A program made the translations under genes and the position numbers. Source: Acidimicrobiia bacterium (lineage in GTDB: Bacteria; Actinomycetota; Acidimicrobiia; Spongiisociales; UBA5794). Taken from it: 56,103 bases of DNA. The notes under the pieces are model-generated. The model saw only the letters and a list, made by a program, of their open reading frames with translations, had not been told where the DNA came from and searched no databases. Location: contig JARFRN010000149.1 in NCBI GenBank assembly GCA_029287195.1, positions 1-56,103 of the forward strand. Reading direction: 5' to 3'. Numbering within the stretch: the stretch's first letter is position 1; each line of letters begins with the position of its first letter. Shown piece after piece: positions 1-56,103 of this stretch.

Positions 1-1397
1 CCAATCGGAAGTCCGGCCGCGGTCCAATGAGTCGGAACCGACATGGCCGGCACGCCACTGAAGTTCGCCACGGGTGTGAATGCGACGTAGTCGAAGAGCT
101 GTTCGACGATTTCGTCCCATTTCGCTTCTTGATCGATCTGACCGAGCCGGAACGGAGGCCGGCCTAGAACGGGGGTGAGCAACACATCGTATTCGTTGAG
201 GAACTGGGCGAATTGGTGTGACACCTGCTGGAGCTGGACCTTGGCCGCCTCCAGCCCGGCTGCGGTGCGGCGCCGTGAGTGGTCGGCCAGCTCCCAGGTG
301 AACGGTTCAAACGCGTCCATGCCCGACTTCCGCTTGTCGAGCCGGGCAATCAGCCTCATGGTGCGCCAGTCACCGAGTGTGCGCCGAAGCATTCTGGCGG
401 ACCGCCGCTGCGAAGCCTCTGCAAGGATGAGCGTGAAGATTTGCTCGGCAAGCGATTCCCACACTGCAAGGAAGGCTTCTGCGAGTGACTGCCCGTCTGC
501 CTCGGGGAGAGCTTCAACAACTTCGTGCCCCGCTTCCTCCATGACTTTGGCAGCCGATTCGACCGCAGCGGCGCAGTCGGGGTCGACCCGTCGCCCCCGG
601 AAGTCCCGTGTGGAAAACGCGACACGCTGCGGCGCCGGGTCGGTTTCGACCGCCGACCGGAAAGAACGCTGGGGCGGTGAAACATGGTAGGCCCCGCCGG
701 GTACCTCTCCGTGTGTCAGGTCGAGCAGCGCCGCGCTGTCGCGCACCGAGCGGCTGACCGCAAGATCGGTCGAGACGTAGTCGGCTGCCGAGGCCGGGTA
801 GCGGGGCATGCGCCCCCGGCTCGGCTTGAGCCCGAACACGCCGCAGATCGATGCCGGAATGCGAATCGATCCCCCACCGTCGCTGGCATGTGCCATCGGG
901 ACGATGCCCGCGGCAACTGCGGCCGCCGCTCCCCCGCTCGAACCTCCCGTCGAGTGCTCGACGCTCCACGGGTTCTTGGTAGGGCCGTGGAGTACGGGCT
1001 CGGTCGTCGGCAGCAATCCGAATTCGGGCGAATTGGTACGCCCAATCGGAATGAACCCCGCCGCAAGGACACGCCGGATGTACTCATCTGTTACATCCGG
1101 CCTGAAGTCACGGAAGAACACCGAACCAAACGTGGCGACCTCACCCTCCACCAGTGCCAGATCCTTGATGAGAATCGGCACGCCACGGAACGGACCGGAA
1201 ACTCCCCCGTCGGCGGCCAGCCGCCGAGCCGAGTCATAGTGCTTTGCTATGACTGCATTGAGCTCGGGATTCAGCCGCTCCACTCGGTCGATGGCGGCTT
1301 CGACCAGCTCGGTCGGCGAGACCTCGCCTCGCGCAACGAGTTCGGCAAGGCCGACGGCATCATGGTCGGTGTATTCGGCAAATCCCGGTTTGGTCAT
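1..1397 (-). CDS. Amidase (amidase-signature family), C-terminus cut by window edge
   Basis: Amide-bond hydrolase of the amidase signature family, probably cytoplasmic; the substrate cannot be told from sequence. Reading leftward from ATG at 1397 there are at least 465 codons without a stop. The Ser-cisSer-Lys triad is visible: Lys78 in VPILIKDL, the GGSSGG motif at 151-156, and the nucleophile Ser177 in [12 protein letters not shown]. The visible end ([11 protein letters not shown]) is the usual C-terminal amidase motif, so only a short tail is missing. The start lies 6 nt after the stop of pckA on the same strand with no clear ribosome site, so translation probably depends on the upstream gene. 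GatA-type transamidation is less likely because no gatC or gatB is adjacent. The family is certain; the exact role is unknown. Confidence 0.9.
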
Positions 1398-1403
1398 CCG
1401 CTG

Positions 1404-2978
1404 CTACATCGTCGGTCCGGCGGTGGCGATCTCGTCACCTGCCTGGTCGGCGAACTCTTCGAAATTCTTCCGGAACCGACCGGCGAGCTCGGTCGCCTTG
1501 GCGTCATAGGCCGCGGGGTCGCCCCAGGTGCCCCGCGGGGCGAGCAACTCCGTCGGAATCCCCGGACACTCGGTGGGGATCGCAAGGCCGAACACCGGGT
1601 CGGTGGCGTATTCGACGTCGTCGAGATCGCCGTTGATGGCTGCCCGAATCACCGCCCGAGAGTGAGCGATCTTGAACCGCTCCCCAACACCGTAGGGTCC
1701 ACCGGTCCATCCTGTGTTGACGAGCCATACCTTGGAGCCGTGCTTTGCGATCTTCTCACCAAGCAGATCGGCATAGACGGTTGGATGTAATGGCATGAAG
1801 GGAGCCCCAAAACACGCAGAGAACGTAGCTTGCGGCTCCTTGACCCCGCGCTCCGTACCGGCAACCTTGGCCGTGTAGCCCGAGATGAAGTGGTACTTGG
1901 CCTGCTCAGGAGTCAGCCGCGAAATCGGAGGCAACACTCCAAAAGCATCTGCCGTGAGCATGAAGATGTGGTTGGGATGACCCGCCATGGAACCTTCGGC
2001 AATGTTGTCGATATGGGTGATTGGATAGGCCCCGCGAGTGTTCTCGGTCCCGGCCTCGACCAGGTTGAGGCGACGGGTGTCAGGATCGATGGTTACGTTC
2101 TCGAGGACGGTTCCGAACCGGCGTGTCGTCTGGTAAATCTCCGGCTCGGCCTCATCCGAGAGGCGGATCATCTTGGCGTAGCAACCACCCTCGTAGTTGA
2201 AGATGCCGGTGTCGCTCCAACCGAGCTCGTCATCTCCAATCAGTGCACGACCGGCCTCGGTCGACAGGGTCGTCTTGCCGGTCCCCGATAGGCCAAAGAA
2301 GACGGCGGAGTCGCCTTCCTCGCCGACGTTGGCGGACGAGTGCAAGCTGAGTACGCCTTGCAGTGGCATCAGGTAGTTCATCACAGTGAAAATCGACTTC
2401 TTGATTTCCCCGGCGTAGCTGGTGCCGCCGATCACGACCAATTTCTTGTCGAGGTTGAGCAGGATGAAGGCCTCACTTGCGGTGTGCTCATCTTCCGGAT
2501 CGGCCTGGAAATCCGGGCAATGGATGACCGTGTAGTCCGGCTGGAAGCTATCCAGAACCTCGCTATCGAACTCGCGGATAAACATGGTGCGGGCGAACAG
2601 GCTGTGCCAGGCATGCTCGCTGATGACCCGTACCTTGATGCGGTAGTTCGGGTCGGCGCCGGCATAAGCGTCCTGGATGAATATGTCCTTGTTCTGCAGG
2701 TACGAGCGCAATCCATAGAGCACCTTGTCGAAATCGACCGGCTCAAACGGCTTGTTGATCTTGCCCCACCAGATCTGTGCCTCGGTGCCGGGTTCTCTGA
2801 CTACGAATTTGTCGTTGGCGGAACGACCGGTGTACTTGCCGGTGCTGACTACTAGCGGTCCGAGATGCCCGACCATCGCTTCTTCGCGCCGGATCGCCTC
2901 CTCGTATAGCTCGGGGGTCGAAAGATTGTGATAGACCTTGCCGACATTCCTTAGATCGAGGCTGTTGATTTGCAGCAT
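1404..2978 (-). CDS. pckA: Phosphoenolpyruvate carboxykinase (ATP)
   Basis: Converts oxaloacetate plus ATP to phosphoenolpyruvate, ADP and CO2, the first committed step of gluconeogenesis. The 524-residue length fits the ATP-dependent family. Visible motifs: TGRSANDKF near 50-58, the lysine-containing GEIKKSIF near 190-197, LHSSANVGEEG near 212-222, the P-loop GLSGTGKTT at 229-237 and the metal-binding IGDDELGW at 247-254, where ATP-type enzymes usually have H for the L. Many actinobacteria use the GTP-type enzyme instead, so the ATP type is worth noting. The start is supported by GGGAGTGGGAA just before ATG. The amidase gene follows after 6 nt and is probably co-transcribed. Confidence 0.96.
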   Translation of the reverse strand: MLQINSLDLRNVGKVYHNLSTPELYEEAIRREEAMVGHLGPLVVSTGKYTGRSANDKFVVREPGTEAQIWWGKINKPFEPVDFDKVLYGLRSYLQNKDIFIQDAYAGADPNYRIKVRVISEHAWHSLFARTMFIREFDSEVLDSFQPDYTVIHCPDFQADPEDEHTASEAFILLNLDKKLVVIGGTSYAGEIKKSIFTVMNYLMPLQGVLSLHSSANVGEEGDSAVFFGLSGTGKTTLSTEAGRALIGDDELGWSDTGIFNYEGGCYAKMIRLSDEAEPEIYQTTRRFGTVLENVTIDPDTRRLNLVEAGTENTRGAYPITHIDNIAEGSMAGHPNHIFMLTADAFGVLPPISRLTPEQAKYHFISGYTAKVAGTERGVKEPQATFSACFGAPFMPLHPTVYADLLGEKIAKHGSKVWLVNTGWTGGPYGVGERFKIAHSRAVIRAAINGDLDDVEYATDPVFGLAIPTECPGIPTELLAPRGTWGDPAAYDAKATELAGRFRKNFEEFADQAGDEIATAGPTM

Positions 2979-3458
2979 TTCCCACTCCCGGGTTTGGCGT
3001 GCGCCGTTGCCTCGAAACTAGCGCATTTGGAGGAGGGCAAAACCCTCCGATTCACCGAACCGCATGTACGCAGCGGAGCGCCTGCGGCTTTCCCGGGAAA
3101 TCGAAGCCGGTTTCAACCGGAGGTCGAGGTCGAGCATCGGATCTGTGATCGTCAAATCGAAGAAAATCGGCTCCCAGGGCGCGCTACAAGGCTTCGTCGG
3201 CGACCACCTCTCAATGTACTTCGTCACGAACGCGGCGATCGGCGATTAGCGAATTGAGCCGAGCACGGCGGGGTCGACCCGGCCGCCGAAGATGTCTGTG
3301 GGACCACCGGCCGGGACAGAATTGCATCCAATCAGAATCACGAATTCACCGTCCTCCCCCGGCTCTCGTGTCATCCACCCTCGGATGCGCCTTTGGATTG
3401 CCTCTCGCAACTGACCCATTAGTGACCGGGCATCCGGACAATTGCCTAGTCTTCGCTC
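2979..3458. other. 480-bp intergenic region between divergent pckA and treS
   Basis: This stretch holds the control regions of pckA (leftward) and treS (rightward). Two short leftward open frames (about 3018-3227 and from 3246 rightward to about 3420) exist, but neither has a convincing ribosome site or a recognisable motif. I call no gene here. The only regulatory element I can point to is the treS -10 box at 3447-3452. Confidence 0.5.
3447..3452 (+). promoter_or_regulatory. Probable -10 box (TAGTCT) for leaderless treS mRNA
   Basis: TAGTCT ends 6 nt before the ATG at 3459, with no Shine-Dalgarno sequence in between. The same spacing recurs at several other genes in the window, which suggests transcription starts at or next to the A of the start codon. 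Confidence 0.5.
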
Positions 3459-6400
3459 ATGCCGGCCAACGACATTCACCGACCGCCGCAGTGGTACCGC
3501 GACGCCATCCTCTACGAGGTCCACGTCCGCGCCTTCGCCGACTCCAACGGTGACGGCATCGGCGACTTCCCGGGCTTGACCGGCCGGCTCGACTACTTGC
3601 AGCAGCTCGGGGTCACGGCCATCTGGCTGCTGCCGTTCTATCCGTCGCCGCTACGCGACGACGGATACGACATCGCCGACTACTTCGACGTTCATCCCAG
3701 CTACGGCACAATCGAAGATTTCAAAGAGTTCCTGGCGGAGGCACATGCTCGCGACATGCATGTCATCACGGAGCTGGTGATCAACCACACCTCGGACCAG
3801 CATCCCTGGTTTCAGCGGGCTCGGCGCGCCGCTCCCGGCACACCGGAGCGCGACTTCTACGTATGGAGCGACACCGACGAGCGCTATCCCGAGGTGCGCA
3901 TCATCTTCTCCGATACGGAGACATCGAATTGGGCGTGGGATGGTGAAGCCGAGGCCTACTACTGGCATCGCTTCTTCTCCCACCAGCCCGACCTGAATTG
4001 GGACAACTCGCTGGTACGCGAAAGCGTGATGGAGGTACTCGACTTCTGGCTCGATATGGGTGTCGATGGACTGCGGCTCGATGCCGTGCCCTATCTCCAC
4101 GAGCGCGAGGGGACCAACGGTGAAAATCTGCCGGAGACCCACGAAGAGCTCCAGCGGCTTCGTGCCCACATAGATGCCAAGTACGGCGATCGCATGCTGC
4201 TCGCCGAGGCCAACCAGTGGCCGGAAGACTCGGTCGCCTACTTCGGGAATGGGGACGAGTGTCATATGGCCTTCCACTTCCCGTTGATGCCCCGTCTCTA
4301 TCTAGCGCTCGAGCGGGAGAACCGTCTCCCTATCGTCGATATTCTCGAGCAGACTCCTGAGATTCCTGAGGGGGCACAGTGGGCGATTTTCCTTCGTAAC
4401 CATGACGAGCTGACCCTCGAGATGGTTTCTGAGGAGGAACGCGATCTCATGTGGCGCAGCTACGCCCCTGATCGACGCGCCCGCCTCAATCTGGGTATTC
4501 GCCGGCGTCTCGCCCCCCTCCTCGAGAACGATCGCCGCAGGATCGAGTTGCTCATCAGCCTGTTGCTATCACTGCCCGGCACACCGGTCCTCTACTACGG
4601 GGACGAGATTGGAATGGGCGACAACGTCTTTCTGGCGGACCGCGACGGAGTGCGAACACCGATGCAGTGGAGCAACGATCGCAACGCCGGCTTCTCCAAG
4701 GCAAACCCGCAATCTCTCTACCTGCCCGTTGTCGTGGACCCGCAGTATCACTTCGAGACGGTGAACGTCGAAGCGCAACACGACAATCCCAACTCGCTGC
4801 TGTGGTGGGTGCGACGTATGATCCGGCGCCGCCGCCGGCATCCGGCGCTGGGGCACGGTGACATCCGCTTCCTCGACCCCGACAATCCTCAGGTACTGAC
4901 GTACCTCCGACAGAACGAGGTCGAGACCGTGCTCGTGGTGGCAAATCTGTCTCGGCATTCCCAGTACGTTGAACTCGATTTGAGCGAGTTCGCCGGGCAA
5001 CATCTCGTCGAACTGATCGGCAACACCGAGTTTCCAGCGGTCGGCGCCCTTCCATATCTGCTGACGCTGAGCCCGTACGCCTTCTACTGGTTCACCATCC
5101 CCAGTCCCGGCAAGCTGCCGACCGACTCGACGAAGCAGCTGACCATCTCCGGTCCGATCGACGACATGTTCAGCCCCGATCAGCCACTCGCCGAAACGCT
5201 TGCCGAGTTTGCCTCGCATCAGGTTTGGTTTCAGGCACGCGGCAGGCGACGGCTGAGTGCCGAGGTATTCGACGCCATCCCCGTGGCGATCGAAGACGAG
5301 CGCCGGACCTGGATTGCGTTGCTGGACATCGAATTCGTCACCGGGGACCCGCAACGCTACGTGCTGCCGATCTCCATCCAATCGCACAACGCGCTCACCG
5401 TCCCGGACCCCGCCATCATCGCCCCGATCGAACACAACGGGGAATCCGGATACCTGGTCGATGCCTTGCACGATCCGCGTTTCAGCGATGCGCTTCGCCT
5501 GGCAGTTCAGGAGAACAGCGAGATGCTGGGGCGGATGGGCTCCCTCTACGGGCAGCCTTCGGCAGCCGAACACGACCTCAGCACGGGCGAGACGGTGCCC
5601 CTACTGCGGCAGACCTCCGACGGAGAAGCATTCGTACAATTCCGCAGCGACCTGACCTTGAAACTGTTCCGCCACATCGAGCCCGGGATCAACCCGGATC
5701 TCGAGCTACGGCGCTTCCTCACCGAGCGCACCAACTTCGAGAGACTGGCACCGGTCTACGGCTCACTCGAGTACCACTGCGGTTCCGATTTCAGTGTCGG
5801 CATAATGCAGCGCTCACTCGATCCCGAGAAAACCGCGTGGACTCTGTTCCGTCGTTTCTGCAACGAGTACCTGGACCGCACATCCGATCAGCCGGCACCT
5901 CCAGTGCGCGAAGGCATCGGCTGGGCGGCAGCGACTGAAGAATCAGCGGCGCTACCGACTACTGCCCTCGAGGAGTCCCTGGAGCGAGCCGCGTCGCTGG
6001 GCATTACAACGGCTGAGTTCCATCACGCGCTGGCAACCTTCACGGAGGAGCCGGATCTCCGGCCGGAGCCCTTCAACGCTCATTACCGCCAGTCGCTGTA
6101 TCAGTCGCTGCGTGCCGTCGAGCGTCAAGAACTACGTGCCATTCGCCGACTTGTCGGCACCGCCCCAGAGCCGATTCGGCCCTTTCTCCGCGAGATCCTC
6201 GACGGCGAACAGGCAATGCTGGACCAGATCGACCATATTCGCCGCGCCCCGATCGGGGGCCAGCGAACAAGGATCCACGGCAACTACCGACTCGATGAGC
6301 TTCGCCTCTTCGGTGACGACTTCTATGTGCTCGATCTAAGCGGAGATCACACTCGCGCTATGTCGGAGAGAAGGCTAAAGACATCCCCGTTGCGCGACAT

Positions 6401-6698
6401 CGCCCAGATGCTGCGCTCCCTCGACTACGTGTCCCTCTCTACAGCTCTCGATCACCCATCGACTACAGCCCGCGAGCAGGCCAACTACTGGTACAGATGT
6501 GTCGGGGAGCGTTTCTTTTCCGCCTACTACGAGACATTGGCCGGATCGCCGGCACTTCCCACTTCCATTGAGGACATAGACGCATTGCTTCGCTCATATG
6601 AGCTGGCGCGGGCGTTGCGCGAGGTGCATTGGGAGCTGGTGAACCGGCCCGATTGGCTCGAGGTGGCCCTGCCGGGAGTGCTGCGCTATATCCGGTGA
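3459..6698 (+). CDS. treS: Trehalose synthase (maltose glucosyltransferase) fused to a degenerate maltokinase domain
   Basis: The N-terminal part (about 1-550) is a GH13 trehalose synthase that interconverts maltose and trehalose. The catalytic residues are D208 ([10 protein letters not shown]), E250 (LLAEANQW) and D316 (FLRNHDELT). The C-terminal part (about 560-1079) matches Pep2/maltokinase, which normally makes maltose 1-phosphate for the GlgE alpha-glucan pathway; the LKLFR lysine, SERRLK and [12 protein letters not shown] segments are recognisable. However, the catalytic HGDxHxxQ reads HGNYRLDE, with Asn942 in place of the catalytic Asp, and the Mg-site DFEGEP reads DLSGDH from Asp959. 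The kinase half may therefore be inactive while TreS is intact. The gene is tail to tail with otsA (stops 1 bp apart). The start follows a leaderless-type promoter. Confidence 0.93.
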
Positions 6699-6699
6699 C

Positions 6700-8064
6700 T
6701 CAAATGGCTTCCAGAATCGCCAGACAGGCGCGGGCCCATTCGAAGACATCCTCCTTGCGCACCGTCCTACGTAGCCGTTGCATACGCATCCGTGCTTCGG
6801 ACCTGTCCATATGTGCCGCTCGCCGGATGGTGGCTGTGACCGTGTCGACGTCGTACGGATTCACGATGAGCGCCGAGCGGAGCTGCTCTGCGGCGCCGGC
6901 AAACTCGCTGAGGATGAGCACGCCCGGGTCTCCGATCCTCGCAGCCACATATTCCTTCGCAACGAGATTCATACCGTCGCGCAGCGGCGTCACCAGCATC
7001 ACATCCGCGGCGACGTAATAGGCAATGAGTTCTTCGAGTTCGAGACTGCGATATAGGTAGGACACCGGCGCCCAGCCGGGCTCACCGTAATCCCCGTTGA
7101 TGCGACCGACGATTTGCTCGATCTCCGATCGCAGATCTTGATATGCCGGCACATCCTCCCTGCTGGGGACGGCCACTTGAACAAACGCATATTTGTGAGG
7201 CTCATCGGTCTCCTCGAGGAGCCCGGCGAAAGCCTTCAATCGGAGGTCGATTCCCTTGGTGTAATCAAGACGATCGACTCCGAGGATTATGTGCTCGGCG
7301 TCACCGAGTTCGTGGCGCAGCGCAGCAACCCGCTCTGTCACCTGCGGGGATCTGGCGAGCCGGCTGAAGTGGGACGTGTCGATGGCGATCGGGGCTCGCT
7401 GCAATTTGATGGTTCGGCCGCGCCACGCCAGCTCGCCACGCGACGACACCCGGGCATCACCGAACCGACGCGCCGCGTCCGCGAAGTTGCGCACGCTGGC
7501 CCTGGTCTGGAAGGCAAGAACATCAGACCCGAGCAGGGCTTCGATTATCTGCTGTCGCCACGGCAAGCGGGAAAACAGCTCGATCGGTGGGAATGGTATG
7601 TGGAGGTAGAAGCCGATGGTGGCCTCCGGCCGCATCGCCCGCAGCATGCCCGGTACCAACTGCAGCTGATAATCCTGCACCCAGGCAATGTCATCGTTGC
7701 GGAGCACCCGGGCGGCGTGATGTGCGTAACGTTGGTTCACGGCGACGTAGGGCCGCCACTGGTGACGATGGAACTCCGGAGCCACGATTGCGTCGTGGTA
7801 CAGCGGCCACAGAGTGGAGTTGCAGAATCCGTAGTAGAAACCGTCCAGTTCGGCGCTCGAGAGCGGCACCGGTATCTGTTCTATCCCGTCGTGTTCGAAC
7901 GGCTCGAGCTCCGAATCGGCGTCGCCGGACCAACCCACCCAGGAGCCGTTGACCCTCTGCAGAACAGGCTCCAGTGCTCGCACCAGACCGCCGGGGCTGG
8001 TCACCCAAAGGCCTTCTTTGCGGGCCACCGGGAGTCGGTTGGCTATGACGATGATGCGTTGCAT
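6700..8064 (-). CDS. otsA: Trehalose-6-phosphate synthase (GT20)
   Basis: Transfers glucose from a nucleotide sugar to glucose 6-phosphate, giving trehalose 6-phosphate, a compatible-solute precursor. The 454-residue length is normal. Visible motifs are VIANRLP at the N-terminus, the SPGGLVRAL glycine loop, NSTLWPLYH, WVQDYQLQLVP, FYLHIPFPP, the donor-binding GVDRLDYTKGI (Arg and Lys) and GMNLVAKEYVA near the end. The start ATG is preceded by GGAGGGTTGCG. No trehalose-6-phosphate phosphatase (otsB) is in the window, so that step must be encoded elsewhere. Together with convergent treS, the cell has two routes touching trehalose. Confidence 0.96.
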   Translation of the reverse strand: MQRIIVIANRLPVARKEGLWVTSPGGLVRALEPVLQRVNGSWVGWSGDADSELEPFEHDGIEQIPVPLSSAELDGFYYGFCNSTLWPLYHDAIVAPEFHRHQWRPYVAVNQRYAHHAARVLRNDDIAWVQDYQLQLVPGMLRAMRPEATIGFYLHIPFPPIELFSRLPWRQQIIEALLGSDVLAFQTRASVRNFADAARRFGDARVSSRGELAWRGRTIKLQRAPIAIDTSHFSRLARSPQVTERVAALRHELGDAEHIILGVDRLDYTKGIDLRLKAFAGLLEETDEPHKYAFVQVAVPSREDVPAYQDLRSEIEQIVGRINGDYGEPGWAPVSYLYRSLELEELIAYYVAADVMLVTPLRDGMNLVAKEYVAARIGDPGVLILSEFAGAAEQLRSALIVNPYDVDTVTATIRRAAHMDRSEARMRMQRLRRTVRKEDVFEWARACLAILEAI

Positions 8065-8130
8065 CGCAACCCTCCAATGTATGGCACACTACTCAACCCC
8101 GCCAGTGAACCCCGATTCGAGGTGAGATCA

Positions 8131-8469
8131 ATGAGCAACTCAGACGCAGCCGGTATGCCCGACGGCCGCGAGGGCCTACGTCGTATGGGCTGGGTCTCGC
8201 TGCCCTACTCGTGTGTTGGCTTGGTACGGAAGACCGGGGTTGGTGACAGCAACACGGTGTGGTCGTGGCTCATTCTCATGCCGTGGTCTTCCGATGCGAA
8301 GCCATGGGTAGATGGCACCGAGGTGGTCGCTGCCTCTACTCTGAATGAGGATCAAGAGCGGGCGCAAATCTTCGAGAAGATGCGTACCCTGCTCGACGAA
8401 CGCTACGGCGAGACTGTGGGCAACAAGGTTGTGGATGATCTGATCCGCCGGCTGCAAGAGGACATCTAG
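8131..8469 (+). CDS. Hypothetical protein, 112 aa
   Basis: I do not recognise this family. The frame starts at ATG 8131 with AGGTGA 6 nt upstream. The protein is acidic and soluble-looking: a central Trp-rich strand-like stretch (VWSWLILMPW) is followed by a helical C-terminal half (QIFEKMRTLLDERYGETVGNKVVDDLIRRLQ). There is no signal peptide or membrane segment. It is divergent from otsA (66 bp between starts) and could share its control region. Codon use resembles its neighbours, which supports a real gene. Confidence 0.65.
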   Translation: MSNSDAAGMPDGREGLRRMGWVSLPYSCVGLVRKTGVGDSNTVWSWLILMPWSSDAKPWVDGTEVVAASTLNEDQERAQIFEKMRTLLDERYGETVGNKVVDDLIRRLQEDI

Positions 8470-8697
8470 CCCCCAATCGCCATGCAATAGCGGGTGCCCA
8501 TGACCGCTCGGCTTCTGAACCCTGCGTATCGAACCTCGATCACGGCTCGTCTGAGCCGTGCCCGCAGCCTGTGCTCGACGAACAGCACCGCCGGCGGCGT
8601 CGGCCGTTGCGCATATCCCTCGCTGCACAGTCTGGCAACACGGGAGGGGATCGTGACAGTTCGGTAGGGCCGCACAACAGTCGAGTTGCAGCCCGGA

Positions 8698-8732
8698 CGC
8701 AGTGAAGGGCCCGAGAGGGCCCTTCCACTGCG
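8698..8732. terminator. Strong hairpin, probable terminator
   Basis: CGCAGTG-AAGGGCCC pairs with GGGCCCTTCCACTGCG around a GAGA loop, giving a stem of about 15 bp with one bulged base. It sits just beyond the stop of the leftward nuclease gene (8751) and downstream of the rightward 112-aa gene, so it may serve both. No clear T-run follows on either side, as is common for high-GC actinobacterial terminators. The rest of 8470-8750 holds nothing I can support. Confidence 0.7.
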
Positions 8733-8750
8733 TTATCGACGATCTTGTGA

Positions 8751-11700
8751 CTATCGGCCGAAAACGAAACGGCCTTCTATCGGGTCATGGTCCGATGCCC
8801 TTATGGTCGTCGTCGCATCTCCGCCGACGGCGCTTGGATAGGCGGCGTTGAAGTGGAGCATGTCCACCGCCGTCACGTGTTTGAGCAGGGCGGCGTTGAC
8901 CAGCATGTGGTCGAGGACCTGACTGTTCCCATCGAACAGGAAAGTCCACCGCTCCGCTTCCTTCTCCTCGTAGATGAGGTTGGTCAGCGGATCATCACCG
9001 GCAGTGCCTTCGAGTATGGCCACCGGGTGATCCGACCCTTCACCCGGTTCACCAAACTGGAAATCGTTCAGGTCACCGGCGACCATCACCAACGCATCAG
9101 GATCAGAATCAAGCAGCGCATCGACGAAGTCGCGGACTACTTGGGCCTGGGCCTTGCGCTGAATCTCGGTGATGCGGTTGAACGACACACCGAATATCGG
9201 GTCATCTCCACCCTTCGACTTGAAGTGATTGCCCACGATGTGGACGATCTCGTCGCCGATCTGGAACTCGCCGTACAACGGCTCACGACCCGGGCTGGGG
9301 CTCGACGGCCCAAAAGCAGCTTCAACGTCGGGCCCGCTCAGCTGGAACGAGTCGAGCAGGTCTACCCGATTGTCGTCGTAGAGGAATGCGACTTCGATAC
9401 CGCGCCCGTCACTGGTCTCGTACGAGACGGCGACATAGTCGGTGCCGTTGGCCGCATTGACCCGATCACCCAACTCCTGAGCGATCGCAGTGTTCTCGAC
9501 CTCCTGCAACACCATGATCTCCGGTAGCCGCAGTTCGTGCTCGATCGACTGGGCCAGCTTGGTGAGCTGGGTCTCCAACTCCTCCGGTGTCGGAGTGCTG
9601 CCGGCGTCGTCCTTGCCCTCTCCTCTCCGGAGAACCACCGCGTCGTCACCGTTGAAGAAATTCGACACGGAGATCTGATCCGCAATTGCAAGGATCGCGG
9701 GATCGGCGCCATCGTCGGCTACCACCCACACATCTCCGGGAGCAAGCGTGCCTGTCAGGTCCACTGTTGTTCCTGGGCTGTTCGAACCATTGAAGTAGAT
9801 GTCGATGGCGTAGCTGTCAGCTGCGAGATCTACCGGAGCACCTGTTGCGTTGTAGATCTCCACGGCCTTGTTGAACGAGCTGCCCTCGATGTACTCCGAG
9901 ATGAACAGGCCGGAACCCGTCGTGCACGTCGTCGTGTGTGTTCCCAGGTCAGTGAAGTTGTTGTTGCCGGTACCGGTCCACTCGAGGCTGGGATCGAAAG
10001 GACCGGTGTCGGTGCGACCAGCACACACATCCGGATTCCGGATCAGAGTGTTGTTTTGGGTGTTCGGCGGACCCCAATAAGAGCCAGGATCAAACCCCAC
10101 CTCTCCAAAGATGTCCACTGCGCCCGTGTTGAGAACCAGGTCGAACAGGTTCTCCACGTTGTATGTCGTGATTGCAGTGTCTCCATTAGGGCCGGATCGC
10201 GTCGATACCGGCACATTGGGTAGCTTCTTGGCATCGAGCTTGCGGAAACTCGCCGGCTGCAATTTGTACATGCCGAATGTGTAGTCGACGACACCAACGA
10301 ATCCCATCACCGTGTCACCGGGACGCACCTGGATTGCTTCGTCCAGGCTCGAGTCGTCGACCACGATCCGCTCCGGGTTGTAGTCGACGCGGTTCTCACC
10401 GATGCTACGGAGCAAGATCTGCTTAGTGCTGGGCTCATACCCCGAGCCCGGCACGGCGTCGGTTCTGGTCAGCATGGCAAACTCGCCAAAGCGTGACGTG
10501 GGGGCAACAACCCTGCCGTCGCGCACGGATACGAGCATGCCCTCGAGCGCCTCCCAGAATGCCTCGCCTTCGGCGATGGAAACGTCGGGGAGATCCTCGA
10601 GTGCCACCGGCTCAGGCAGGTCGTAGCCTGATGCCAGGATCTCGATGTACTCGACGGAGACCAACCTGGTCAGCGGGAGAGCGTTACCGAACTGCTGCTC
10701 TTCCACGGAGGCAAAGACGCGGATCAAGTCCCCCAGTTCCGGGACCTCACCCGTTGCCGGGAAGCCACACCCGGAAACGAATATGCCGTCACTCGTCGCC
10801 GGGTCATCGTCGCCAACTGGATCCTGGATCCAGCAATTGGCCCCATTGGCGGTAAACAGGGTCACTACCCCCGTTGTGTCCACGCGCTGACCGTCGAGCG
10901 GTGAGAAACGGCCGGTGCCCTGGATCTCCATGATCGTTGCGGGATTGGGGGGCGGCAGCACGATCTCAGCGATCTCCCACGTGACTGAGAGATTCTCTGA
11001 CGTTTCATCGTCCGCGGTAATGCCATTGCCGCCGGTCGACGTCTCGAGGCCCTCGTTGGCGTCCGAACGCTGGAACGAATCGCCAACACTATGGCCCCCG
11101 GTCGCAACCACGTCCTGGTTCGCAATCGAAGTGTCGGGAGCGTAGGTAGACGGCGTCGAATCACCGTCCGGCCCATCAATCGATACACCCGTCTTGTCTA
11201 CTGCCTCGGCCTTGTCCCCCCACAGCACGTAATCGATGTCCTGGACCAGATCCGCCGCACCGTCCCATTTGTAGAGAATCACAACCTCGCCGTCGTTGGT
11301 TAGACCCCCCTGACCGTTGATGGACCCGGGCAGGGCTTCCCTCATGTCGGGTACGGCATCGGGCGCCGCGTCATCTTCGTAGAGTTCGTAGGTGGGGAGC
11401 GCACCGTAGGTTGCGAGGAAGTCGGTCGAACCCGCCAGCGCAAGGGTCTGGTATTCCCCAGCCCCAATCGACGCTCCGGATGGGAATCTGGCGTGGAAGT
11501 CGCCAAAACTGCCACCGCCGGCGTTCGAGCCGGTCACGATGTTGTAGTAGAAGGTCCCGCCGGGGGCGAACGTGGCGTCGGTTACGTAGTAGTCGGAGAG
11601 ATCTATGGCCCCACCAGTCGGGTTGTGGATCTCGATGAACTCACCGGCCGTCGGGGTCACGACGATCTCGCTCACGAGCAGATGGTCTCCTCCGGTTGCC

Positions 11701-11780
11701 CCCGCCGGCGCTGCATTGAGAGGCAACAACGTCACCAGCATCCCCACCACAGCGAGAATCGATATTCGTCTTCGTTTCAC
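8751..11780 (-). CDS. Secreted ExeM/NucH-like nuclease with lamin-tail domains, one apparently circularly permuted
   Basis: Predicted extracellular DNase of about 1009 aa. The GTG at 11780 is preferred because GGAGG lies 5 nt upstream and it opens a signal peptide (KRRR, then a hydrophobic stretch ending NAAPAGA). An N-terminal lamin-tail domain follows ([21 protein letters not shown]), then an OB-like region ([20 protein letters not shown]). The endonuclease/exonuclease/phosphatase domain runs from about 535 to the end: [44 protein letters not shown] and RASDHDPI carry the metal and catalytic residues. Between LFDLV and GKDDAGS (residues about 550-721) a second lamin-tail domain is inserted with its C-terminal half before its N-terminal half. 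A strong hairpin follows the stop. Likely role: nutrient or phosphate scavenging from DNA. Confidence 0.88.
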
Positions 11781-12013
11781 TTCGTCCTCCATTCCCTCTT
11801 GTGAGAAGACCCAATACAAAACGGCCCCTGCATCAGCATGGACCGTTGGATTGAACTGATTGCGTACCCAGTCCGAGTACTTGATGAATGATGTATCCGT
11901 TCGCCCCCTCCCGAGCGTGGCACAGGTACCGGCGCAACAGCTTCCCCTTGATCGAACCCATCATCGAGCATAGCGCCCTTGCGACCACTGTGTGTAGTCG
12001 GATTCCAGAGGAT

Positions 12014-13192
12014 CTATGTCAAGGCCGCCGATTCACAGATCTTCACTACTGCAGCTGCCGTGTCGTTGATCGACTGCGCCCGTCGCCGCGCCATAGAACC
12101 CATGGACGCTCGCAGCCCCGGGTTGTTGGCCAAACGGACGAGTGCGTCGGCCAGGCCGTCAACATCTCCCGGTGGTACCAGCAGGCCACTCTCACCGTCG
12201 GCCACCATCGCCGGGATATGACCCACCGCCGAGGCCACAATCGGCAACCCGGCCATCTCGTAGTCGAGGATCTTCACCGGCTGGTAGTAGTCGTATTTCG
12301 TGTCTTGGTACGGCGCCACTCCGACTTGAGATCGTCGCAGTCGTTCGTACATCTCACTTCGTTGCAGCCACCCGGTGAACACAACGCGGTCATCGAGCCC
12401 AAGCCGAGCCGCCAGCTCCTCACATTCACGCCGGGCAATGCCGTCGCCCATCATGGTCAATCTCATCCTCGGCATCTCCTCAGAGGCGCGAGCAAACGCC
12501 ACCACCAATTCACTCACCCCGTGCCAGGGGAAGAAGCTGCCGACGTAAGCGACGTCTACCCCACTTGTGGTGCTGGCCGGGTTGGCGCGCACTCCGGGGT
12601 CTTCGATCCCAAACGGGATGAGCCTGATTCGCCCACCGTCGTGCCCGACTTGTGTCACCAGCTGCTCCAGCTCGGGGGTGTGCACCCACACGAGATCCGC
12701 CCGGCGAAACATCTGTCGGTCCATCCACGTCAGGTAACGGGAACGCCTCCCACCAAGCAAGACATGCTCTATCGCGGCAGGCGAATGGACCTCGAGCACC
12801 AGCGGTCGCCGTAACAAACGGGAGACCAGCAATGGAGTCCACTCCAGTTTCCGGTAACGCGCCAGCACGACATCAGGCGGACGGTCGCTCAGTTTCCGCC
12901 ACAGCCGCCAGGTCCACAGGATTGAGTTGAGCGTGCCCCGCAGAATCAGACTCAGCCGGATCGCCGCGCCGTACGTTTGACACGGAAGGTGCTCCCATGT
13001 CGGGCGCTTCCAGCCACGTCTGCGGGCTCCACTCGACCCGCCTGATTCGAAGGCGGGTACTGCTTCCACGGTGGCACCGGCCCCGCGCATCGCCGCCACG
13101 AGTTGTCGACCCCGTTCCCCGGCCCAATTCCGTGAACTCGACATGGCCGGATTGTGATAGAGGATGCGGACGGGCGATGTCATTGGCAGCAT
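12014..13192 (-). CDS. Glycosyltransferase family 4 (GT-B fold)
   Basis: Sugar transferase of 392 aa; acceptor and sugar are unknown. The N-terminal Rossmann domain starts RILYHNPAMSSSRNWAGERGRQL, typical of glycan-building GT4 enzymes. The C-terminal donor domain shows YVGSFFPWHGVSELV, the VVFTGWLQ segment, the KILDYEMAGLPIVAS motif with the conserved Glu, and GLLVPPGDVDGLADAL. There are no membrane segments. It lies 19 bp downstream of the DUF885 lipoprotein gene on the same strand and is probably co-transcribed with it, although no functional link is obvious. An alternative start three codons later is possible, as neither has a good ribosome site. Confidence 0.9.
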   Translation of the reverse strand: MLPMTSPVRILYHNPAMSSSRNWAGERGRQLVAAMRGAGATVEAVPAFESGGSSGARRRGWKRPTWEHLPCQTYGAAIRLSLILRGTLNSILWTWRLWRKLSDRPPDVVLARYRKLEWTPLLVSRLLRRPLVLEVHSPAAIEHVLLGGRRSRYLTWMDRQMFRRADLVWVHTPELEQLVTQVGHDGGRIRLIPFGIEDPGVRANPASTTSGVDVAYVGSFFPWHGVSELVVAFARASEEMPRMRLTMMGDGIARRECEELAARLGLDDRVVFTGWLQRSEMYERLRRSQVGVAPYQDTKYDYYQPVKILDYEMAGLPIVASAVGHIPAMVADGESGLLVPPGDVDGLADALVRLANNPGLRASMGSMARRRAQSINDTAAAVVKICESAALT

Positions 13193-13211
13193 TCAAGTCT
13201 AGGTGTCCCTG

Positions 13212-15077
13212 CTAGCCGCGTACTTCGGCGATCCACAGATCGACTACTTCGTCGAGCAGCTCCAACGGCACCGACCCATGCGACAGCACCGCGTCGTGGA
13301 ACCCAACGATGTCGTAATCCTCCCCCAGTTCAGCCGATGCCCTATCCGCAAGCCGCTTGATCTCGAGCATTCCCACCAAGTATGCCGGGGCCTGACCCGG
13401 CCAGACGATATATCGATCCACCTCGGCGGTCGCCCGATCTGTGCCAAACCCCAGCTCAGTCATGTAGCCAAGGGCCTGATCACGGCTCCAGCCGGCCCAG
13501 TGAATCCCGGTGTCGACCACCATCCGAGCTGCTCGCAACAGCTCCATCCGAAGCCGACCGACATTCCCGAGCGGATCGTCCTCGTAGAGGCCCTCGTTGG
13601 CAGCCAGCCATTCCGCATACAGCGCCCATCCTTCGGCGTAGCCGGTGAAGTCGAATGCCCGCTGGTGAAGCGGCAGATGCTGAGATTCTCGCTGCACCGA
13701 CAGCTGGAAATGATGGCCCGGAATCCCCTCGTGGTAGGTCGTAGTGTCCATCGTCAACAGACCGAACTCGAGGCCGCCCAGTGATAGGTAGTAGATCCCG
13801 GGCCGGCTGCCGTCGAGCGGCGGCGAGCGGTAGTAGGCGCCGCTGCCACCTTCCCTGCCGGGGCGGGGTCGCATCACCTGCACTTCCGCCGCGGGCTTCA
13901 AGGTAAACAGATCTTCGAAAGCGCGCGCGGCCTCGGCAACCGTCTGCTGGGTCATCTCGAGCACGGCCGCCCGCTGCGGCTCGCTGGTGGTTGGCATCGC
14001 CCCCGCATCGGACTTCGCTTGACGCATCGCGGAGGCAAAATCCTGCTCCGCCGCATATCCCAGATCGCCGAGCGCGCCGGTGAGTTCGATCCGGAGCCGC
14101 TCCACCTGCTCCAACCCCGCCTCGTGCACGCCCTGCGGGGACATGTCGATACCGAGATGGTGGCGCAGGACCGCGGCGTAGTACTCCTCCCCGCCGGGAA
14201 GGTGCACAAGTCCCGGCGCCTGATCCGAGAGGCCGTCGAGCCGCGCCACGGCCGCATCTAGGTCCTCCATCACCGGGAACAAGTTGCGAACCGCAGCCTC
14301 GGAGCGGGCCCCGATTCCGGCCGCCCACCTCTGATCCTCACCTACCAGGGCGGCGACCCGATCCTTGAAGTCGACAACCATCGGATGCGACTCTGCATCC
14401 CCGTCACCGAGAAAGTTCCCTATCTGCCATCGGGCGATTCCCAGCGATCGTTCGCTCGGAACGAGATCGGACTCCCCCATCCGCTCCACCGCATCGATCA
14501 GATCCATGACCTGCAGCCGAAAGCCGATCAGCCGGTCCACGTAGTCCTCGGCGTCCTGCTCGGAGTTGATCGGATGCACATCCGCCATGAACTCCGCAAA
14601 CCCGGCATGGACGCCCGTGATGTAGTTGACGGGGTTCTCGAGCCCCGCGTACTGCGCCATGGTGACGATGTCTTCGAGGTACCAGCGCAGGATCTCCGCC
14701 GACAATTGCTCTTCCGCGTCGAGCGCCGTGATCGCATAGCCGTCGAGAGCCGCCAGTCCGTCGGCGGCAGCAGTCACCAACTCTTGACGTCCCCGCGGCG
14801 ACAGATCACTCAGCAAGTGATTGGCGTCGAACCCAATCACTTCCCCGGCGCCGAGATCGGTCACCAACTCCGGCTGCATCACCAGCAGGGAACGGGTGAT
14901 CTCGTCGGCTACAGATCGGAAGTCCGTTGGTTCGAGCACGGGTGCGGTCGTCGGCGGCCGAGAACCGGTGGTCGAGACCGGAGCCGGCATGGTCTCGATT
15001 GCCGTGGTGTCGACAGTCGGAGTCGAAGTGCATGCGGCGAGAAGCGCACATATCGAGATCCACCGGTTACATCGCAT
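13212..15077 (-). CDS. DUF885-family lipoprotein (putative zinc hydrolase/peptidase)
   Basis: A 621-aa exported lipoprotein. The start ATG at 15077 has AGGAGG 7 nt upstream and opens a short signal peptide ending in the lipobox LLAAC (lipid-modified Cys16), followed by a Thr/Pro-rich linker. The DUF885 domain fills the rest. The zinc-site motif HEGIPGHH lies at 449-456 and a downstream Glu in YAEGWALYAE probably completes the site. The family is thought to contain metal-dependent peptidases or carboxypeptidase-like enzymes, but the substrate is unclear. The reading frame stays open upstream of 15077, but that part overlaps the divergent SRPBCC gene and is not needed. Confidence 0.88.
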   Translation of the reverse strand: MRCNRWISICALLAACTSTPTVDTTAIETMPAPVSTTGSRPPTTAPVLEPTDFRSVADEITRSLLVMQPELVTDLGAGEVIGFDANHLLSDLSPRGRQELVTAAADGLAALDGYAITALDAEEQLSAEILRWYLEDIVTMAQYAGLENPVNYITGVHAGFAEFMADVHPINSEQDAEDYVDRLIGFRLQVMDLIDAVERMGESDLVPSERSLGIARWQIGNFLGDGDAESHPMVVDFKDRVAALVGEDQRWAAGIGARSEAAVRNLFPVMEDLDAAVARLDGLSDQAPGLVHLPGGEEYYAAVLRHHLGIDMSPQGVHEAGLEQVERLRIELTGALGDLGYAAEQDFASAMRQAKSDAGAMPTTSEPQRAAVLEMTQQTVAEAARAFEDLFTLKPAAEVQVMRPRPGREGGSGAYYRSPPLDGSRPGIYYLSLGGLEFGLLTMDTTTYHEGIPGHHFQLSVQRESQHLPLHQRAFDFTGYAEGWALYAEWLAANEGLYEDDPLGNVGRLRMELLRAARMVVDTGIHWAGWSRDQALGYMTELGFGTDRATAEVDRYIVWPGQAPAYLVGMLEIKRLADRASAELGEDYDIVGFHDAVLSHGSVPLELLDEVVDLWIAEVRG

Positions 15078-15230
15078 CGCTCTGCCTCCTGAGGCTGCGC
15101 ACCGGTTGCGGCTCTCCCATTTTGGCCCATCGGCGACTGCGGGACAATGCGTCGAACCATCGATCTCTTCCAACCCGACGGTACCGGACGTACGCTGAGG
15201 GGTAGATGCGTCTGCTCCCAAGGAGGTGCC

Positions 15231-15683
15231 ATGCACATTGAGACGACGCACACGTATCCGGTACCCCGCAAGGATGGCTTTGCCTACCTCACGGACCTGA
15301 AGACGTGGGCCGATTGGAGTCCGCTCCGCGTCGGTGATCCCGAGGCGATCACAATGAGGAAAGGGGCCGTGATCGACTTCGTCTACCGCCCAATGGGTAT
15401 ACCGATGCACGGCAAGGCTGAGGTAGTCAAGCTGGTCGACGGTGAGCTGCTCAGGCTGCGGATCCGGGTCCGTGGTTATACCGACGTCATCGAAACGCTC
15501 GAGTTCAAGAACGCCGGGTCCCATGCCTTTACTCTCATCGTCACTGTAGATGCGGATGAACCCGCGGACATCATGGGCAAGACCTATCAATGGGTCCGCA
15601 AGCCGCTGCTCACCCGGGACGTTCATCACTCGCTCGACAGGTTGCAGGAAGTCTTCTTCAACGGAGCCACCAAGGCTGCCTGA
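15231..15683 (+). CDS. SRPBCC (START/Bet v1-like) family protein
   Basis: A 150-aa protein of the polyketide-cyclase/START-like superfamily, which forms a hydrophobic ligand cavity. The opening (THTYPVPRKDGFAYLTDLKTWADWSP) is the typical first strand and helices, and a long C-terminal helix (LLTRDVHHSLDRLQEVF) closes the fold. No catalytic residues can be assigned. The start at 15231 is strongly supported by AAGGAGG 5 nt upstream, and a TACGCT element at about 15191-15196 could be its -10 box. It is divergent from the DUF885 lipoprotein and convergent with the GNAT gene. Ligand unknown. Confidence 0.85.
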   Translation: MHIETTHTYPVPRKDGFAYLTDLKTWADWSPLRVGDPEAITMRKGAVIDFVYRPMGIPMHGKAEVVKLVDGELLRLRIRVRGYTDVIETLEFKNAGSHAFTLIVTVDADEPADIMGKTYQWVRKPLLTRDVHHSLDRLQEVFFNGATKAA

Positions 15684-15695
15684 ACACCAGCTCTG

Positions 15696-16580
15696 CTAGC
15701 CGATTGGTGCCGATTCCGGCTTGTTCGGCGCGCCCAGTCCATAAACCGCCGACTCTGCGATCTTGCGATACCCGATCCGCTCATAGATGGCGTTGGACGT
15801 GGGGTTTGCCAAGTCGGTGTATAAGAAACAGTACTCATAGCCGTTGTCGAGCAACCACTGCGATTGAGCAGCAACCAGCGCGGTCGCATACCCTCGACCC
15901 CGTAGCGCTCGAGGGGTATACACGGGACCGATTCGGATCCCGCGTCCGGTCGGATTGCCGTGTCCGCTCCATGAGACCACCTCGCCGTCGTCCTCCCATA
16001 ACCAGTAGGCGTTGGGCCCTTCCCCCGACAACCGACGTGCAATTGCCCGCTGCTGCCGTTCCTCCTCGAAAGGCTCGTCGGGTAGTGCCTCGGCGATGAA
16101 GGTGCGCATCCACTGTTCCAGCAGCCTCTGGTCGGCGGGTTCACCCGGCCGCGGCATGCCGGGACCTCCCACGATCCCGCTGACCTCCGTGAGCACGAAG
16201 ACGCCTTGCTCCATTTGCAGGTCGGCCCTTCCCCCGGTGATACGGCGCCACTCACCGACGAAGCGATCGATGGTTGGCTGGTTGCCGATCACGCCGGGCA
16301 TCTCGAGGTCCTCGACCAGCAATGCTTCGATGAGAACGGAGAGCGCCTTGGGGTCGGGTGTGTCGGCCAAGATCAGGTTGTAGGGCGGTGTCATGACCGC
16401 GGCGCATTGCGGTCCAGACTCATCTGTGACCAGAAACAAGCGGCGTTCGGGATAGACATCCGGCGCAGAGATGAGCGTTCCCAGAATACCGAGAATGAGA
16501 TTGTGGCGCGCCTCATCCGCCAGGAGCGGGGCGGCGCGGCGCCGGAAGTCAGTGGGGTCGCTCACAATCTCGGTTTTCAT
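15696..16580 (-). CDS. GNAT-family N-acetyltransferase
   Basis: A 294-aa protein with a C-terminal GNAT domain. The acetyl-CoA pyrophosphate loop reads RGRGYATALVAAQSQW, and the later helix ANPTSNAIYERIGYRKI is the usual end of the fold. The N-terminal half (about 1-130) is divergent and probably forms a degenerate second GNAT lobe, as in many actinobacterial double-GNAT proteins. The substrate is unknown. It has its own leaderless-type promoter (TACACT 6 nt before ATG), so it need not be read from the ole operon upstream. Confidence 0.88.
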   Translation of the reverse strand: MKTEIVSDPTDFRRRAAPLLADEARHNLILGILGTLISAPDVYPERRLFLVTDESGPQCAAVMTPPYNLILADTPDPKALSVLIEALLVEDLEMPGVIGNQPTIDRFVGEWRRITGGRADLQMEQGVFVLTEVSGIVGGPGMPRPGEPADQRLLEQWMRTFIAEALPDEPFEEERQQRAIARRLSGEGPNAYWLWEDDGEVVSWSGHGNPTGRGIRIGPVYTPRALRGRGYATALVAAQSQWLLDNGYEYCFLYTDLANPTSNAIYERIGYRKIAESAVYGLGAPNKPESAPIG

Positions 16581-16586
16581 GTGACG

Positions 16587-16592
16587 AGTGTA
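16587..16592 (-). promoter_or_regulatory. Probable -10 box (TACACT) for the GNAT gene
   Basis: On the minus strand TACACT is followed by 6 nt (CGTCAC) and then the ATG at 16580. No ribosome-binding site lies between, consistent with a leaderless transcript. Confidence 0.5.
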
Positions 16593-16645
16593 CGTCGGCG
16601 GCTATGTCATCCTCGAACACTCGCTCCGGGTGCCGCGGGCGAGCA

Positions 16646-16951
16646 CTAGTTGTGGTCGTCGAGGAAGCCTTCGACAAGAAGGATGCGAGACGAAGCAGCG
16701 CCATGACGAAGCGGAAGGATGTCTTGGTAGTCCGGATCGTTGTACCAAGCCCTCACATGCTCGATCGAGGGAAACTCGAGGATGACGGTGCGTTCGGCCG
16801 GCCATTCCCCCTCGACGACCTCAGTTGCGTCGCCGACCACCACCGGTCGCCCGCCGTGACGGTTTTCGATCTCGGTGGCGCGCTTTGCGTACTCGACATA
16901 CCTGTCTCGATCCTGCACATCGAGCAGGATGACTGCATATCCCTTCTTCAT
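16646..16951 (-). CDS. DUF1330 protein (dimeric alpha-beta barrel)
   Basis: A small 101-aa cytoplasmic protein of the DUF1330 family, with a ferredoxin-like dimeric barrel fold. The typical sequence features are MKKGYAVILLDVQDRDRYVEYA, the central GGRPVVVGDATEVVEGEW and RTVILEFPSIEHVRAWYNDP. The function of the family is not settled. It follows the phosphoesterase gene by 10 bp, but a TAGGCT box ending 7 nt before its ATG overlaps the stop codon of that gene, suggesting an internal promoter. Confidence 0.9.
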   Translation of the reverse strand: MKKGYAVILLDVQDRDRYVEYAKRATEIENRHGGRPVVVGDATEVVEGEWPAERTVILEFPSIEHVRAWYNDPDYQDILPLRHGAASSRILLVEGFLDDHN

Positions 16952-16958
16952 CGCAAAG

Positions 16959-16964
16959 AGCCTA
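16959..16964 (-). promoter_or_regulatory. Probable -10 box (TAGGCT) overlapping the upstream stop codon
   Basis: The TAG of this box is also the stop codon of the phosphoesterase gene (16962-16964). It is followed by 7 nt (CTTTGCG) and the ATG of the DUF1330 gene at 16951. It fits the leaderless pattern seen at other starts in the window. Confidence 0.45.
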
Positions 16965-18695
16965 ACGATGGACTAGTTGGGAGGCTTCCTCGATCAGTTT
17001 GTGAAGAGCCCGACGCGGGTTGTAACGCCGGTCTATCAAGCCGTGGTGCGGGTAATAACCGCGGTCGTGATCCATGAAGCCGTCCAGAAACACGGCGACC
17101 GATTGTCGACGGGATGCTGCGGTTGCGGCTTCGGCGACCCTAGCCGCCACCGCTTCATCGTCGTCGAAGACCGTGCTCTCGGCTCCGCGGGGAAGTCTGA
17201 TGTCGACGACAGCCGCCCGCCCGAACGCTGCCGCCATCTCTGCCGCCTGGTCCAGTGCCGCGCTGATGGCAACGCCATCGCCAACTCGAAAGACGAATTC
17301 GCCGACCCTCCGATTCGGATCGAGCTCCGCAGCCGCCTCTACGGCGGCGTCATCCCCAAGGTCGAAGCCGGCCGTGACGAAGTGGTGCACGCCGGCTCCT
17401 GGGTCCCCGACGGGCATCAACGGCGCCAGCGCCACCCGCACGTCGCGCGAGCCGATTGCCGCTATCACTGCCGGGAAATCGTCCGGTGGAGCCACAATCT
17501 CCCACCGCCCCAACCCTGCTTCCAGGGCAGCAACCGCGGCCCGCGTTGCGGCGTCGGGCACGCCGGCCGAGCGCACGGTGAATCGCATACCGCGACCCGA
17601 GAGGGCAGCTACTCGTTCTCTGCCCTCGTCACCTGCGATGTCCTCGAGCGGGATACGGACGTTGTTGATTCTGGCTTCCCAGAGTGCCGGCAGCGTCGCA
17701 TCGCTCCGAACCCGTTTCCGCCGGAACTCGTCGAGCCCGGAGATCGGGAAATCGGCAATTCCCATCCAGCCGTGCCGAAGGGTGACCCCGACCGGTGATA
17801 CCCATCCGGGAATGAGCGCTGCAGCGATCGTCGCCGGGAGACCCTCACCCAAATCTGTGGCGCCGTTGGTCCGCACCGGGCGCACCACGTGGCCGCCCTT
17901 CTCCAACTCGACGATGAAGAATCCGAGCTTGGGCGGGTCGTCCCTTCCTCCTTCACTTGCTGGAGCGATGGGTGCCAGCTCTGAGTAGTCGGGACGGACA
18001 AACCCGGTGGACGGGAGAACGTACAACTCTGTTCCCCGGTAGTGGTTGTAGAGAAAGTTGTGCACATGCCCCGAGAACACGGCCTCGACCCGATACTTCG
18101 CCAATAGGTCGAGTAACCAACTGCGGGCCGGCTCACCGAGGTTGTCGTAGTGCTCGCTCTCCCCCGGACTTCTGACAAAGGGCGGATAGTGGGTAAAGAG
18201 GAAGATCCGTTGTCCGGCCCGGACGGCCGCATCCAGCTCAGCCTCGAGCCATTCCATCTGCTGCGCCTCCCGATCGAGACCCGAGTTGAGCACCGGGGTG
18301 TCGACAATGACGAAGTGGCAGCCATCACGGGCAAACGACCTGAACGGCGCGCCCCAGTAGCGCTCGTAGACCTCGTAGCTGGCCTCCGCTACTGAGGGAA
18401 CGGCGACGAGCGAATTCGGTTTGTCCCCGATGTCGTGGTTGCCGGGAACGAAGTGGATCGGAATCATCAATTGCTCGTAGACATCGGCGGCAAGCTGAGC
18501 TGCCGGCTCGTGCCCAGCCTCTACCGGAAGGGGGTGAACGATGTCACCGAGATGGACGACGAACTCGCCGTAGATCCGGTTGCACAGCTCGACTGCTCGA
18601 CGATTGCGATCAACGATCAGCGCATTGGATCGATACGTTGCGATGTCATCATCAGGGAACCGAATGTGGGAATCCGCAACAACTATGAACCGCAT
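16962..18695 (-). CDS. Calcineurin-like metallophosphoesterase with unknown C-terminal domain
   Basis: A 577-aa cytoplasmic protein. The N-terminal part (about 1-270) is a binuclear metallophosphatase: D8-x-H10 (VVADSHIRF), D51 (VHLGDIVHP), GNHDIGD with N86 and H87, FTHYPPF, and GHVHNFLYN. This architecture is used by cyclic-nucleotide phosphodiesterases and by sugar- or lipid-phosphate phosphatases. The remaining 300 residues are soluble with alternating strands and helices and carry no motif I recognise. Its start lies 3 bp beyond the nitrilase stop, so the two are co-transcribed, probably as the distal part of the ole operon. A TAAGCG plus GAAGAG segment upstream may serve as its ribosome site. 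Confidence 0.87.
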   Translation of the reverse strand: MRFIVVADSHIRFPDDDIATYRSNALIVDRNRRAVELCNRIYGEFVVHLGDIVHPLPVEAGHEPAAQLAADVYEQLMIPIHFVPGNHDIGDKPNSLVAVPSVAEASYEVYERYWGAPFRSFARDGCHFVIVDTPVLNSGLDREAQQMEWLEAELDAAVRAGQRIFLFTHYPPFVRSPGESEHYDNLGEPARSWLLDLLAKYRVEAVFSGHVHNFLYNHYRGTELYVLPSTGFVRPDYSELAPIAPASEGGRDDPPKLGFFIVELEKGGHVVRPVRTNGATDLGEGLPATIAAALIPGWVSPVGVTLRHGWMGIADFPISGLDEFRRKRVRSDATLPALWEARINNVRIPLEDIAGDEGRERVAALSGRGMRFTVRSAGVPDAATRAAVAALEAGLGRWEIVAPPDDFPAVIAAIGSRDVRVALAPLMPVGDPGAGVHHFVTAGFDLGDDAAVEAAAELDPNRRVGEFVFRVGDGVAISAALDQAAEMAAAFGRAAVVDIRLPRGAESTVFDDDEAVAARVAEAATAASRRQSVAVFLDGFMDHDRGYYPHHGLIDRRYNPRRALHKLIEEASQLVHR

Positions 18696-18698
18696 CGC

Positions 18699-19643
18699 TT
18701 ACTCTTCGTCGTCCCACTCAGTCACCGTCACTGCCTTCTGCTCCGACTCGTTGACGTGCAACTTGAAGACGTCGGGTCGGGCATAGTGCCCGACGGCATC
18801 AAAGTCGTAGGTGCCCCGGGCAATTTCACCGATATCGACTTCTGCGATCAGCATTGCCTCGCTGCGGTGATTCGGTTCCACGAGGAAATCGCCGTGGGGG
18901 CCGACGATGCAACTTCCACCGCCAATCAGCACGGCAGTCGGATCGTCCCCATAGCCGGCGTCGTAGTCGGGCGGATAGTCGGCCCGCACCGAGTATTGAC
19001 TTGCGCAGATGACGAAGCAGCGTCCCTCGAGGGCGACATGCTGCATCGTGGCCGCCCATCTCTCCCGGTCGTCGACGGTGGGCGCACACCAGATCTGCAC
19101 ACCTTTGGAGTAGAGGGTGGTGCGGTACATGGGCATGTAGTTCTCCCAGCAAATGGCGGCCCCGATCCGACCCACAGGAGTTGCCACCACCGGCATCGTC
19201 GACCCATCCCCAAAACCCCAGACCAGCCTTTCCGCAGCGGTGGGCATCAACTTGCGATGCTTGCCGAGGAATCCACCGTCTTCGCCGTAGAACAGGACGC
19301 TGCAATAGAGCGTCCCGCCGGAACGTTCGACAACCCCGACTACGAGGCTCAACTCGTGGGCCGCAGCCACTTCCCCGATCCGGTCCGCTTCAGGCCCGGG
19401 TACTTCGATGGCGCCGCTGTGGTAGCGGCGGTACCAATCTCGGCCCTCTTCGGTTCGCGACCCGACGACGGCCCCAAAGGCGTGTCCTTTCGGATACCCG
19501 CCGACGAATGCCTCCGGGAACACGGCGAGTTTGGCGCCGTGATTGGCGGCTGCTGCCACGAGCGTTTCCAGCTTGCCCATCGTCGCCGGCGTGTCGAAAG
19601 CCAGCGAACCAGCCTGCACAGCAGCTACTCGCACCATCTCCAC
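18699..19643 (-). CDS. Nitrilase (carbon-nitrogen hydrolase)
   Basis: A 314-aa C-N hydrolase. The Glu-Lys-Cys triad is visible: E44 in AVFPEAFVGGYP, K131 in LGKHRKLMPT and C165 in GAAICWENYMPMYR. The ICWENYMP signature and the length suggest branch 1 (true nitrilase), converting a nitrile to a carboxylate and ammonia, rather than an amidase. It has GGAGTGGAG before ATG and lies 23 bp downstream of oleD on the same strand, continuing the ole operon; the phosphoesterase follows after 3 bp. The natural substrate is unknown. Its place behind olefin genes is unusual and may be only positional. Confidence 0.92.
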   Translation of the reverse strand: MEMVRVAAVQAGSLAFDTPATMGKLETLVAAAANHGAKLAVFPEAFVGGYPKGHAFGAVVGSRTEEGRDWYRRYHSGAIEVPGPEADRIGEVAAAHELSLVVGVVERSGGTLYCSVLFYGEDGGFLGKHRKLMPTAAERLVWGFGDGSTMPVVATPVGRIGAAICWENYMPMYRTTLYSKGVQIWCAPTVDDRERWAATMQHVALEGRCFVICASQYSVRADYPPDYDAGYGDDPTAVLIGGGSCIVGPHGDFLVEPNHRSEAMLIAEVDIGEIARGTYDFDAVGHYARPDVFKLHVNESEQKAVTVTEWDDEE

Positions 19644-19666
19644 TCCCTGGTTGAGTGCGACTCACG

Positions 19667-20653
19667 CTAGTGGGGCTCGGCTGTTGACTGACGGGAGAAC
19701 CAATCGGCCAGCTTCTGGAAGCCCTCATCGAGCGAAACCGCCGGCGCCCACTGCAGGGCTCGGCGAGTCTCCCGTTGGTCGAACCAGTGGGCGGTCGCCA
19801 GCTGCTCGGCGAGAAAGCTCGTCATCGGGGGGTCATCATCGCGCCCGGTGCGATCCCACACTCGCTCGACGACCTTGCCCCCGAAGTGCGCTGCCCGGTA
19901 GGGCACTCGCAGTGATGGGGGTTGCAACCCCGCGGCGGTAACGATCTTGGCGATGACTTCGGCGACGGGACGCGGTTGCCCATTGGTGACGACGAACGCT
20001 CTCCCACGGAGTTGCGGAGCTCGATCCAGGGCGGCAACCACAGCGTCGGCTGCGTTGCTGATGTACGTCGTGTCGATGAGCGCAGCCCCGGTACCTACTG
20101 TGGCCAGCCGCCCCGCACGGGCCCGCGCCACGATGCGGCCGACGAGTTGTGTGTCACCCGGGCCCCAGATGAGGTGAGGCCGGAGCACGACCACCGGGAA
20201 CGAGTCCGAGTTGGCACGAAGTGCCAGCAACTCCGCTTGTGCCTTGCTCTTGGCGTAATGACCCCTGGCGAGCTCAGGCTCGGCCGGTTCGGCGTCGATG
20301 CCGACGAGCGCCCGGCCGTGGTGAGCAACCGACGGGGACGATATGTGGACAAAACGCGACACGCCTTCTGCTAGGGCCGCAATCAGCAGGTTCTCGGTAC
20401 CCTCGATGTTTGTTTTCGCAAACTCGTCCCAGGATCCTGTGATGCCGACCCGGGCCGCAACGTGGATGACAGCTTCCTTCCCCGCCACAGCTGCGATAAC
20501 GGTCGCAGGATCGGCAACGTCGCCGAGATGCTCGGCAAATCCGGGCGCACCGGCACGGCGCTGCAGCAGGAACACTTCTTCTCCGCGGTCCCGGAGTTGC
20601 TCGGCCACGGTCCTTCCCAGGAGACTGCTCCCACCGGTCACAAGAACCTTCAC
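19667..20653 (-). CDS. oleD: OleD, NADPH-dependent 2-alkyl-3-ketoacid reductase of olefin biosynthesis
   Basis: A short-chain dehydrogenase of the 3-beta-HSD type, 328 aa. The nucleotide-binding loop is VLVTGGSSLLGRT at the extreme N-terminus, and the catalytic Tyr-x3-Lys is GHYAKSKAQAE. In the Ole pathway it reduces the 2-alkyl-3-ketoacid made by OleA to the beta-hydroxy acid used by OleC. The GTG start at 20653 overlaps the oleBC stop as GTGA, so translation is coupled. The assignment as OleD rather than a generic sterol dehydrogenase rests mainly on its position in an oleA-oleBC-oleD operon. Confidence 0.9.
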   Translation of the reverse strand: MKVLVTGGSSLLGRTVAEQLRDRGEEVFLLQRRAGAPGFAEHLGDVADPATVIAAVAGKEAVIHVAARVGITGSWDEFAKTNIEGTENLLIAALAEGVSRFVHISSPSVAHHGRALVGIDAEPAEPELARGHYAKSKAQAELLALRANSDSFPVVVLRPHLIWGPGDTQLVGRIVARARAGRLATVGTGAALIDTTYISNAADAVVAALDRAPQLRGRAFVVTNGQPRPVAEVIAKIVTAAGLQPPSLRVPYRAAHFGGKVVERVWDRTGRDDDPPMTSFLAEQLATAHWFDQRETRRALQWAPAVSLDEGFQKLADWFSRQSTAEPH

Positions 20654-23217
20654 AGCCGCTCGATCCTGTTGCCGGCGAGGACCGACGCGGCCCACTGACT
20701 CAGTTGCGGCCGATTGATTTTCGAGTTGTGCCTCTTGTCAACCGGAAGGCCGGCCACCGCCAGCACCGCAGCTACTTCAACCGGGATCGCCCCACGAACG
20801 GCATCCGCCAGGGCGAAGTCGGCCAATCCTGCCCGTCTTGGCGGCACGTCTGGCACCAGGACCAGGATGACCTGTTGCGTGCCGGCGGGCCCAATTCCGA
20901 CGGCCGCGGCTTGGGCAACGCCGGCGACTCCTTCCGCGGCATGTTCGATGGCCACCGGGGTCACAACTCCCGCTGCGGTCTTGATGACGTGGATGAGCCG
21001 GCCCTCGATCCACAGGCAACCCGCGTCGTCGAGGTGCCCCACGTCTCCGCTGCGATGCCAGCCGACCGGATGGGCGCTGGCCTGCTGGGTGACCCAGAGC
21101 TTGTCGTACTCATCCTTCACATGGGCGGCCCGAATACAAACCTCGCCGACCACCTCCGGATCAATCGTCAGCGGTCCGGTGGCGTTCCCATCCGCATCCA
21201 GCGGGCTGATAGCAACCTCGACGCCCGCCACCGGTCGGCCCACACACACTCCGTCGCCGGTCCCCACCGACTCGATTTCCGTGAGACTGATGTCCGCGAC
21301 CGGCAAGACCTCGGTCATCCCGTAAGGCGTATGCAACTCTGCATTGGGGACGATTTTGGCGACCTCCCGCAGCAGTCGGGCAGGCACCGGAGCACCCGCC
21401 GACATGAGCAGCCGCGTGCTGCTGAGGGCATTGTGCAGTTGCGGCGTGAGGTTGTGTGCGGTGGCGACGATGTTCCGGAGCGCGGCAGGCGAAGCGAACA
21501 CCAGAGTCGCATCTACCGCCGCAGCAGCTCCGGCCAGGGCCGTTGCGGTGAGCGTCCCCGGTGAGGTGATTTCCATATCTGGAACCACGGAGGTGATCCC
21601 CAGCGCAGCCCCGTAGAGCGCAAAGGGCCCGAACGCGGCGACAAGCCGATCCTCCTCCGTGATTGCGTACAGGGCGGCGATTGCGTCTCGGTTGGCCCGG
21701 GCTTGATGATGCCGGTAGGTCACCCCTTTGGCCGGCCCGGTTGCCCCTGAGGTAAAAGCCACGATTGCCACGTCGTCGGCCCCTGGGGGCTCCGGCATGG
21801 GCGCTTCCCTGCCCAATTCCTCTAGCTCATCGAGAGTCTTCCAGATTCCCAACGCCCTGCGCGCTTGCGTGCCGACGGAGTCGACAGAGATCCGCTTGCC
21901 GGGCCAGCGCAATGAACGTGCTGCCAGAATGGCGCGGCGTACTCCGATGAGATAGCTCGGTGCGGCACTCTCCAGCGCCTGGGTCATCCCTCTGGGGCCG
22001 AGCCCGGCATCTGCGATCACTACCACAGCTCCGAGTCGCCAGCATGCGTACAGGCAAACGGTCAGATCGACACCGGGAGGCACCAGCAGTGCAACCCGGT
22101 CTCCCCTACGTATCCCTGCTGCCGCCATCCCGCCTGCTGTGGCTGCAACCGCGGCGGCAAGTTCTGCAAAACTCACCGAGCGCACCATCTCCGCACCCTT
22201 CATCTCGGCAACCGCGACGGCGTCATCCTCGTGACGGCGCTCGATTGCCGCCCACAGCGGTTGGCCGGATACCGGCGCCGAGTACCCGCCCGCCCCTTCA
22301 TCGAGCGTCTCGAGCCACCGGAAGATCGGGGTGGCGACGTCGACTTCCTCCGGCAGCAGGTGGCTCGCTTGCGGATACCGATGAACCGCAGCGCCCGGCA
22401 GACGCTGCGCGAGGTCTCGCAGATAGAGATCCGAGAAGACGGGATCGGAGGAGCCCCAGAGGAGCAGTGCAGGCAGGTCGTCCATGCAAGCCAGGGACGC
22501 CGCGACGTCGTCAAGCGCCGGGGAACTGGGATGATCGGCCTCGAGAGGAATGTCGGCGACGAACGTGGCGATGGCGCGGCGGCGGGCGGCTGTGGTGTAT
22601 GGGGCGAGATAGGCGGCTCGCACCGGTCGTTGAATGTGCTTCTTGGACAGACGTACCGTGCCTTTGATGAACCCGGTAGTCCGTGTGCATAGGGTCTCGA
22701 GAATGCCCGGCGAACGAGCCATCCTGATGAGACGGGGCGTCGGCGACCCTGCAGGCTGGTGAACCGCCGTGTTCATCAACACCACACCTGCCAGCCGGCT
22801 GCGGTGCCGACCTGCCCAGCCCAGCGAAATTGGCCCTCCCCAGTCGTGGGCCACTACGACGACAGGACTGTTGATGCCGAGCGCCCCAATGACGGTATCG
22901 AGATCGTCGATGCGTTGCCCCAAACGGCGGGTTTGTCCGGTCCGCTCGGAGAAGCCCATATCGAGATGGTCGACGGCAACCACCCGGACATCCCTCGGCG
23001 CAGCGGCGAGAACGCTTCTCCACAGGTACGACCAGGTTGGATTGCCGTGGACACACACCAAGGTGATTCGCGGTTTGGCCACCCGGTTATCGAGTACGTG
23101 CCACCTCCGCTCGACTTCCCGGCTATCGAGCGCGGTGACGAGCCGTGACCATTTCGCATCGAGACCTTCTAAGCCCGCCGGGGGCAGAGACGCCGCTGCG
23201 ATCGGGCTCGGGCTCAC
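20650..23217 (-). CDS. oleBC: OleBC fusion: beta-lactone decarboxylase joined to beta-lactone synthetase
   Basis: An 855-aa two-enzyme fusion, a known arrangement in Gram-positive ole clusters. Residues about 1-308 are OleB, a haloalkane-dehalogenase-like alpha/beta hydrolase with HGNPTWSYLW (58-67), the nucleophile D125 in VAHDWGG, D258 in GSSDPV and H286 in QASHLLPE. It decarboxylates the cis-beta-lactone to a cis-olefin. Residues about 318-855 are OleC, an AMP-binding enzyme with P-loop AFTSGATGPAKGV (487-499), which makes the beta-lactone from the hydroxy acid and ATP. The C-terminal Lys is in the typical KRHNSKINRPQL segment. The GTG start at 23217 overlaps the oleA stop as GTGA. Product: long-chain internal alkenes in the membrane. 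Confidence 0.94.
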   Translation of the reverse strand: MSPSPIAAASLPPAGLEGLDAKWSRLVTALDSREVERRWHVLDNRVAKPRITLVCVHGNPTWSYLWRSVLAAAPRDVRVVAVDHLDMGFSERTGQTRRLGQRIDDLDTVIGALGINSPVVVVAHDWGGPISLGWAGRHRSRLAGVVLMNTAVHQPAGSPTPRLIRMARSPGILETLCTRTTGFIKGTVRLSKKHIQRPVRAAYLAPYTTAARRRAIATFVADIPLEADHPSSPALDDVAASLACMDDLPALLLWGSSDPVFSDLYLRDLAQRLPGAAVHRYPQASHLLPEEVDVATPIFRWLETLDEGAGGYSAPVSGQPLWAAIERRHEDDAVAVAEMKGAEMVRSVSFAELAAAVAATAGGMAAAGIRRGDRVALLVPPGVDLTVCLYACWRLGAVVVIADAGLGPRGMTQALESAAPSYLIGVRRAILAARSLRWPGKRISVDSVGTQARRALGIWKTLDELEELGREAPMPEPPGADDVAIVAFTSGATGPAKGVTYRHHQARANRDAIAALYAITEEDRLVAAFGPFALYGAALGITSVVPDMEITSPGTLTATALAGAAAAVDATLVFASPAALRNIVATAHNLTPQLHNALSSTRLLMSAGAPVPARLLREVAKIVPNAELHTPYGMTEVLPVADISLTEIESVGTGDGVCVGRPVAGVEVAISPLDADGNATGPLTIDPEVVGEVCIRAAHVKDEYDKLWVTQQASAHPVGWHRSGDVGHLDDAGCLWIEGRLIHVIKTAAGVVTPVAIEHAAEGVAGVAQAAAVGIGPAGTQQVILVLVPDVPPRRAGLADFALADAVRGAIPVEVAAVLAVAGLPVDKRHNSKINRPQLSQWAASVLAGNRIERL

Positions 23218-24233
23218 CACACCACTTCTGTTGCCGCCGCGTTGATCCCCGAACCCATGCCCATGAGAATCACCCGATCGCCCGGCTGTAGAGAGTCGAC
23301 CTCCAGGGACAACGTGATCGGAATCGATGCCGGACCGACGTTGCCGCGCAGCGGGAAGGTGAGCGGCACTCGAGCAGTGTCGATACCGAGGCGTTCGCAC
23401 AGCATTGCCGTGTGCACCTGTGACACCTGGTGAATGATGTAGCGGTCGGCGTCCAGCCATCCCCACTCGTCTGCGTCGCCCCAAGCCAACTTGGATACGT
23501 CGAGCCCGGCATCGAGCAGCCCTCTGGTATCGGTGATCATCTTCTCGAGCGTCCCGATGCACAGGTTGTGATGGCTGGTATCACCGCGAGAGATTCCTCC
23601 GATGACCCGATGGCTGCCCGGGTTGTCGGAGTGACGGCCGATGACGGCGGCGGCCCCTCCAGAACCGAGCGTGAGCGTGGCGAACTCGGCAAAGAGGTCC
23701 GCCATGGTCGCATCAGGTCCGGCCAACCGGCTCAGCGTTGCCTCCTGGGTGTACCGGCTGCCTTCGCCGTCGACAACCAACGCGTAGTTGATCTGGCCGC
23801 TGTCGATCATCGACGCCGCCAGCTGGATGGCGTTCATGAAACCAAGACACGCATTCCCCAGATCGAAGTTGATGCACCAGCTGGGAAGGTCGAGCAAATG
23901 ATGAACCGTGACCGCCGACGATGGTTCGAGACGATCGCGACACACCGAGGTATCGATCAGCAGCCCGATCTCGTCGGGCCTGACCCCGCTGGCTGCAAGC
24001 GCTTTCTGACCGGCGGCAGCGGCAGCTTTAGTGAACGTGTAGCCCTCGGGCCACCAGCGTCGCTCCTTGATCCCGGCGAGGCTTTCGAGCAGCCCGGACT
24101 GCGCCCCCACTCGCGCATAGGTCTCGGCCAGACGCTCGTCGAATTGGGCGGAAGTGACCACCTCGGGTGCGTCTACGTGGGCAATGGAGACGATGGCGGT
24201 GTCCGCGTACTTGAATGATGCGTTCCCTGACAT
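23214..24233 (-). CDS. oleA: OleA, thiolase-fold acyl-CoA condensing enzyme
   Basis: Joins two fatty acyl-CoA chains head to head by a non-decarboxylative Claisen condensation, giving a 2-alkyl-3-keto acid. Starting at ATG 24233 the protein is 339 aa, close to the roughly 338 of known OleA. The nucleophile is C129 (DLGNACLGFMNA); E103 (CRDRLEPSSA) lies 26 residues before it, the same spacing as the Glu117/Cys143 pair of the Xanthomonas enzyme. His of YIIHQVSQVH and Asn of GNVGPASIP complete the thiolase site. FabH is rejected because of that Glu and the operon context. It heads a leftward operon; 165 bp separate it from the divergent polymerase gene. Confidence 0.94.
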   Translation of the reverse strand: MSGNASFKYADTAIVSIAHVDAPEVVTSAQFDERLAETYARVGAQSGLLESLAGIKERRWWPEGYTFTKAAAAAGQKALAASGVRPDEIGLLIDTSVCRDRLEPSSAVTVHHLLDLPSWCINFDLGNACLGFMNAIQLAASMIDSGQINYALVVDGEGSRYTQEATLSRLAGPDATMADLFAEFATLTLGSGGAAAVIGRHSDNPGSHRVIGGISRGDTSHHNLCIGTLEKMITDTRGLLDAGLDVSKLAWGDADEWGWLDADRYIIHQVSQVHTAMLCERLGIDTARVPLTFPLRGNVGPASIPITLSLEVDSLQPGDRVILMGMGSGINAAATEVVW

Positions 24234-24386
24234 CGGATGTCTTTCTCTGAGATGTTGGAGGATTCTCGCACGAAAACGGATCGAAGCTTGCATTCACGCT
24301 CACCACCCACCGGTTCTTGCGGCTCTGGGTACGACATGTCGGACCAGCACCCGCAGGAACGGAGGGGCGCCGAGTGATCCGGGTGC

Positions 24387-24392
24387 CAGAAT
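24387..24392 (+). promoter_or_regulatory. Probable -10 box (CAGAAT) for the LigD-type polymerase gene
   Basis: CAGAAT is a one-base variant of TANNNT and ends 6 nt (CGGCTC) before the ATG at 24399, with no ribosome site between. It follows the same spacing as other leaderless-type starts here. Confidence 0.4.
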
Positions 24393-24398
24393 CGGCTC

Positions 24399-25379
24399 AT
24401 GACCGAAGCAACCGTCGGCATCGACGGCGATGAGCTGACGATCACCAACGCCGACAAGATCATGTTCCCTGAGCGGGGCTGGACCAAGCTCGACCTCGTC
24501 AACCACTACCTGGCTTGTGTCGACGGTGCCTTGGCAGGCGTGTTTGGGCGTCCCACGATGCTCAAATGCTTCCCGCGCGGCGTCGGCGAGAAGCCGTACT
24601 ACCGCAAGCGGGCCCCCAAGTCGGCCGGGGAGCGCTACTTCGTCGAGTTTCCTTCGGGCCGCACCGCGGGCTACTTCGTACCACGGACTCCCTACGACGT
24701 GATTTGGATGGCCCAGCTCAACTGCGTAGATCTCAACCCGTGGCCGAGCCGGGTCGAACATGTGGAAAACGCCGACGAGTTTCGTATCGACCTCGACCCC
24801 ACACCCGAGGCGACGTGGCCTGAGGTGCAGGCGGTGGCAATGACGGTGGCCGAGACGCTGAACGACTTTGGCTTGAACGGCTACCCCAAAACTTCGGGCT
24901 CGAAGGGCATCCACATCTACGTGCGTATCGAGCCCGTCTATTCCTTTCTCGAGGTACGCAAGGCCGCCCTGGCTTTCGGTCGCGAGGTCGAGCGACGCCG
25001 CCCCGACATCGTCACCACCCAGTGGCGGAAGGAGGACCGCCACGGCGTATTCATCGACTACAACCAGAACAGTCGTGACCGCACCATCGCCAGCGCTTAT
25101 TCGGTGCGTCCCACCGGGTGGGTTTCGACACCTCTCACATGGGCCGAGGTGCCTGTCGTCGAACTCGCCGACTTCCCGATGGTCGGCTTTGCGGCCCGCT
25201 ATGAAAGGCTGGGAGACGTGATGGCCGGCATCGACGATGAAGCCTTCTCGCTCGGCTCGCTGCTGGACCATGCGGCCCGGGACATGGCCGGGGATCTACC
25301 GGGCGAGCCGTGGCCCGAAAGCTTCGGCAGGCCGCGAGGACGCCGCAGCTGGTGGCCACTGCCTGACGAGCCGCAGTAG
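24399..25379 (+). CDS. Stand-alone LigD-type polymerase/primase (archaeo-eukaryotic primase fold)
   Basis: A 326-aa DNA/RNA polymerase of the NHEJ LigD-Pol family, which adds nucleotides (often ribonucleotides) at double-strand break ends. The catalytic metal ligands D131 and D133 lie in FRIDLDPTP, the nucleotide-binding SGSKGIHIYV at 166-175 includes H172, and the third Asp is D220 in GVFIDYNQN. The ITNADKIMFPE opening is typical. There is no ligase or phosphoesterase domain, and neither ku nor a ligase gene is adjacent, so it is either a trans-acting NHEJ component or one of the separate PolD/Prim paralogues used in excision repair. It is read away from oleA. Confidence 0.93.
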   Translation: MTEATVGIDGDELTITNADKIMFPERGWTKLDLVNHYLACVDGALAGVFGRPTMLKCFPRGVGEKPYYRKRAPKSAGERYFVEFPSGRTAGYFVPRTPYDVIWMAQLNCVDLNPWPSRVEHVENADEFRIDLDPTPEATWPEVQAVAMTVAETLNDFGLNGYPKTSGSKGIHIYVRIEPVYSFLEVRKAALAFGREVERRRPDIVTTQWRKEDRHGVFIDYNQNSRDRTIASAYSVRPTGWVSTPLTWAEVPVVELADFPMVGFAARYERLGDVMAGIDDEAFSLGSLLDHAARDMAGDLPGEPWPESFGRPRGRRSWWPLPDEPQ

Positions 25380-25382
25380 ATT
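25377..25382 (+). promoter_or_regulatory. Probable -10 box (TAGATT) for the VOC gene
   Basis: The TAG of this box is the stop codon of the polymerase gene. The box ends 6 nt (CGTCCC) before ATG 25389. No ribosome site is present, so a leaderless transcript from a promoter embedded in the upstream stop is likely. Confidence 0.5.
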
Positions 25383-25388
25383 CGTCCC

Positions 25389-25757
25389 ATGATCGATGGA
25401 ATATCCGGAATTCTCGTCTACACGAGTGAGGCGCAGTTTCCGGCAATGCGCTCCTTCTACGCCGACACGCTGGGCCTGAACCCGCGGTCGGATAGGGACG
25501 GCTTCGTGAACTTCGAATTCGGGGAGATGAGGCTGACCGTTGCAGTCCATTCCAAAATCGATTGCGCCAACCGGGACCCGCTTCACTTGATGGTGAACCT
25601 GGCAGTCGGCGATATCGACAGCGCATATCGCACGGCCGTTGTGGGCGGGGCACGGTCGCTGCGTCCTCCGGAGCGGGAAGAGTGGGGCGGGAAGATCGCT
25701 ACTTTGCAGGATCCCGACGGCAACATCATTCAGTTGATGCAGTTGCCCGGAACCTGA
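25389..25757 (+). CDS. VOC-superfamily (glyoxalase/dioxygenase-like) protein
   Basis: A 122-aa single vicinal-oxygen-chelate domain. The repeated beta-alpha-beta units are clear: MIDGISGILVYTSEAQFPAMRSFY with the FYADTLGL motif, then HLMVNLAVGDIDSAYRTAV and the C-terminal ATLQDPDGNIIQLMQ. The metal ligands are not fully conserved as in glyoxalase I, so it may bind a ligand rather than catalyse. The function is unknown. The start codon follows a leaderless-type -10 box that overlaps the stop of the upstream polymerase gene. Confidence 0.9.
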   Translation: MIDGISGILVYTSEAQFPAMRSFYADTLGLNPRSDRDGFVNFEFGEMRLTVAVHSKIDCANRDPLHLMVNLAVGDIDSAYRTAVVGGARSLRPPEREEWGGKIATLQDPDGNIIQLMQLPGT

Positions 25758-25851
25758 TCCTGCGGTCTCGCTGGTCGCGTTTGCCCAAGCTTGCCATCCC
25801 TCGAAGCGGCGCGATAGCGTGCGACCGGTCAAGGCCATAACCGAGGGCACC

Positions 25852-27483
25852 GTGGAACCCGAGCCGGCAACGTATCAGCGCACTCGATGGCTTGGGCTCG
25901 CAATGATGGCTCTGGGCGTTGCCATGATCATCGTCGATGCCACCATCGTGAACGTCGCGATTCCGTCGATCATCCGTGATCTGAACCTTTCGCTGATCGA
26001 TGCCGAATGGGTGACGACCATCTACTCCCTGGTGTTTGCCGCCTTCCTCATCACCCTGGGCCGAATCGGTGACGCCTCCGGACGCAAACGCCTGCTTCTC
26101 GCCGGACTCGTTGTCTTCGTCATCTCCAGCATGCTTGCGGGTAGGGCACCAAATGGAGGACTGCTCATCGGAGCCCGCCTGCTGCAGGGGTTCGGCGGAG
26201 CGATGATGCTTCCGGCTACGCTTTCGATCGTCAACGCCACGTTCCGGGGCAGAGAACGGGCCATTGCCTTCGGTATCTGGGGATCCGTGATCGGCGGGAT
26301 GGCCGCCGTCGGCCCGCTGCTGGGCGGATGGCTCACTACAGCTCATTCCTGGCGCTGGGCTTTCTACATCAATCTCCCCATCGGGATCGTGGCCTTTGCC
26401 GGCGTGACCGCGTTCGTTACGGAGTCTCGCGACGAGCATGGTCGCCCCGGTTTCGACCTGCCCGGCTTCCTCACCAGTTCCATCGGACTCGTGGGTGTCG
26501 TGTTCGCGCTCATTGAGGGCAGCCGCTACGGGTGGGTTGAACCAACCAGGCTTTTCACGATAGGCAGCTGGGAGTGGCCACTTGCCTCCCTCTCCCCCGT
26601 CGCACCGGCTTTTGCAGTTGGCGTCACCAGCCTGATTGCGTTCTACATGATCGAGCGGCGCCGCAGCCATGCCGGTCGTGTCGTGTTGTTTGATTTCGGG
26701 TTGTTCGGGCTCGGTAGCTTCCGCTACGGCAACCTGGCCGCGTCGATCGTGTCGCTCGGCGAGCTGGGCATGCTGTTCATTCTGCCGCTCTTCCTGCAAG
26801 CGGTATTGGGATACTCGGCCTTCCGCACCGGTGTCGTGCTGCTGCCACTTGCGATCGGTGCGTTCATGGGAGGGCCCACTGCCGCCCACTTCGCCAATCG
26901 TTACGGTCCGCGCCGGGTCGTCACTGCCGGCATGGGCCTGGAAGCGATTGCGATTGCCTCGATCGGCGTACTGCTATCTCCAGAGCTGAACGCTGCGCCC
27001 CTGCTACTTCCCCTGTTCATTTATGGAGTTGGTGTGGGTCTTGCTTCTGCCCAGTTGACGAGCGTTGTCCTGGCCGAGGTACCGCCGCGTGAGTCCGGCC
27101 AGGCGTCGGGCATGCAGACGACTTTCCGCCAGGTCGGTGCTGCTCTAGGGATTGCTCTTCTGGGAACGGTGCTTGCTACCGGGCTGCGTTCCCTGGCGGC
27201 GGACCGTCTCGCCGAGTTGCCGGAGCTTCCTCCTGCAGCCCAAGCCGGAATCGTCCAAGCGGTCGATGCATCTGGAGGCCAGGTGCTCACCTCCTTGCGA
27301 GAGGATCCGCAAAACGCTGCAGTTGTCGAGGCGGTGGAGGGGGCATTCGCCGACGCGGCTCGCCGCTCGGCCATCACCGGTCTCGTGTTCGTCATCGTCG
27401 GGTTTGGGCTCAGCCTTCTGCTGCCCGAGACGCGTGACTTCGATCTTGCGGACGACCCGGCAGACGGAGCTAAAACCGCCTGA
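25852..27483 (+). CDS. MFS drug/proton antiporter, EmrB/QacA (DHA2) type
   Basis: Integral membrane exporter of about 543 aa with the 14-helix DHA2 pattern. Motif A-like loop LGRIGDASGRKR follows TM2; DATIVNVAIPSI in TM1 is the DHA2 hallmark, and GPLLGGWLTTAHSWRWAFYINLPIG is the antiporter motif region at TM5-6. The last loop before the final helix (about 470-510) is long and alanine-rich. The GTG at 25852 is chosen because GAGGG lies just upstream; a GTG at 25819 in the same frame is an alternative but overlaps a TAGCGT box (25815-25820). The gene is convergent with the S51-like gene, with stops 3 bp apart. Substrate unknown. Confidence 0.88.
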   Translation: MEPEPATYQRTRWLGLAMMALGVAMIIVDATIVNVAIPSIIRDLNLSLIDAEWVTTIYSLVFAAFLITLGRIGDASGRKRLLLAGLVVFVISSMLAGRAPNGGLLIGARLLQGFGGAMMLPATLSIVNATFRGRERAIAFGIWGSVIGGMAAVGPLLGGWLTTAHSWRWAFYINLPIGIVAFAGVTAFVTESRDEHGRPGFDLPGFLTSSIGLVGVVFALIEGSRYGWVEPTRLFTIGSWEWPLASLSPVAPAFAVGVTSLIAFYMIERRRSHAGRVVLFDFGLFGLGSFRYGNLAASIVSLGELGMLFILPLFLQAVLGYSAFRTGVVLLPLAIGAFMGGPTAAHFANRYGPRRVVTAGMGLEAIAIASIGVLLSPELNAAPLLLPLFIYGVGVGLASAQLTSVVLAEVPPRESGQASGMQTTFRQVGAALGIALLGTVLATGLRSLAADRLAELPELPPAAQAGIVQAVDASGGQVLTSLREDPQNAAVVEAVEGAFADAARRSAITGLVFVIVGFGLSLLLPETRDFDLADDPADGAKTA

Positions 27484-27486
27484 GGG

Positions 27487-28620
27487 CTACTCGCCGGTTC
27501 CCAAAACCCATTCATGACCGTCCCGGGTGTCGCGCACCTCGACGCCCAAGCCAGCCAGAGCGACCCGGATGTTGTCGGCTCGTTCGTAATCGCCCCGGCG
27601 ACGGGCATCGGATCGCAGCTCGAGCAGCAACTCGACAAAACCCCCGACGGACTCCCGAGGATCCCGTAGCCCGGCTTGCGCCAACTCTGCGACTTCTACG
27701 AGCTTCGCACGAAACTCAAGGCGGATACTCGCATCATCCCGGCTCAATTCCTCGGAGAGCAGCAGATCGGCCAACAGTTCTTCGAGACCGGTGGTCGAGA
27801 GCGCCGACGTGGGCTCAGCGGTGGATCGCATCGCCGGCCGAAAGCTGCCGACAATGTCGCCGACGGCCAGAAGCTCGGTCGTCGACCCCGAGTCCAGGAT
27901 CAGGTCGTTACGTCCGCGCACAGTCACCGTTCCCCGGCCGGTGACGGCAAGCGTCCCCGCGTCGAAGTCGACGGTGGCGGCCGTGTGTTCATCAACGCCG
28001 ATCACCCCGACATCTAGGTCCTGCTCCAGCACTGCGAGACGTCTCTGGCCGATGTAGCACCGCGACGTATCGTGGTTGCCGCCCTCAGCGTTGTTCCAGT
28101 GAGGAATCACAACGCAAGGCAGTCCGAGTCGACTGAAGAGATCCAGCCCATCAAGCCAAAACGGGTCCTGACCGACCTTGTAGATCTCGTAGACCGGGAT
28201 GGCCTTCCGCCCCAGGGTCAGCGACGCCGCCGAGGCGAATGTGAGCGTGCCCCCGGCCTCGATCATTGCCTGCAGCGCATCTACGATCCCGGCCCGTTGC
28301 CAGATGTCGAGCGCATAACTCGGTGACCCGGGCCCGGCGAAGACGTAGCGGGCCCGGCGCACCGCAGCCAGCAGTCTTTCCTTCTGCACTTCATCGAAGT
28401 TGCGATGCCGCAGCGAAACGACATCGGCAGCGATGTTGAGACTTGTCTTGAAGAACTCGACCAGTCGCTCGGTGAGGTGTGAAGCGTTCTCCTGGAACCC
28501 GAAGGGTGTGTCCAGGACGACAACCCGGTCGGCGGCGGCAGCCTCGATCCCGGCCCGGTGGGTCCCAATCAAGACCGGAGCCAGCTCGCCAGAACCCATG
28601 ATGATGACCCGCCCGCCCAT
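27487..28620 (-). CDS. S51/cyanophycinase-like protein with a CysRS-type C-terminal tail
   Basis: A 377-aa protein in two parts. Residues about 1-265 resemble the class I glutamine-amidotransferase-like fold of peptidase S51 (peptidase E, cyanophycinase): the GRVIIMGSGELAP strand, YVFAGPGSPSYAL, and a nucleophile-elbow-like TFASAASLTLG near 127-137 with a candidate catalytic Ser. Residues about 325-375 resemble the C-terminal end of cysteinyl-tRNA synthetase (LRSDARRRGDYERADNIR, followed by a strand ending DTRDGHEW). I know no function for this combination. The ATG at 28620 is preferred because GGGGGT lies 6 nt upstream; an ATG seven codons earlier is possible. Confidence 0.75.
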   Translation of the reverse strand: MGGRVIIMGSGELAPVLIGTHRAGIEAAAADRVVVLDTPFGFQENASHLTERLVEFFKTSLNIAADVVSLRHRNFDEVQKERLLAAVRRARYVFAGPGSPSYALDIWQRAGIVDALQAMIEAGGTLTFASAASLTLGRKAIPVYEIYKVGQDPFWLDGLDLFSRLGLPCVVIPHWNNAEGGNHDTSRCYIGQRRLAVLEQDLDVGVIGVDEHTAATVDFDAGTLAVTGRGTVTVRGRNDLILDSGSTTELLAVGDIVGSFRPAMRSTAEPTSALSTTGLEELLADLLLSEELSRDDASIRLEFRAKLVEVAELAQAGLRDPRESVGGFVELLLELRSDARRRGDYERADNIRVALAGLGVEVRDTRDGHEWVLGTGE

Positions 28621-28818
28621 ATCAGTACCCCCGCAGCCCATGCAACAGGAGCCGCGGCAGATTCGTGGGGCTGGTTGTCGTCTGTGTTCCCGGCACGCGA
28701 TTCATTGGTGCTAGTCAGTTCGGTCCCGCCGACTCTATCGGTTTTCAACGACCGCTGCGCGCAACGGGCCCGGCAACTCCCGCCGATACTTTCAGGGCAG
28801 CCAATGCCCGTCTGCGAC

Positions 28819-28824
28819 TAGATT
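28819..28824 (+). promoter_or_regulatory. Probable -10 box (TAGATT) for the SDR/DUF2867 gene
   Basis: TAGATT ends 6 nt (CGCCGC) before ATG 28831 and no Shine-Dalgarno sequence is present, consistent with a leaderless transcript. Confidence 0.5.
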
Positions 28825-28830
28825 CGCCGC

Positions 28831-30294
28831 ATGAAAGTTCTAGTTACGGGCGCGACCGGCTACATCGGCGGGCGGCTGGTCCCGCTGCTCCTCGAACGAG
28901 GTCACGAGGTCCGGTGCATGACCCGCGACTGGGAATCGCTGACTCTGGACCCTTGGAAAGACCGAGTCGAAGTCGTGACCGCCGACGCACACGACGAGTC
29001 GAGCCTCGATCCGGCGCTCGATGGCTGCGACGCCGCGTTCTTCCTCATCCACTCGATGAAGGGCTCGCCAACACGGTTCGCCGAAGATGGTCGCAGGGCG
29101 GCCGCCAATTTCCGTGACGCCGCCGACCGCGCCGGTATCGGCCGAATCGTGTATCTCGGCGGCCTCGGTTCCGAAAAGGACGAACTCTCAGAACACTTGG
29201 CGAGCCGGCAAGAAGTCGGGCGAGTACTGGCCATGGGAAAGACACCTGTGACCGAGTTGCGGGCGGCAGTGATCATCGGCTCGGGGTCAATGTCCTTCGA
29301 AATGATCCGCCACCTCACCGAGGTGCTTCCAATCATGATGACGCCGCGGTGGGTGGAGACCCGCTGCCAGCCCATTGCGATTCGCAACGTCCTCGAAATC
29401 TTGGTCTCGGTCCTGGACGACGACGGATCTGACAACCACCTCTACGAGATCGGCGGGCCCGATATCCTGACGTACGAACAGATGATGCAGATCTATGCCG
29501 AGGTCGCCGGTCTGCGGAGACGACCGGTGATACCGCTGCCGATCTTCAGCGCCCGGCTGTCCGCTCCGCTCGTCGGGTTGGTAACACCTCTTCCAGTCGA
29601 CGTGGCACGGCCCCTGATTGAAAGCCTGCAGAACGACGTGGTGGTTTGCCGCTCCTCGCCACAGGGGTACGAGCCGGAAGGTCTGATCCCATATCGGGAA
29701 GCCATCGAGCGAGCCTTGTACTCCGTGTCCCACCGTGAAGTCGAAACACGCTGGTCAGATGCGCTGACAACGCCCGGTGCCCCGCTGCCCGGAGATCCAG
29801 TGTGGGCGGGCGCCCACATGTTGACCGATCGCCAGGTTGCCGGATCAAAGGCCCGCCCGGAGGATCTCTTCTGGGCGGTGACCCGAATCGGCGGGGATGT
29901 CGGCTACTACGCAATGAACTGGGCATGGAAGATCCGCGGCTGGATCGACCAGGTGATCGGCGGAGTTGGGCTGCGCCGCGGTAGACGCCACCCGGAGGAA
30001 TTGAGGCCCGGGGAGTCGCTCGACTTCTTCCGGGTCGCCGAGATCGAGCCGCACCTCGGCCGACTGCTACTTCAAGCGGAGATGAAGGTGCCGGGAACAG
30101 CCTGGCTCGAGTGGTGTGCCGAGCCGGCACCCGGCGGTTCCAAGTTGACGCAGACCGCATGGTTTGTCCCGCGGGGTCTGGTGGGGAGGCTCTACTGGTG
30201 GGCTCTCTTACCGTTTCATGCACCGATCTGGCGTCTCATGGCCAGGCGGATGGCGAAGACGGCGGAGCGACGGCAGGAACTCTCACCCGGGTGA
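28831..30294 (+). CDS. NAD(P)-binding SDR protein with C-terminal DUF2867 domain
   Basis: A 487-aa protein. The N-terminal atypical SDR domain has VLVTGATGYIGGRLVPLL at residues 3-20 and IVYLGGLGS near 110, but the catalytic Tyr-Lys pair is replaced in this NmrA-like class. The C-terminal part (about 330-480) matches DUF2867: DLFWAVTRIGGDVGYY, the Trp-rich helix WAWKIRGWIDQ, RPGESLDFFRV and WFVPRGLVGRLYWWALLPFH. This two-domain pair is common in actinobacteria, but its substrate is unsettled; binding a flavin, quinone or lipid is plausible. It is transcribed alone from a leaderless-type promoter and is divergent from the S51-like gene. Confidence 0.88.
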   Translation: MKVLVTGATGYIGGRLVPLLLERGHEVRCMTRDWESLTLDPWKDRVEVVTADAHDESSLDPALDGCDAAFFLIHSMKGSPTRFAEDGRRAAANFRDAADRAGIGRIVYLGGLGSEKDELSEHLASRQEVGRVLAMGKTPVTELRAAVIIGSGSMSFEMIRHLTEVLPIMMTPRWVETRCQPIAIRNVLEILVSVLDDDGSDNHLYEIGGPDILTYEQMMQIYAEVAGLRRRPVIPLPIFSARLSAPLVGLVTPLPVDVARPLIESLQNDVVVCRSSPQGYEPEGLIPYREAIERALYSVSHREVETRWSDALTTPGAPLPGDPVWAGAHMLTDRQVAGSKARPEDLFWAVTRIGGDVGYYAMNWAWKIRGWIDQVIGGVGLRRGRRHPEELRPGESLDFFRVAEIEPHLGRLLLQAEMKVPGTAWLEWCAEPAPGGSKLTQTAWFVPRGLVGRLYWWALLPFHAPIWRLMARRMAKTAERRQELSPG

Positions 30295-30372
30295 CTGGGC
30301 TTCGCCTCGATCGAGTGGCGCGTACAGTTGGAGCTAGAGAACTCACTTCGACATCGACGGCGAAAGAGACGT

Positions 30373-30927
30373 ATGGACGTTCGGGCTTGTGGGGGCACAA
30401 TGCTGGTCATCGTTGCCTTGCTTGCAACCGCTTGCTCGGAGGGCAGTTCAGAGCGGCCGGTGCACACAGCGGCCGCGGCAACCACGGAGACCGACATGAG
30501 ACTCACTTCTTCGGCGTTTAGCCATGAGACCCCGATTCCGACTCGCTACACGTGTGACGGTGCTGACGTCTCCCCTCCCCTGCAGCTGAGCGATCTGCCC
30601 ACAGATACCGTTTCGCTGGCATTGGTAATGGACGATCCCGATGCCCCGGCCGGAGTGTGGGATCACTGGGTGGAGTACGACATCGAACCGCGCGAGGCGA
30701 TTTCGGAAGCAGTTACAGACCTGGGCACTGCGGGCAAGAACTCGTGGGATCGCACCGGATACGGCGGCCCGTGCCCTCCGAGCGGTACCCATCGATACTT
30801 CTTCACCGTCTATGCGCTCGACACGGAGTTGGGACTCGATCCCGGTGCCGACAAGGCTTCAGTCCTAGATGCGCTCGAGGGTCACGTTCTCGATCAAGCG
30901 ACACTCATGGGTACCTACAGCCGGTGA
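30373..30927 (+). CDS. PEBP/YbhB-family lipoprotein
   Basis: A 184-aa exported protein of the phosphatidylethanolamine-binding (Raf kinase inhibitor-like) family. It starts MDVRACGG, continues with a hydrophobic segment and ends its signal at a lipobox-like LLATAC. The PEBP core is clear: the PIPTRYTCDGADVSPPL opening, the ligand-site DDPDAPAG with its WDHW follow-up, and SGTHRYFFTVYAL. Bacterial members bind small anionic ligands, and no enzymatic role is established. A TACAGT box near 30325-30330 may be the -10 element. The start codon has only a weak GAAAGAGA upstream. Confidence 0.9.
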   Translation: MDVRACGGTMLVIVALLATACSEGSSERPVHTAAAATTETDMRLTSSAFSHETPIPTRYTCDGADVSPPLQLSDLPTDTVSLALVMDDPDAPAGVWDHWVEYDIEPREAISEAVTDLGTAGKNSWDRTGYGGPCPPSGTHRYFFTVYALDTELGLDPGADKASVLDALEGHVLDQATLMGTYSR

Positions 30928-31004
30928 CGCACCCCGGGCAGACTGTTCGTAGCATCGCAGGCCACGGGATCGTAAGATCCCGCCGACATCCCCTTGAAGG
31001 CATC

Positions 31005-32549
31005 GTGACCACCACACAAGCCATCCCGCCAATCCACTTTGCTCCTGCTCGCGGGGCGCGCATCGCCTACCAGGTCTTTGGCGATGGGCCAGCAACCATC
31101 GTTGCGATTCCACCAACTGCACAGAACATCGAAATCGCCTGGGAGCGACCCGAGATTCGTCGCATGTTCGAGCGGTTTGCGTCGTTCTCCCGTTACCTCC
31201 ACTTCGACAAACGGGGTACCGGAGCCTCCGATAGGCGCAGCCACATCCCCGGTATCGATGAGAGGGTCGAAGACCTCCGTGCGGTCATGGATCATGCCGA
31301 AATCGAACGCGCTCATCTGTTCGTCGCCTCCGAGGGGGGCCCGATGGCAATCCTGTTTGCGGCCACATATCCCGAACGCGCCGAAAGTCTGACTCTGTGG
31401 GGCTCCGGAGCGTCGATGTTGCCGCGCAAGCTGAGCGAGGAGGAGGTTGCAGAGCAAAGGGAACGGCACGAACGATACGCCCGAGTGTGGGGCACGCCGG
31501 AATCGCCGGTTGTCGACGGCTTCGCCCCCTCTCTTGCAGGTGATCAGTCGTTCCGATCATGGCATCAGCGCTACGAACGCCAGGCGGCCACCACCGACTC
31601 GTTGCTCGAACTCCTCGAGCTGACCTTTGAGATGGATGTTCGCGAGGTACTACCGAAGCTCGACCTCCCGACACTCGTATTCCATCGAACCGATGATCGG
31701 ATAGTTCCCGTTGCCTTTGGCCGGGAACTAGCTGCCAAGATTCCCGGCGCCCGACTCATCGAACTCGAGGGCAACGATCACTTCCCCTACGCCGGTGATC
31801 TCGACACCTGGATGACAGAGATGGAGCGATTCCTGACCGGCGATGTCAAGCTGCGGCCCTCCCAACCGAGTCACAGCCCGATGGTGCGCATTACCACCCT
31901 CGGTCGTTTCGCGGTAGAGGTTGACGGCAGCGAGGTCCCTCGCTCGGCATGGGGTTCCCGGCGGGCACGCCAGCTGTGTAAACGCCTGGTTGCAGCCCGC
32001 GGCTGGCCGGTGACCCGGGATGAGCTCTTCGAGTTGCTGTGGCCGGACGAGTTCGACCGCCGCAAGCTGGGGGCACGCTTGTCGGTGCAGCTTTCTGCGG
32101 TTCGCCGGGTGCTCGGCGGCGGAGTCATCGCCGACCGGCAGACGGTCAGCCTCAACCTGGATGAGGTGACAACCGACCTGGAGGTATTCCACAACGCTCG
32201 TGATGACCGCACGATCGTCGCTGCCTACACAGGCGACTTCTTGCCCGACGATGTATACGAAGACTGGAGTGCAGCTACTCGCAACGAAGTGCGTTCTGTC
32301 TTCCTCTTGGCAGCACGTCGATTGGCAGAGCAAGAAATGCAGAACGAGCGGTTCGGCCATGCGATCGACCTCGGGCGCCGGCTGCTCGATGTTGATCGTT
32401 ATGACGAATCGGCCCACCAGCTCGTGGTTACCGCCCTGCTGGAGAGCGGCGAACCCGGCGAGGCCAAGCGGGCTCATCAGGCGTGGGCGGACGCTCTGGA
32501 CGAACTAGACATCGAGATACCGCCACTCAGCCGGTTACGACGATCGTAA
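31005..32549 (+). CDS. Alpha/beta hydrolase fused to an OmpR-type DNA-binding and BTAD regulator domain
   Basis: A 514-aa fusion. Residues about 1-278 are an alpha/beta hydrolase: oxyanion region IPPTAQN, DKRGTGASD (68-76), candidate nucleophile S109 in FVASEGGPM, an acid in RTDDRIVP (230-231) and H259 in GNDHFPY. Residues about 293-385 look like the winged-helix domain of SARP regulators (RITTLGRFAVEVDGSEVP, then the ARQLCKRLVA recognition region and DELFELLWPDE). Residues about 390-514 are a BTAD domain with TPR-like helices (YTGDFLPDD, ARRLAEQEM, DRYDESAHQLVV). The layout suggests a transcription factor whose hydrolase half binds or cleaves a small molecule. GTG at 31005 has GAAGG 5 nt upstream. 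Its target genes are unknown. Confidence 0.85.
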   Translation: MTTTQAIPPIHFAPARGARIAYQVFGDGPATIVAIPPTAQNIEIAWERPEIRRMFERFASFSRYLHFDKRGTGASDRRSHIPGIDERVEDLRAVMDHAEIERAHLFVASEGGPMAILFAATYPERAESLTLWGSGASMLPRKLSEEEVAEQRERHERYARVWGTPESPVVDGFAPSLAGDQSFRSWHQRYERQAATTDSLLELLELTFEMDVREVLPKLDLPTLVFHRTDDRIVPVAFGRELAAKIPGARLIELEGNDHFPYAGDLDTWMTEMERFLTGDVKLRPSQPSHSPMVRITTLGRFAVEVDGSEVPRSAWGSRRARQLCKRLVAARGWPVTRDELFELLWPDEFDRRKLGARLSVQLSAVRRVLGGGVIADRQTVSLNLDEVTTDLEVFHNARDDRTIVAAYTGDFLPDDVYEDWSAATRNEVRSVFLLAARRLAEQEMQNERFGHAIDLGRRLLDVDRYDESAHQLVVTALLESGEPGEAKRAHQAWADALDELDIEIPPLSRLRRS

Positions 32550-32571
32550 GGTTTTCGAAAGGGTCGTGCGG

Positions 32572-32577
32572 CAGCAT
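32572..32577 (+). promoter_or_regulatory. Possible -10 box (CAGCAT) for the cupin gene
   Basis: CAGCAT is a variant of TANNNT and ends 6 nt (CGCCGC) before ATG 32584. The spacing matches the other leaderless-type starts, but the box is imperfect. Confidence 0.3.
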
Positions 32578-32583
32578 CGCCGC

Positions 32584-33096
32584 ATGAGTTACGAACACGC
32601 AACCATCCGCCCAGAGCCACAAGTGCTCGCGACCCATGAAGGCCGGCACCTTCACTTCCTGAATCATCTCGCCACCATCAAGGTGCGTGGCTCCGACACC
32701 GGCACCATGAGCGTTGTCGAGTTTGTTGGACCGCGCGGCTTCGGTCCGCCGCTTCACAACCACGAGTACGAGGATGAGCTCTTCATCGTGCTGGACGGTG
32801 AGATCGTCTTCCGCACCGGAGAGCTCGAGGTCGTCGCAGGTGCCGGTGCCCATGCCTTTCTGCCTCACGGCCGGCCTCACACTTTCCAGGTCCTATCGGA
32901 GACGGCCAGGTTCACTTGTATCACCACGGCAGACGCCGGGACACCGCAATTCGACCAGATGGTGGCCGAATTGGGCACCGTGATCGACAACCCGACCCTC
33001 CCGGCGCCGGGACCTATCGACCCAGCCCGCGTCGCAGAAGTGAATCGCCGCCACGGCATCGAGATACTCGGCCCTCCCCCTACCCCACTCGATTGA
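32584..33096 (+). CDS. Cupin-domain protein
   Basis: A 170-aa single-domain cupin. The metal-site motif 1 is PLHNHEYEDELFIVLDGE (His, His, Glu) and motif 2 is FLPHGRPHTFQV (His). It resembles the small quercetinase/isomerase-like cupins, which bind Mn, Fe or Ni, but the substrate cannot be named. The C-terminal 50 residues (AGTPQFDQMVAEL to the end) form the tail common in actinobacterial members. A GTG at 32566 in the same frame is an alternative start. It sits between the hydrolase-BTAD regulator (34 bp upstream) and a cupredoxin-like lipoprotein (24 bp downstream), so all three could be read together. Confidence 0.88.
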   Translation: MSYEHATIRPEPQVLATHEGRHLHFLNHLATIKVRGSDTGTMSVVEFVGPRGFGPPLHNHEYEDELFIVLDGEIVFRTGELEVVAGAGAHAFLPHGRPHTFQVLSETARFTCITTADAGTPQFDQMVAELGTVIDNPTLPAPGPIDPARVAEVNRRHGIEILGPPPTPLD

Positions 33097-33120
33097 CAAG
33101 AGACACCAAGGAGCATTCTC

Positions 33121-33642
33121 ATGCAAAGGAACCGACTGATCATTGCAGCTCTGCTCGGCACGCTGGCTGCAACCGCCTGTGCCGGCGACAGCCTGCCCCC
33201 AACAGACGAACCGATCGTGGTCACCGCCGTCGACTACGGGTTCGAGGGTCTGCCCGAGAAAGTCAGAGCGGGGACCACCCTGGCCCTGCAGAACGACAGC
33301 ATGGTCGAGGTCCACGAATTGGTGGCGATCCGCCTCCCCGATGATGAGACTCGCCCCGTCGACGAGTTGGTCCAGCTCCCACCGGAGCAACTGGCCTCCT
33401 TCTTTCCGGGCGTGGCGACCGTTGTCATAGCGCCCCCGGGCGAATCGGGCTTTGCAGTCGAGGGCACCGGGGTCCTTTCCGAACCAGGCAGATACGCAGT
33501 GATCTGCGTCATCCCCACCGGCGCCGATCCGGCCGCGTATCTCGAGGCCGCGGCCGAGGCCGAAGGAGGTCCGCCGGAGGTGGCCGGCGGACCGCCCCAC
33601 ATAGCAATGGGCATGTACGGCGAGGTCACGGTCGTCGAGTAA
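33121..33642 (+). CDS. Cupredoxin-like lipoprotein
   Basis: A 173-aa exported lipoprotein: signal peptide MQRNRLIIAALL with lipobox LAATAC (Cys20). The mature part looks like a Greek-key cupredoxin. Candidate type-1 copper ligands are H65 (MVEVHELV), C129 (RYAVICVIP), H160 (GGPPHIAM) and M163 or M165. The Cys-to-His loop is long and Ala/Glu/Pro-rich compared with classic plastocyanins, so copper binding is an inference. AAGGAG lies 8 nt before the ATG. It may carry electrons at the membrane surface. A strong hairpin follows the stop. Confidence 0.7.
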   Translation: MQRNRLIIAALLGTLAATACAGDSLPPTDEPIVVTAVDYGFEGLPEKVRAGTTLALQNDSMVEVHELVAIRLPDDETRPVDELVQLPPEQLASFFPGVATVVIAPPGESGFAVEGTGVLSEPGRYAVICVIPTGADPAAYLEAAAEAEGGPPEVAGGPPHIAMGMYGEVTVVE

Positions 33643-33661
33643 CGACGGGCCCCTCCTGCAC

Positions 33662-33695
33662 GATCCGGCGGGTTCCCTGGTGAGCCCGCCGGATC
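33662..33695 (+). terminator. Strong hairpin terminator after the cupredoxin-like gene
   Basis: GATCCGGCGGG pairs perfectly with CCCGCCGGATC (11 bp) around a 12-nt loop, starting 20 nt after the stop codon. There is no T-run. It probably ends the hydrolase-BTAD/cupin/cupredoxin transcript. Confidence 0.75.
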
Positions 33696-33784
33696 GGTCG
33701 TGCCACCCGGTAGAGCGTCCTTGGCCTATCCAGAACCAGCCGTGATTGCGACCGCGGCGACCTTGCTCCGCGGCAGGTTACGTT

Positions 33785-33790
33785 TAGAGT
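33785..33790 (+). promoter_or_regulatory. Probable -10 box (TAGAGT) for the small membrane protein gene
   Basis: TAGAGT ends 7 nt (CTCCCCC) before ATG 33798, with no ribosome site between them; leaderless type. Confidence 0.5.
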
Positions 33791-33797
33791 CTCCCCC

Positions 33798-34220
33798 ATG
33801 ATTTCGATTACCGACCGTCAGCGCCGCTACTTCTCCTATGCCAACGACGTGCTGCTCTTCATCGTCGTACTCAACCTCTTCGTGGAGTATGTGGATGCAG
33901 TCATCATCGACTCATTCACAATATCGATCTTCACCGCGATCGTCCTCAAGATCATCCTCGACCTCCTCCTGGCGTTCGAGCACAGGGTGTCTGGCTTCTT
34001 CAAAGAACACAACCGGCCTCTGTTCGGAGCGCTGGCTGTGTGGCTGATCCTCTTCTCGAGCAAGTTCGTGATCCTCGAAATCATCGACATCATCTTCGGC
34101 GAGCACGTCGAGCTCGGCGGGTTCCTCTCGGTGCTGGCTTTGGTGGCAACGATGATGATTGCCCGGGCGGTGTTCCAGCGCATCTATCAGTCACTGGGGG
34201 ACACTCCGGCGGAGGCATAG
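33798..34220 (+). CDS. Small integral membrane protein, 140 aa
   Basis: I do not recognise a named family with certainty. The protein has four predicted membrane helices: about 16-36 (VLLFIVVLNLFVEYV), 40-60, 76-97 (FGALAVWLILFSSKFVILEII) and 108-125 (FLSVLALVATMMIARAVF). The N-terminus is short and cytoplasmic-looking (ITDRQRRYF). Acidic residues lie inside or next to the helices, which could suit an ion or small-molecule role. It is transcribed alone between a strong terminator and a pseudogene. Confidence 0.8.
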   Translation: MISITDRQRRYFSYANDVLLFIVVLNLFVEYVDAVIIDSFTISIFTAIVLKIILDLLLAFEHRVSGFFKEHNRPLFGALAVWLILFSSKFVILEIIDIIFGEHVELGGFLSVLALVATMMIARAVFQRIYQSLGDTPAEA

Positions 34221-34303
34221 CTCCACTCGACCTCGACGCCCAATAGAGTGGGCCACGAGCTCAGAGAACTCGAATGGACGTTTGGCGACAAACGGTGCAA
34301 TAA

Positions 34304-34794
34304 GACACAGTCTCGGCCCTGGCTGAGAATGATCCTGCTATCTCGTTGTCCACGCGCAGAGATCTGCTTGGTAGCCGGACCTATCCCGTCTCGACCGTGT
34401 GGGCGATACTCGCGGTCCAGCGGCTCTTGAAGAAGCAGACTGAGAATGGTTCCTGGAGAGGACCCAGGCTGAGGCGACCGGTCTATCCAGCGAATCATTC
34501 CGACCTCCTCGCAACCTTCAAGCAGGTCCCCCCACTCGTTGAGCGATACAAGTTGACGAAAGCGTCGCCCGAGTTGCTGCTAGCGGCCGAGTGGCTGTTG
34601 GGTTTCCAGACCGACGAAGGCGACATTCGCGGTTCATCGGCAACCAGTACGCCACCTACTACACAGGGGCCGCCGACGGCATGTGGCACATAGTCAATGA
34701 CGGATCGGCCGAACGCCCGACGCCGACGAACCAGGAGCGTCGCGCATGGCCGACGCTCCGCGCATGCCGGGTGTTGAAGTCGCTCGCCGAGTAG
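34304..34794 (+). pseudogene. Broken prenyltransferase/squalene-cyclase-like repeat gene
   Basis: The frame from 34304 encodes DPAISLSTRRDLLGSRTYP, then an ILAVQRLLKKQTENGSW repeat, YPANHSDLLATFKQVP and AAEWLLGFQTDEGDIRG, which resembles alpha-toroid cyclase-like hypothetical proteins of actinobacteria. After GDIRG (about 34630) the frame is lost; one base appears missing, and the continuation FIGNQYATYYTGA is in another frame that ends at TAG 34792-34794 (TLRACRVLKSLAE). An in-frame TAA at 34301 removes the N-terminus and no start codon is evident. A central part also seems to be missing between TGA and DGMWH. Clearly decayed; identity moderate. Confidence 0.65.
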
Positions 34795-34853
34795 GGCGCA
34801 CCGTCACTGATTTTTCGGGGGCTGACAGCTCTCACAGTTCGTGCCAGCATGGC

Positions 34854-36635
34854 ATGGTGACCGAAGTCATAGGCGCGTTCATCCTCGGCGTGGTTTCCGC
34901 CTCGTCGCTCGGGCTCGGTGCCGCCACCGCCAGGATATGGAAGCCCACCAATTTCATTCTTGGCCTGCTGACGGCATTCGGCGCAGGAGCGCTGCTCTCG
35001 GCGGTGACCATCGACGTGGTTGCGCCCTCGGTTGAACGTGGAGAGACCGGCTGGCTTGCCATCGGTGCAGTAATCGGTGGCTTGGCATTCGAAGGTCTCA
35101 ATCGAACTGTCAATGCTCGAGGCGGATTCCTGCGCAAAGCCTCTACTTCGATCACATTCTTGCGCGACCGGGAGCAGCGGCGAATCCGAGAGGTGCTCGA
35201 CGATCTGGAACGCATCGACGTGTTCGATGGCCTCCCCGATCGCGAACTGGACGAGATCGCCCGCGCCTTCCGCTCCGAACGCATCGCCACCGGGGAGACG
35301 TTGTTCCGTCGCGGCGACGCCTGTGAGCACATCAACGTTCTCGCCGAGGGTGAGGTCACGTTGGCTACGCTGGAGGGTGACGTTCACCTCCATCCCCATC
35401 AGGCCTTCGGCTACCTGGCGTTCGTAAGCGGCACTGCTCACAGTTCGACGGCCACCGCACGGACCGAAGCCGAAGTGCTCCGTCTCAGCCGGAACCGCCT
35501 CCGCAGTGTCCTCGGAACCTGCCCTGAGCTGGCCGAACGGCTGAGAACCAAAGCGGCCGACGACGAACTCGTCGCATACGTCCGCAGCCACCATCCCGAA
35601 ATCGCCGAAACTCACATCACGTCCTGGATGGAAGCACTGCGCGGCGAGGGTATCGAACAGATGCCGCAATTGCTCGACCTCACGTCCACAACACCGCGAG
35701 AGCAATTAGCCGATCATCTGGCCGATGTAGAGGTCTTTCGCAAGCTGTCATCCGACCAGCTGGCGCAGGTAGTGGACCTGATGTTCCCGGAGGAGCACGA
35801 GAGCGGGTACGTGTTCTTCCGGCCCGGCGAGCCTTCGGACCGCTTGTATGTGCTGGCGGACGGAGACGTCGCCCTGATCGACGCGACCGGCGAGTCCGAT
35901 GTCAGCATCCTGCTTCAAGAAGGGGAGGAATTCGGGTTGCTGTCGTTCGTCACCGGCTTGCGCCACGCGGCGACGGCAATCGCCCAGAGCCCCAGCGAGG
36001 CTTGGGTCCTGCTCCGCTCCCACCTCGATGAGATGGTACGCAACGATCCCCAGCTGCGCGCTGCGGTCATCGACTTCCTCGAAAGCCCCCGGATTGCCCG
36101 CTACTTCAAGGAAGATCAAGGTCTGGACGCCGAGCAAGCCGGTAGCATCAAGCGGCGGGCTATCAGTGCGGTGCGGCGGGGCCGACTGGCCCCCACCGTG
36201 AGCGCCAAGCTGACTCAGGGTGCTCCGATTGCCATCTGGCTCGGTCTGCTCCTCGACGGGATTCCGGAGTCGCTGGTCATCGGCGCGACCGCCGGTGCAG
36301 TACGGGTCTCCTTCATCGCCGGCATCTTCCTTTCCAACTACCCGGAGGCCTTATCCAGTTCGGTGGGCATGCGGGAGCAAGAGTTCCGTTGGAAACACAT
36401 CGCGATGCTGTGGGGAAGCGTCATCTTGGTCACCGGTGTGGGTGCCGCCATCGGCAGCGTGGTATTCCAGAGCGCCCCTACTGAGGCTTTCGCCATCGTG
36501 GCAGGCATGGCGGCCGGGGCAATGCTCACAGTCATCACTCAGACGATGATGCCTGAGGCCCTCCACCGCTCAGGCGGCTTTGTAGGCCTGGCCGCCCTCG
36601 CCGGATTCCTGATCACAACCCTGGTCGGCGCTTGA
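34854..36635 (+). CDS. ZIP-like membrane protein with two cNMP-type domains inserted between its membrane halves
   Basis: About 593 aa. Three N-terminal helices (about 4-24, 33-56, 66-84) precede a cytoplasmic block with two cyclic-nucleotide-binding-like beta-barrels (about 122-225 and 291-400). About five more helices follow (455-592). The C-terminal half carries ZIP-transporter-like Pro-Glu motifs: LLLDGIPESL in the first helix, SNYPEAL in the next and MMPEALHRS near the end; the usual HNxPEG histidine is Asp469. The phosphate-binding cassettes are degenerate: FGYLAFVSGTAHSST and FGLLSFVTGLRHAAT lack the canonical Glu and have His where Arg is expected. It may be a metal permease gated by these domains. 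The start is uncertain: GTG at 34857 fits a CAGCAT box 6 nt upstream. Confidence 0.78.
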   Translation: MVTEVIGAFILGVVSASSLGLGAATARIWKPTNFILGLLTAFGAGALLSAVTIDVVAPSVERGETGWLAIGAVIGGLAFEGLNRTVNARGGFLRKASTSITFLRDREQRRIREVLDDLERIDVFDGLPDRELDEIARAFRSERIATGETLFRRGDACEHINVLAEGEVTLATLEGDVHLHPHQAFGYLAFVSGTAHSSTATARTEAEVLRLSRNRLRSVLGTCPELAERLRTKAADDELVAYVRSHHPEIAETHITSWMEALRGEGIEQMPQLLDLTSTTPREQLADHLADVEVFRKLSSDQLAQVVDLMFPEEHESGYVFFRPGEPSDRLYVLADGDVALIDATGESDVSILLQEGEEFGLLSFVTGLRHAATAIAQSPSEAWVLLRSHLDEMVRNDPQLRAAVIDFLESPRIARYFKEDQGLDAEQAGSIKRRAISAVRRGRLAPTVSAKLTQGAPIAIWLGLLLDGIPESLVIGATAGAVRVSFIAGIFLSNYPEALSSSVGMREQEFRWKHIAMLWGSVILVTGVGAAIGSVVFQSAPTEAFAIVAGMAAGAMLTVITQTMMPEALHRSGGFVGLAALAGFLITTLVGA

Positions 36636-36649
36636 CGACCCATACCGGA

Positions 36650-37627
36650 CTAATCCCCGACGGCAATGACGGTCTTGCCGCTCGCATGACCCCCCGAGAT
36701 GTACCTCATCGCCTCGGCAACCTCCGCCAGGGGGTAAGTCCGGTCGATGATGGGTCTCAGCTCGCCGGCGTCGATGAACGCGATCAGATCCACCATGTCC
36801 TGTGACTTGACCTGGGAGTAGAAGGGGCGACCCTGCGCCTTGACGAACATCGAGATGATGCCTGCCTGCATCATCCGCCCCACTGCGCCGAACCAGCGTC
36901 CCTTCGATCGAGCACTGTTGCTGATCAGCACTCCGCCTTCGGCAACTGAGTTGCGGACTTCCGCCAGCGGCCGGTTGGCCACATTGTCGAGAATCAGGTC
37001 GTAGCGCGCCTCGCCCTTCGTGAAGTCGTCCTGCGTGTAGTCGATCACGTGGTCGGCCCCGAGCTGCTTTGCCAACTCGACGTTGCTCGGTCCGCACACC
37101 GCGGTGACCTCGGCTCCCAGCGCCTTAGCGATCTGGACGGCGTACATGCCGACACCACCGGTGGCGCCGTTTATCAGCACCTTGTCTCCCGCTTCGACCT
37201 TGCCGGCGTCACGAATCCCCCGCAGCGCAGTAACACCGGAGACCGGAATGGCGACGGCCTCCTCGGCACTGAGCCCGCCGGGCTTGTGCACCAGCTTGTC
37301 GGTGGGCACCACAGAGTATTCAGCGCACGAGCCACCATTCGTCTCACCGAAGACCTCGTCACCGGTCTGGAAGCCGCGGACCTCCTTGCCGACAGCTTCA
37401 ACCCTGCCGGCGAAGTCGAACCCGGGAATCCGCTTCTTCGGCCTTCGCAATCCCGCACCCAGCCGCATGATGTAGGGCTCCCCCTTCATCAGCATCAGAT
37501 CGCCGATGTGCAGGGCCGCCTTCTCCACCCGAACGAGCACTTCGTCGTCTTTCGGGACCGGCTTCTCGATGTCCCTGAGTTCCAGCACATCGGGGGATCC
37601 GTACTCATCCTGCACCACCGCTTTCAT
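36650..37627 (-). CDS. NAD(P)-dependent medium-chain dehydrogenase (quinone-oxidoreductase-like)
   Basis: A 325-aa MDR-superfamily oxidoreductase. The GroES-like N-terminal domain includes MKAVVQDEYGSPDVLEL and GFDFAGRVEAVG; the cofactor loop is VLINGATGGVGMYAVQIAKALG, and LGADHVIDYTQDDF follows. Zinc-ligand cysteines are absent, so it is of the zinc-free quinone-reductase/reticulon-4-interacting type. NADPH-dependent reduction of a quinone or enone is likely but the substrate is unknown. GGAGG lies 4 nt before the ATG. It is convergent with the ZIP-like gene (14 bp between stops). A second MDR gene at 43892-44908 is related but not close. Confidence 0.92.
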   Translation of the reverse strand: MKAVVQDEYGSPDVLELRDIEKPVPKDDEVLVRVEKAALHIGDLMLMKGEPYIMRLGAGLRRPKKRIPGFDFAGRVEAVGKEVRGFQTGDEVFGETNGGSCAEYSVVPTDKLVHKPGGLSAEEAVAIPVSGVTALRGIRDAGKVEAGDKVLINGATGGVGMYAVQIAKALGAEVTAVCGPSNVELAKQLGADHVIDYTQDDFTKGEARYDLILDNVANRPLAEVRNSVAEGGVLISNSARSKGRWFGAVGRMMQAGIISMFVKAQGRPFYSQVKSQDMVDLIAFIDAGELRPIIDRTYPLAEVAEAMRYISGGHASGKTVIAVGD

Positions 37628-37667
37628 CGCACCTCCCTATGACTTGTGCACCGTGGATGCTTCTCGA

Positions 37668-37946
37668 CTAGGCGGCGTCGCCCTTGTCCTTGCTACGTTC
37701 CTCGGCGAGGTACTTCTGGTAGCGCCGGTTGTCGCTGTCTCCGTCACCTATGAAGTAGTAGGCGACATGAAACGCCAAACCAATTCCCCAACCGATCGTC
37801 ACCCATAGGGCCGCTTCCGGAACGATGATCCAGAGGAATGCATTGATGATTACAAACGTAGCGGCGTGCCATGCGACATCGGTGAAGTCCTTCACCCTTC
37901 TCTCGGCCCGCTCCTCTGGCGTGCTGTTCATCGCCTCACCCATCAT
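37668..37946 (-). CDS. 2TM-domain protein
   Basis: A 92-aa membrane protein with the 2TM-domain pattern: a charged N-terminus ending ERAERRVKDFTD, two hydrophobic helices (AATFVIINAFLWIIV and ALWVTIGWGIGLAFHVAYYFI), then a charged tail (NRRYQKYLAEERSKDK). Similar units are often found in small proteins beside regulators. AAGGAG precedes a double ATG, and the second ATG (37943) has the better spacing. It lies upstream of and on the same strand as the oxidoreductase gene (40 bp), so they may be co-transcribed. Function unknown. Confidence 0.85.
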   Translation of the reverse strand: MMGEAMNSTPEERAERRVKDFTDVAWHAATFVIINAFLWIIVPEAALWVTIGWGIGLAFHVAYYFIGDGDSDNRRYQKYLAEERSKDKGDAA

Positions 37947-38028
37947 CTTCTCCTTCGACGTTCACTACCGCACCATCATCTGCCCACACCCCCGAGGCGT
38001 CTAGTCGGCCAAAGGACCCTTTGTGCCG

Positions 38029-38044
38029 TCAACCGATCGGTTGA
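38029..38044. promoter_or_regulatory. Perfect 16-bp palindrome, probable operator upstream of the ABC exporter
   Basis: TCAACCGATCGGTTGA is a perfect inverted repeat 75 bp before the ABC ATPase start and in the 172-bp region shared with the divergent 2TM gene. The size and form fit a dimeric repressor site of the TetR type, whose members often control drug exporters. No TetR gene is in the window, so the regulator would act from elsewhere. Confidence 0.5.
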
Positions 38045-38118
38045 TTCAGATACCCCCAACGGGACGATGCACTTGCGATCAGCCTGCGGCATGCTGAGAG
38101 AGTTGTGAAAGGAGCAAC

Positions 38119-39045
38119 ATGCCGGTCATCGAGGTGGAGGGTCTCGTCAAGACCTACGACGGGTTGAATGCCGTGGACGGCATCTCGTTCAGCGTCGAGG
38201 AAGGTGAGATCTTTGGGATCGTCGGCCCCAACGGCGCCGGCAAAACCACGACCGTCGAATCCGTCGAGGGACTACGCAAACCGGATGCCGGCTCGATCCG
38301 GGTGCTCGGCTTCGACCCTCTGCAGGATCGCTACGAGGTAACGCAGCGACTGGGCGCACAGCTTCAGGAGAGTCGGCTGCAGGATCGGCTTCGGGTCGGT
38401 GAGGCTATGGAACTCTACGCTTCGTTCTACACCCATCCGGCCGATTGGCGCGAGTTGCTGCGGAGGCTTGGCCTCGACAACAAGACCGCAGCGCGGTACT
38501 CGACCCTATCGGGTGGGCAAAAACAGCGCCTGGCGGTTGCCCTGGCGTTGATCGGCTCACCGGAGATTGCCATCCTCGACGAGCTCACCACGGGGCTAGA
38601 TCCCCAGGCACGCCGATCTGTGTGGGACAACATCGAAGACATCCGGGATAACGGCGTGACCGTCGTGTTGGTGACCCACTTCATGGAGGAAGCCGAGCGA
38701 CTTTGTGATCGGATCATGGTTGTCGATCGTGGGAGGGTCGTGGCGAAGGACACCCCTTCGGGTCTGGTCGCCCGTATGGGCGCAGAGCAGCAATTGCGCT
38801 TCCGGCCCTCGGTGCCCATCGCAGACGCGGACCTCGAGGAACTGGCCGAAGTCACCACCGTCACCCGCCGTGGCAACCAGCTCGTGGTGAACGGCACCGG
38901 CAACGTCGTGCACGCAGTCACCGCATTGTTGGCGCAGCGGGGTGTCATCGCTGAAGAGCTGCGCATCGAACAGAGCAGCCTGGAGGACGCCTACCTGGCA
39001 CTGACCGGAAACGACAACACTGCATTGAACAGGGAGGTGAAGTGA
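38119..39045 (+). CDS. ABC transporter ATP-binding protein (DrrA/CcmA-like)
   Basis: A 308-aa ATPase subunit of an ABC-2 exporter. Walker A is GPNGAGKT (36-43), the signature is STLSGGQKQRL, Walker B is IAILDELTTGLDP, and the switch His is in LVTHFMEEAERL. The C-terminal extension (about 215-308) is the usual domain of drug/antibiotic exporters. GAAAGGAG lies just upstream of ATG. The permease gene overlaps its stop by one base, so they form one unit. A perfect palindrome at 38029-38044 suggests repressor control. Together with the following two-component pair, the layout resembles a membrane-stress or drug-response module. Confidence 0.95.
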   Translation: MPVIEVEGLVKTYDGLNAVDGISFSVEEGEIFGIVGPNGAGKTTTVESVEGLRKPDAGSIRVLGFDPLQDRYEVTQRLGAQLQESRLQDRLRVGEAMELYASFYTHPADWRELLRRLGLDNKTAARYSTLSGGQKQRLAVALALIGSPEIAILDELTTGLDPQARRSVWDNIEDIRDNGVTVVLVTHFMEEAERLCDRIMVVDRGRVVAKDTPSGLVARMGAEQQLRFRPSVPIADADLEELAEVTTVTRRGNQLVVNGTGNVVHAVTALLAQRGVIAEELRIEQSSLEDAYLALTGNDNTALNREVK

Positions 39046-39788
39046 TGTCGGCCACGATGCAACTAGCCAAGACCGAGAGCCGGCTCTTCATGAGGGATCC
39101 GATTGCGCTTTTCTTCGGATTGGTGTTTCCCGGGGCCCTTCTCCTGGCACTGGGCTATTTGTTCCCGGGATTTGATGAGCCGTCGGCCGATCTCGATGGT
39201 TTGACCTACACAGAAGCCTTTGCGCCGATGATGATCGTGCTCGGCATTGCGACCTTGGGATTGGTGACGCTGCCGCCGATTCTGGGAACATACCGGCAGT
39301 TCGGCATATTGCGGCGCCTGCGCACGACCCCGGTGCATCCTGCTCGTTTGCTGTGGGCCCAGCTGGTTGTGCATATGGCAGTGGCAATTGTCGCTGCCTT
39401 GATTGCTATCGCCGTCGCAGCCCTGGCATTCGACATCGCGGCGCCGGAGATGCCTCTGTGGTTCGCGCTGTCATTCATCCTTGCAACTACGTCCACATTC
39501 ACGATCGGCTTGCTAGTGGGAGCCCTGGCCCGCAGCACGGTTGCCGGACAGGCAATCGGCATGGGTCTCTTCTTTCCACTGCTTTTCCTTGGCGGTATGT
39601 GGGTTCCGCGCCAAATCATGCCGGACGGGCTGCGAACGGTGAGCGACTTCACCCCGCTCGGTTCTGCAGTGGGGTCTTTGACCGACACGTGGTTCGGCTC
39701 CACCCCGGAACCGCTGCATCTCGTGGTCATGGCTGCCTATGCGGTTGTTGTTGGCTTTCTTGCGGTTCGCCTCTTCCGGTGGGAGTGA
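39045..39788 (+). CDS. ABC-2 type transporter permease
   Basis: A 247-aa membrane subunit of the exporter, with six hydrophobic segments: one near the N-terminus (PIALFFGLVFPGALLLALGYLF), then about 62-84, 105-128 (AVAIVAALIAIAVAALAF), 134-155, 165-185 (GMGLFFPLLFLGGMWVP) and the C-terminal LHLVVMAAYAVVVGFLAVRLF. The GGMWVPRQIMP loop is typical of the ABC-2 family. The ATG at 39045 shares its A with the TGA stop of the ATPase gene and has GGAGG 7 nt upstream; a GTG one codon earlier is an alternative. Substrate unknown. Confidence 0.93.
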   Translation: MSATMQLAKTESRLFMRDPIALFFGLVFPGALLLALGYLFPGFDEPSADLDGLTYTEAFAPMMIVLGIATLGLVTLPPILGTYRQFGILRRLRTTPVHPARLLWAQLVVHMAVAIVAALIAIAVAALAFDIAAPEMPLWFALSFILATTSTFTIGLLVGALARSTVAGQAIGMGLFFPLLFLGGMWVPRQIMPDGLRTVSDFTPLGSAVGSLTDTWFGSTPEPLHLVVMAAYAVVVGFLAVRLFRWE

Positions 39789-39830
39789 GGGAAGAACGGC
39801 AACCCCTAGGCTTACAGGCGGAGCAGAACC

Positions 39831-41090
39831 ATGAACAGCAGGGCACGCACACGAGAACGCGACGAGGCTGCAACGCTCTCTGCCCTGAGCTCATGGGAAA
39901 CACAAGTCGACAAGGCTTTCATCTGGATGCCATATGTGCTGCTGGCGATCTCGTTGGGGGTTGCGCAGTTCGGTAGCAAGACCTTCGGTAACCGGCTGAT
40001 CGAGATCGGGCTGGCCGTGGCTGCGGCAGGTTGGACCTGGGTGACGTTCACCCGCAAGGGCAGACCGAGCACCATAGGTCAGGGCGCCCTGCAGGTGTAC
40101 TTCATCGGTTTCGTGTTTCTCGCCTTGCTGCTGGTGCTGCGCTCACCGGTCTTCCTCGTCTACGGCCTCACCGGGCTCTTCCACGCCTCGCTGCTCCGCC
40201 CGTGGCCGGTTGCCTTCGTCGGAATCGGTGCCGCCAGTCTTGTGGTTCACGCCCACATAGTCATCACCGAGAGCACCCCCGCGACGTGGGCCATCTACTT
40301 GGGAATTGCCATTTTGCAGACCGTCGCAGTGTCCGCCGGACTGTACGGCGGCCACCGTATCTCAGAGGTAGCTGAGGAGCGGCGCGAGACACTGGAGCGC
40401 CTGGAACGAATGACGAGAGAGAATGAGGGGTTGCACGCACAGTTGGTTGCCCAGGCTCGAGAAGCAGGTGTTCTCGATGAGAGGCAGCGCATGGCACGCG
40501 AGATCCACGACACCATCGCCCAGGGCCTGACCGGCGTGATCACTCAACTGGAAGCGGTCGAGCAGGCCTGGGACGACGCGGCCGAGGTCCACCGACGCCT
40601 TGCGACGGCTACAGATCTCGCCCGGCACAGTCTCGATGAGGCCCGTCGCTCGGTGCAGGCGATCCGACCCGGCCCTCTGTCCGACAGCAAGCTGCCAAAG
40701 GCTCTGCGCGGAGTGGCAACCCGCTGGTCCGACGTGTACGGCATACCGGTTCTGGTGAGTACCGCCGGGCAGCGGCGGAGCCTCCATCCTGAGATCGAGG
40801 TTGTGCTGCTGCGGGCCGCCCAGGAGGGATTGGCCAATGTCGCCAAGCACGCTGCGGCGACTCAGGTCGGCATTACGCTCACATTCATGGACGGCACCGT
40901 TGCTCTCGACGTGCGCGACAACGGTGCTGGGTTTGAGGCTGTGCAAGCGGGCAACGAGGAGAGCTTCGGATTGGCGGCCATGCAGCAGCGGGTACACAAC
41001 ATCAGCGGCGAAGTCACGATCGAGTCGACGCCGGGGGAAGGCACCGCCATTTCGGTGCGTGTTCCCACCGCACGGCTGCCCCATGAGTGA
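39831..41090 (+). CDS. Sensor histidine kinase, NarL/DesK class (HisKA_3)
   Basis: A 419-aa membrane sensor. The N-terminal half has about five helices (IWMPYVLLAISLGVA; IEIGLAVAAAGWTWV; VYFIGFVFLALLLVLR; PVAFVGIGAASLVV; WAIYLGIAILQTVAV) with no large extracellular domain, as in DesK-like sensors of membrane state or cell-envelope drugs. A coiled linker (about 178-215) leads to the phosphoacceptor H226 in MAREIHDTIAQG. The ATPase domain shows the N-box region RAAQEGLANVAKHA and VRDNGAGFEA. GCGGAG lies upstream of the ATG. It is followed by its response regulator with an 8-nt overlap and preceded by the ABC exporter 42 bp away, so the exporter is a likely target. Confidence 0.94.
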   Translation: MNSRARTRERDEAATLSALSSWETQVDKAFIWMPYVLLAISLGVAQFGSKTFGNRLIEIGLAVAAAGWTWVTFTRKGRPSTIGQGALQVYFIGFVFLALLLVLRSPVFLVYGLTGLFHASLLRPWPVAFVGIGAASLVVHAHIVITESTPATWAIYLGIAILQTVAVSAGLYGGHRISEVAEERRETLERLERMTRENEGLHAQLVAQAREAGVLDERQRMAREIHDTIAQGLTGVITQLEAVEQAWDDAAEVHRRLATATDLARHSLDEARRSVQAIRPGPLSDSKLPKALRGVATRWSDVYGIPVLVSTAGQRRSLHPEIEVVLLRAAQEGLANVAKHAAATQVGITLTFMDGTVALDVRDNGAGFEAVQAGNEESFGLAAMQQRVHNISGEVTIESTPGEGTAISVRVPTARLPHE

Positions 41091-41742
41091 AGCCGCAACC
41101 ACCCCGCTCCGGGTTCTCATCGTCGACGATCATCCGGTTGTTCGAGACGGCCTACGCGGGCTGTTTGCCGGGGACCCAGAGTTCGAAGTCGTCGGCGACG
41201 CCGCGGATGGTCGAGAGGCGATAGCTCGGGCCGAGGTGTATCGCCCCGACGTGATCCTGATGGATCTGCGCATGCCCGTCATGGACGGTGTGGCGGCAAC
41301 TCGAGAGATATGCAGTCGTGACCTGGATGCCAAGGTCCTAATCGTCACCACCTACGACACGGAGAGTGACGTGCTTCCTGCGATCGAGGCCGGGGCTACC
41401 GGATACGTTCTCAAGGACACCCCGCGCCACGAGCTGCGACGGGCGGTCAAGGCCGCTGCTGCCGGCGAATCCGTCCTTTCTCCCCCTGTCGCCCGCCGGC
41501 TGCTTGGGCAGGTTCGCCGGCCGAGTCAAGGCACGCTCAGCGACCGGGAGTTGGAGATCCTGCTGATGGTGGCTCGCGGCTCGACGAACAAGCGAATCGC
41601 GGCCGGGCTGTTCATCAGCGAAGCAACGGTCAAGACCCACCTGCTCCACATCTACGAGAAGCTGGAAGTCAACGATCGAGCCGCCGCGGTGGCCGCCGGC
41701 TACGAGCGCGGGTTGTTGCATCCTGGGGACGCAACTAGCTAG
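41083..41742 (+). CDS. LuxR/NarL-family response regulator
   Basis: A 219-aa regulator. The receiver domain has the acidic pair D15/D16 (LIVDDHP), the phosphoacceptor D61 (ILMDLRMP), a Thr in IVTTYDT and the Lys of YVLKDT. The C-terminal LuxR helix-turn-helix reads TLSDRELEILLMVARG followed by NKRIAAGLFISEATVKTHL. The ATG at 41083 overlaps the kinase stop by 8 nt (ATGAGTGA), giving translational coupling. It is paired with the upstream DesK-like kinase. Confidence 0.95.
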   Translation: MSEAATTPLRVLIVDDHPVVRDGLRGLFAGDPEFEVVGDAADGREAIARAEVYRPDVILMDLRMPVMDGVAATREICSRDLDAKVLIVTTYDTESDVLPAIEAGATGYVLKDTPRHELRRAVKAAAAGESVLSPPVARRLLGQVRRPSQGTLSDRELEILLMVARGSTNKRIAAGLFISEATVKTHLLHIYEKLEVNDRAAAVAAGYERGLLHPGDATS

Positions 41743-41752
41743 TCGCCGGCCG

Positions 41753-41758
41753 TAGGAT
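41753..41758 (+). promoter_or_regulatory. Probable -10 box (TAGGAT) for the CPBP protease gene
   Basis: TAGGAT ends 6 nt (CGGCTG) before ATG 41765; no ribosome site is present. Leaderless type, separating this gene from the two-component pair. Confidence 0.5.
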
Positions 41759-41764
41759 CGGCTG

Positions 41765-42466
41765 ATGGGGCATCCGTTCTCAGACCGCAATGTGTTGACC
41801 GTCGCCGGCCTCAGTGTTGCGCTCTTCCTCTACAGCAGCGTCACGCATCTGATCCCCGGCTACAACGTGGTCTATGTGCCCCTGAGCCTCGGCGCGACAC
41901 TTCTTCTTGCGGCTGTTGCGACCGGCATCGGTCTCACACCGTCTGACCTCGGGCTGGAACGGGCATCGACCACTTCGGGCCTGAGGTGGGGTGCCGGCGC
42001 AACATTACTTGCAGCCCTTGCCATCGGAATCGCCGTTCTGGTGCCGTCGTTCCACGGGCTATTTGACGACGCCAGAGTGAACGACATGTCGCTCGGCCTC
42101 CTGGCCTACCGGGCACTGGTGCGAATCCCTTTCGGTACCGCGCTTCTCGAGGAGTTGGCCTTTCGCGGCGTTCTGTTTGGTGCTTGGCAGCGGATCGCCC
42201 GACCGCTCACAGCTGCGCTGGGCAGCAGTGTTGTGTTCGGCTTGTGGCACGTCAGACCCACGGTTGATCTTCTTGAGGCCAATGAACTCGCGGTGTCCGC
42301 AGGTAGCCGGATCGGGACGGTGGTTGCGGCTGTCGCCGCAACCACCGTGGCTGGACTGGTGTTCTGCTGGTTGCGGATACGGAGCCGAAGCCTGCTGGCA
42401 CCGTATCTGGCGCATACCGCAATCAACTCCTTTGCCCTCGTCGGCGCTTTCATCGTCGCCGGCTGA
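41765..42466 (+). CDS. CPBP-family intramembrane metalloprotease (CAAX-protease-like)
   Basis: A 233-aa polytopic membrane protein of the Abi/CPBP family. The diagnostic motifs are EELAFR at 129-134 (two Glu plus Arg), the His162 of VVFGLWHVRP and the C-terminal YLAHTAINSFAL with its His and Asn. Six or more hydrophobic segments surround them. Family members include prenyl-CAAX-type proteases and bacteriocin self-immunity proteins; the substrate here is unknown. It lies 22 bp after the response regulator but has its own -10 box. Confidence 0.92.
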   Translation: MGHPFSDRNVLTVAGLSVALFLYSSVTHLIPGYNVVYVPLSLGATLLLAAVATGIGLTPSDLGLERASTTSGLRWGAGATLLAALAIGIAVLVPSFHGLFDDARVNDMSLGLLAYRALVRIPFGTALLEELAFRGVLFGAWQRIARPLTAALGSSVVFGLWHVRPTVDLLEANELAVSAGSRIGTVVAAVAATTVAGLVFCWLRIRSRSLLAPYLAHTAINSFALVGAFIVAG

Positions 42467-42531
42467 CGGTGGGCTGGCACACTCGGCGGACGGCCAATAA
42501 CCTGCTTCTGAATCGAGAGGCGAGGTGTCAT

Positions 42532-42903
42532 ATGCCGGTCCCGCAGTGGGTGGCGAAGATCAACAAGCGGCTCTTCAACCCGATGGAGATTCGGCGCGGC
42601 AAACGCCCGGTCATAACGCACTCCGGCCGGTCATCGGGCAAGACCTACCACACCCCGCTCGATGCCCACCGCACCGAAGACGGTTTTGTGTTCATCCTCA
42701 TGTACACATCAGCGTGCGATTGGGTGCAGAACGTGGTGGCCGCCGGCTCGGCGAAGCTATCTGTGAACGGCGAGGAGTTCGACCTGGTGTCGCCGCGGCT
42801 GATCACGATGGAGGAAGCTGCAGCGGTGGTCTCGCCGGAAACAAACCTTCAGCCGGGTCGGGTCAAGGGCATCGAGTACCTGCAGATGGACATTCGGCAG
42901 TAG
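42532..42903 (+). CDS. Ddn-like F420/FMN-binding nitroreductase-family protein
   Basis: A 123-aa protein of the deazaflavin-dependent nitroreductase family (split beta-barrel fold). The landmark segments are VITHSGRSSGKTYHTPLDA, the GFVFILMYTSACDWVQNVVA core and a short C-terminal part (VKGIEYLQMDIRQ). The usual binding loop is present, so an F420- or flavin-dependent reductase is likely. Many actinobacteria have numerous paralogues with unassigned substrates. The start ATG at 42532 has GAGGTG 5 nt upstream. Confidence 0.88.
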   Translation: MPVPQWVAKINKRLFNPMEIRRGKRPVITHSGRSSGKTYHTPLDAHRTEDGFVFILMYTSACDWVQNVVAAGSAKLSVNGEEFDLVSPRLITMEEAAAVVSPETNLQPGRVKGIEYLQMDIRQ

Positions 42904-42960
42904 CGCGCCACTGCTGCGCGCGTGATACCGAACACGTTGCCTTCGAGATCGGTGCAGACA
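42904..42960 (-). pseudogene. Possible remnant of a VOC-domain gene
   Basis: On the minus strand a short frame reads CTDLEGNVFGITRAAVAR, which looks like the C-terminal DPEGNVFG segment of a vicinal-oxygen-chelate protein. No matching N-terminal part follows upstream and no stop ends the frame before it runs antisense to the Ddn-like gene. The rest of 42961-43182 holds nothing I can support. Low confidence; chance resemblance is possible. Confidence 0.25.
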
Positions 42961-43182
42961 TTCGTTCTGCAGCCACGGCGTTACCTTGCGGCCGGGCGGA
43001 GGCGCTCGGAGCCCGCAGTGTTCGAGCGCCTTGAACTCGAGGTCCAACAGGTCAGCCGGAAGCCGGTCATTGCTGCGAGGTCGACACGGTCGATTGTCGC
43101 TGCGATCAGCAAGGGGACGTCGGCAGGCCGTTGCGATCCATCGGCACAGCCTACGGCGTGGTAGTTGGTTTTTGCATTCTGC

Positions 43183-43635
43183 CTACGGCTCGCGTTTCGA
43201 CCCGGTAGCAAGGTCCTCGACAATGGCGATGTAGAGCTCGGCATCGAGCTGATGCCCGAAACACACGGGGGCGCTGTGGGTGGTGTCGTCGTGCGTCGTG
43301 AGTATCAGCTGCGGGCCAAGCGCAACGAGGATCATCCACAGCCCGACAACCAGCAACAGGAGCGACACCCACCAGGGCAGGAAGAACCACGGCACGATCA
43401 CTCCTGCCAGTCCTATCAACAGCCGGACTGGGCGCACCGTTCTGCCCGTTCTGATCGAAGCGACTTCATCGATCGGCACTGCAACCAATCGGAGACCGGC
43501 CGGTATCAATCCGAGGATCGTACGAGGCACCTCCCAGCGCACGGTGTTGCCGCTCACCTCGACGGTAACCCGTAGATAGCGGGCCAAGTTGTGCGTTGGG
43601 ACTCTGATCGGAGGCGCCTGAACGGGACCCGTCAT
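43183..43635 (-). CDS. Membrane protein with two central helices, 150 aa
   Basis: I do not recognise a named family. From ATG 43635 the protein starts with a strand-rich part (LRVTVEVSGNTVRWEVPRTILG, VAVPIDEVASIRTG) that resembles the PH-like fold found next to membrane anchors. Two adjacent hydrophobic helices follow (RLLIGLAGVIVPWFFLPWW and SLLLLVVGLWMILVAL), then a second strand-rich part (LILTTHDDTTHSAPVCF) ending in a helix. This pattern suits a small bPH-type membrane protein. The frame is open further upstream, but the extra residues are basic and unlikely to be coding. Confidence 0.7.
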   Translation of the reverse strand: MTGPVQAPPIRVPTHNLARYLRVTVEVSGNTVRWEVPRTILGLIPAGLRLVAVPIDEVASIRTGRTVRPVRLLIGLAGVIVPWFFLPWWVSLLLLVVGLWMILVALGPQLILTTHDDTTHSAPVCFGHQLDAELYIAIVEDLATGSKREP

Positions 43636-43891
43636 TGTGGGGCTGCCATTATCAGACCTTCGTTCGCCTACCCTCGAGCTAAGTCGACAACGGCGCCAAT
43701 AGCGAGAGGGCTTCGGACCCAATCTGCTGAGTCATCTGTCACTTCGACAGTGTTCCCCGTTGTTGACATCGAGTCGATCATTCGGCGAGCACGATCGGCG
43801 AGTCGACCGTCACCTTCGCGCAGACCTCGGTTCGCTCTCCATGCTGATGGAAACCTCGTATGCCGAGCCGCCGCGACGCAGCTGCGCACCC

Positions 43892-44908
43892 CTAATCGAC
43901 GACGAGAACCACCTTGCCGGCGTATTTGCCCCGTTCGATCACCTCGTGGGCACGAACTGCCTCGAGCAACGGAACTCGCTCGTGCACATGTGGCTTCAGG
44001 CTCCCGTCTGCCAACCAGTTGAGCAGCTTCGCCAGCGTTTCCTGATAACGCTCGATATTGTCCGGGGAGGCCGCCGGGGTCAGCGGTGCCTTCCTGCCGT
44101 CCGGGATCAGCGACACCAGCGTCCGCATGAACAAGCTGCCGGGGATAACCCATCGCCCGTGGTGTTTGGTCCCCGCCACGCCAAACCAAATCAGGCGCCC
44201 CCCTTTGCGCAGCGCCCGATACGATCGCCACACCTGGCGGGTGCCGCCGATCTGATCGAATACGACATCCACACCGTTACCGGTGAGCTCCCGGATTCGC
44301 TCGACGAAGTCTTCGGAGCGGTAGTCGATCGGCGTCGCCCCATAGGACAGCACAGCATCGTGATTGTGCTTCGAGGCCGTGCCGTACATCTCGAGCCCTG
44401 CCAGGGCGCCGAGTTCCAGCAAGGCCGTGCCTGTGCCACCCGCAGCGCCGTGCACCAGAACGCTCTCGCCTGCTTTCACCTTGGCGCCCTGGTGCATCAT
44501 CGTGTGGGCAGTCAGGTAGTTGGCGACGACACACACCGCTAATCCCGGATCCACACCGGCGGGAACGGGAACCGCGCGGTCGGCCGGGATGCACAAGTAC
44601 TCGGTGTAGCTACCTCCGCCCATGTCGAGCAGTGCGGCAACGGTATCGCCCTCGTCGGGTGCGGTCACCTCGTGGCCGCGTGCGTCGACAACGCCGACGA
44701 CGTCGACACCGGGGGTAAATGGCGGCTTCGGAAAGCCGGGAAAGGACAGCGACCGCAACATGACATCAAACGCCGATACTCCGGCGGCAAGGGTCTTCAC
44801 CCTGATCTCGCCGGGTCCGGGCACGGGCATCGGCTCCTCGAAAATCTGTAGAACGTCGGGACCGCCCCGTTCCGAAACGACGACGCGCCGATTAGTGGAT
44901 GCGGTCAT
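43892..44908 (-). CDS. Zinc-free medium-chain dehydrogenase (quinone-oxidoreductase type)
   Basis: A 338-aa MDR-superfamily NADPH oxidoreductase. The N-terminal domain shows RRVVVSERGGPDVLQIFEE and FTPGVDVVGVVDARG; the nucleotide loop is VLVHGAAGGTGTALLELGALAG; YGATPIDYRSEDFVERI follows. The structural-zinc cysteines are missing. AGGAG lies 6 nt before ATG 44908, which rules out the longer frame. It is the second such enzyme in the window. It may reduce a quinone or an unsaturated carbonyl compound; substrate unknown. Gene order places it downstream of the VWA gene on the same strand, 151 bp away. Confidence 0.92.
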   Translation of the reverse strand: MTASTNRRVVVSERGGPDVLQIFEEPMPVPGPGEIRVKTLAAGVSAFDVMLRSLSFPGFPKPPFTPGVDVVGVVDARGHEVTAPDEGDTVAALLDMGGGSYTEYLCIPADRAVPVPAGVDPGLAVCVVANYLTAHTMMHQGAKVKAGESVLVHGAAGGTGTALLELGALAGLEMYGTASKHNHDAVLSYGATPIDYRSEDFVERIRELTGNGVDVVFDQIGGTRQVWRSYRALRKGGRLIWFGVAGTKHHGRWVIPGSLFMRTLVSLIPDGRKAPLTPAASPDNIERYQETLAKLLNWLADGSLKPHVHERVPLLEAVRAHEVIERGKYAGKVVLVVD

Positions 44909-45059
44909 GTTGGCTCCTGAGCAGGCTGTGCTCATCGTTTCAGGCCGAGGATTCATTCGCTAGAGGCAACGGTCACTCGGCTCATTGCCCTATGTATCCG
45001 GGAATCAAATCATGGTCGCCGGGGAGCGAGTCGAATCCGCCGGCAATCCGGTTCCCTCA

Positions 45060-46904
45060 TCATTGTCGGCTCCGCAAAGCCAACACCATCGCGGCGCCCC
45101 CAATCAGCAGAGCACCGAGCGCCAAGAGCGCTCCTAGCGGTGTTGCGCTCTCCGCCGGTTCCTCACCACCCGCAGCGACCGGAGGCGAAGTCGTCGCCGG
45201 GCCGGCCTCCGTCGGAGGGGACGCGGGATCGGCCGCTTCGGCATCCTCGGTGTCGATGGCGGTCCCGATACGATCGGCCGCCGCCATGCGGCTCTGATCA
45301 AACAGTACTTCCGTTCCGAACCGAATCTCGCTCTCCTGACCGGGGGGCCCGTCCCAGCGAAACCCGACCAGCACCGTCTCGGGTAGCGGATCGGGGTCGC
45401 CGGCCGTGGTGCCGCTCACGGTGGCTTGATGTCGGTCTGTGCCGAAGGCCTGGCTCAGCCGGGGTGGTTCATCGAAAGCCCTTCCCACCGGATTGCCGTC
45501 AAGGTCGGTGAGAACCATCGTGAACTCTCCCGTCGATCCTTGACCGACGTAGCGGTCTCCTGGGAACAGGGCGAAGGCATTCATCGCCTCGCCTCGCTCC
45601 ATATTCAGGCGGTACCACCTGGTCTCTCCAGGGGCAAGGGGACCCCGGAACTCTCCGCCCCGCCAGTTGGGCCCGTTCTCGGCCATTCCGGCCAGTTGCA
45701 GCACCGGTGCCGCCGCCGGGTCCAGCGCCCCGGCCACCTCGGTCCGAGCCAGGTAACGCCCGGTGTCGCTGTTGAGAACTTCGACTCCGACCCGCAGCGA
45801 TCCCAGGAACACCTCTGCTGCTGCATCCCAGTGGAGGCCCACGAGGTAGGAGGCCTCTGCCGACCAGCCCTGTTGCGGTCCTGCAATCGCCGCCCCAGCC
45901 ATTGGGGAATCCGTCCCGGGCAACTCGGTACGCAGCGGATAGCCGCCGCGGCCCACTTCGGTCTCGACTCGGTTCCCGTTCTCGTCGAGGATGATTATCT
46001 CCAGGTAGCCGCCGGCCTCGAGATCGGCAGGCCACTCGAGGTCGGTCCATACCCAGGCCGCCTCCCACTCCCAGAGATCGAGCTGATACCAGCGGATCTC
46101 ACCCGGCATGATGATGCCGGTGAAGCTCTGCACTGCGATCTTTCCGGGCTCATCGCTGACCCAATCGGCTTTGGGGGTGAGCGGGATAAGCGGCGCCGAC
46201 GTCGGGTCCAGCGCCCCGTGCAGCGTCGGCGGCGGTCGCCACTCTGCGAGCGTGTCGGCTACCTCGCCGAGCCGCGCCACGAGCTCGCCGGCTACATCTA
46301 CTGATCGGTACTCGCCACCCGTTACATCTGCGATGCAGCGCAGCTGCTGCTCGGCCGCCGAGCCGGTGTCGAGGAGGAACCCGATCGATTCGATCCGCAC
46401 ATCGAGCAGGTCTCCGAACAGTTCCTCGGCAACCTGGCATGGATCCGGCGGCGCGCACGTGTCCTCACCGTCCGAGATGAGGACGATCGATCTGGGCCCG
46501 AACTCAGGAAGGTCGACCGCCGCCTCCTGAAGCGATAGCCCGATAGGTGTGAACCCCGACGCCGCAACGCCCGCGATCGCCTCGCTGAAGCTTGCCCGAT
46601 CCAGAGGTGCTACCGGAACAACCAACTCGGTATCCCGGCACCCCCGCTCCCGATCAGTATTCGGCTCACGATGGCCGTAGACGCGAAGGCCGACCTCGAT
46701 GCCATCAGGCAACGCCTCGATCAATTCGAGAATCGCCGCTTTTGCCTTGTCGATGTAGGGCACACCGGCCTCGTCGACGTTGTTCATCGACCCGGAAGCG
46801 TCGAGGATGATCAGCATCGCCCCATCCGGCGGCTGATCCTCCTGGGCTGAGCCAACTGCGGGCGTCAAGAACAAGACGATCACGGCCATCAGGAGTTTCC
46901 GCAC
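45060..46904 (-). CDS. Exported, membrane-anchored von Willebrand factor A protein
   Basis: About 614 aa. GTG at 46904 is chosen because GGAGG lies 5 nt upstream; an ATG seven codons earlier is the alternative. The signal peptide is RKLLMAVIVLFLTPAVGSA. The VWA domain (about 29-210) has the MIDAS motif LDASGSM with D35, S37 and S39, the Thr of SGFTPIGLSL and the Asp of LISDGEDTC. Two long beta-rich repeats follow (each with GEIRWYQLDL or GETRWYRLNM-type strands), then a Pro/Thr/Ala-rich linker and a C-terminal anchor helix (LGALLALGALLIGGAAMVLAL) ending RSRQ. It probably binds a surface or matrix partner through a divalent metal. Paired WYxL repeats suggest duplicated carbohydrate- or protein-binding modules. 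Confidence 0.87.
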   Translation of the reverse strand: MRKLLMAVIVLFLTPAVGSAQEDQPPDGAMLIILDASGSMNNVDEAGVPYIDKAKAAILELIEALPDGIEVGLRVYGHREPNTDRERGCRDTELVVPVAPLDRASFSEAIAGVAASGFTPIGLSLQEAAVDLPEFGPRSIVLISDGEDTCAPPDPCQVAEELFGDLLDVRIESIGFLLDTGSAAEQQLRCIADVTGGEYRSVDVAGELVARLGEVADTLAEWRPPPTLHGALDPTSAPLIPLTPKADWVSDEPGKIAVQSFTGIIMPGEIRWYQLDLWEWEAAWVWTDLEWPADLEAGGYLEIIILDENGNRVETEVGRGGYPLRTELPGTDSPMAGAAIAGPQQGWSAEASYLVGLHWDAAAEVFLGSLRVGVEVLNSDTGRYLARTEVAGALDPAAAPVLQLAGMAENGPNWRGGEFRGPLAPGETRWYRLNMERGEAMNAFALFPGDRYVGQGSTGEFTMVLTDLDGNPVGRAFDEPPRLSQAFGTDRHQATVSGTTAGDPDPLPETVLVGFRWDGPPGQESEIRFGTEVLFDQSRMAAADRIGTAIDTEDAEAADPASPPTEAGPATTSPPVAAGGEEPAESATPLGALLALGALLIGGAAMVLALRSRQ

Positions 46905-47077
46905 AGAGACCTCCGAGCAGTTCATCGTCAGTGTCCGTTTCGACAATCCGCAGAACCAGGGGACAACGTCACAAACGGAAGGTCGAACTCTGCTGCCGGC
47001 CATTCCGGGGCAAGCAGAATGCTCTCGGGCATCTCCTATATCCTTGGCGAACCCCGTTGAACCATTGAGGAGTAACA

Positions 47078-48025
47078 ATGAGCGACACCACCGGCCTTCA
47101 TGTTGTCCTCGGCGCCGGCGGCGGCGCCGGCAACGCCATCGCCCAGGCACTTCACGCCGCCGGACTACCGACCCGAGCCGTCAACCGCTCAGGTGCGGCC
47201 GACCTCCCCGGGGGCATCGAACTACTTGGCGCCGATATCGCGACCCCCGAAGGTGCAGCCAGAGCCGTCGCCGGGGCAGCCGTTGTCTACATGGCGGCGC
47301 AGCCCCCCTACCACCGCTGGCCCGAAGAGTTCCCTGCGATGTTGCGCACGGCGACGGATGCCACCGCAGCTACCGGCGCCAAGTTCGTTATGGTCGATAA
47401 CCTATACAGCTACGGCCCGGGTGCCGGGACGATCAACGAAAACACCCCCCGCCGCGCCAACGACAGTAAGGGGAAGGTACGCCGCGAGATGATTCGCACG
47501 CTGCTCGACCTGCACCACTCACAGGAATTTCGGGTGGCCATCGGCCAGGCATCGGACTACTTCGGACCGTACGCCAACAACTCTGCCATCACCGCCTTGG
47601 CCATCGAACCCGTGGCTCGAGGCAAAACCATCCGCTGGACCGGCAGTCTCGACGCCCCGCACTCGGTCGCGTACCTGCCCGACATCGCTCGCGCCTACGT
47701 GCAACTCGGCACTTCGGATAGAGCCGACGGCGAGGTCTGGATCCTGCCCCACGGCGAGCCTGCCACCGGCCGGGCTTTTCTCGATCAGGTCAACGGGTCG
47801 CTGCCGCAACCGCTGAAGACCGGTCTCATCTCAAAGGCGATGCTGCGGCTGGCAGCGCCCTTTCACAAGATCTCGAGGGAAACGCTCGGCATTCTCTACC
47901 AGTGGACCGAACCATTCGTAGTCGACGACGCCAAGTTCCAGAAAGCGTTCGGCCCGTTTACGACCACTCCCCTTGCCGAAGCCGTCGGCGCCTCTGTCGA
48001 GTGGTACCGGTCTCGAGGCGACTGA
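47078..48025 (+). CDS. NAD-dependent epimerase/dehydratase-family (atypical SDR) protein
   Basis: A 315-aa Rossmann-fold protein. The glycine loop is VVLGAGGGAGNAIAQAL near residues 9-25, and the sequence contains YMAAQPPYHRW, VMVDNLYSYGPGAG and SVAYLPDIARAYVQL, typical of extended SDRs with an NmrA-like or isoflavone-reductase-like role. The canonical YxxxK is not obvious. Ribosome site GAGGAG lies 6 nt before ATG. It is divergent from the VWA gene (173 bp between starts). Substrate unknown. Confidence 0.9.
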   Translation: MSDTTGLHVVLGAGGGAGNAIAQALHAAGLPTRAVNRSGAADLPGGIELLGADIATPEGAARAVAGAAVVYMAAQPPYHRWPEEFPAMLRTATDATAATGAKFVMVDNLYSYGPGAGTINENTPRRANDSKGKVRREMIRTLLDLHHSQEFRVAIGQASDYFGPYANNSAITALAIEPVARGKTIRWTGSLDAPHSVAYLPDIARAYVQLGTSDRADGEVWILPHGEPATGRAFLDQVNGSLPQPLKTGLISKAMLRLAAPFHKISRETLGILYQWTEPFVVDDAKFQKAFGPFTTTPLAEAVGASVEWYRSRGD

Positions 48026-48121
48026 TCATCACCACTCCGACAGTCAACAATGTCAGAAACACCCTTCTGCCGGAGACGTAGTGTTTGGGAGGGCTTCGTC
48101 CCCTGACGGTGTGGAAGGCCT

Positions 48122-48560
48122 ATGGATTCTTCGCAACAGCGCCGCCGCTTCGACGAGCTGTACGCACAGAACTTCCAAGACGTCCTCGCCTACTGCATGC
48201 GACGCACCGGGGCTGATGATGCTTTTGCCGCAGCCAACGATGTCTTTGCTATTGCCTGACGGAGAGTCGACGATGTGCCGATTGGCAACGCTGCACGACC
48301 TGGCTATTCGTGGTCGCCCGGCGGGTGCCGTATCGGCAACGGCGTGGCATACACCGTTTTCATCAGCTGGTGGAGAAAGTCGGATCCATTCGGCAATCCG
48401 AAGGGCCTAACCCGGAGAACCTGATTGTGCAGCGGGAGGAATACGACGGCGTCTTGCAGGCGGCATCACGACTCAGCCGGAGCGATCGCGAGGTTTTCAG
48501 CCTGGCGGCGTGGGAAGGCCTCCCCCACCGCGATATCTCCGTACAAGAGCCGCCAATCTC
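48122..48560 (+). pseudogene. Decayed ECF-type RNA polymerase sigma factor gene
   Basis: From ATG 48122 (GGAAGG upstream) the frame encodes RRRFDELYAQNFQDVLAYCM and ADDAFAAANDVFAIA, the region 2 helices of an ECF sigma factor, then stops at TGA 48257-48259 exactly where the family has Trp (usually VAWRR). Downstream text still encodes RRVDDVPIGN, then a shifted frame continues with FVVARRVPYRQRRGI (around 48305) and LSRSDREVFSLAAWEGLPH, the start of region 4. The remaining recognition helix is lost. One nonsense change plus at least two frame breaks indicate a pseudogene. A stop-to-Trp recoding is not credible because TGA terminates other genes here. Confidence 0.8.
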
Positions 48561-48606
48561 CCCGACCACGTGTGGCGATCGGCACAGCTCGAGGTGGTTG
48601 CGCCCT

Positions 48607-48631
48607 AGCCGGCCGGCGAAGCGGGCCGGCT
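48607..48631. terminator. Hairpin upstream of the cNMP gene
   Basis: AGCCGGCC pairs with GGCCGGCT (8 bp) around a 9-nt loop, about 76 nt before the cNMP gene. It may be the former terminator of the sigma-factor gene or a leader hairpin. No T-run follows. Confidence 0.4.
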
Positions 48632-48707
48632 CCTGTACGAGCCCATCCCGATCGCTAGTGTTGCGCCAGGCTACACGTTGGGACGGATCGTGCTTTCAGA
48701 GAACGCA

Positions 48708-49199
48708 ATGAATGTTCTGCGAACCACGTCGCTGTTCGCCGGGTTCAATGAAGAACAACTGGAGATGGTGCCCAAGGTCGGGCGGGAGCGCAACTTCGAG
48801 TCCGGGGAGATGATCGTGGAGGAGGGATCGACGGGAGCCCGATCGCTCTGGCTGGTGCTGGAGGGCGAGGTCGACATCGTCGTTGCCGGAGAGGTTCTTC
48901 GCTCCCAGGGGCCGGGCACCCACTTCGGCGAGCTTGCGCTGCTGGCTGAAGCGCCGCGGTCGGCCGATGTTGTCGCCCGCACCGAGACGGTCGCCCTCGA
49001 GCTATCTCGGAGCCACTTACACGGGCTCATAAGCGCCAACCCGCAGGTGGCCCTCGACATGCTCGCCGAGTTGGCAACCAGGCTGCGGGACGTTACTGAA
49101 GCGCTCGCAGAGAAGACCGCCGTCGAATCGGCCCATGCGGCTCCATCCGATCCCTACTACCTCGGCCCCATCGAGTACGGGGTCGGCGGACGGGACTAG
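48708..49199 (+). CDS. Single-domain cyclic-nucleotide-binding protein
   Basis: A 163-aa protein consisting of one cNMP-binding beta-barrel (about 1-125) and a short helical tail. The phosphate-binding cassette HFGELALLAEAPRSADV has the canonical Glu and Arg, so cAMP binding is likely. There is no helix-turn-helix as in CRP, so it is not an ordinary DNA-binding regulator; it could act as a free receptor subunit. The tail ends DPYYLGPIEYGVGGRD, with no recognised motif. The start is uncertain: an upstream TTG (48678) is open in the same frame. Its stop overlaps that of the convergent cyclase gene by 4 bp, beside a likely source of its ligand. Confidence 0.85.
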   Translation: MNVLRTTSLFAGFNEEQLEMVPKVGRERNFESGEMIVEEGSTGARSLWLVLEGEVDIVVAGEVLRSQGPGTHFGELALLAEAPRSADVVARTETVALELSRSHLHGLISANPQVALDMLAELATRLRDVTEALAEKTAVESAHAAPSDPYYLGPIEYGVGGRD

Positions 49200-51844
49200 T
49201 CGCCGCCGGAATCTGCCAGCGCCAGCGCAACCGCGTCGGTCACGGACATGGTCCGGCCTTCCGCATAGACTGCTCCCAACTCACCGTCGAGCAGGCCGAG
49301 GCTGTCGGGATCGATGTGTGACGTTGCACTGATTCCTACTCTGACCAGATCTACGCCGGTCTCGTCGCGCAGGCCGGTCATGGCTCCGGCGAGCCGCGCA
49401 CCCAGTACCGAGTCACCCCGTTCAATTGCCAGGTAGGCAAAAGCGGCGAGATACATGACGACGGCGGAGACATCGGAGATGTCGAACAACCGCATGCCCC
49501 GCTGGAGATGGCGTCTTGCACTCTCGTACTCCCCGAGCCTGACCAGCACCTCACCTTGGGTATAGAGGGCCCAGCCCAATCCAAATCGATCATCGAGCCG
49601 CTCGAACGCGGCAACACTCTCGTCGAAGCAATGCCGTGCCTCGACCAATTCCCCAGACGCGGCCCAGGCATCGCCCAGGCCCCACCTCGCAGCCGCCATG
49701 CCCGCCTCATCGCCGAGATCGGCAAACATCGCGTGCGCCTCACCGAAGAGCGCCCGAGCGCGGGCGGCATCACCCTCGTAGTTGCGGGCAAACGCCAGGT
49801 TGTACAAGGCATAGGCGATCGGTCCCGGTTCACCGAGGATCCGGAACAAGCCGAGAGCCTCCTCGTAGAACTCCCGGGCCGACTCCATGTCACCGGACCA
49901 ATAGGCAACGCCACCCGCTGCTTCCAAAGCTTTCGCCCGTGACGCGATCGAGGCCCCTTCGATCAGGAGAAGGTTCTGGAGGAGGCCCCCGGCTGAGAAC
50001 AGCAGCCCCCGCATGTGATAGAAGCGCCACAGCGACGCCGCCATCTCGAAGGCCATGTCGATTTCGTCGTGCTCCACGGCCCACTGCTGCGCTTTTCGCA
50101 GGTTGTCGTGGTCGGCCGACAGTTTGCTCAGCCATTCACTCGCTCCCGAACCGGTCAGGTTGGGTTCGGCGGCTGCACTGAGGCGGGCATAGGCCCGCGC
50201 ATGACGTTCGGCGGTTTCCGCCATCCGGCCGGATACTGCGAGCTTTCGTTCAGCGAACTGCCGAACCACCTCGAGCATCCGAAATCGGACGTCCCCGGCA
50301 GCCTCAGATCGAACGACGAGGCTGTGCTCGACCAGAGTTTCCAACCCTTGGAGCGGCTCGTTGCCGAGCTCGGGACCGGCAACAGCGGAGATCTGTTCCA
50401 GCCCCGCTCCCCCTGCAAATACGGCCATCGCTGCCAGCAATGTCTGCGCCGGCTCCGGCAGCAGGTCGTAGCTCCACGCGATCACATGGTCCATGGTCCG
50501 CTGCCGGGCGGGCAGATCCCGGCTGCCCTCGCCTGCCATCACGTGCTCGAGATTCTCGAGGATGGCTCGAGGAGACAGAGTTCTGACCCGTGATGCGGCC
50601 AGTTCGATGGCAAGCGGCAACCCGTCGAGTCGCGCGACCAGCTCGGCCACAATCTGAGCTGCCCGATCGTCCAGTACAAAGGATGGGCGCACCGACTTGG
50701 CCCGATCGGCAAAGAGGGCAACAGAGTCGACTTCCATCAGCGCCGCCGCAGAGGCTGCTCCGAGATCAGGCGTGGCCAGCGGCGGGATCGGCATCTCCTG
50801 CTCACCGGCCAACCGCAGCGGAGTGCGGGAAGTGGCGATGATCTTCGTGTCGATCGATGCCTGCAGGATTCGTAGTGCAATCGGTGCCGCCGCAATCAGG
50901 TGCTCGAAATTGTCCAACACCAGCAGGAGGTTGCGTCGAGCAACGTAGGCAAGCAGGTGATCCTCCGTTGGAGTGGATGCCTGCGCAACGTGATCAGAGA
51001 ACGATTCGAGGATTTTGGCGGGAACTTCTTCCGGATCGGCGATGCCCGCCAGAGCAACGAAGTGCGCCCCGTCGGCGAAGTCGGTGGAGACCATACGCGC
51101 AAGCTCGAGCGCAAGACGAGACTTGCCGGTGCCTCCCGGGCCGGTCAGCGTGAGGAGCCGGGAGCCGGCCAGCAGCGACTGCGCCTGCCGCACCTCGTCC
51201 CGGCGTCCAACAAAGGAACTGAGCTGGGTCGGCAGATTGTCGCGCACGGCACTGAGCGAGCGCGGAGCCGCCTGATTGTCGGGCAACCCGGCGATCACCA
51301 GCCGGAAAAGCCGCACCGGAGTGTCGAGATCTCTGAGCACATGCTCGCCCAAGTCACGGGCGACGACTCCCGGCGGCAAGGAGTGCTCGGCCAGGCTCAT
51401 CGTGGCCGCAGATGCCAGAACCTGCCCGCCGTGCCCTGCGGCCGAGATGCGCGCGGCTCGATGCACCTCGATGCCTACGTAGTCATCTCCACCGACGGCA
51501 CCGATGCCGGTGTGCAGCCCCATCCTGACTTGCACCTTCTCTCCACCGGCGAATTCGTGATCGGCCAACGCCCGCTGCGCTTCCACTGCCGCCGCTACCG
51601 CGGCTGGGGCCGCCGCGAACACGGCGAAGAACGAATCCCCCTCTGTTCGAATCGCTATTCCACCGGTGTCTTCGATGGCCTTGCGTACCAGTTCGTTGTG
51701 AGCCTCGATGATGGCCCGAGAGTTGCCGCCCGCTCGCTGTAGGAGACGAGTCGACCCCTCGATGTCGGTGAACAGGAACGTAACGGTTCCGGTCGGAAGG
51801 TTCGTTGTGGCGTCGATGGCGAACTCCCCCAGCGATGCGCTCAT
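49196..51844 (-). CDS. Class III adenylate cyclase fused to an NB-ARC-like ATPase and TPR region
   Basis: An 882-aa signalling protein. The cyclase domain (about 18-185) has the metal-binding Asp D27 (FLFTDIEGST) and D70 (RTEGDSFF), and the region GIEVHRAARISA with R132; position 128 is His where many family members have Asn, a form common in actinobacteria. It should make cAMP from ATP. An AAA/NB-ARC ATPase follows, with P-loop LTGPGGTGKSR (233-243), VLDNFEHL as Walker B, GLPLAIELAASRV and a MalT/AfsR-like helical part. The C-terminal third (about 600-882) is a run of TPR-like helices (YALYNLAFARNYEGD; GLGWALYTQGEVLVRLGE) that probably senses a partner. Only 37 bp separate its start from the divergent RR-flavoprotein gene. 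Confidence 0.92.
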   Translation of the reverse strand: MSASLGEFAIDATTNLPTGTVTFLFTDIEGSTRLLQRAGGNSRAIIEAHNELVRKAIEDTGGIAIRTEGDSFFAVFAAAPAAVAAAVEAQRALADHEFAGGEKVQVRMGLHTGIGAVGGDDYVGIEVHRAARISAAGHGGQVLASAATMSLAEHSLPPGVVARDLGEHVLRDLDTPVRLFRLVIAGLPDNQAAPRSLSAVRDNLPTQLSSFVGRRDEVRQAQSLLAGSRLLTLTGPGGTGKSRLALELARMVSTDFADGAHFVALAGIADPEEVPAKILESFSDHVAQASTPTEDHLLAYVARRNLLLVLDNFEHLIAAAPIALRILQASIDTKIIATSRTPLRLAGEQEMPIPPLATPDLGAASAAALMEVDSVALFADRAKSVRPSFVLDDRAAQIVAELVARLDGLPLAIELAASRVRTLSPRAILENLEHVMAGEGSRDLPARQRTMDHVIAWSYDLLPEPAQTLLAAMAVFAGGAGLEQISAVAGPELGNEPLQGLETLVEHSLVVRSEAAGDVRFRMLEVVRQFAERKLAVSGRMAETAERHARAYARLSAAAEPNLTGSGASEWLSKLSADHDNLRKAQQWAVEHDEIDMAFEMAASLWRFYHMRGLLFSAGGLLQNLLLIEGASIASRAKALEAAGGVAYWSGDMESAREFYEEALGLFRILGEPGPIAYALYNLAFARNYEGDAARARALFGEAHAMFADLGDEAGMAAARWGLGDAWAASGELVEARHCFDESVAAFERLDDRFGLGWALYTQGEVLVRLGEYESARRHLQRGMRLFDISDVSAVVMYLAAFAYLAIERGDSVLGARLAGAMTGLRDETGVDLVRVGISATSHIDPDSLGLLDGELGAVYAEGRTMSVTDAVALALADSGGD

Positions 51845-51881
51845 ACAATAGGCAGGCTACGCCGAGCACCCGGAGAACTCT

Positions 51882-53537
51882 TTGCACCCAGTAATCCTCG
51901 CCGTTGACGATGATCATCTGGTCCTTCGTGCACTCGAACGTGACCTCAGGGAGAGTTTCGGGCAGAGGTACCGTGTTGTCACGGCTGCAACCGGAAGTGA
52001 CGCGCTCGATGCCCTTGCCGAGCTGAAGGCTCGGGGCGCCGGCGTGGCACTTCTCATTGCAGACCAGCGGATGCCGCATATGACCGGCATCGAGTTTCTG
52101 GCCGCAGCGGTGGAGATGGAGTCGAACGCCAAGAGAGTCTTGCTCACGGCCTACGCAGACACAGGGGTTGCGATCGAGGCGATCAACTCGATCAACCTCG
52201 ACCACTATCTGCTGAAACCCTGGGATCCGCCCGAAGAGGGCCTGATTCCCGTACTGGAGGGCTTGCTAGACGACTGGCAAGCAGGCGCCGAGGTTTCGTA
52301 CGAGGGCATCCGGGTCGCCGGAACCATGTGGTCGGCGCAATCCCATGAGGTCAAGGAGTTCCTGGCCCGCAACCGCATCCCATACCGATGGCTCGATATC
52401 GAGCGAGACCGAGCAGCCCGGGCTCTCGTCGAACGGAAAGCCGCGCAACGTCCGCTCCCAATCGTGTTCCTTCCCGACGGGGAGGTTATTGCAGGACCAA
52501 CGCCTCGCCTACTTGCCGAGAGGGCCGGGCTACAGACTGAGGCGGCAGACACCACGTATGACCTGATAATCATCGGCGCCGGACCGGCAGGACTTGCCGC
52601 CGCGGTCAACGCCTCTGCCGAGGGAATGCACACACTGCTCGTCGAAAAATCGGCCACCGGCGGCCAGGCGGGCACTAGTTCCCGGATCGAGAACTACCTT
52701 GGCTTTCCTTCCGGTATCAGCGGCAGCGAGTTGGCGGAACGAGCGACGGTCCAGGCACGACGTCTCGGTACCGAGATCCTGCTGGCCCGTGAAGTCGTCT
52801 CGCTTCGGGTAGGCGACACGTACCGGTACGTACAACTCGATGATGGTACGGAACTCGCCGCAAAGACGGTCCTCATCGCCACCGGGGTGTCGGTTCGAGA
52901 ACTCGAAGCTCCGGGGGTTGCCAGACTCGGCGGAGCCGGGATCTACTACGGCGCTGCCTTGACCGAAGCCGCCAATTACGTCGACCGCCCGGTTGTCATC
53001 GTCGGCGGTGCCAATTCCGCCGGTCAGGCGGCGATTCTCTATGCGCGCCACGCCGGCGTTGTGTCCCTGGTGGCCCGGGCGCGGACTCTGGAGCAAGGCA
53101 TGTCCCGCTATCTCGTCGACCAGATCAAGCACGTTCCGAACATCGAAGTGAGGCTCCGGACGGAGGTCGTCGCGGCCCACGGGACGGATCGGTTGGAGGC
53201 AGTATCGGTAGTCGACAAGGATCGCAACACCGTGGAGAGACTTCCGGCTGCGGCGATGGCCATCTTCATCGGTGCTCGCCCCCACACGGAGTTTGCGGCA
53301 GCCACAGTAGAGCGCAGCGGAGCAGGTTCGATCCTGACCGGACTCGATCTGATCCGTGATGGCCGACGACCGAGCGGGTGGCCGCTCAAGCGAGACCCAC
53401 TCCACCTCGAGACGAGCGTTCCCGGTATCTTCGCCGCAGGAGATGTCCGCTTCGGATCCCAAGCGCGCGTCGGCTCTGCTGTCGGATCAGGAGGTGTCGC
53501 GGTTGGCCTGATTCGGGAGTACCTGAAGACGGTCTAG
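51882..53537 (+). CDS. Cysteine-free receiver-thioredoxin-like-TrxR fusion flavoprotein
   Basis: A 551-aa protein in three parts. Receiver domain 1-130: D10/D11 (AVDDDH), phosphoacceptor D61 (LIADQRMP), T89 and K112 (YLLKPW). Glutaredoxin/thioredoxin-like part 140-212: TMWSAQSHEVKEFLARNRIP aligns with a usual WCPDC site, but both Cys are Ser. TrxR-like part 225-551: FAD loop IIGAGPAG (231-237), GGQAGTSSRIENYLGFP, the second dinucleotide loop VGGANSAGQAA and the FAD end-motif GIFAAGDVR. The TrxR CxxC is replaced by GAGIYYGAA. The whole chain contains no Cys. It is expected to bind FAD and NAD(P)H and be phosphorylated, but not to do thiol chemistry. TTG 51882 with GGAG 7 nt upstream is the start. 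Confidence 0.9.
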   Translation: MHPVILAVDDDHLVLRALERDLRESFGQRYRVVTAATGSDALDALAELKARGAGVALLIADQRMPHMTGIEFLAAAVEMESNAKRVLLTAYADTGVAIEAINSINLDHYLLKPWDPPEEGLIPVLEGLLDDWQAGAEVSYEGIRVAGTMWSAQSHEVKEFLARNRIPYRWLDIERDRAARALVERKAAQRPLPIVFLPDGEVIAGPTPRLLAERAGLQTEAADTTYDLIIIGAGPAGLAAAVNASAEGMHTLLVEKSATGGQAGTSSRIENYLGFPSGISGSELAERATVQARRLGTEILLAREVVSLRVGDTYRYVQLDDGTELAAKTVLIATGVSVRELEAPGVARLGGAGIYYGAALTEAANYVDRPVVIVGGANSAGQAAILYARHAGVVSLVARARTLEQGMSRYLVDQIKHVPNIEVRLRTEVVAAHGTDRLEAVSVVDKDRNTVERLPAAAMAIFIGARPHTEFAAATVERSGAGSILTGLDLIRDGRRPSGWPLKRDPLHLETSVPGIFAAGDVRFGSQARVGSAVGSGGVAVGLIREYLKTV

Positions 53538-53593
53538 GAGATTCGCGCACAGTGCCGCCGCACACACCGACGGTCGGTTGTCGCGCCTCCGCG

Positions 53594-55015
53594 CTATGGA
53601 ACCGCACCGTCGGGTTCGGGGTTGCTTGGCCGGCACGGCAAGGTGACCCTGAAGGCGGTGCGGCCGGGTTCGGACTCGACCGAGATGTCCCCTCCATGGC
53701 GATTCACAACGATCCCGTAGGTGATGTCTAGACCGAGGCCGGTTCCGCTGCCCGGCGGCTTTGTCGTGAAGAAGGCATCGAAGACCCGGCCCACCACGTC
53801 TGCGGGGATGCCCGGTCCGTTGTCCTCGACTGCAACGGTCACGGCATTGTCCGAGGGGATGACACGTAGAAGTATCACCGGGTTGGGCACCGCTGCCTCG
53901 AGCAGTGCATCAGCGGCGTTGTCAATGAGGTTCGTCCATACCTGATTCAGTTCCGCTGCGTAGGCCTGGATGGATTGTGGTTGCCCCTGGTAGTCGCGTC
54001 GCACCTCGATGCTTCCCAGTTTGTGTTTGAGGATGAGCAGCGTGTTGTCGAGCCCCTCTCTCACGTCGACCTCTTGGACCTCGGCCTGGTCCAAGTAGGA
54101 ATATGACTTCAAAGCGCCCACAATCGCCGAGAGTCGCTCTGCCCCTTCTTCGATCTCCCTGACGAGCGATGATGTATCCGACATGGAGCAGAACGCTTCT
54201 ATGGCCAACATCGCATCTTCGGCTCTCAGACCGGCCAGGGCCGCTTCGAGGTCGGCCGGGGCAATCCCTGCATCCGCCAGCATCGCTGCGCGGCTCCAGG
54301 GTTCGCTGACACCCATCCGGCCGATCAACGTTTCGAACTCGGTCTCACGGTCTGCGCGTTCGAGAGCACCGAGCGGCTCGGGACGTTGCCGGGCGGACTC
54401 CAATAGTGCGTCGACCCGGGCCCTGGCTCCCGGCTCGAGGCCGGCGCCTCGCAGATCACCCATCCGCCCCGCGAAAGCTTCCATTGTGCGGGCCAGCTGT
54501 GAGGATCCACGGCGCACTGCGGCCGCCGGATTGTTCATCTCGTGGGCCAGTCCGGCAGTCAGAGTCCCGATCTGCGCCATCCGCTCCGACTGCCGCAGAC
54601 TCGACTCGGTTTCCCTCCATCGAGACAGCAGGACACCGAACAGGGCCCGCGCTGCAGTGGCCGAGGTTTGCAGAAGTTCGTCCATTTGTTGCTTCGGGAT
54701 GGTCACAAATCTCGAGTCGACGCGTGCCCGCACCGTTGCCATTCTTGGAGCAGCGTCGAGCAGTGCCATCTCCCCGATGATTTCGCCTTGCGTGCGCACT
54801 GCCAGCAAGAGCTCCCGGGGTCCGGTGGTCTTTACCACCTCGACCTCGCCGCTGATTATGACGCATGCTCGATCGCCCTCATCGCCCTCACGAAAAACGA
54901 TCGAGCCTGCGGAAGTCTCCTCCTCGTAGGCCCCGGCCGCCAGGAGTTCTAGATCCTGGTCCGACAGGTCTGCCAACAGCGGAATCGCCCGCAACGCATC
55001 TCGCATCACTCTCAC
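53594..55015 (-). CDS. Cyclic-nucleotide-binding sensor histidine kinase
   Basis: A 473-aa soluble kinase. An N-terminal cNMP domain (about 8-125) has the cassette IIGEMALLDAAPRMATV with Glu82 and Arg91, so it should bind cAMP or a related nucleotide. The dimerisation/phosphoacceptor domain has H158 in GLAHEMNNPAAAV, with a long helical insertion (about 175-300) before the ATPase domain. N-box WTNLIDNAADALLEA, G1 VEDNGPGIP, F-box FFTTK and G2 GTGLGL are intact. There are no membrane segments. GTG start overlaps the stop of the TrxR-like gene as GTGA, so the two are co-translated. Its response regulator may be the nearby receiver-TrxR fusion. Confidence 0.93.
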   Translation of the reverse strand: MRVMRDALRAIPLLADLSDQDLELLAAGAYEEETSAGSIVFREGDEGDRACVIISGEVEVVKTTGPRELLLAVRTQGEIIGEMALLDAAPRMATVRARVDSRFVTIPKQQMDELLQTSATAARALFGVLLSRWRETESSLRQSERMAQIGTLTAGLAHEMNNPAAAVRRGSSQLARTMEAFAGRMGDLRGAGLEPGARARVDALLESARQRPEPLGALERADRETEFETLIGRMGVSEPWSRAAMLADAGIAPADLEAALAGLRAEDAMLAIEAFCSMSDTSSLVREIEEGAERLSAIVGALKSYSYLDQAEVQEVDVREGLDNTLLILKHKLGSIEVRRDYQGQPQSIQAYAAELNQVWTNLIDNAADALLEAAVPNPVILLRVIPSDNAVTVAVEDNGPGIPADVVGRVFDAFFTTKPPGSGTGLGLDITYGIVVNRHGGDISVESEPGRTAFRVTLPCRPSNPEPDGAVP

Positions 55016-56103
55016 ACCGACTCGAGATATTTGTGAATCATCGAGATGGCAACAGAACCCTGTCCTACCGCCGACGCGACGCGCCGCACCACCCCTTCAC
55101 GTACATCCCCCGCGGCAAAGATTCCCGGCACACTCGTCTCTTGCATGTAGGGGTCCCGATCGAGCTTCCAGGCAGGTCGCTTCCCTTTGGTGAAGATGTC
55201 GGGACCCGTCAGGATGAAACCGCGGTCATCCGTCTCGACCAGTCCCTTCACAAAGCTCGAGTGTGGAACGGCACCAACAAAGATGAAGATCGCCGAAGCG
55301 TCTCGCTCGGTTTCGTCACCCGTCGCTTCGTTGCGCAGCTTTATCTTCTCGACAATGGATTCGCCGGCGACCTCGATCACTCGAGTGTTCACCAGAACCT
55401 CGATGTTGCCGGTTGAGTTGATCTGATCGACCAGGTACTGGGACATCTTGGCCTCGAGCGAACCGCCCCGAGCTATCAAGGTCACATTCGCAGCGTGTTT
55501 GCTGAACATGATCGCCGCCTGGCCGGCGGAATTGGCGGCCCCAATCACATAGACGTGGCCTCCCGCATACGTTGCAGCCTCGCTGGGTGCAGCTCCGTAG
55601 TAGACGCCGGCGCCCTCGAACCGGTCGTATCCGGGAACGTCCAACTTGCGGACCGTCATCCCGCTCGCGATCAGAAGCGCATGACAGCGAAGCTCGGACC
55701 CGTCGGCAAGGGTCACGATCTTGACTGTGTCATCAACGCTGATCGCCGTCACCTCAGCAGCCGTGATCAATTCTGCGCCGAGTCGTGACGCCTGGGCCGC
55801 AGCACGGCGCGCCAGATCACCGCCGCTGACTCCCGTCGGGAATCCCAGATAGTTTTCGATTCGGGCGCTGGTGCCCGCCTGACCACCCGGGGCATCCTTC
55901 TCGAGTAGAGCCACTCGAAGACCCTCGGAGGCCCCGTAAACCGCTCCGGCCAATCCGGCCGGGCCACCGCCGATGATGACGACGTCGTAGAACGGACTAA
56001 CGGCCTCGGTGTGCAGGCCGATCTCTCCGGCCAGGGTGCGGCGATCTGGCTTGACCAGTGGGTCTCGACCTGGAATCAGCACAACCGGAATGGAACCCTC
56101 GGT
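55012..56103 (-). CDS. TrxR-like FAD oxidoreductase without CxxC, N-terminus cut by window edge
   Basis: Leftward gene entering from the right edge; about 364 residues are visible. The TrxR-like fold starts DVVIIGGGPAGLAGAVYG (FAD loop), followed by GGQAGTSARIENYLGFPTG, the second loop YVIGAANSAGQAAIMF and the FAD motif GIFAAGDVREG. The site of the redox CxxC reads GAGVYYGAA, and only one Cys remains (ELRCHAL). Before the first loop, the edge residues TEGSIPVVLIPGRDPLVKP match the end of the thioredoxin-like part of the fusion at 51882-53537, so the full protein probably has the same extra N-terminal domains. It is translationally coupled to the cNMP-histidine kinase. A paralogue of the other flavoprotein. 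Confidence 0.9.
   Translation of the reverse strand, partial: TEGSIPVVLIPGRDPLVKPDRRTLAGEIGLHTEAVSPFYDVVIIGGGPAGLAGAVYGASEGLRVALLEKDAPGGQAGTSARIENYLGFPTGVSGGDLARRAAAQASRLGAELITAAEVTAISVDDTVKIVTLADGSELRCHALLIASGMTVRKLDVPGYDRFEGAGVYYGAAPSEAATYAGGHVYVIGAANSAGQAAIMFSKHAANVTLIARGGSLEAKMSQYLVDQINSTGNIEVLVNTRVIEVAGESIVEKIKLRNEATGDETERDASAIFIFVGAVPHSSFVKGLVETDDRGFILTGPDIFTKGKRPAWKLDRDPYMQETSVPGIFAAGDVREGVVRRVASAVGQGSVAISMIHKYLESV

Follow-up and report, generated by a model that had tools for sequence, protein, structure and literature searches.

We propose, with a probability of about one in two, that the locus encodes a two-component system with enzymatic output, in which a phosphoesterase, a flavoprotein with an N-terminal receiver (REC-TrxR2) and a histidine kinase with a cyclic nucleotide-binding (cNMP) domain form an operon that takes a cyclic nucleotide as its input. 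The cyclic nucleotide, most likely cAMP, would bind the soluble kinase at its N-terminal cNMP domain and shift the balance between its autokinase and phosphatase activities. The phosphoryl group would then pass from His158 of the kinase to the conserved receiver Asp of REC-TrxR2, possibly also to that of a second protein of the same kind (REC-TrxR1), and the phosphorylated receiver would make the FAD/NAD(P)H flavoprotein attached to it more or less active. The proposal is built on the gene structure, its conservation and the residues described below, from which we infer the cAMP ligand, the phosphotransfer and both the activity and the acceptor of the flavoenzyme.

The window and its genes

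The window is the entire contig C197 (56,103 nucleotides) of a genome of 3.59 Mb in 305 contigs that is 83% complete. The features of the locus are listed in Table 1. The five genes described in the initial annotation were recovered at the same coordinates as open reading frames with Pfam matches, and the Glu and Arg of the cNMP cassette, reported there as intact in both cNMP domains, are indeed present in each. The cyclase gene (ATG start) and the REC-TrxR1 gene (TTG start) diverge with 37 bp between their starts and the start of the kinase gene overlaps the stop of REC-TrxR2 as GTGA, both as first described; the absence of the redox CxxC from both flavoproteins was likewise borne out. A GGAG lies at a good distance before the TTG of REC-TrxR1, and the small cNMP gene overlaps the 3' end of the cyclase gene by 4 bp. 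A scan for sigma-70 promoters and terminators gave nothing above chance.

Table 1. Features of the locus (positions on C197 unless another contig is named).
Feature	Position	Strand	Evidence
Small single-domain cNMP-binding protein, 163 aa	48708..49199	+	PF00027 E 1.1e-18
Class III cyclase-like + NB-ARC/AAA-type ATPase + TPR, 882 aa	49196..51844	-	PF00211 45.8 bits, NB-ARC, TPR_12
REC-TrxR1: REC + cysteine-free Grx-like + CxxC-less TrxR-like, 551 aa	51882..53537	+	PF00072, PF00462 (weak), PF07992
cNMP-binding histidine kinase, 473 aa	53594..55015	-	PF00027 + PF02518
REC-TrxR2, C-terminal two thirds	55012..56103	-	Frame open to window end
REC-TrxR2, N-terminal half (REC + Grx-like)	C295:1-543	-	Match in same genome

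The second flavoprotein had been described as a receiver-less protein of 356 aa. This was a misreading, because the contig ends inside the gene and the frame is still open at the end of C197. With REC-TrxR1 as the query, the fragment on C197 begins near residue 191. A genome-wide search gave only three REC-TrxR matches, two of them complementary halves cut off at contig ends. The half on C295, matched at C295:1-534 on the minus strand, covers query residues 3-180 and runs off the start of that contig. The halves can be put together as a single REC-Grx-like-TrxR gene in which about 8-10 residues are absent at the junction. Judged from their sequences, both flavoproteins are of the REC-Grx-like-TrxR architecture.

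The kinase/REC-TrxR pair

The survey comprised 108 loci. Of these, 28 come from the order to which this genome belongs; the other 80 lie on named contigs of Actinomycetota, Chloroflexota, Cyanobacteria, Acidobacteriota, Bacteroidota and further groups, one contig being titled as an archaeon. In two cases a pair of loci represents the same contig. At 86 of the 108 loci a kinase of the family is encoded no more than 600 bp from REC-TrxR, and 83 of these kinases share its strand. Counting only the 81 loci with at least 2.5 kb of sequence on both sides, the kinase is that close at 68. The pairing of kinase and REC-TrxR is far beyond chance. Receiver residues Asp61, Asp9/10 and Thr89 are present in every receiver-bearing sequence and Lys112 in all but one. 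REC-TrxR therefore joins a receiver with its phosphotransfer residues to an enzyme domain that does not bind DNA, and in most loci has a histidine kinase adjacent. The link from kinase to receiver that had been suggested from the window alone gains support from this adjacency, from the shared strand and from the invariant His and Asp.

In a motif survey of 90 kinases of the family, His158 and Glu159 occur in 90/90 and the N, G1 and G2 boxes are invariant or nearly so. The distance from the phospho-His to the N box is 208 residues here (median 212 in the 90 proteins); in textbook kinases this stretch is about 100 residues shorter. The predicted model of the kinase (pLDDT 88) has a first helix of 72 residues followed by four short helices and then the second helix, and on this model the kinase is read as carrying a helical insert of about 100 aa in its dimerisation/phosphoacceptor domain. 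The flavoprotein may dock at this insert.

In all 110 flavoprotein sequences a conserved YYGAAxTEA stands where thioredoxin reductase (TrxR) has its CxxC. The position of the glutaredoxin (Grx) CPYC reads WSPxSH in the family, and a glutaredoxin active site was not found there; the PF00462 match of REC-TrxR1 is weak. The flavoprotein is thus no normal thioredoxin reductase, since the cysteine pair of TrxR and the cysteines of Grx have both been lost. With both sets of cysteines gone the usual reduction of thioredoxin is not possible, so the FAD would hand electrons from NAD(P)H to some other acceptor, or the protein would serve as a redox readout. The Rossmann motifs for FAD and NAD(P)H (GxGPAG and GGANSAGQA) are conserved, and the TIGR01292 scores of 197 and 240 bits fall below the curated cut-off of 343 bits. 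The REC-TrxR model (pLDDT 89) was compared with the enzyme from L. lactis, giving a TM score of 0.92 and an r.m.s.d. of 2.4 Å for TrxR in the flavin-reducing state (PDB entry 5mh4) and a TM score of only 0.63 for the same enzyme in the flavin-oxidising state (5mjk). The fold is consistent with an enzyme that needs only NAD(P)H-to-FAD transfer, a predicted model being weak evidence for a conformation.

The commonest further neighbours of the unit are zf-UBP genes, which occur near it in 41 loci and often lie directly 3' of the kinase. A zf-UBP domain is fused to the kinase in locus L128, and in L056 a cyclase carries a degenerate one as a fusion. The unit of this genome was found to contain no UBP gene. 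On a Tsukamurella plasmid the FAD-dependent oxidoreductase gene is followed by those for an ATP-binding protein, a UBP-type zinc finger and S-(hydroxymethyl)mycothiol dehydrogenase; on a Streptomyces plasmid a cNMP-TrxR fusion adjoins UBP, trxA and clpB. Bacterial UBP zinc fingers have reportedly been linked to REC-TrxR-like proteins in one earlier paper. The neighbouring genes hint at thiol or protein-stress physiology.

Flavoprotein descent, the cyclase and the kinase input

The two flavoproteins differ in descent. In the tree REC-TrxR2 groups with relatives from the order (support 0.968 with L056; 0.996 for the order clade) and REC-TrxR1 with sequences from Chloroflexota (0.859). Judging by this placement, REC-TrxR1 was probably acquired; a recent duplication of REC-TrxR2 as its origin is ruled out by the tree. 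REC-TrxR1 might then be a laterally acquired orphan and REC-TrxR2 the only substrate of the window kinase, a serious possibility that falls somewhat short of even odds. Besides the tree, the orientation of REC-TrxR1, which is convergent with the kinase gene and outside its operon, is in keeping with an orphan, as is the presence on contig C166 of a second kinase of the family, which has a degenerate cNMP domain and adjoins a receiver. REC-TrxR1 may answer to that kinase, or only to the promoter region that it shares with the cyclase. Both receivers nevertheless keep all catalytic residues and have similar residues in the first helix, and the gap between REC-TrxR1 and the kinase gene is only 56 bp, which speaks for a common kinase.

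The class III cyclase was aligned to Ma1120, an active cyclase of solved structure. The window protein retains the metal-binding Asp residues together with the substrate Asp and the transition-state Arg; it has Arg for the substrate Lys and His for the Asn, so the activity of the cyclase is uncertain. In six genomes the relatives closest to it (44-47% identity) are encoded on a different contig from REC-TrxR, and only in L058 is a related cyclase (41% identity), with the same Lys and Asn replacements, found directly upstream of REC-TrxR. The initial annotation had named lack of conservation of the four-gene neighbourhood in relatives as a refutation of its reading. For the cyclase and the small cNMP protein this lack was indeed found, whereas the kinase/flavoprotein pair is conserved, and the set as a whole was rejected because the best relatives of the cyclase are mostly on other contigs than the flavoprotein.

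The small cNMP protein has an intact cassette (FGELALLAEAPRSADV). Such proteins stand beside a cyclase-ATPase gene in 3/3 cases in this genome and beside a cyclase in 9/40 cases in relatives from the order (1.15 expected), and on this evidence the small protein appears to belong to a separate, recurrent pairing of cyclase and cNMP protein; its membership of the flavoprotein unit was rejected on the same grounds. The cyclase-ATPase-TPR protein could accordingly be a STAND-type regulator with a weak or inactive cyclase domain, forming a unit of its own with the small cNMP protein. This is possible but rather doubtful: the recurrent adjacency and the two substitutions, shared with the L058 relative, point towards it, while the retained metal and substrate Asp residues and the transition-state Arg point away from it, and Ma1120 itself has Ala at the Asn position. 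The cyclase is regarded as a loose, mostly local neighbour of the proposed two-component system and as a plausible but non-obligatory source of cAMP.

The cassette of the kinase (GEMALLDAAPRMATV) matches GE..L....PR.A, with Glu and Arg present and with Met after the Arg, where Ser, Thr or Ala is usual. Glu and Arg are intact in 22/22 readable kinases from the order and also in a few from Chloroflexota. Elsewhere most kinases have a degenerate cassette, as in Streptomyces, Cyanobacteria, Acidobacteriota and Bacteroidota, and five loci have a PAS-like input region (L075 by Pfam; L078, L079, L081 and L094 by similar sequence). For this reason cAMP is taken as a lineage-specific and not a general input.

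A cyclase lies within 5 kb of the unit in 5/28 loci from the order, against 1.07 expected from 337 cyclase domains in 74.7 Mb (P ~0.005); 23/28 have none. A cyclase is next door in 6/28 loci with a cassette called intact and in 0/59 others (Fisher 7e-4), a test that is confounded by phylogeny and by the differing number of cyclases per genome and that includes doubtful pattern calls for L111, L126 and L134. With C295 taken as adjacent, 4/17 cyclase matches of this genome fall in the 20.7 kb around the unit. One of these four is apparently frame-shifted.

The earlier suggestion that cAMP drives the kinase is therefore plausible within this order, where the cassette is intact and cyclases are enriched, and does not extend across phyla; the same holds for the route from cAMP through the phosphorelay to the flavoprotein. 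It is conceivable that the kinase/REC-TrxR pair is genuine and that the cNMP domain serves in dimerisation or as a sensor of another ligand, the nearby cyclases being coincidental in cyclase-rich genomes. Such a role would suit the persistence of the pair in most phyla despite a degenerate cassette, the five PAS-like input regions and the prevalence of zf-UBP genes, not cyclases, among the further neighbours. We consider it less likely than not in view of the 22 intact cassettes and the roughly five-fold enrichment of cyclases near the unit in the order. A wider form of the two-component proposal, put forward tentatively and with slightly less than an even chance of being correct, is that a kinase set by cAMP acts through the receiver to gate the transfer of electrons from NAD(P)H by way of FAD to a non-thioredoxin acceptor, and that different lineages have changed the kinase input (cAMP, degenerate CRP-like or PAS) but retained the insert and the flavoprotein output.

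On C295 a gene for a calcineurin-like phosphoesterase lies upstream of REC-TrxR2, and its stop overlaps the GTG start of the latter. The phosphoesterase, a possible class III cAMP phosphodiesterase, matches PF00149 (46.7 bits) and, weakly, PDB entry 2dxl (E 8e-5). Its GD, GNHD and GHWH motifs are present; the first metal motif, which makes that reading uncertain, is D-C-Q as against the D-x-H of such phosphodiesterases. The order phosphoesterase - REC-TrxR - kinase is identical in four relatives from the order (L047, L053, L054 and L056). Phosphoesterase, REC-TrxR2 and cNMP-kinase were taken as one unit because the halves of REC-TrxR2 fit and these relatives have the same order; the join of C197 to C295 thus rests on two cut genes and synteny and not on overlapping bases, of which none were found when the two contig ends were compared. 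Although this lack of shared bases would suit two separate broken genes on contigs that are not adjacent, such an arrangement is very improbable given complementary halves, each cut at a contig end, among only three matches in the genome, and the very same gene order in the four relatives.

Comparison with known systems

Pairs of REC-TrxR and kinase are widespread in bacteria and are recorded in archaea. At this locus the candidate input can be named (cAMP), the candidate kinase carries an unusual insert that is conserved, and the output is not a standard TrxR. The acceptor of the flavoprotein, once found, would explain a family that is annotated only as 'FAD-dependent oxidoreductase'.

Actinobacterial class III cyclase-ATPase-TPR proteins exist, for example of the Rv0386 kind. 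The window cyclase has the same order of cyclase, ATPase and TPR and differs from them in the replacement of Lys by Arg and of Asn by His and in having no fixed flavoprotein neighbour. With low-Mr thioredoxin reductase and AhpF the flavoproteins share the fold and the FAD and NAD(P)H Rossmann motifs, and with AhpF an N-terminal Trx-fold domain; unlike these enzymes, every family member examined is without the TrxR CxxC and the Grx-like CPYC. The RefSeq 'cyclic nucleotide-binding domain-containing thioredoxin-disulfide reductase' also combines a related TrxR-like domain with a cNMP-type domain, and the Streptomyces example has a UBP zinc finger neighbour. In these RefSeq proteins the flavoprotein itself carries the cNMP domain, whereas here the domain is on the kinase and would act, if at all, through phosphotransfer.

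A census of archaea (J Bacteriol 2018; PMC5847659) notes REC-thioredoxin reductase fusions under the label 'Mycobacterium-like combination'. In the literature searched, which included few subscription papers, the architecture appeared only in that census and no study of REC-TrxR fusions or of the kinase pair was found. The REC-TrxR regulators of the census, and the RefSeq plasmid genes annotated as 'FAD-dependent oxidoreductase', 'ATP-binding protein' and 'UBP-type zinc finger', resemble the present locus in the order of REC and TrxR-like domains, in the downstream kinase and in the invariant receiver residues. In contrast to those systems, the kinase cassette for cAMP is intact here, the search of the unit showed no UBP gene, and REC-TrxR is present twice, with one gene belonging to another lineage. 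REC-TrxR fusions as such are already on record; the variant found here is the combination of a kinase with an intact cAMP cassette and two REC-TrxR genes.

Family kinases

The cNMP-binding histidine kinase of the window (53594-55015), which gave no score against Pfam HisKA, carries a helical insert of about 100 residues (approximately 190-265) in its dimerisation/phosphoacceptor domain. This insert, with the motif DRE.E...W, is conserved in the 90 surveyed relatives. In the second kinase of this family in the genome an apparent receiver-like region was found at the N-terminus, and a single-domain receiver follows the gene.

Features outside the window
Feature	Locus (contig)	Position	Strand	Remark
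Calcineurin-like phosphoesterase	L044 (C295)	540-1583	minus	coupled to REC-TrxR2
Cyclase, divergent from phosphoesterase	L044 (C295)	1415-2745	plus	apparently frame-shifted
Second kinase, same family	L073 (C166)	2286-5080		cNMP domain degenerate
SnoaL-zf-UBP protein, then double-cyclase-ATPase-TPR protein	L210 (C98)	729-5972		

Cyclases and their neighbours

Next to every small single-domain cNMP protein in the genome (contigs C41 and C118; window 48708-51844) stands a gene for a cyclase-ATPase. The orientation differs among the three cases, and the pairing was also found in relatives (9/40). Two cNMP-binding domains are inserted in a ZIP-like membrane protein at 34746-36635 of the window (weak PF02535 match). 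A link between cyclase and UBP zinc finger is suggested by the gene order at L210 together with a UBP-SCO4226-cyclase fusion in the relative locus L056. The C295 cyclase gene appears to be spread over two frames or more by frame-shifting, as a pseudogene or through an assembly error.

Phosphoesterase

A calcineurin-like phosphoesterase also lies upstream of the receiver-flavoprotein fusion REC-TrxR in four relative loci (L047, L053, L054 and L056). That of C295 has D-C-Q at the first metal motif, in place of D-x-H.
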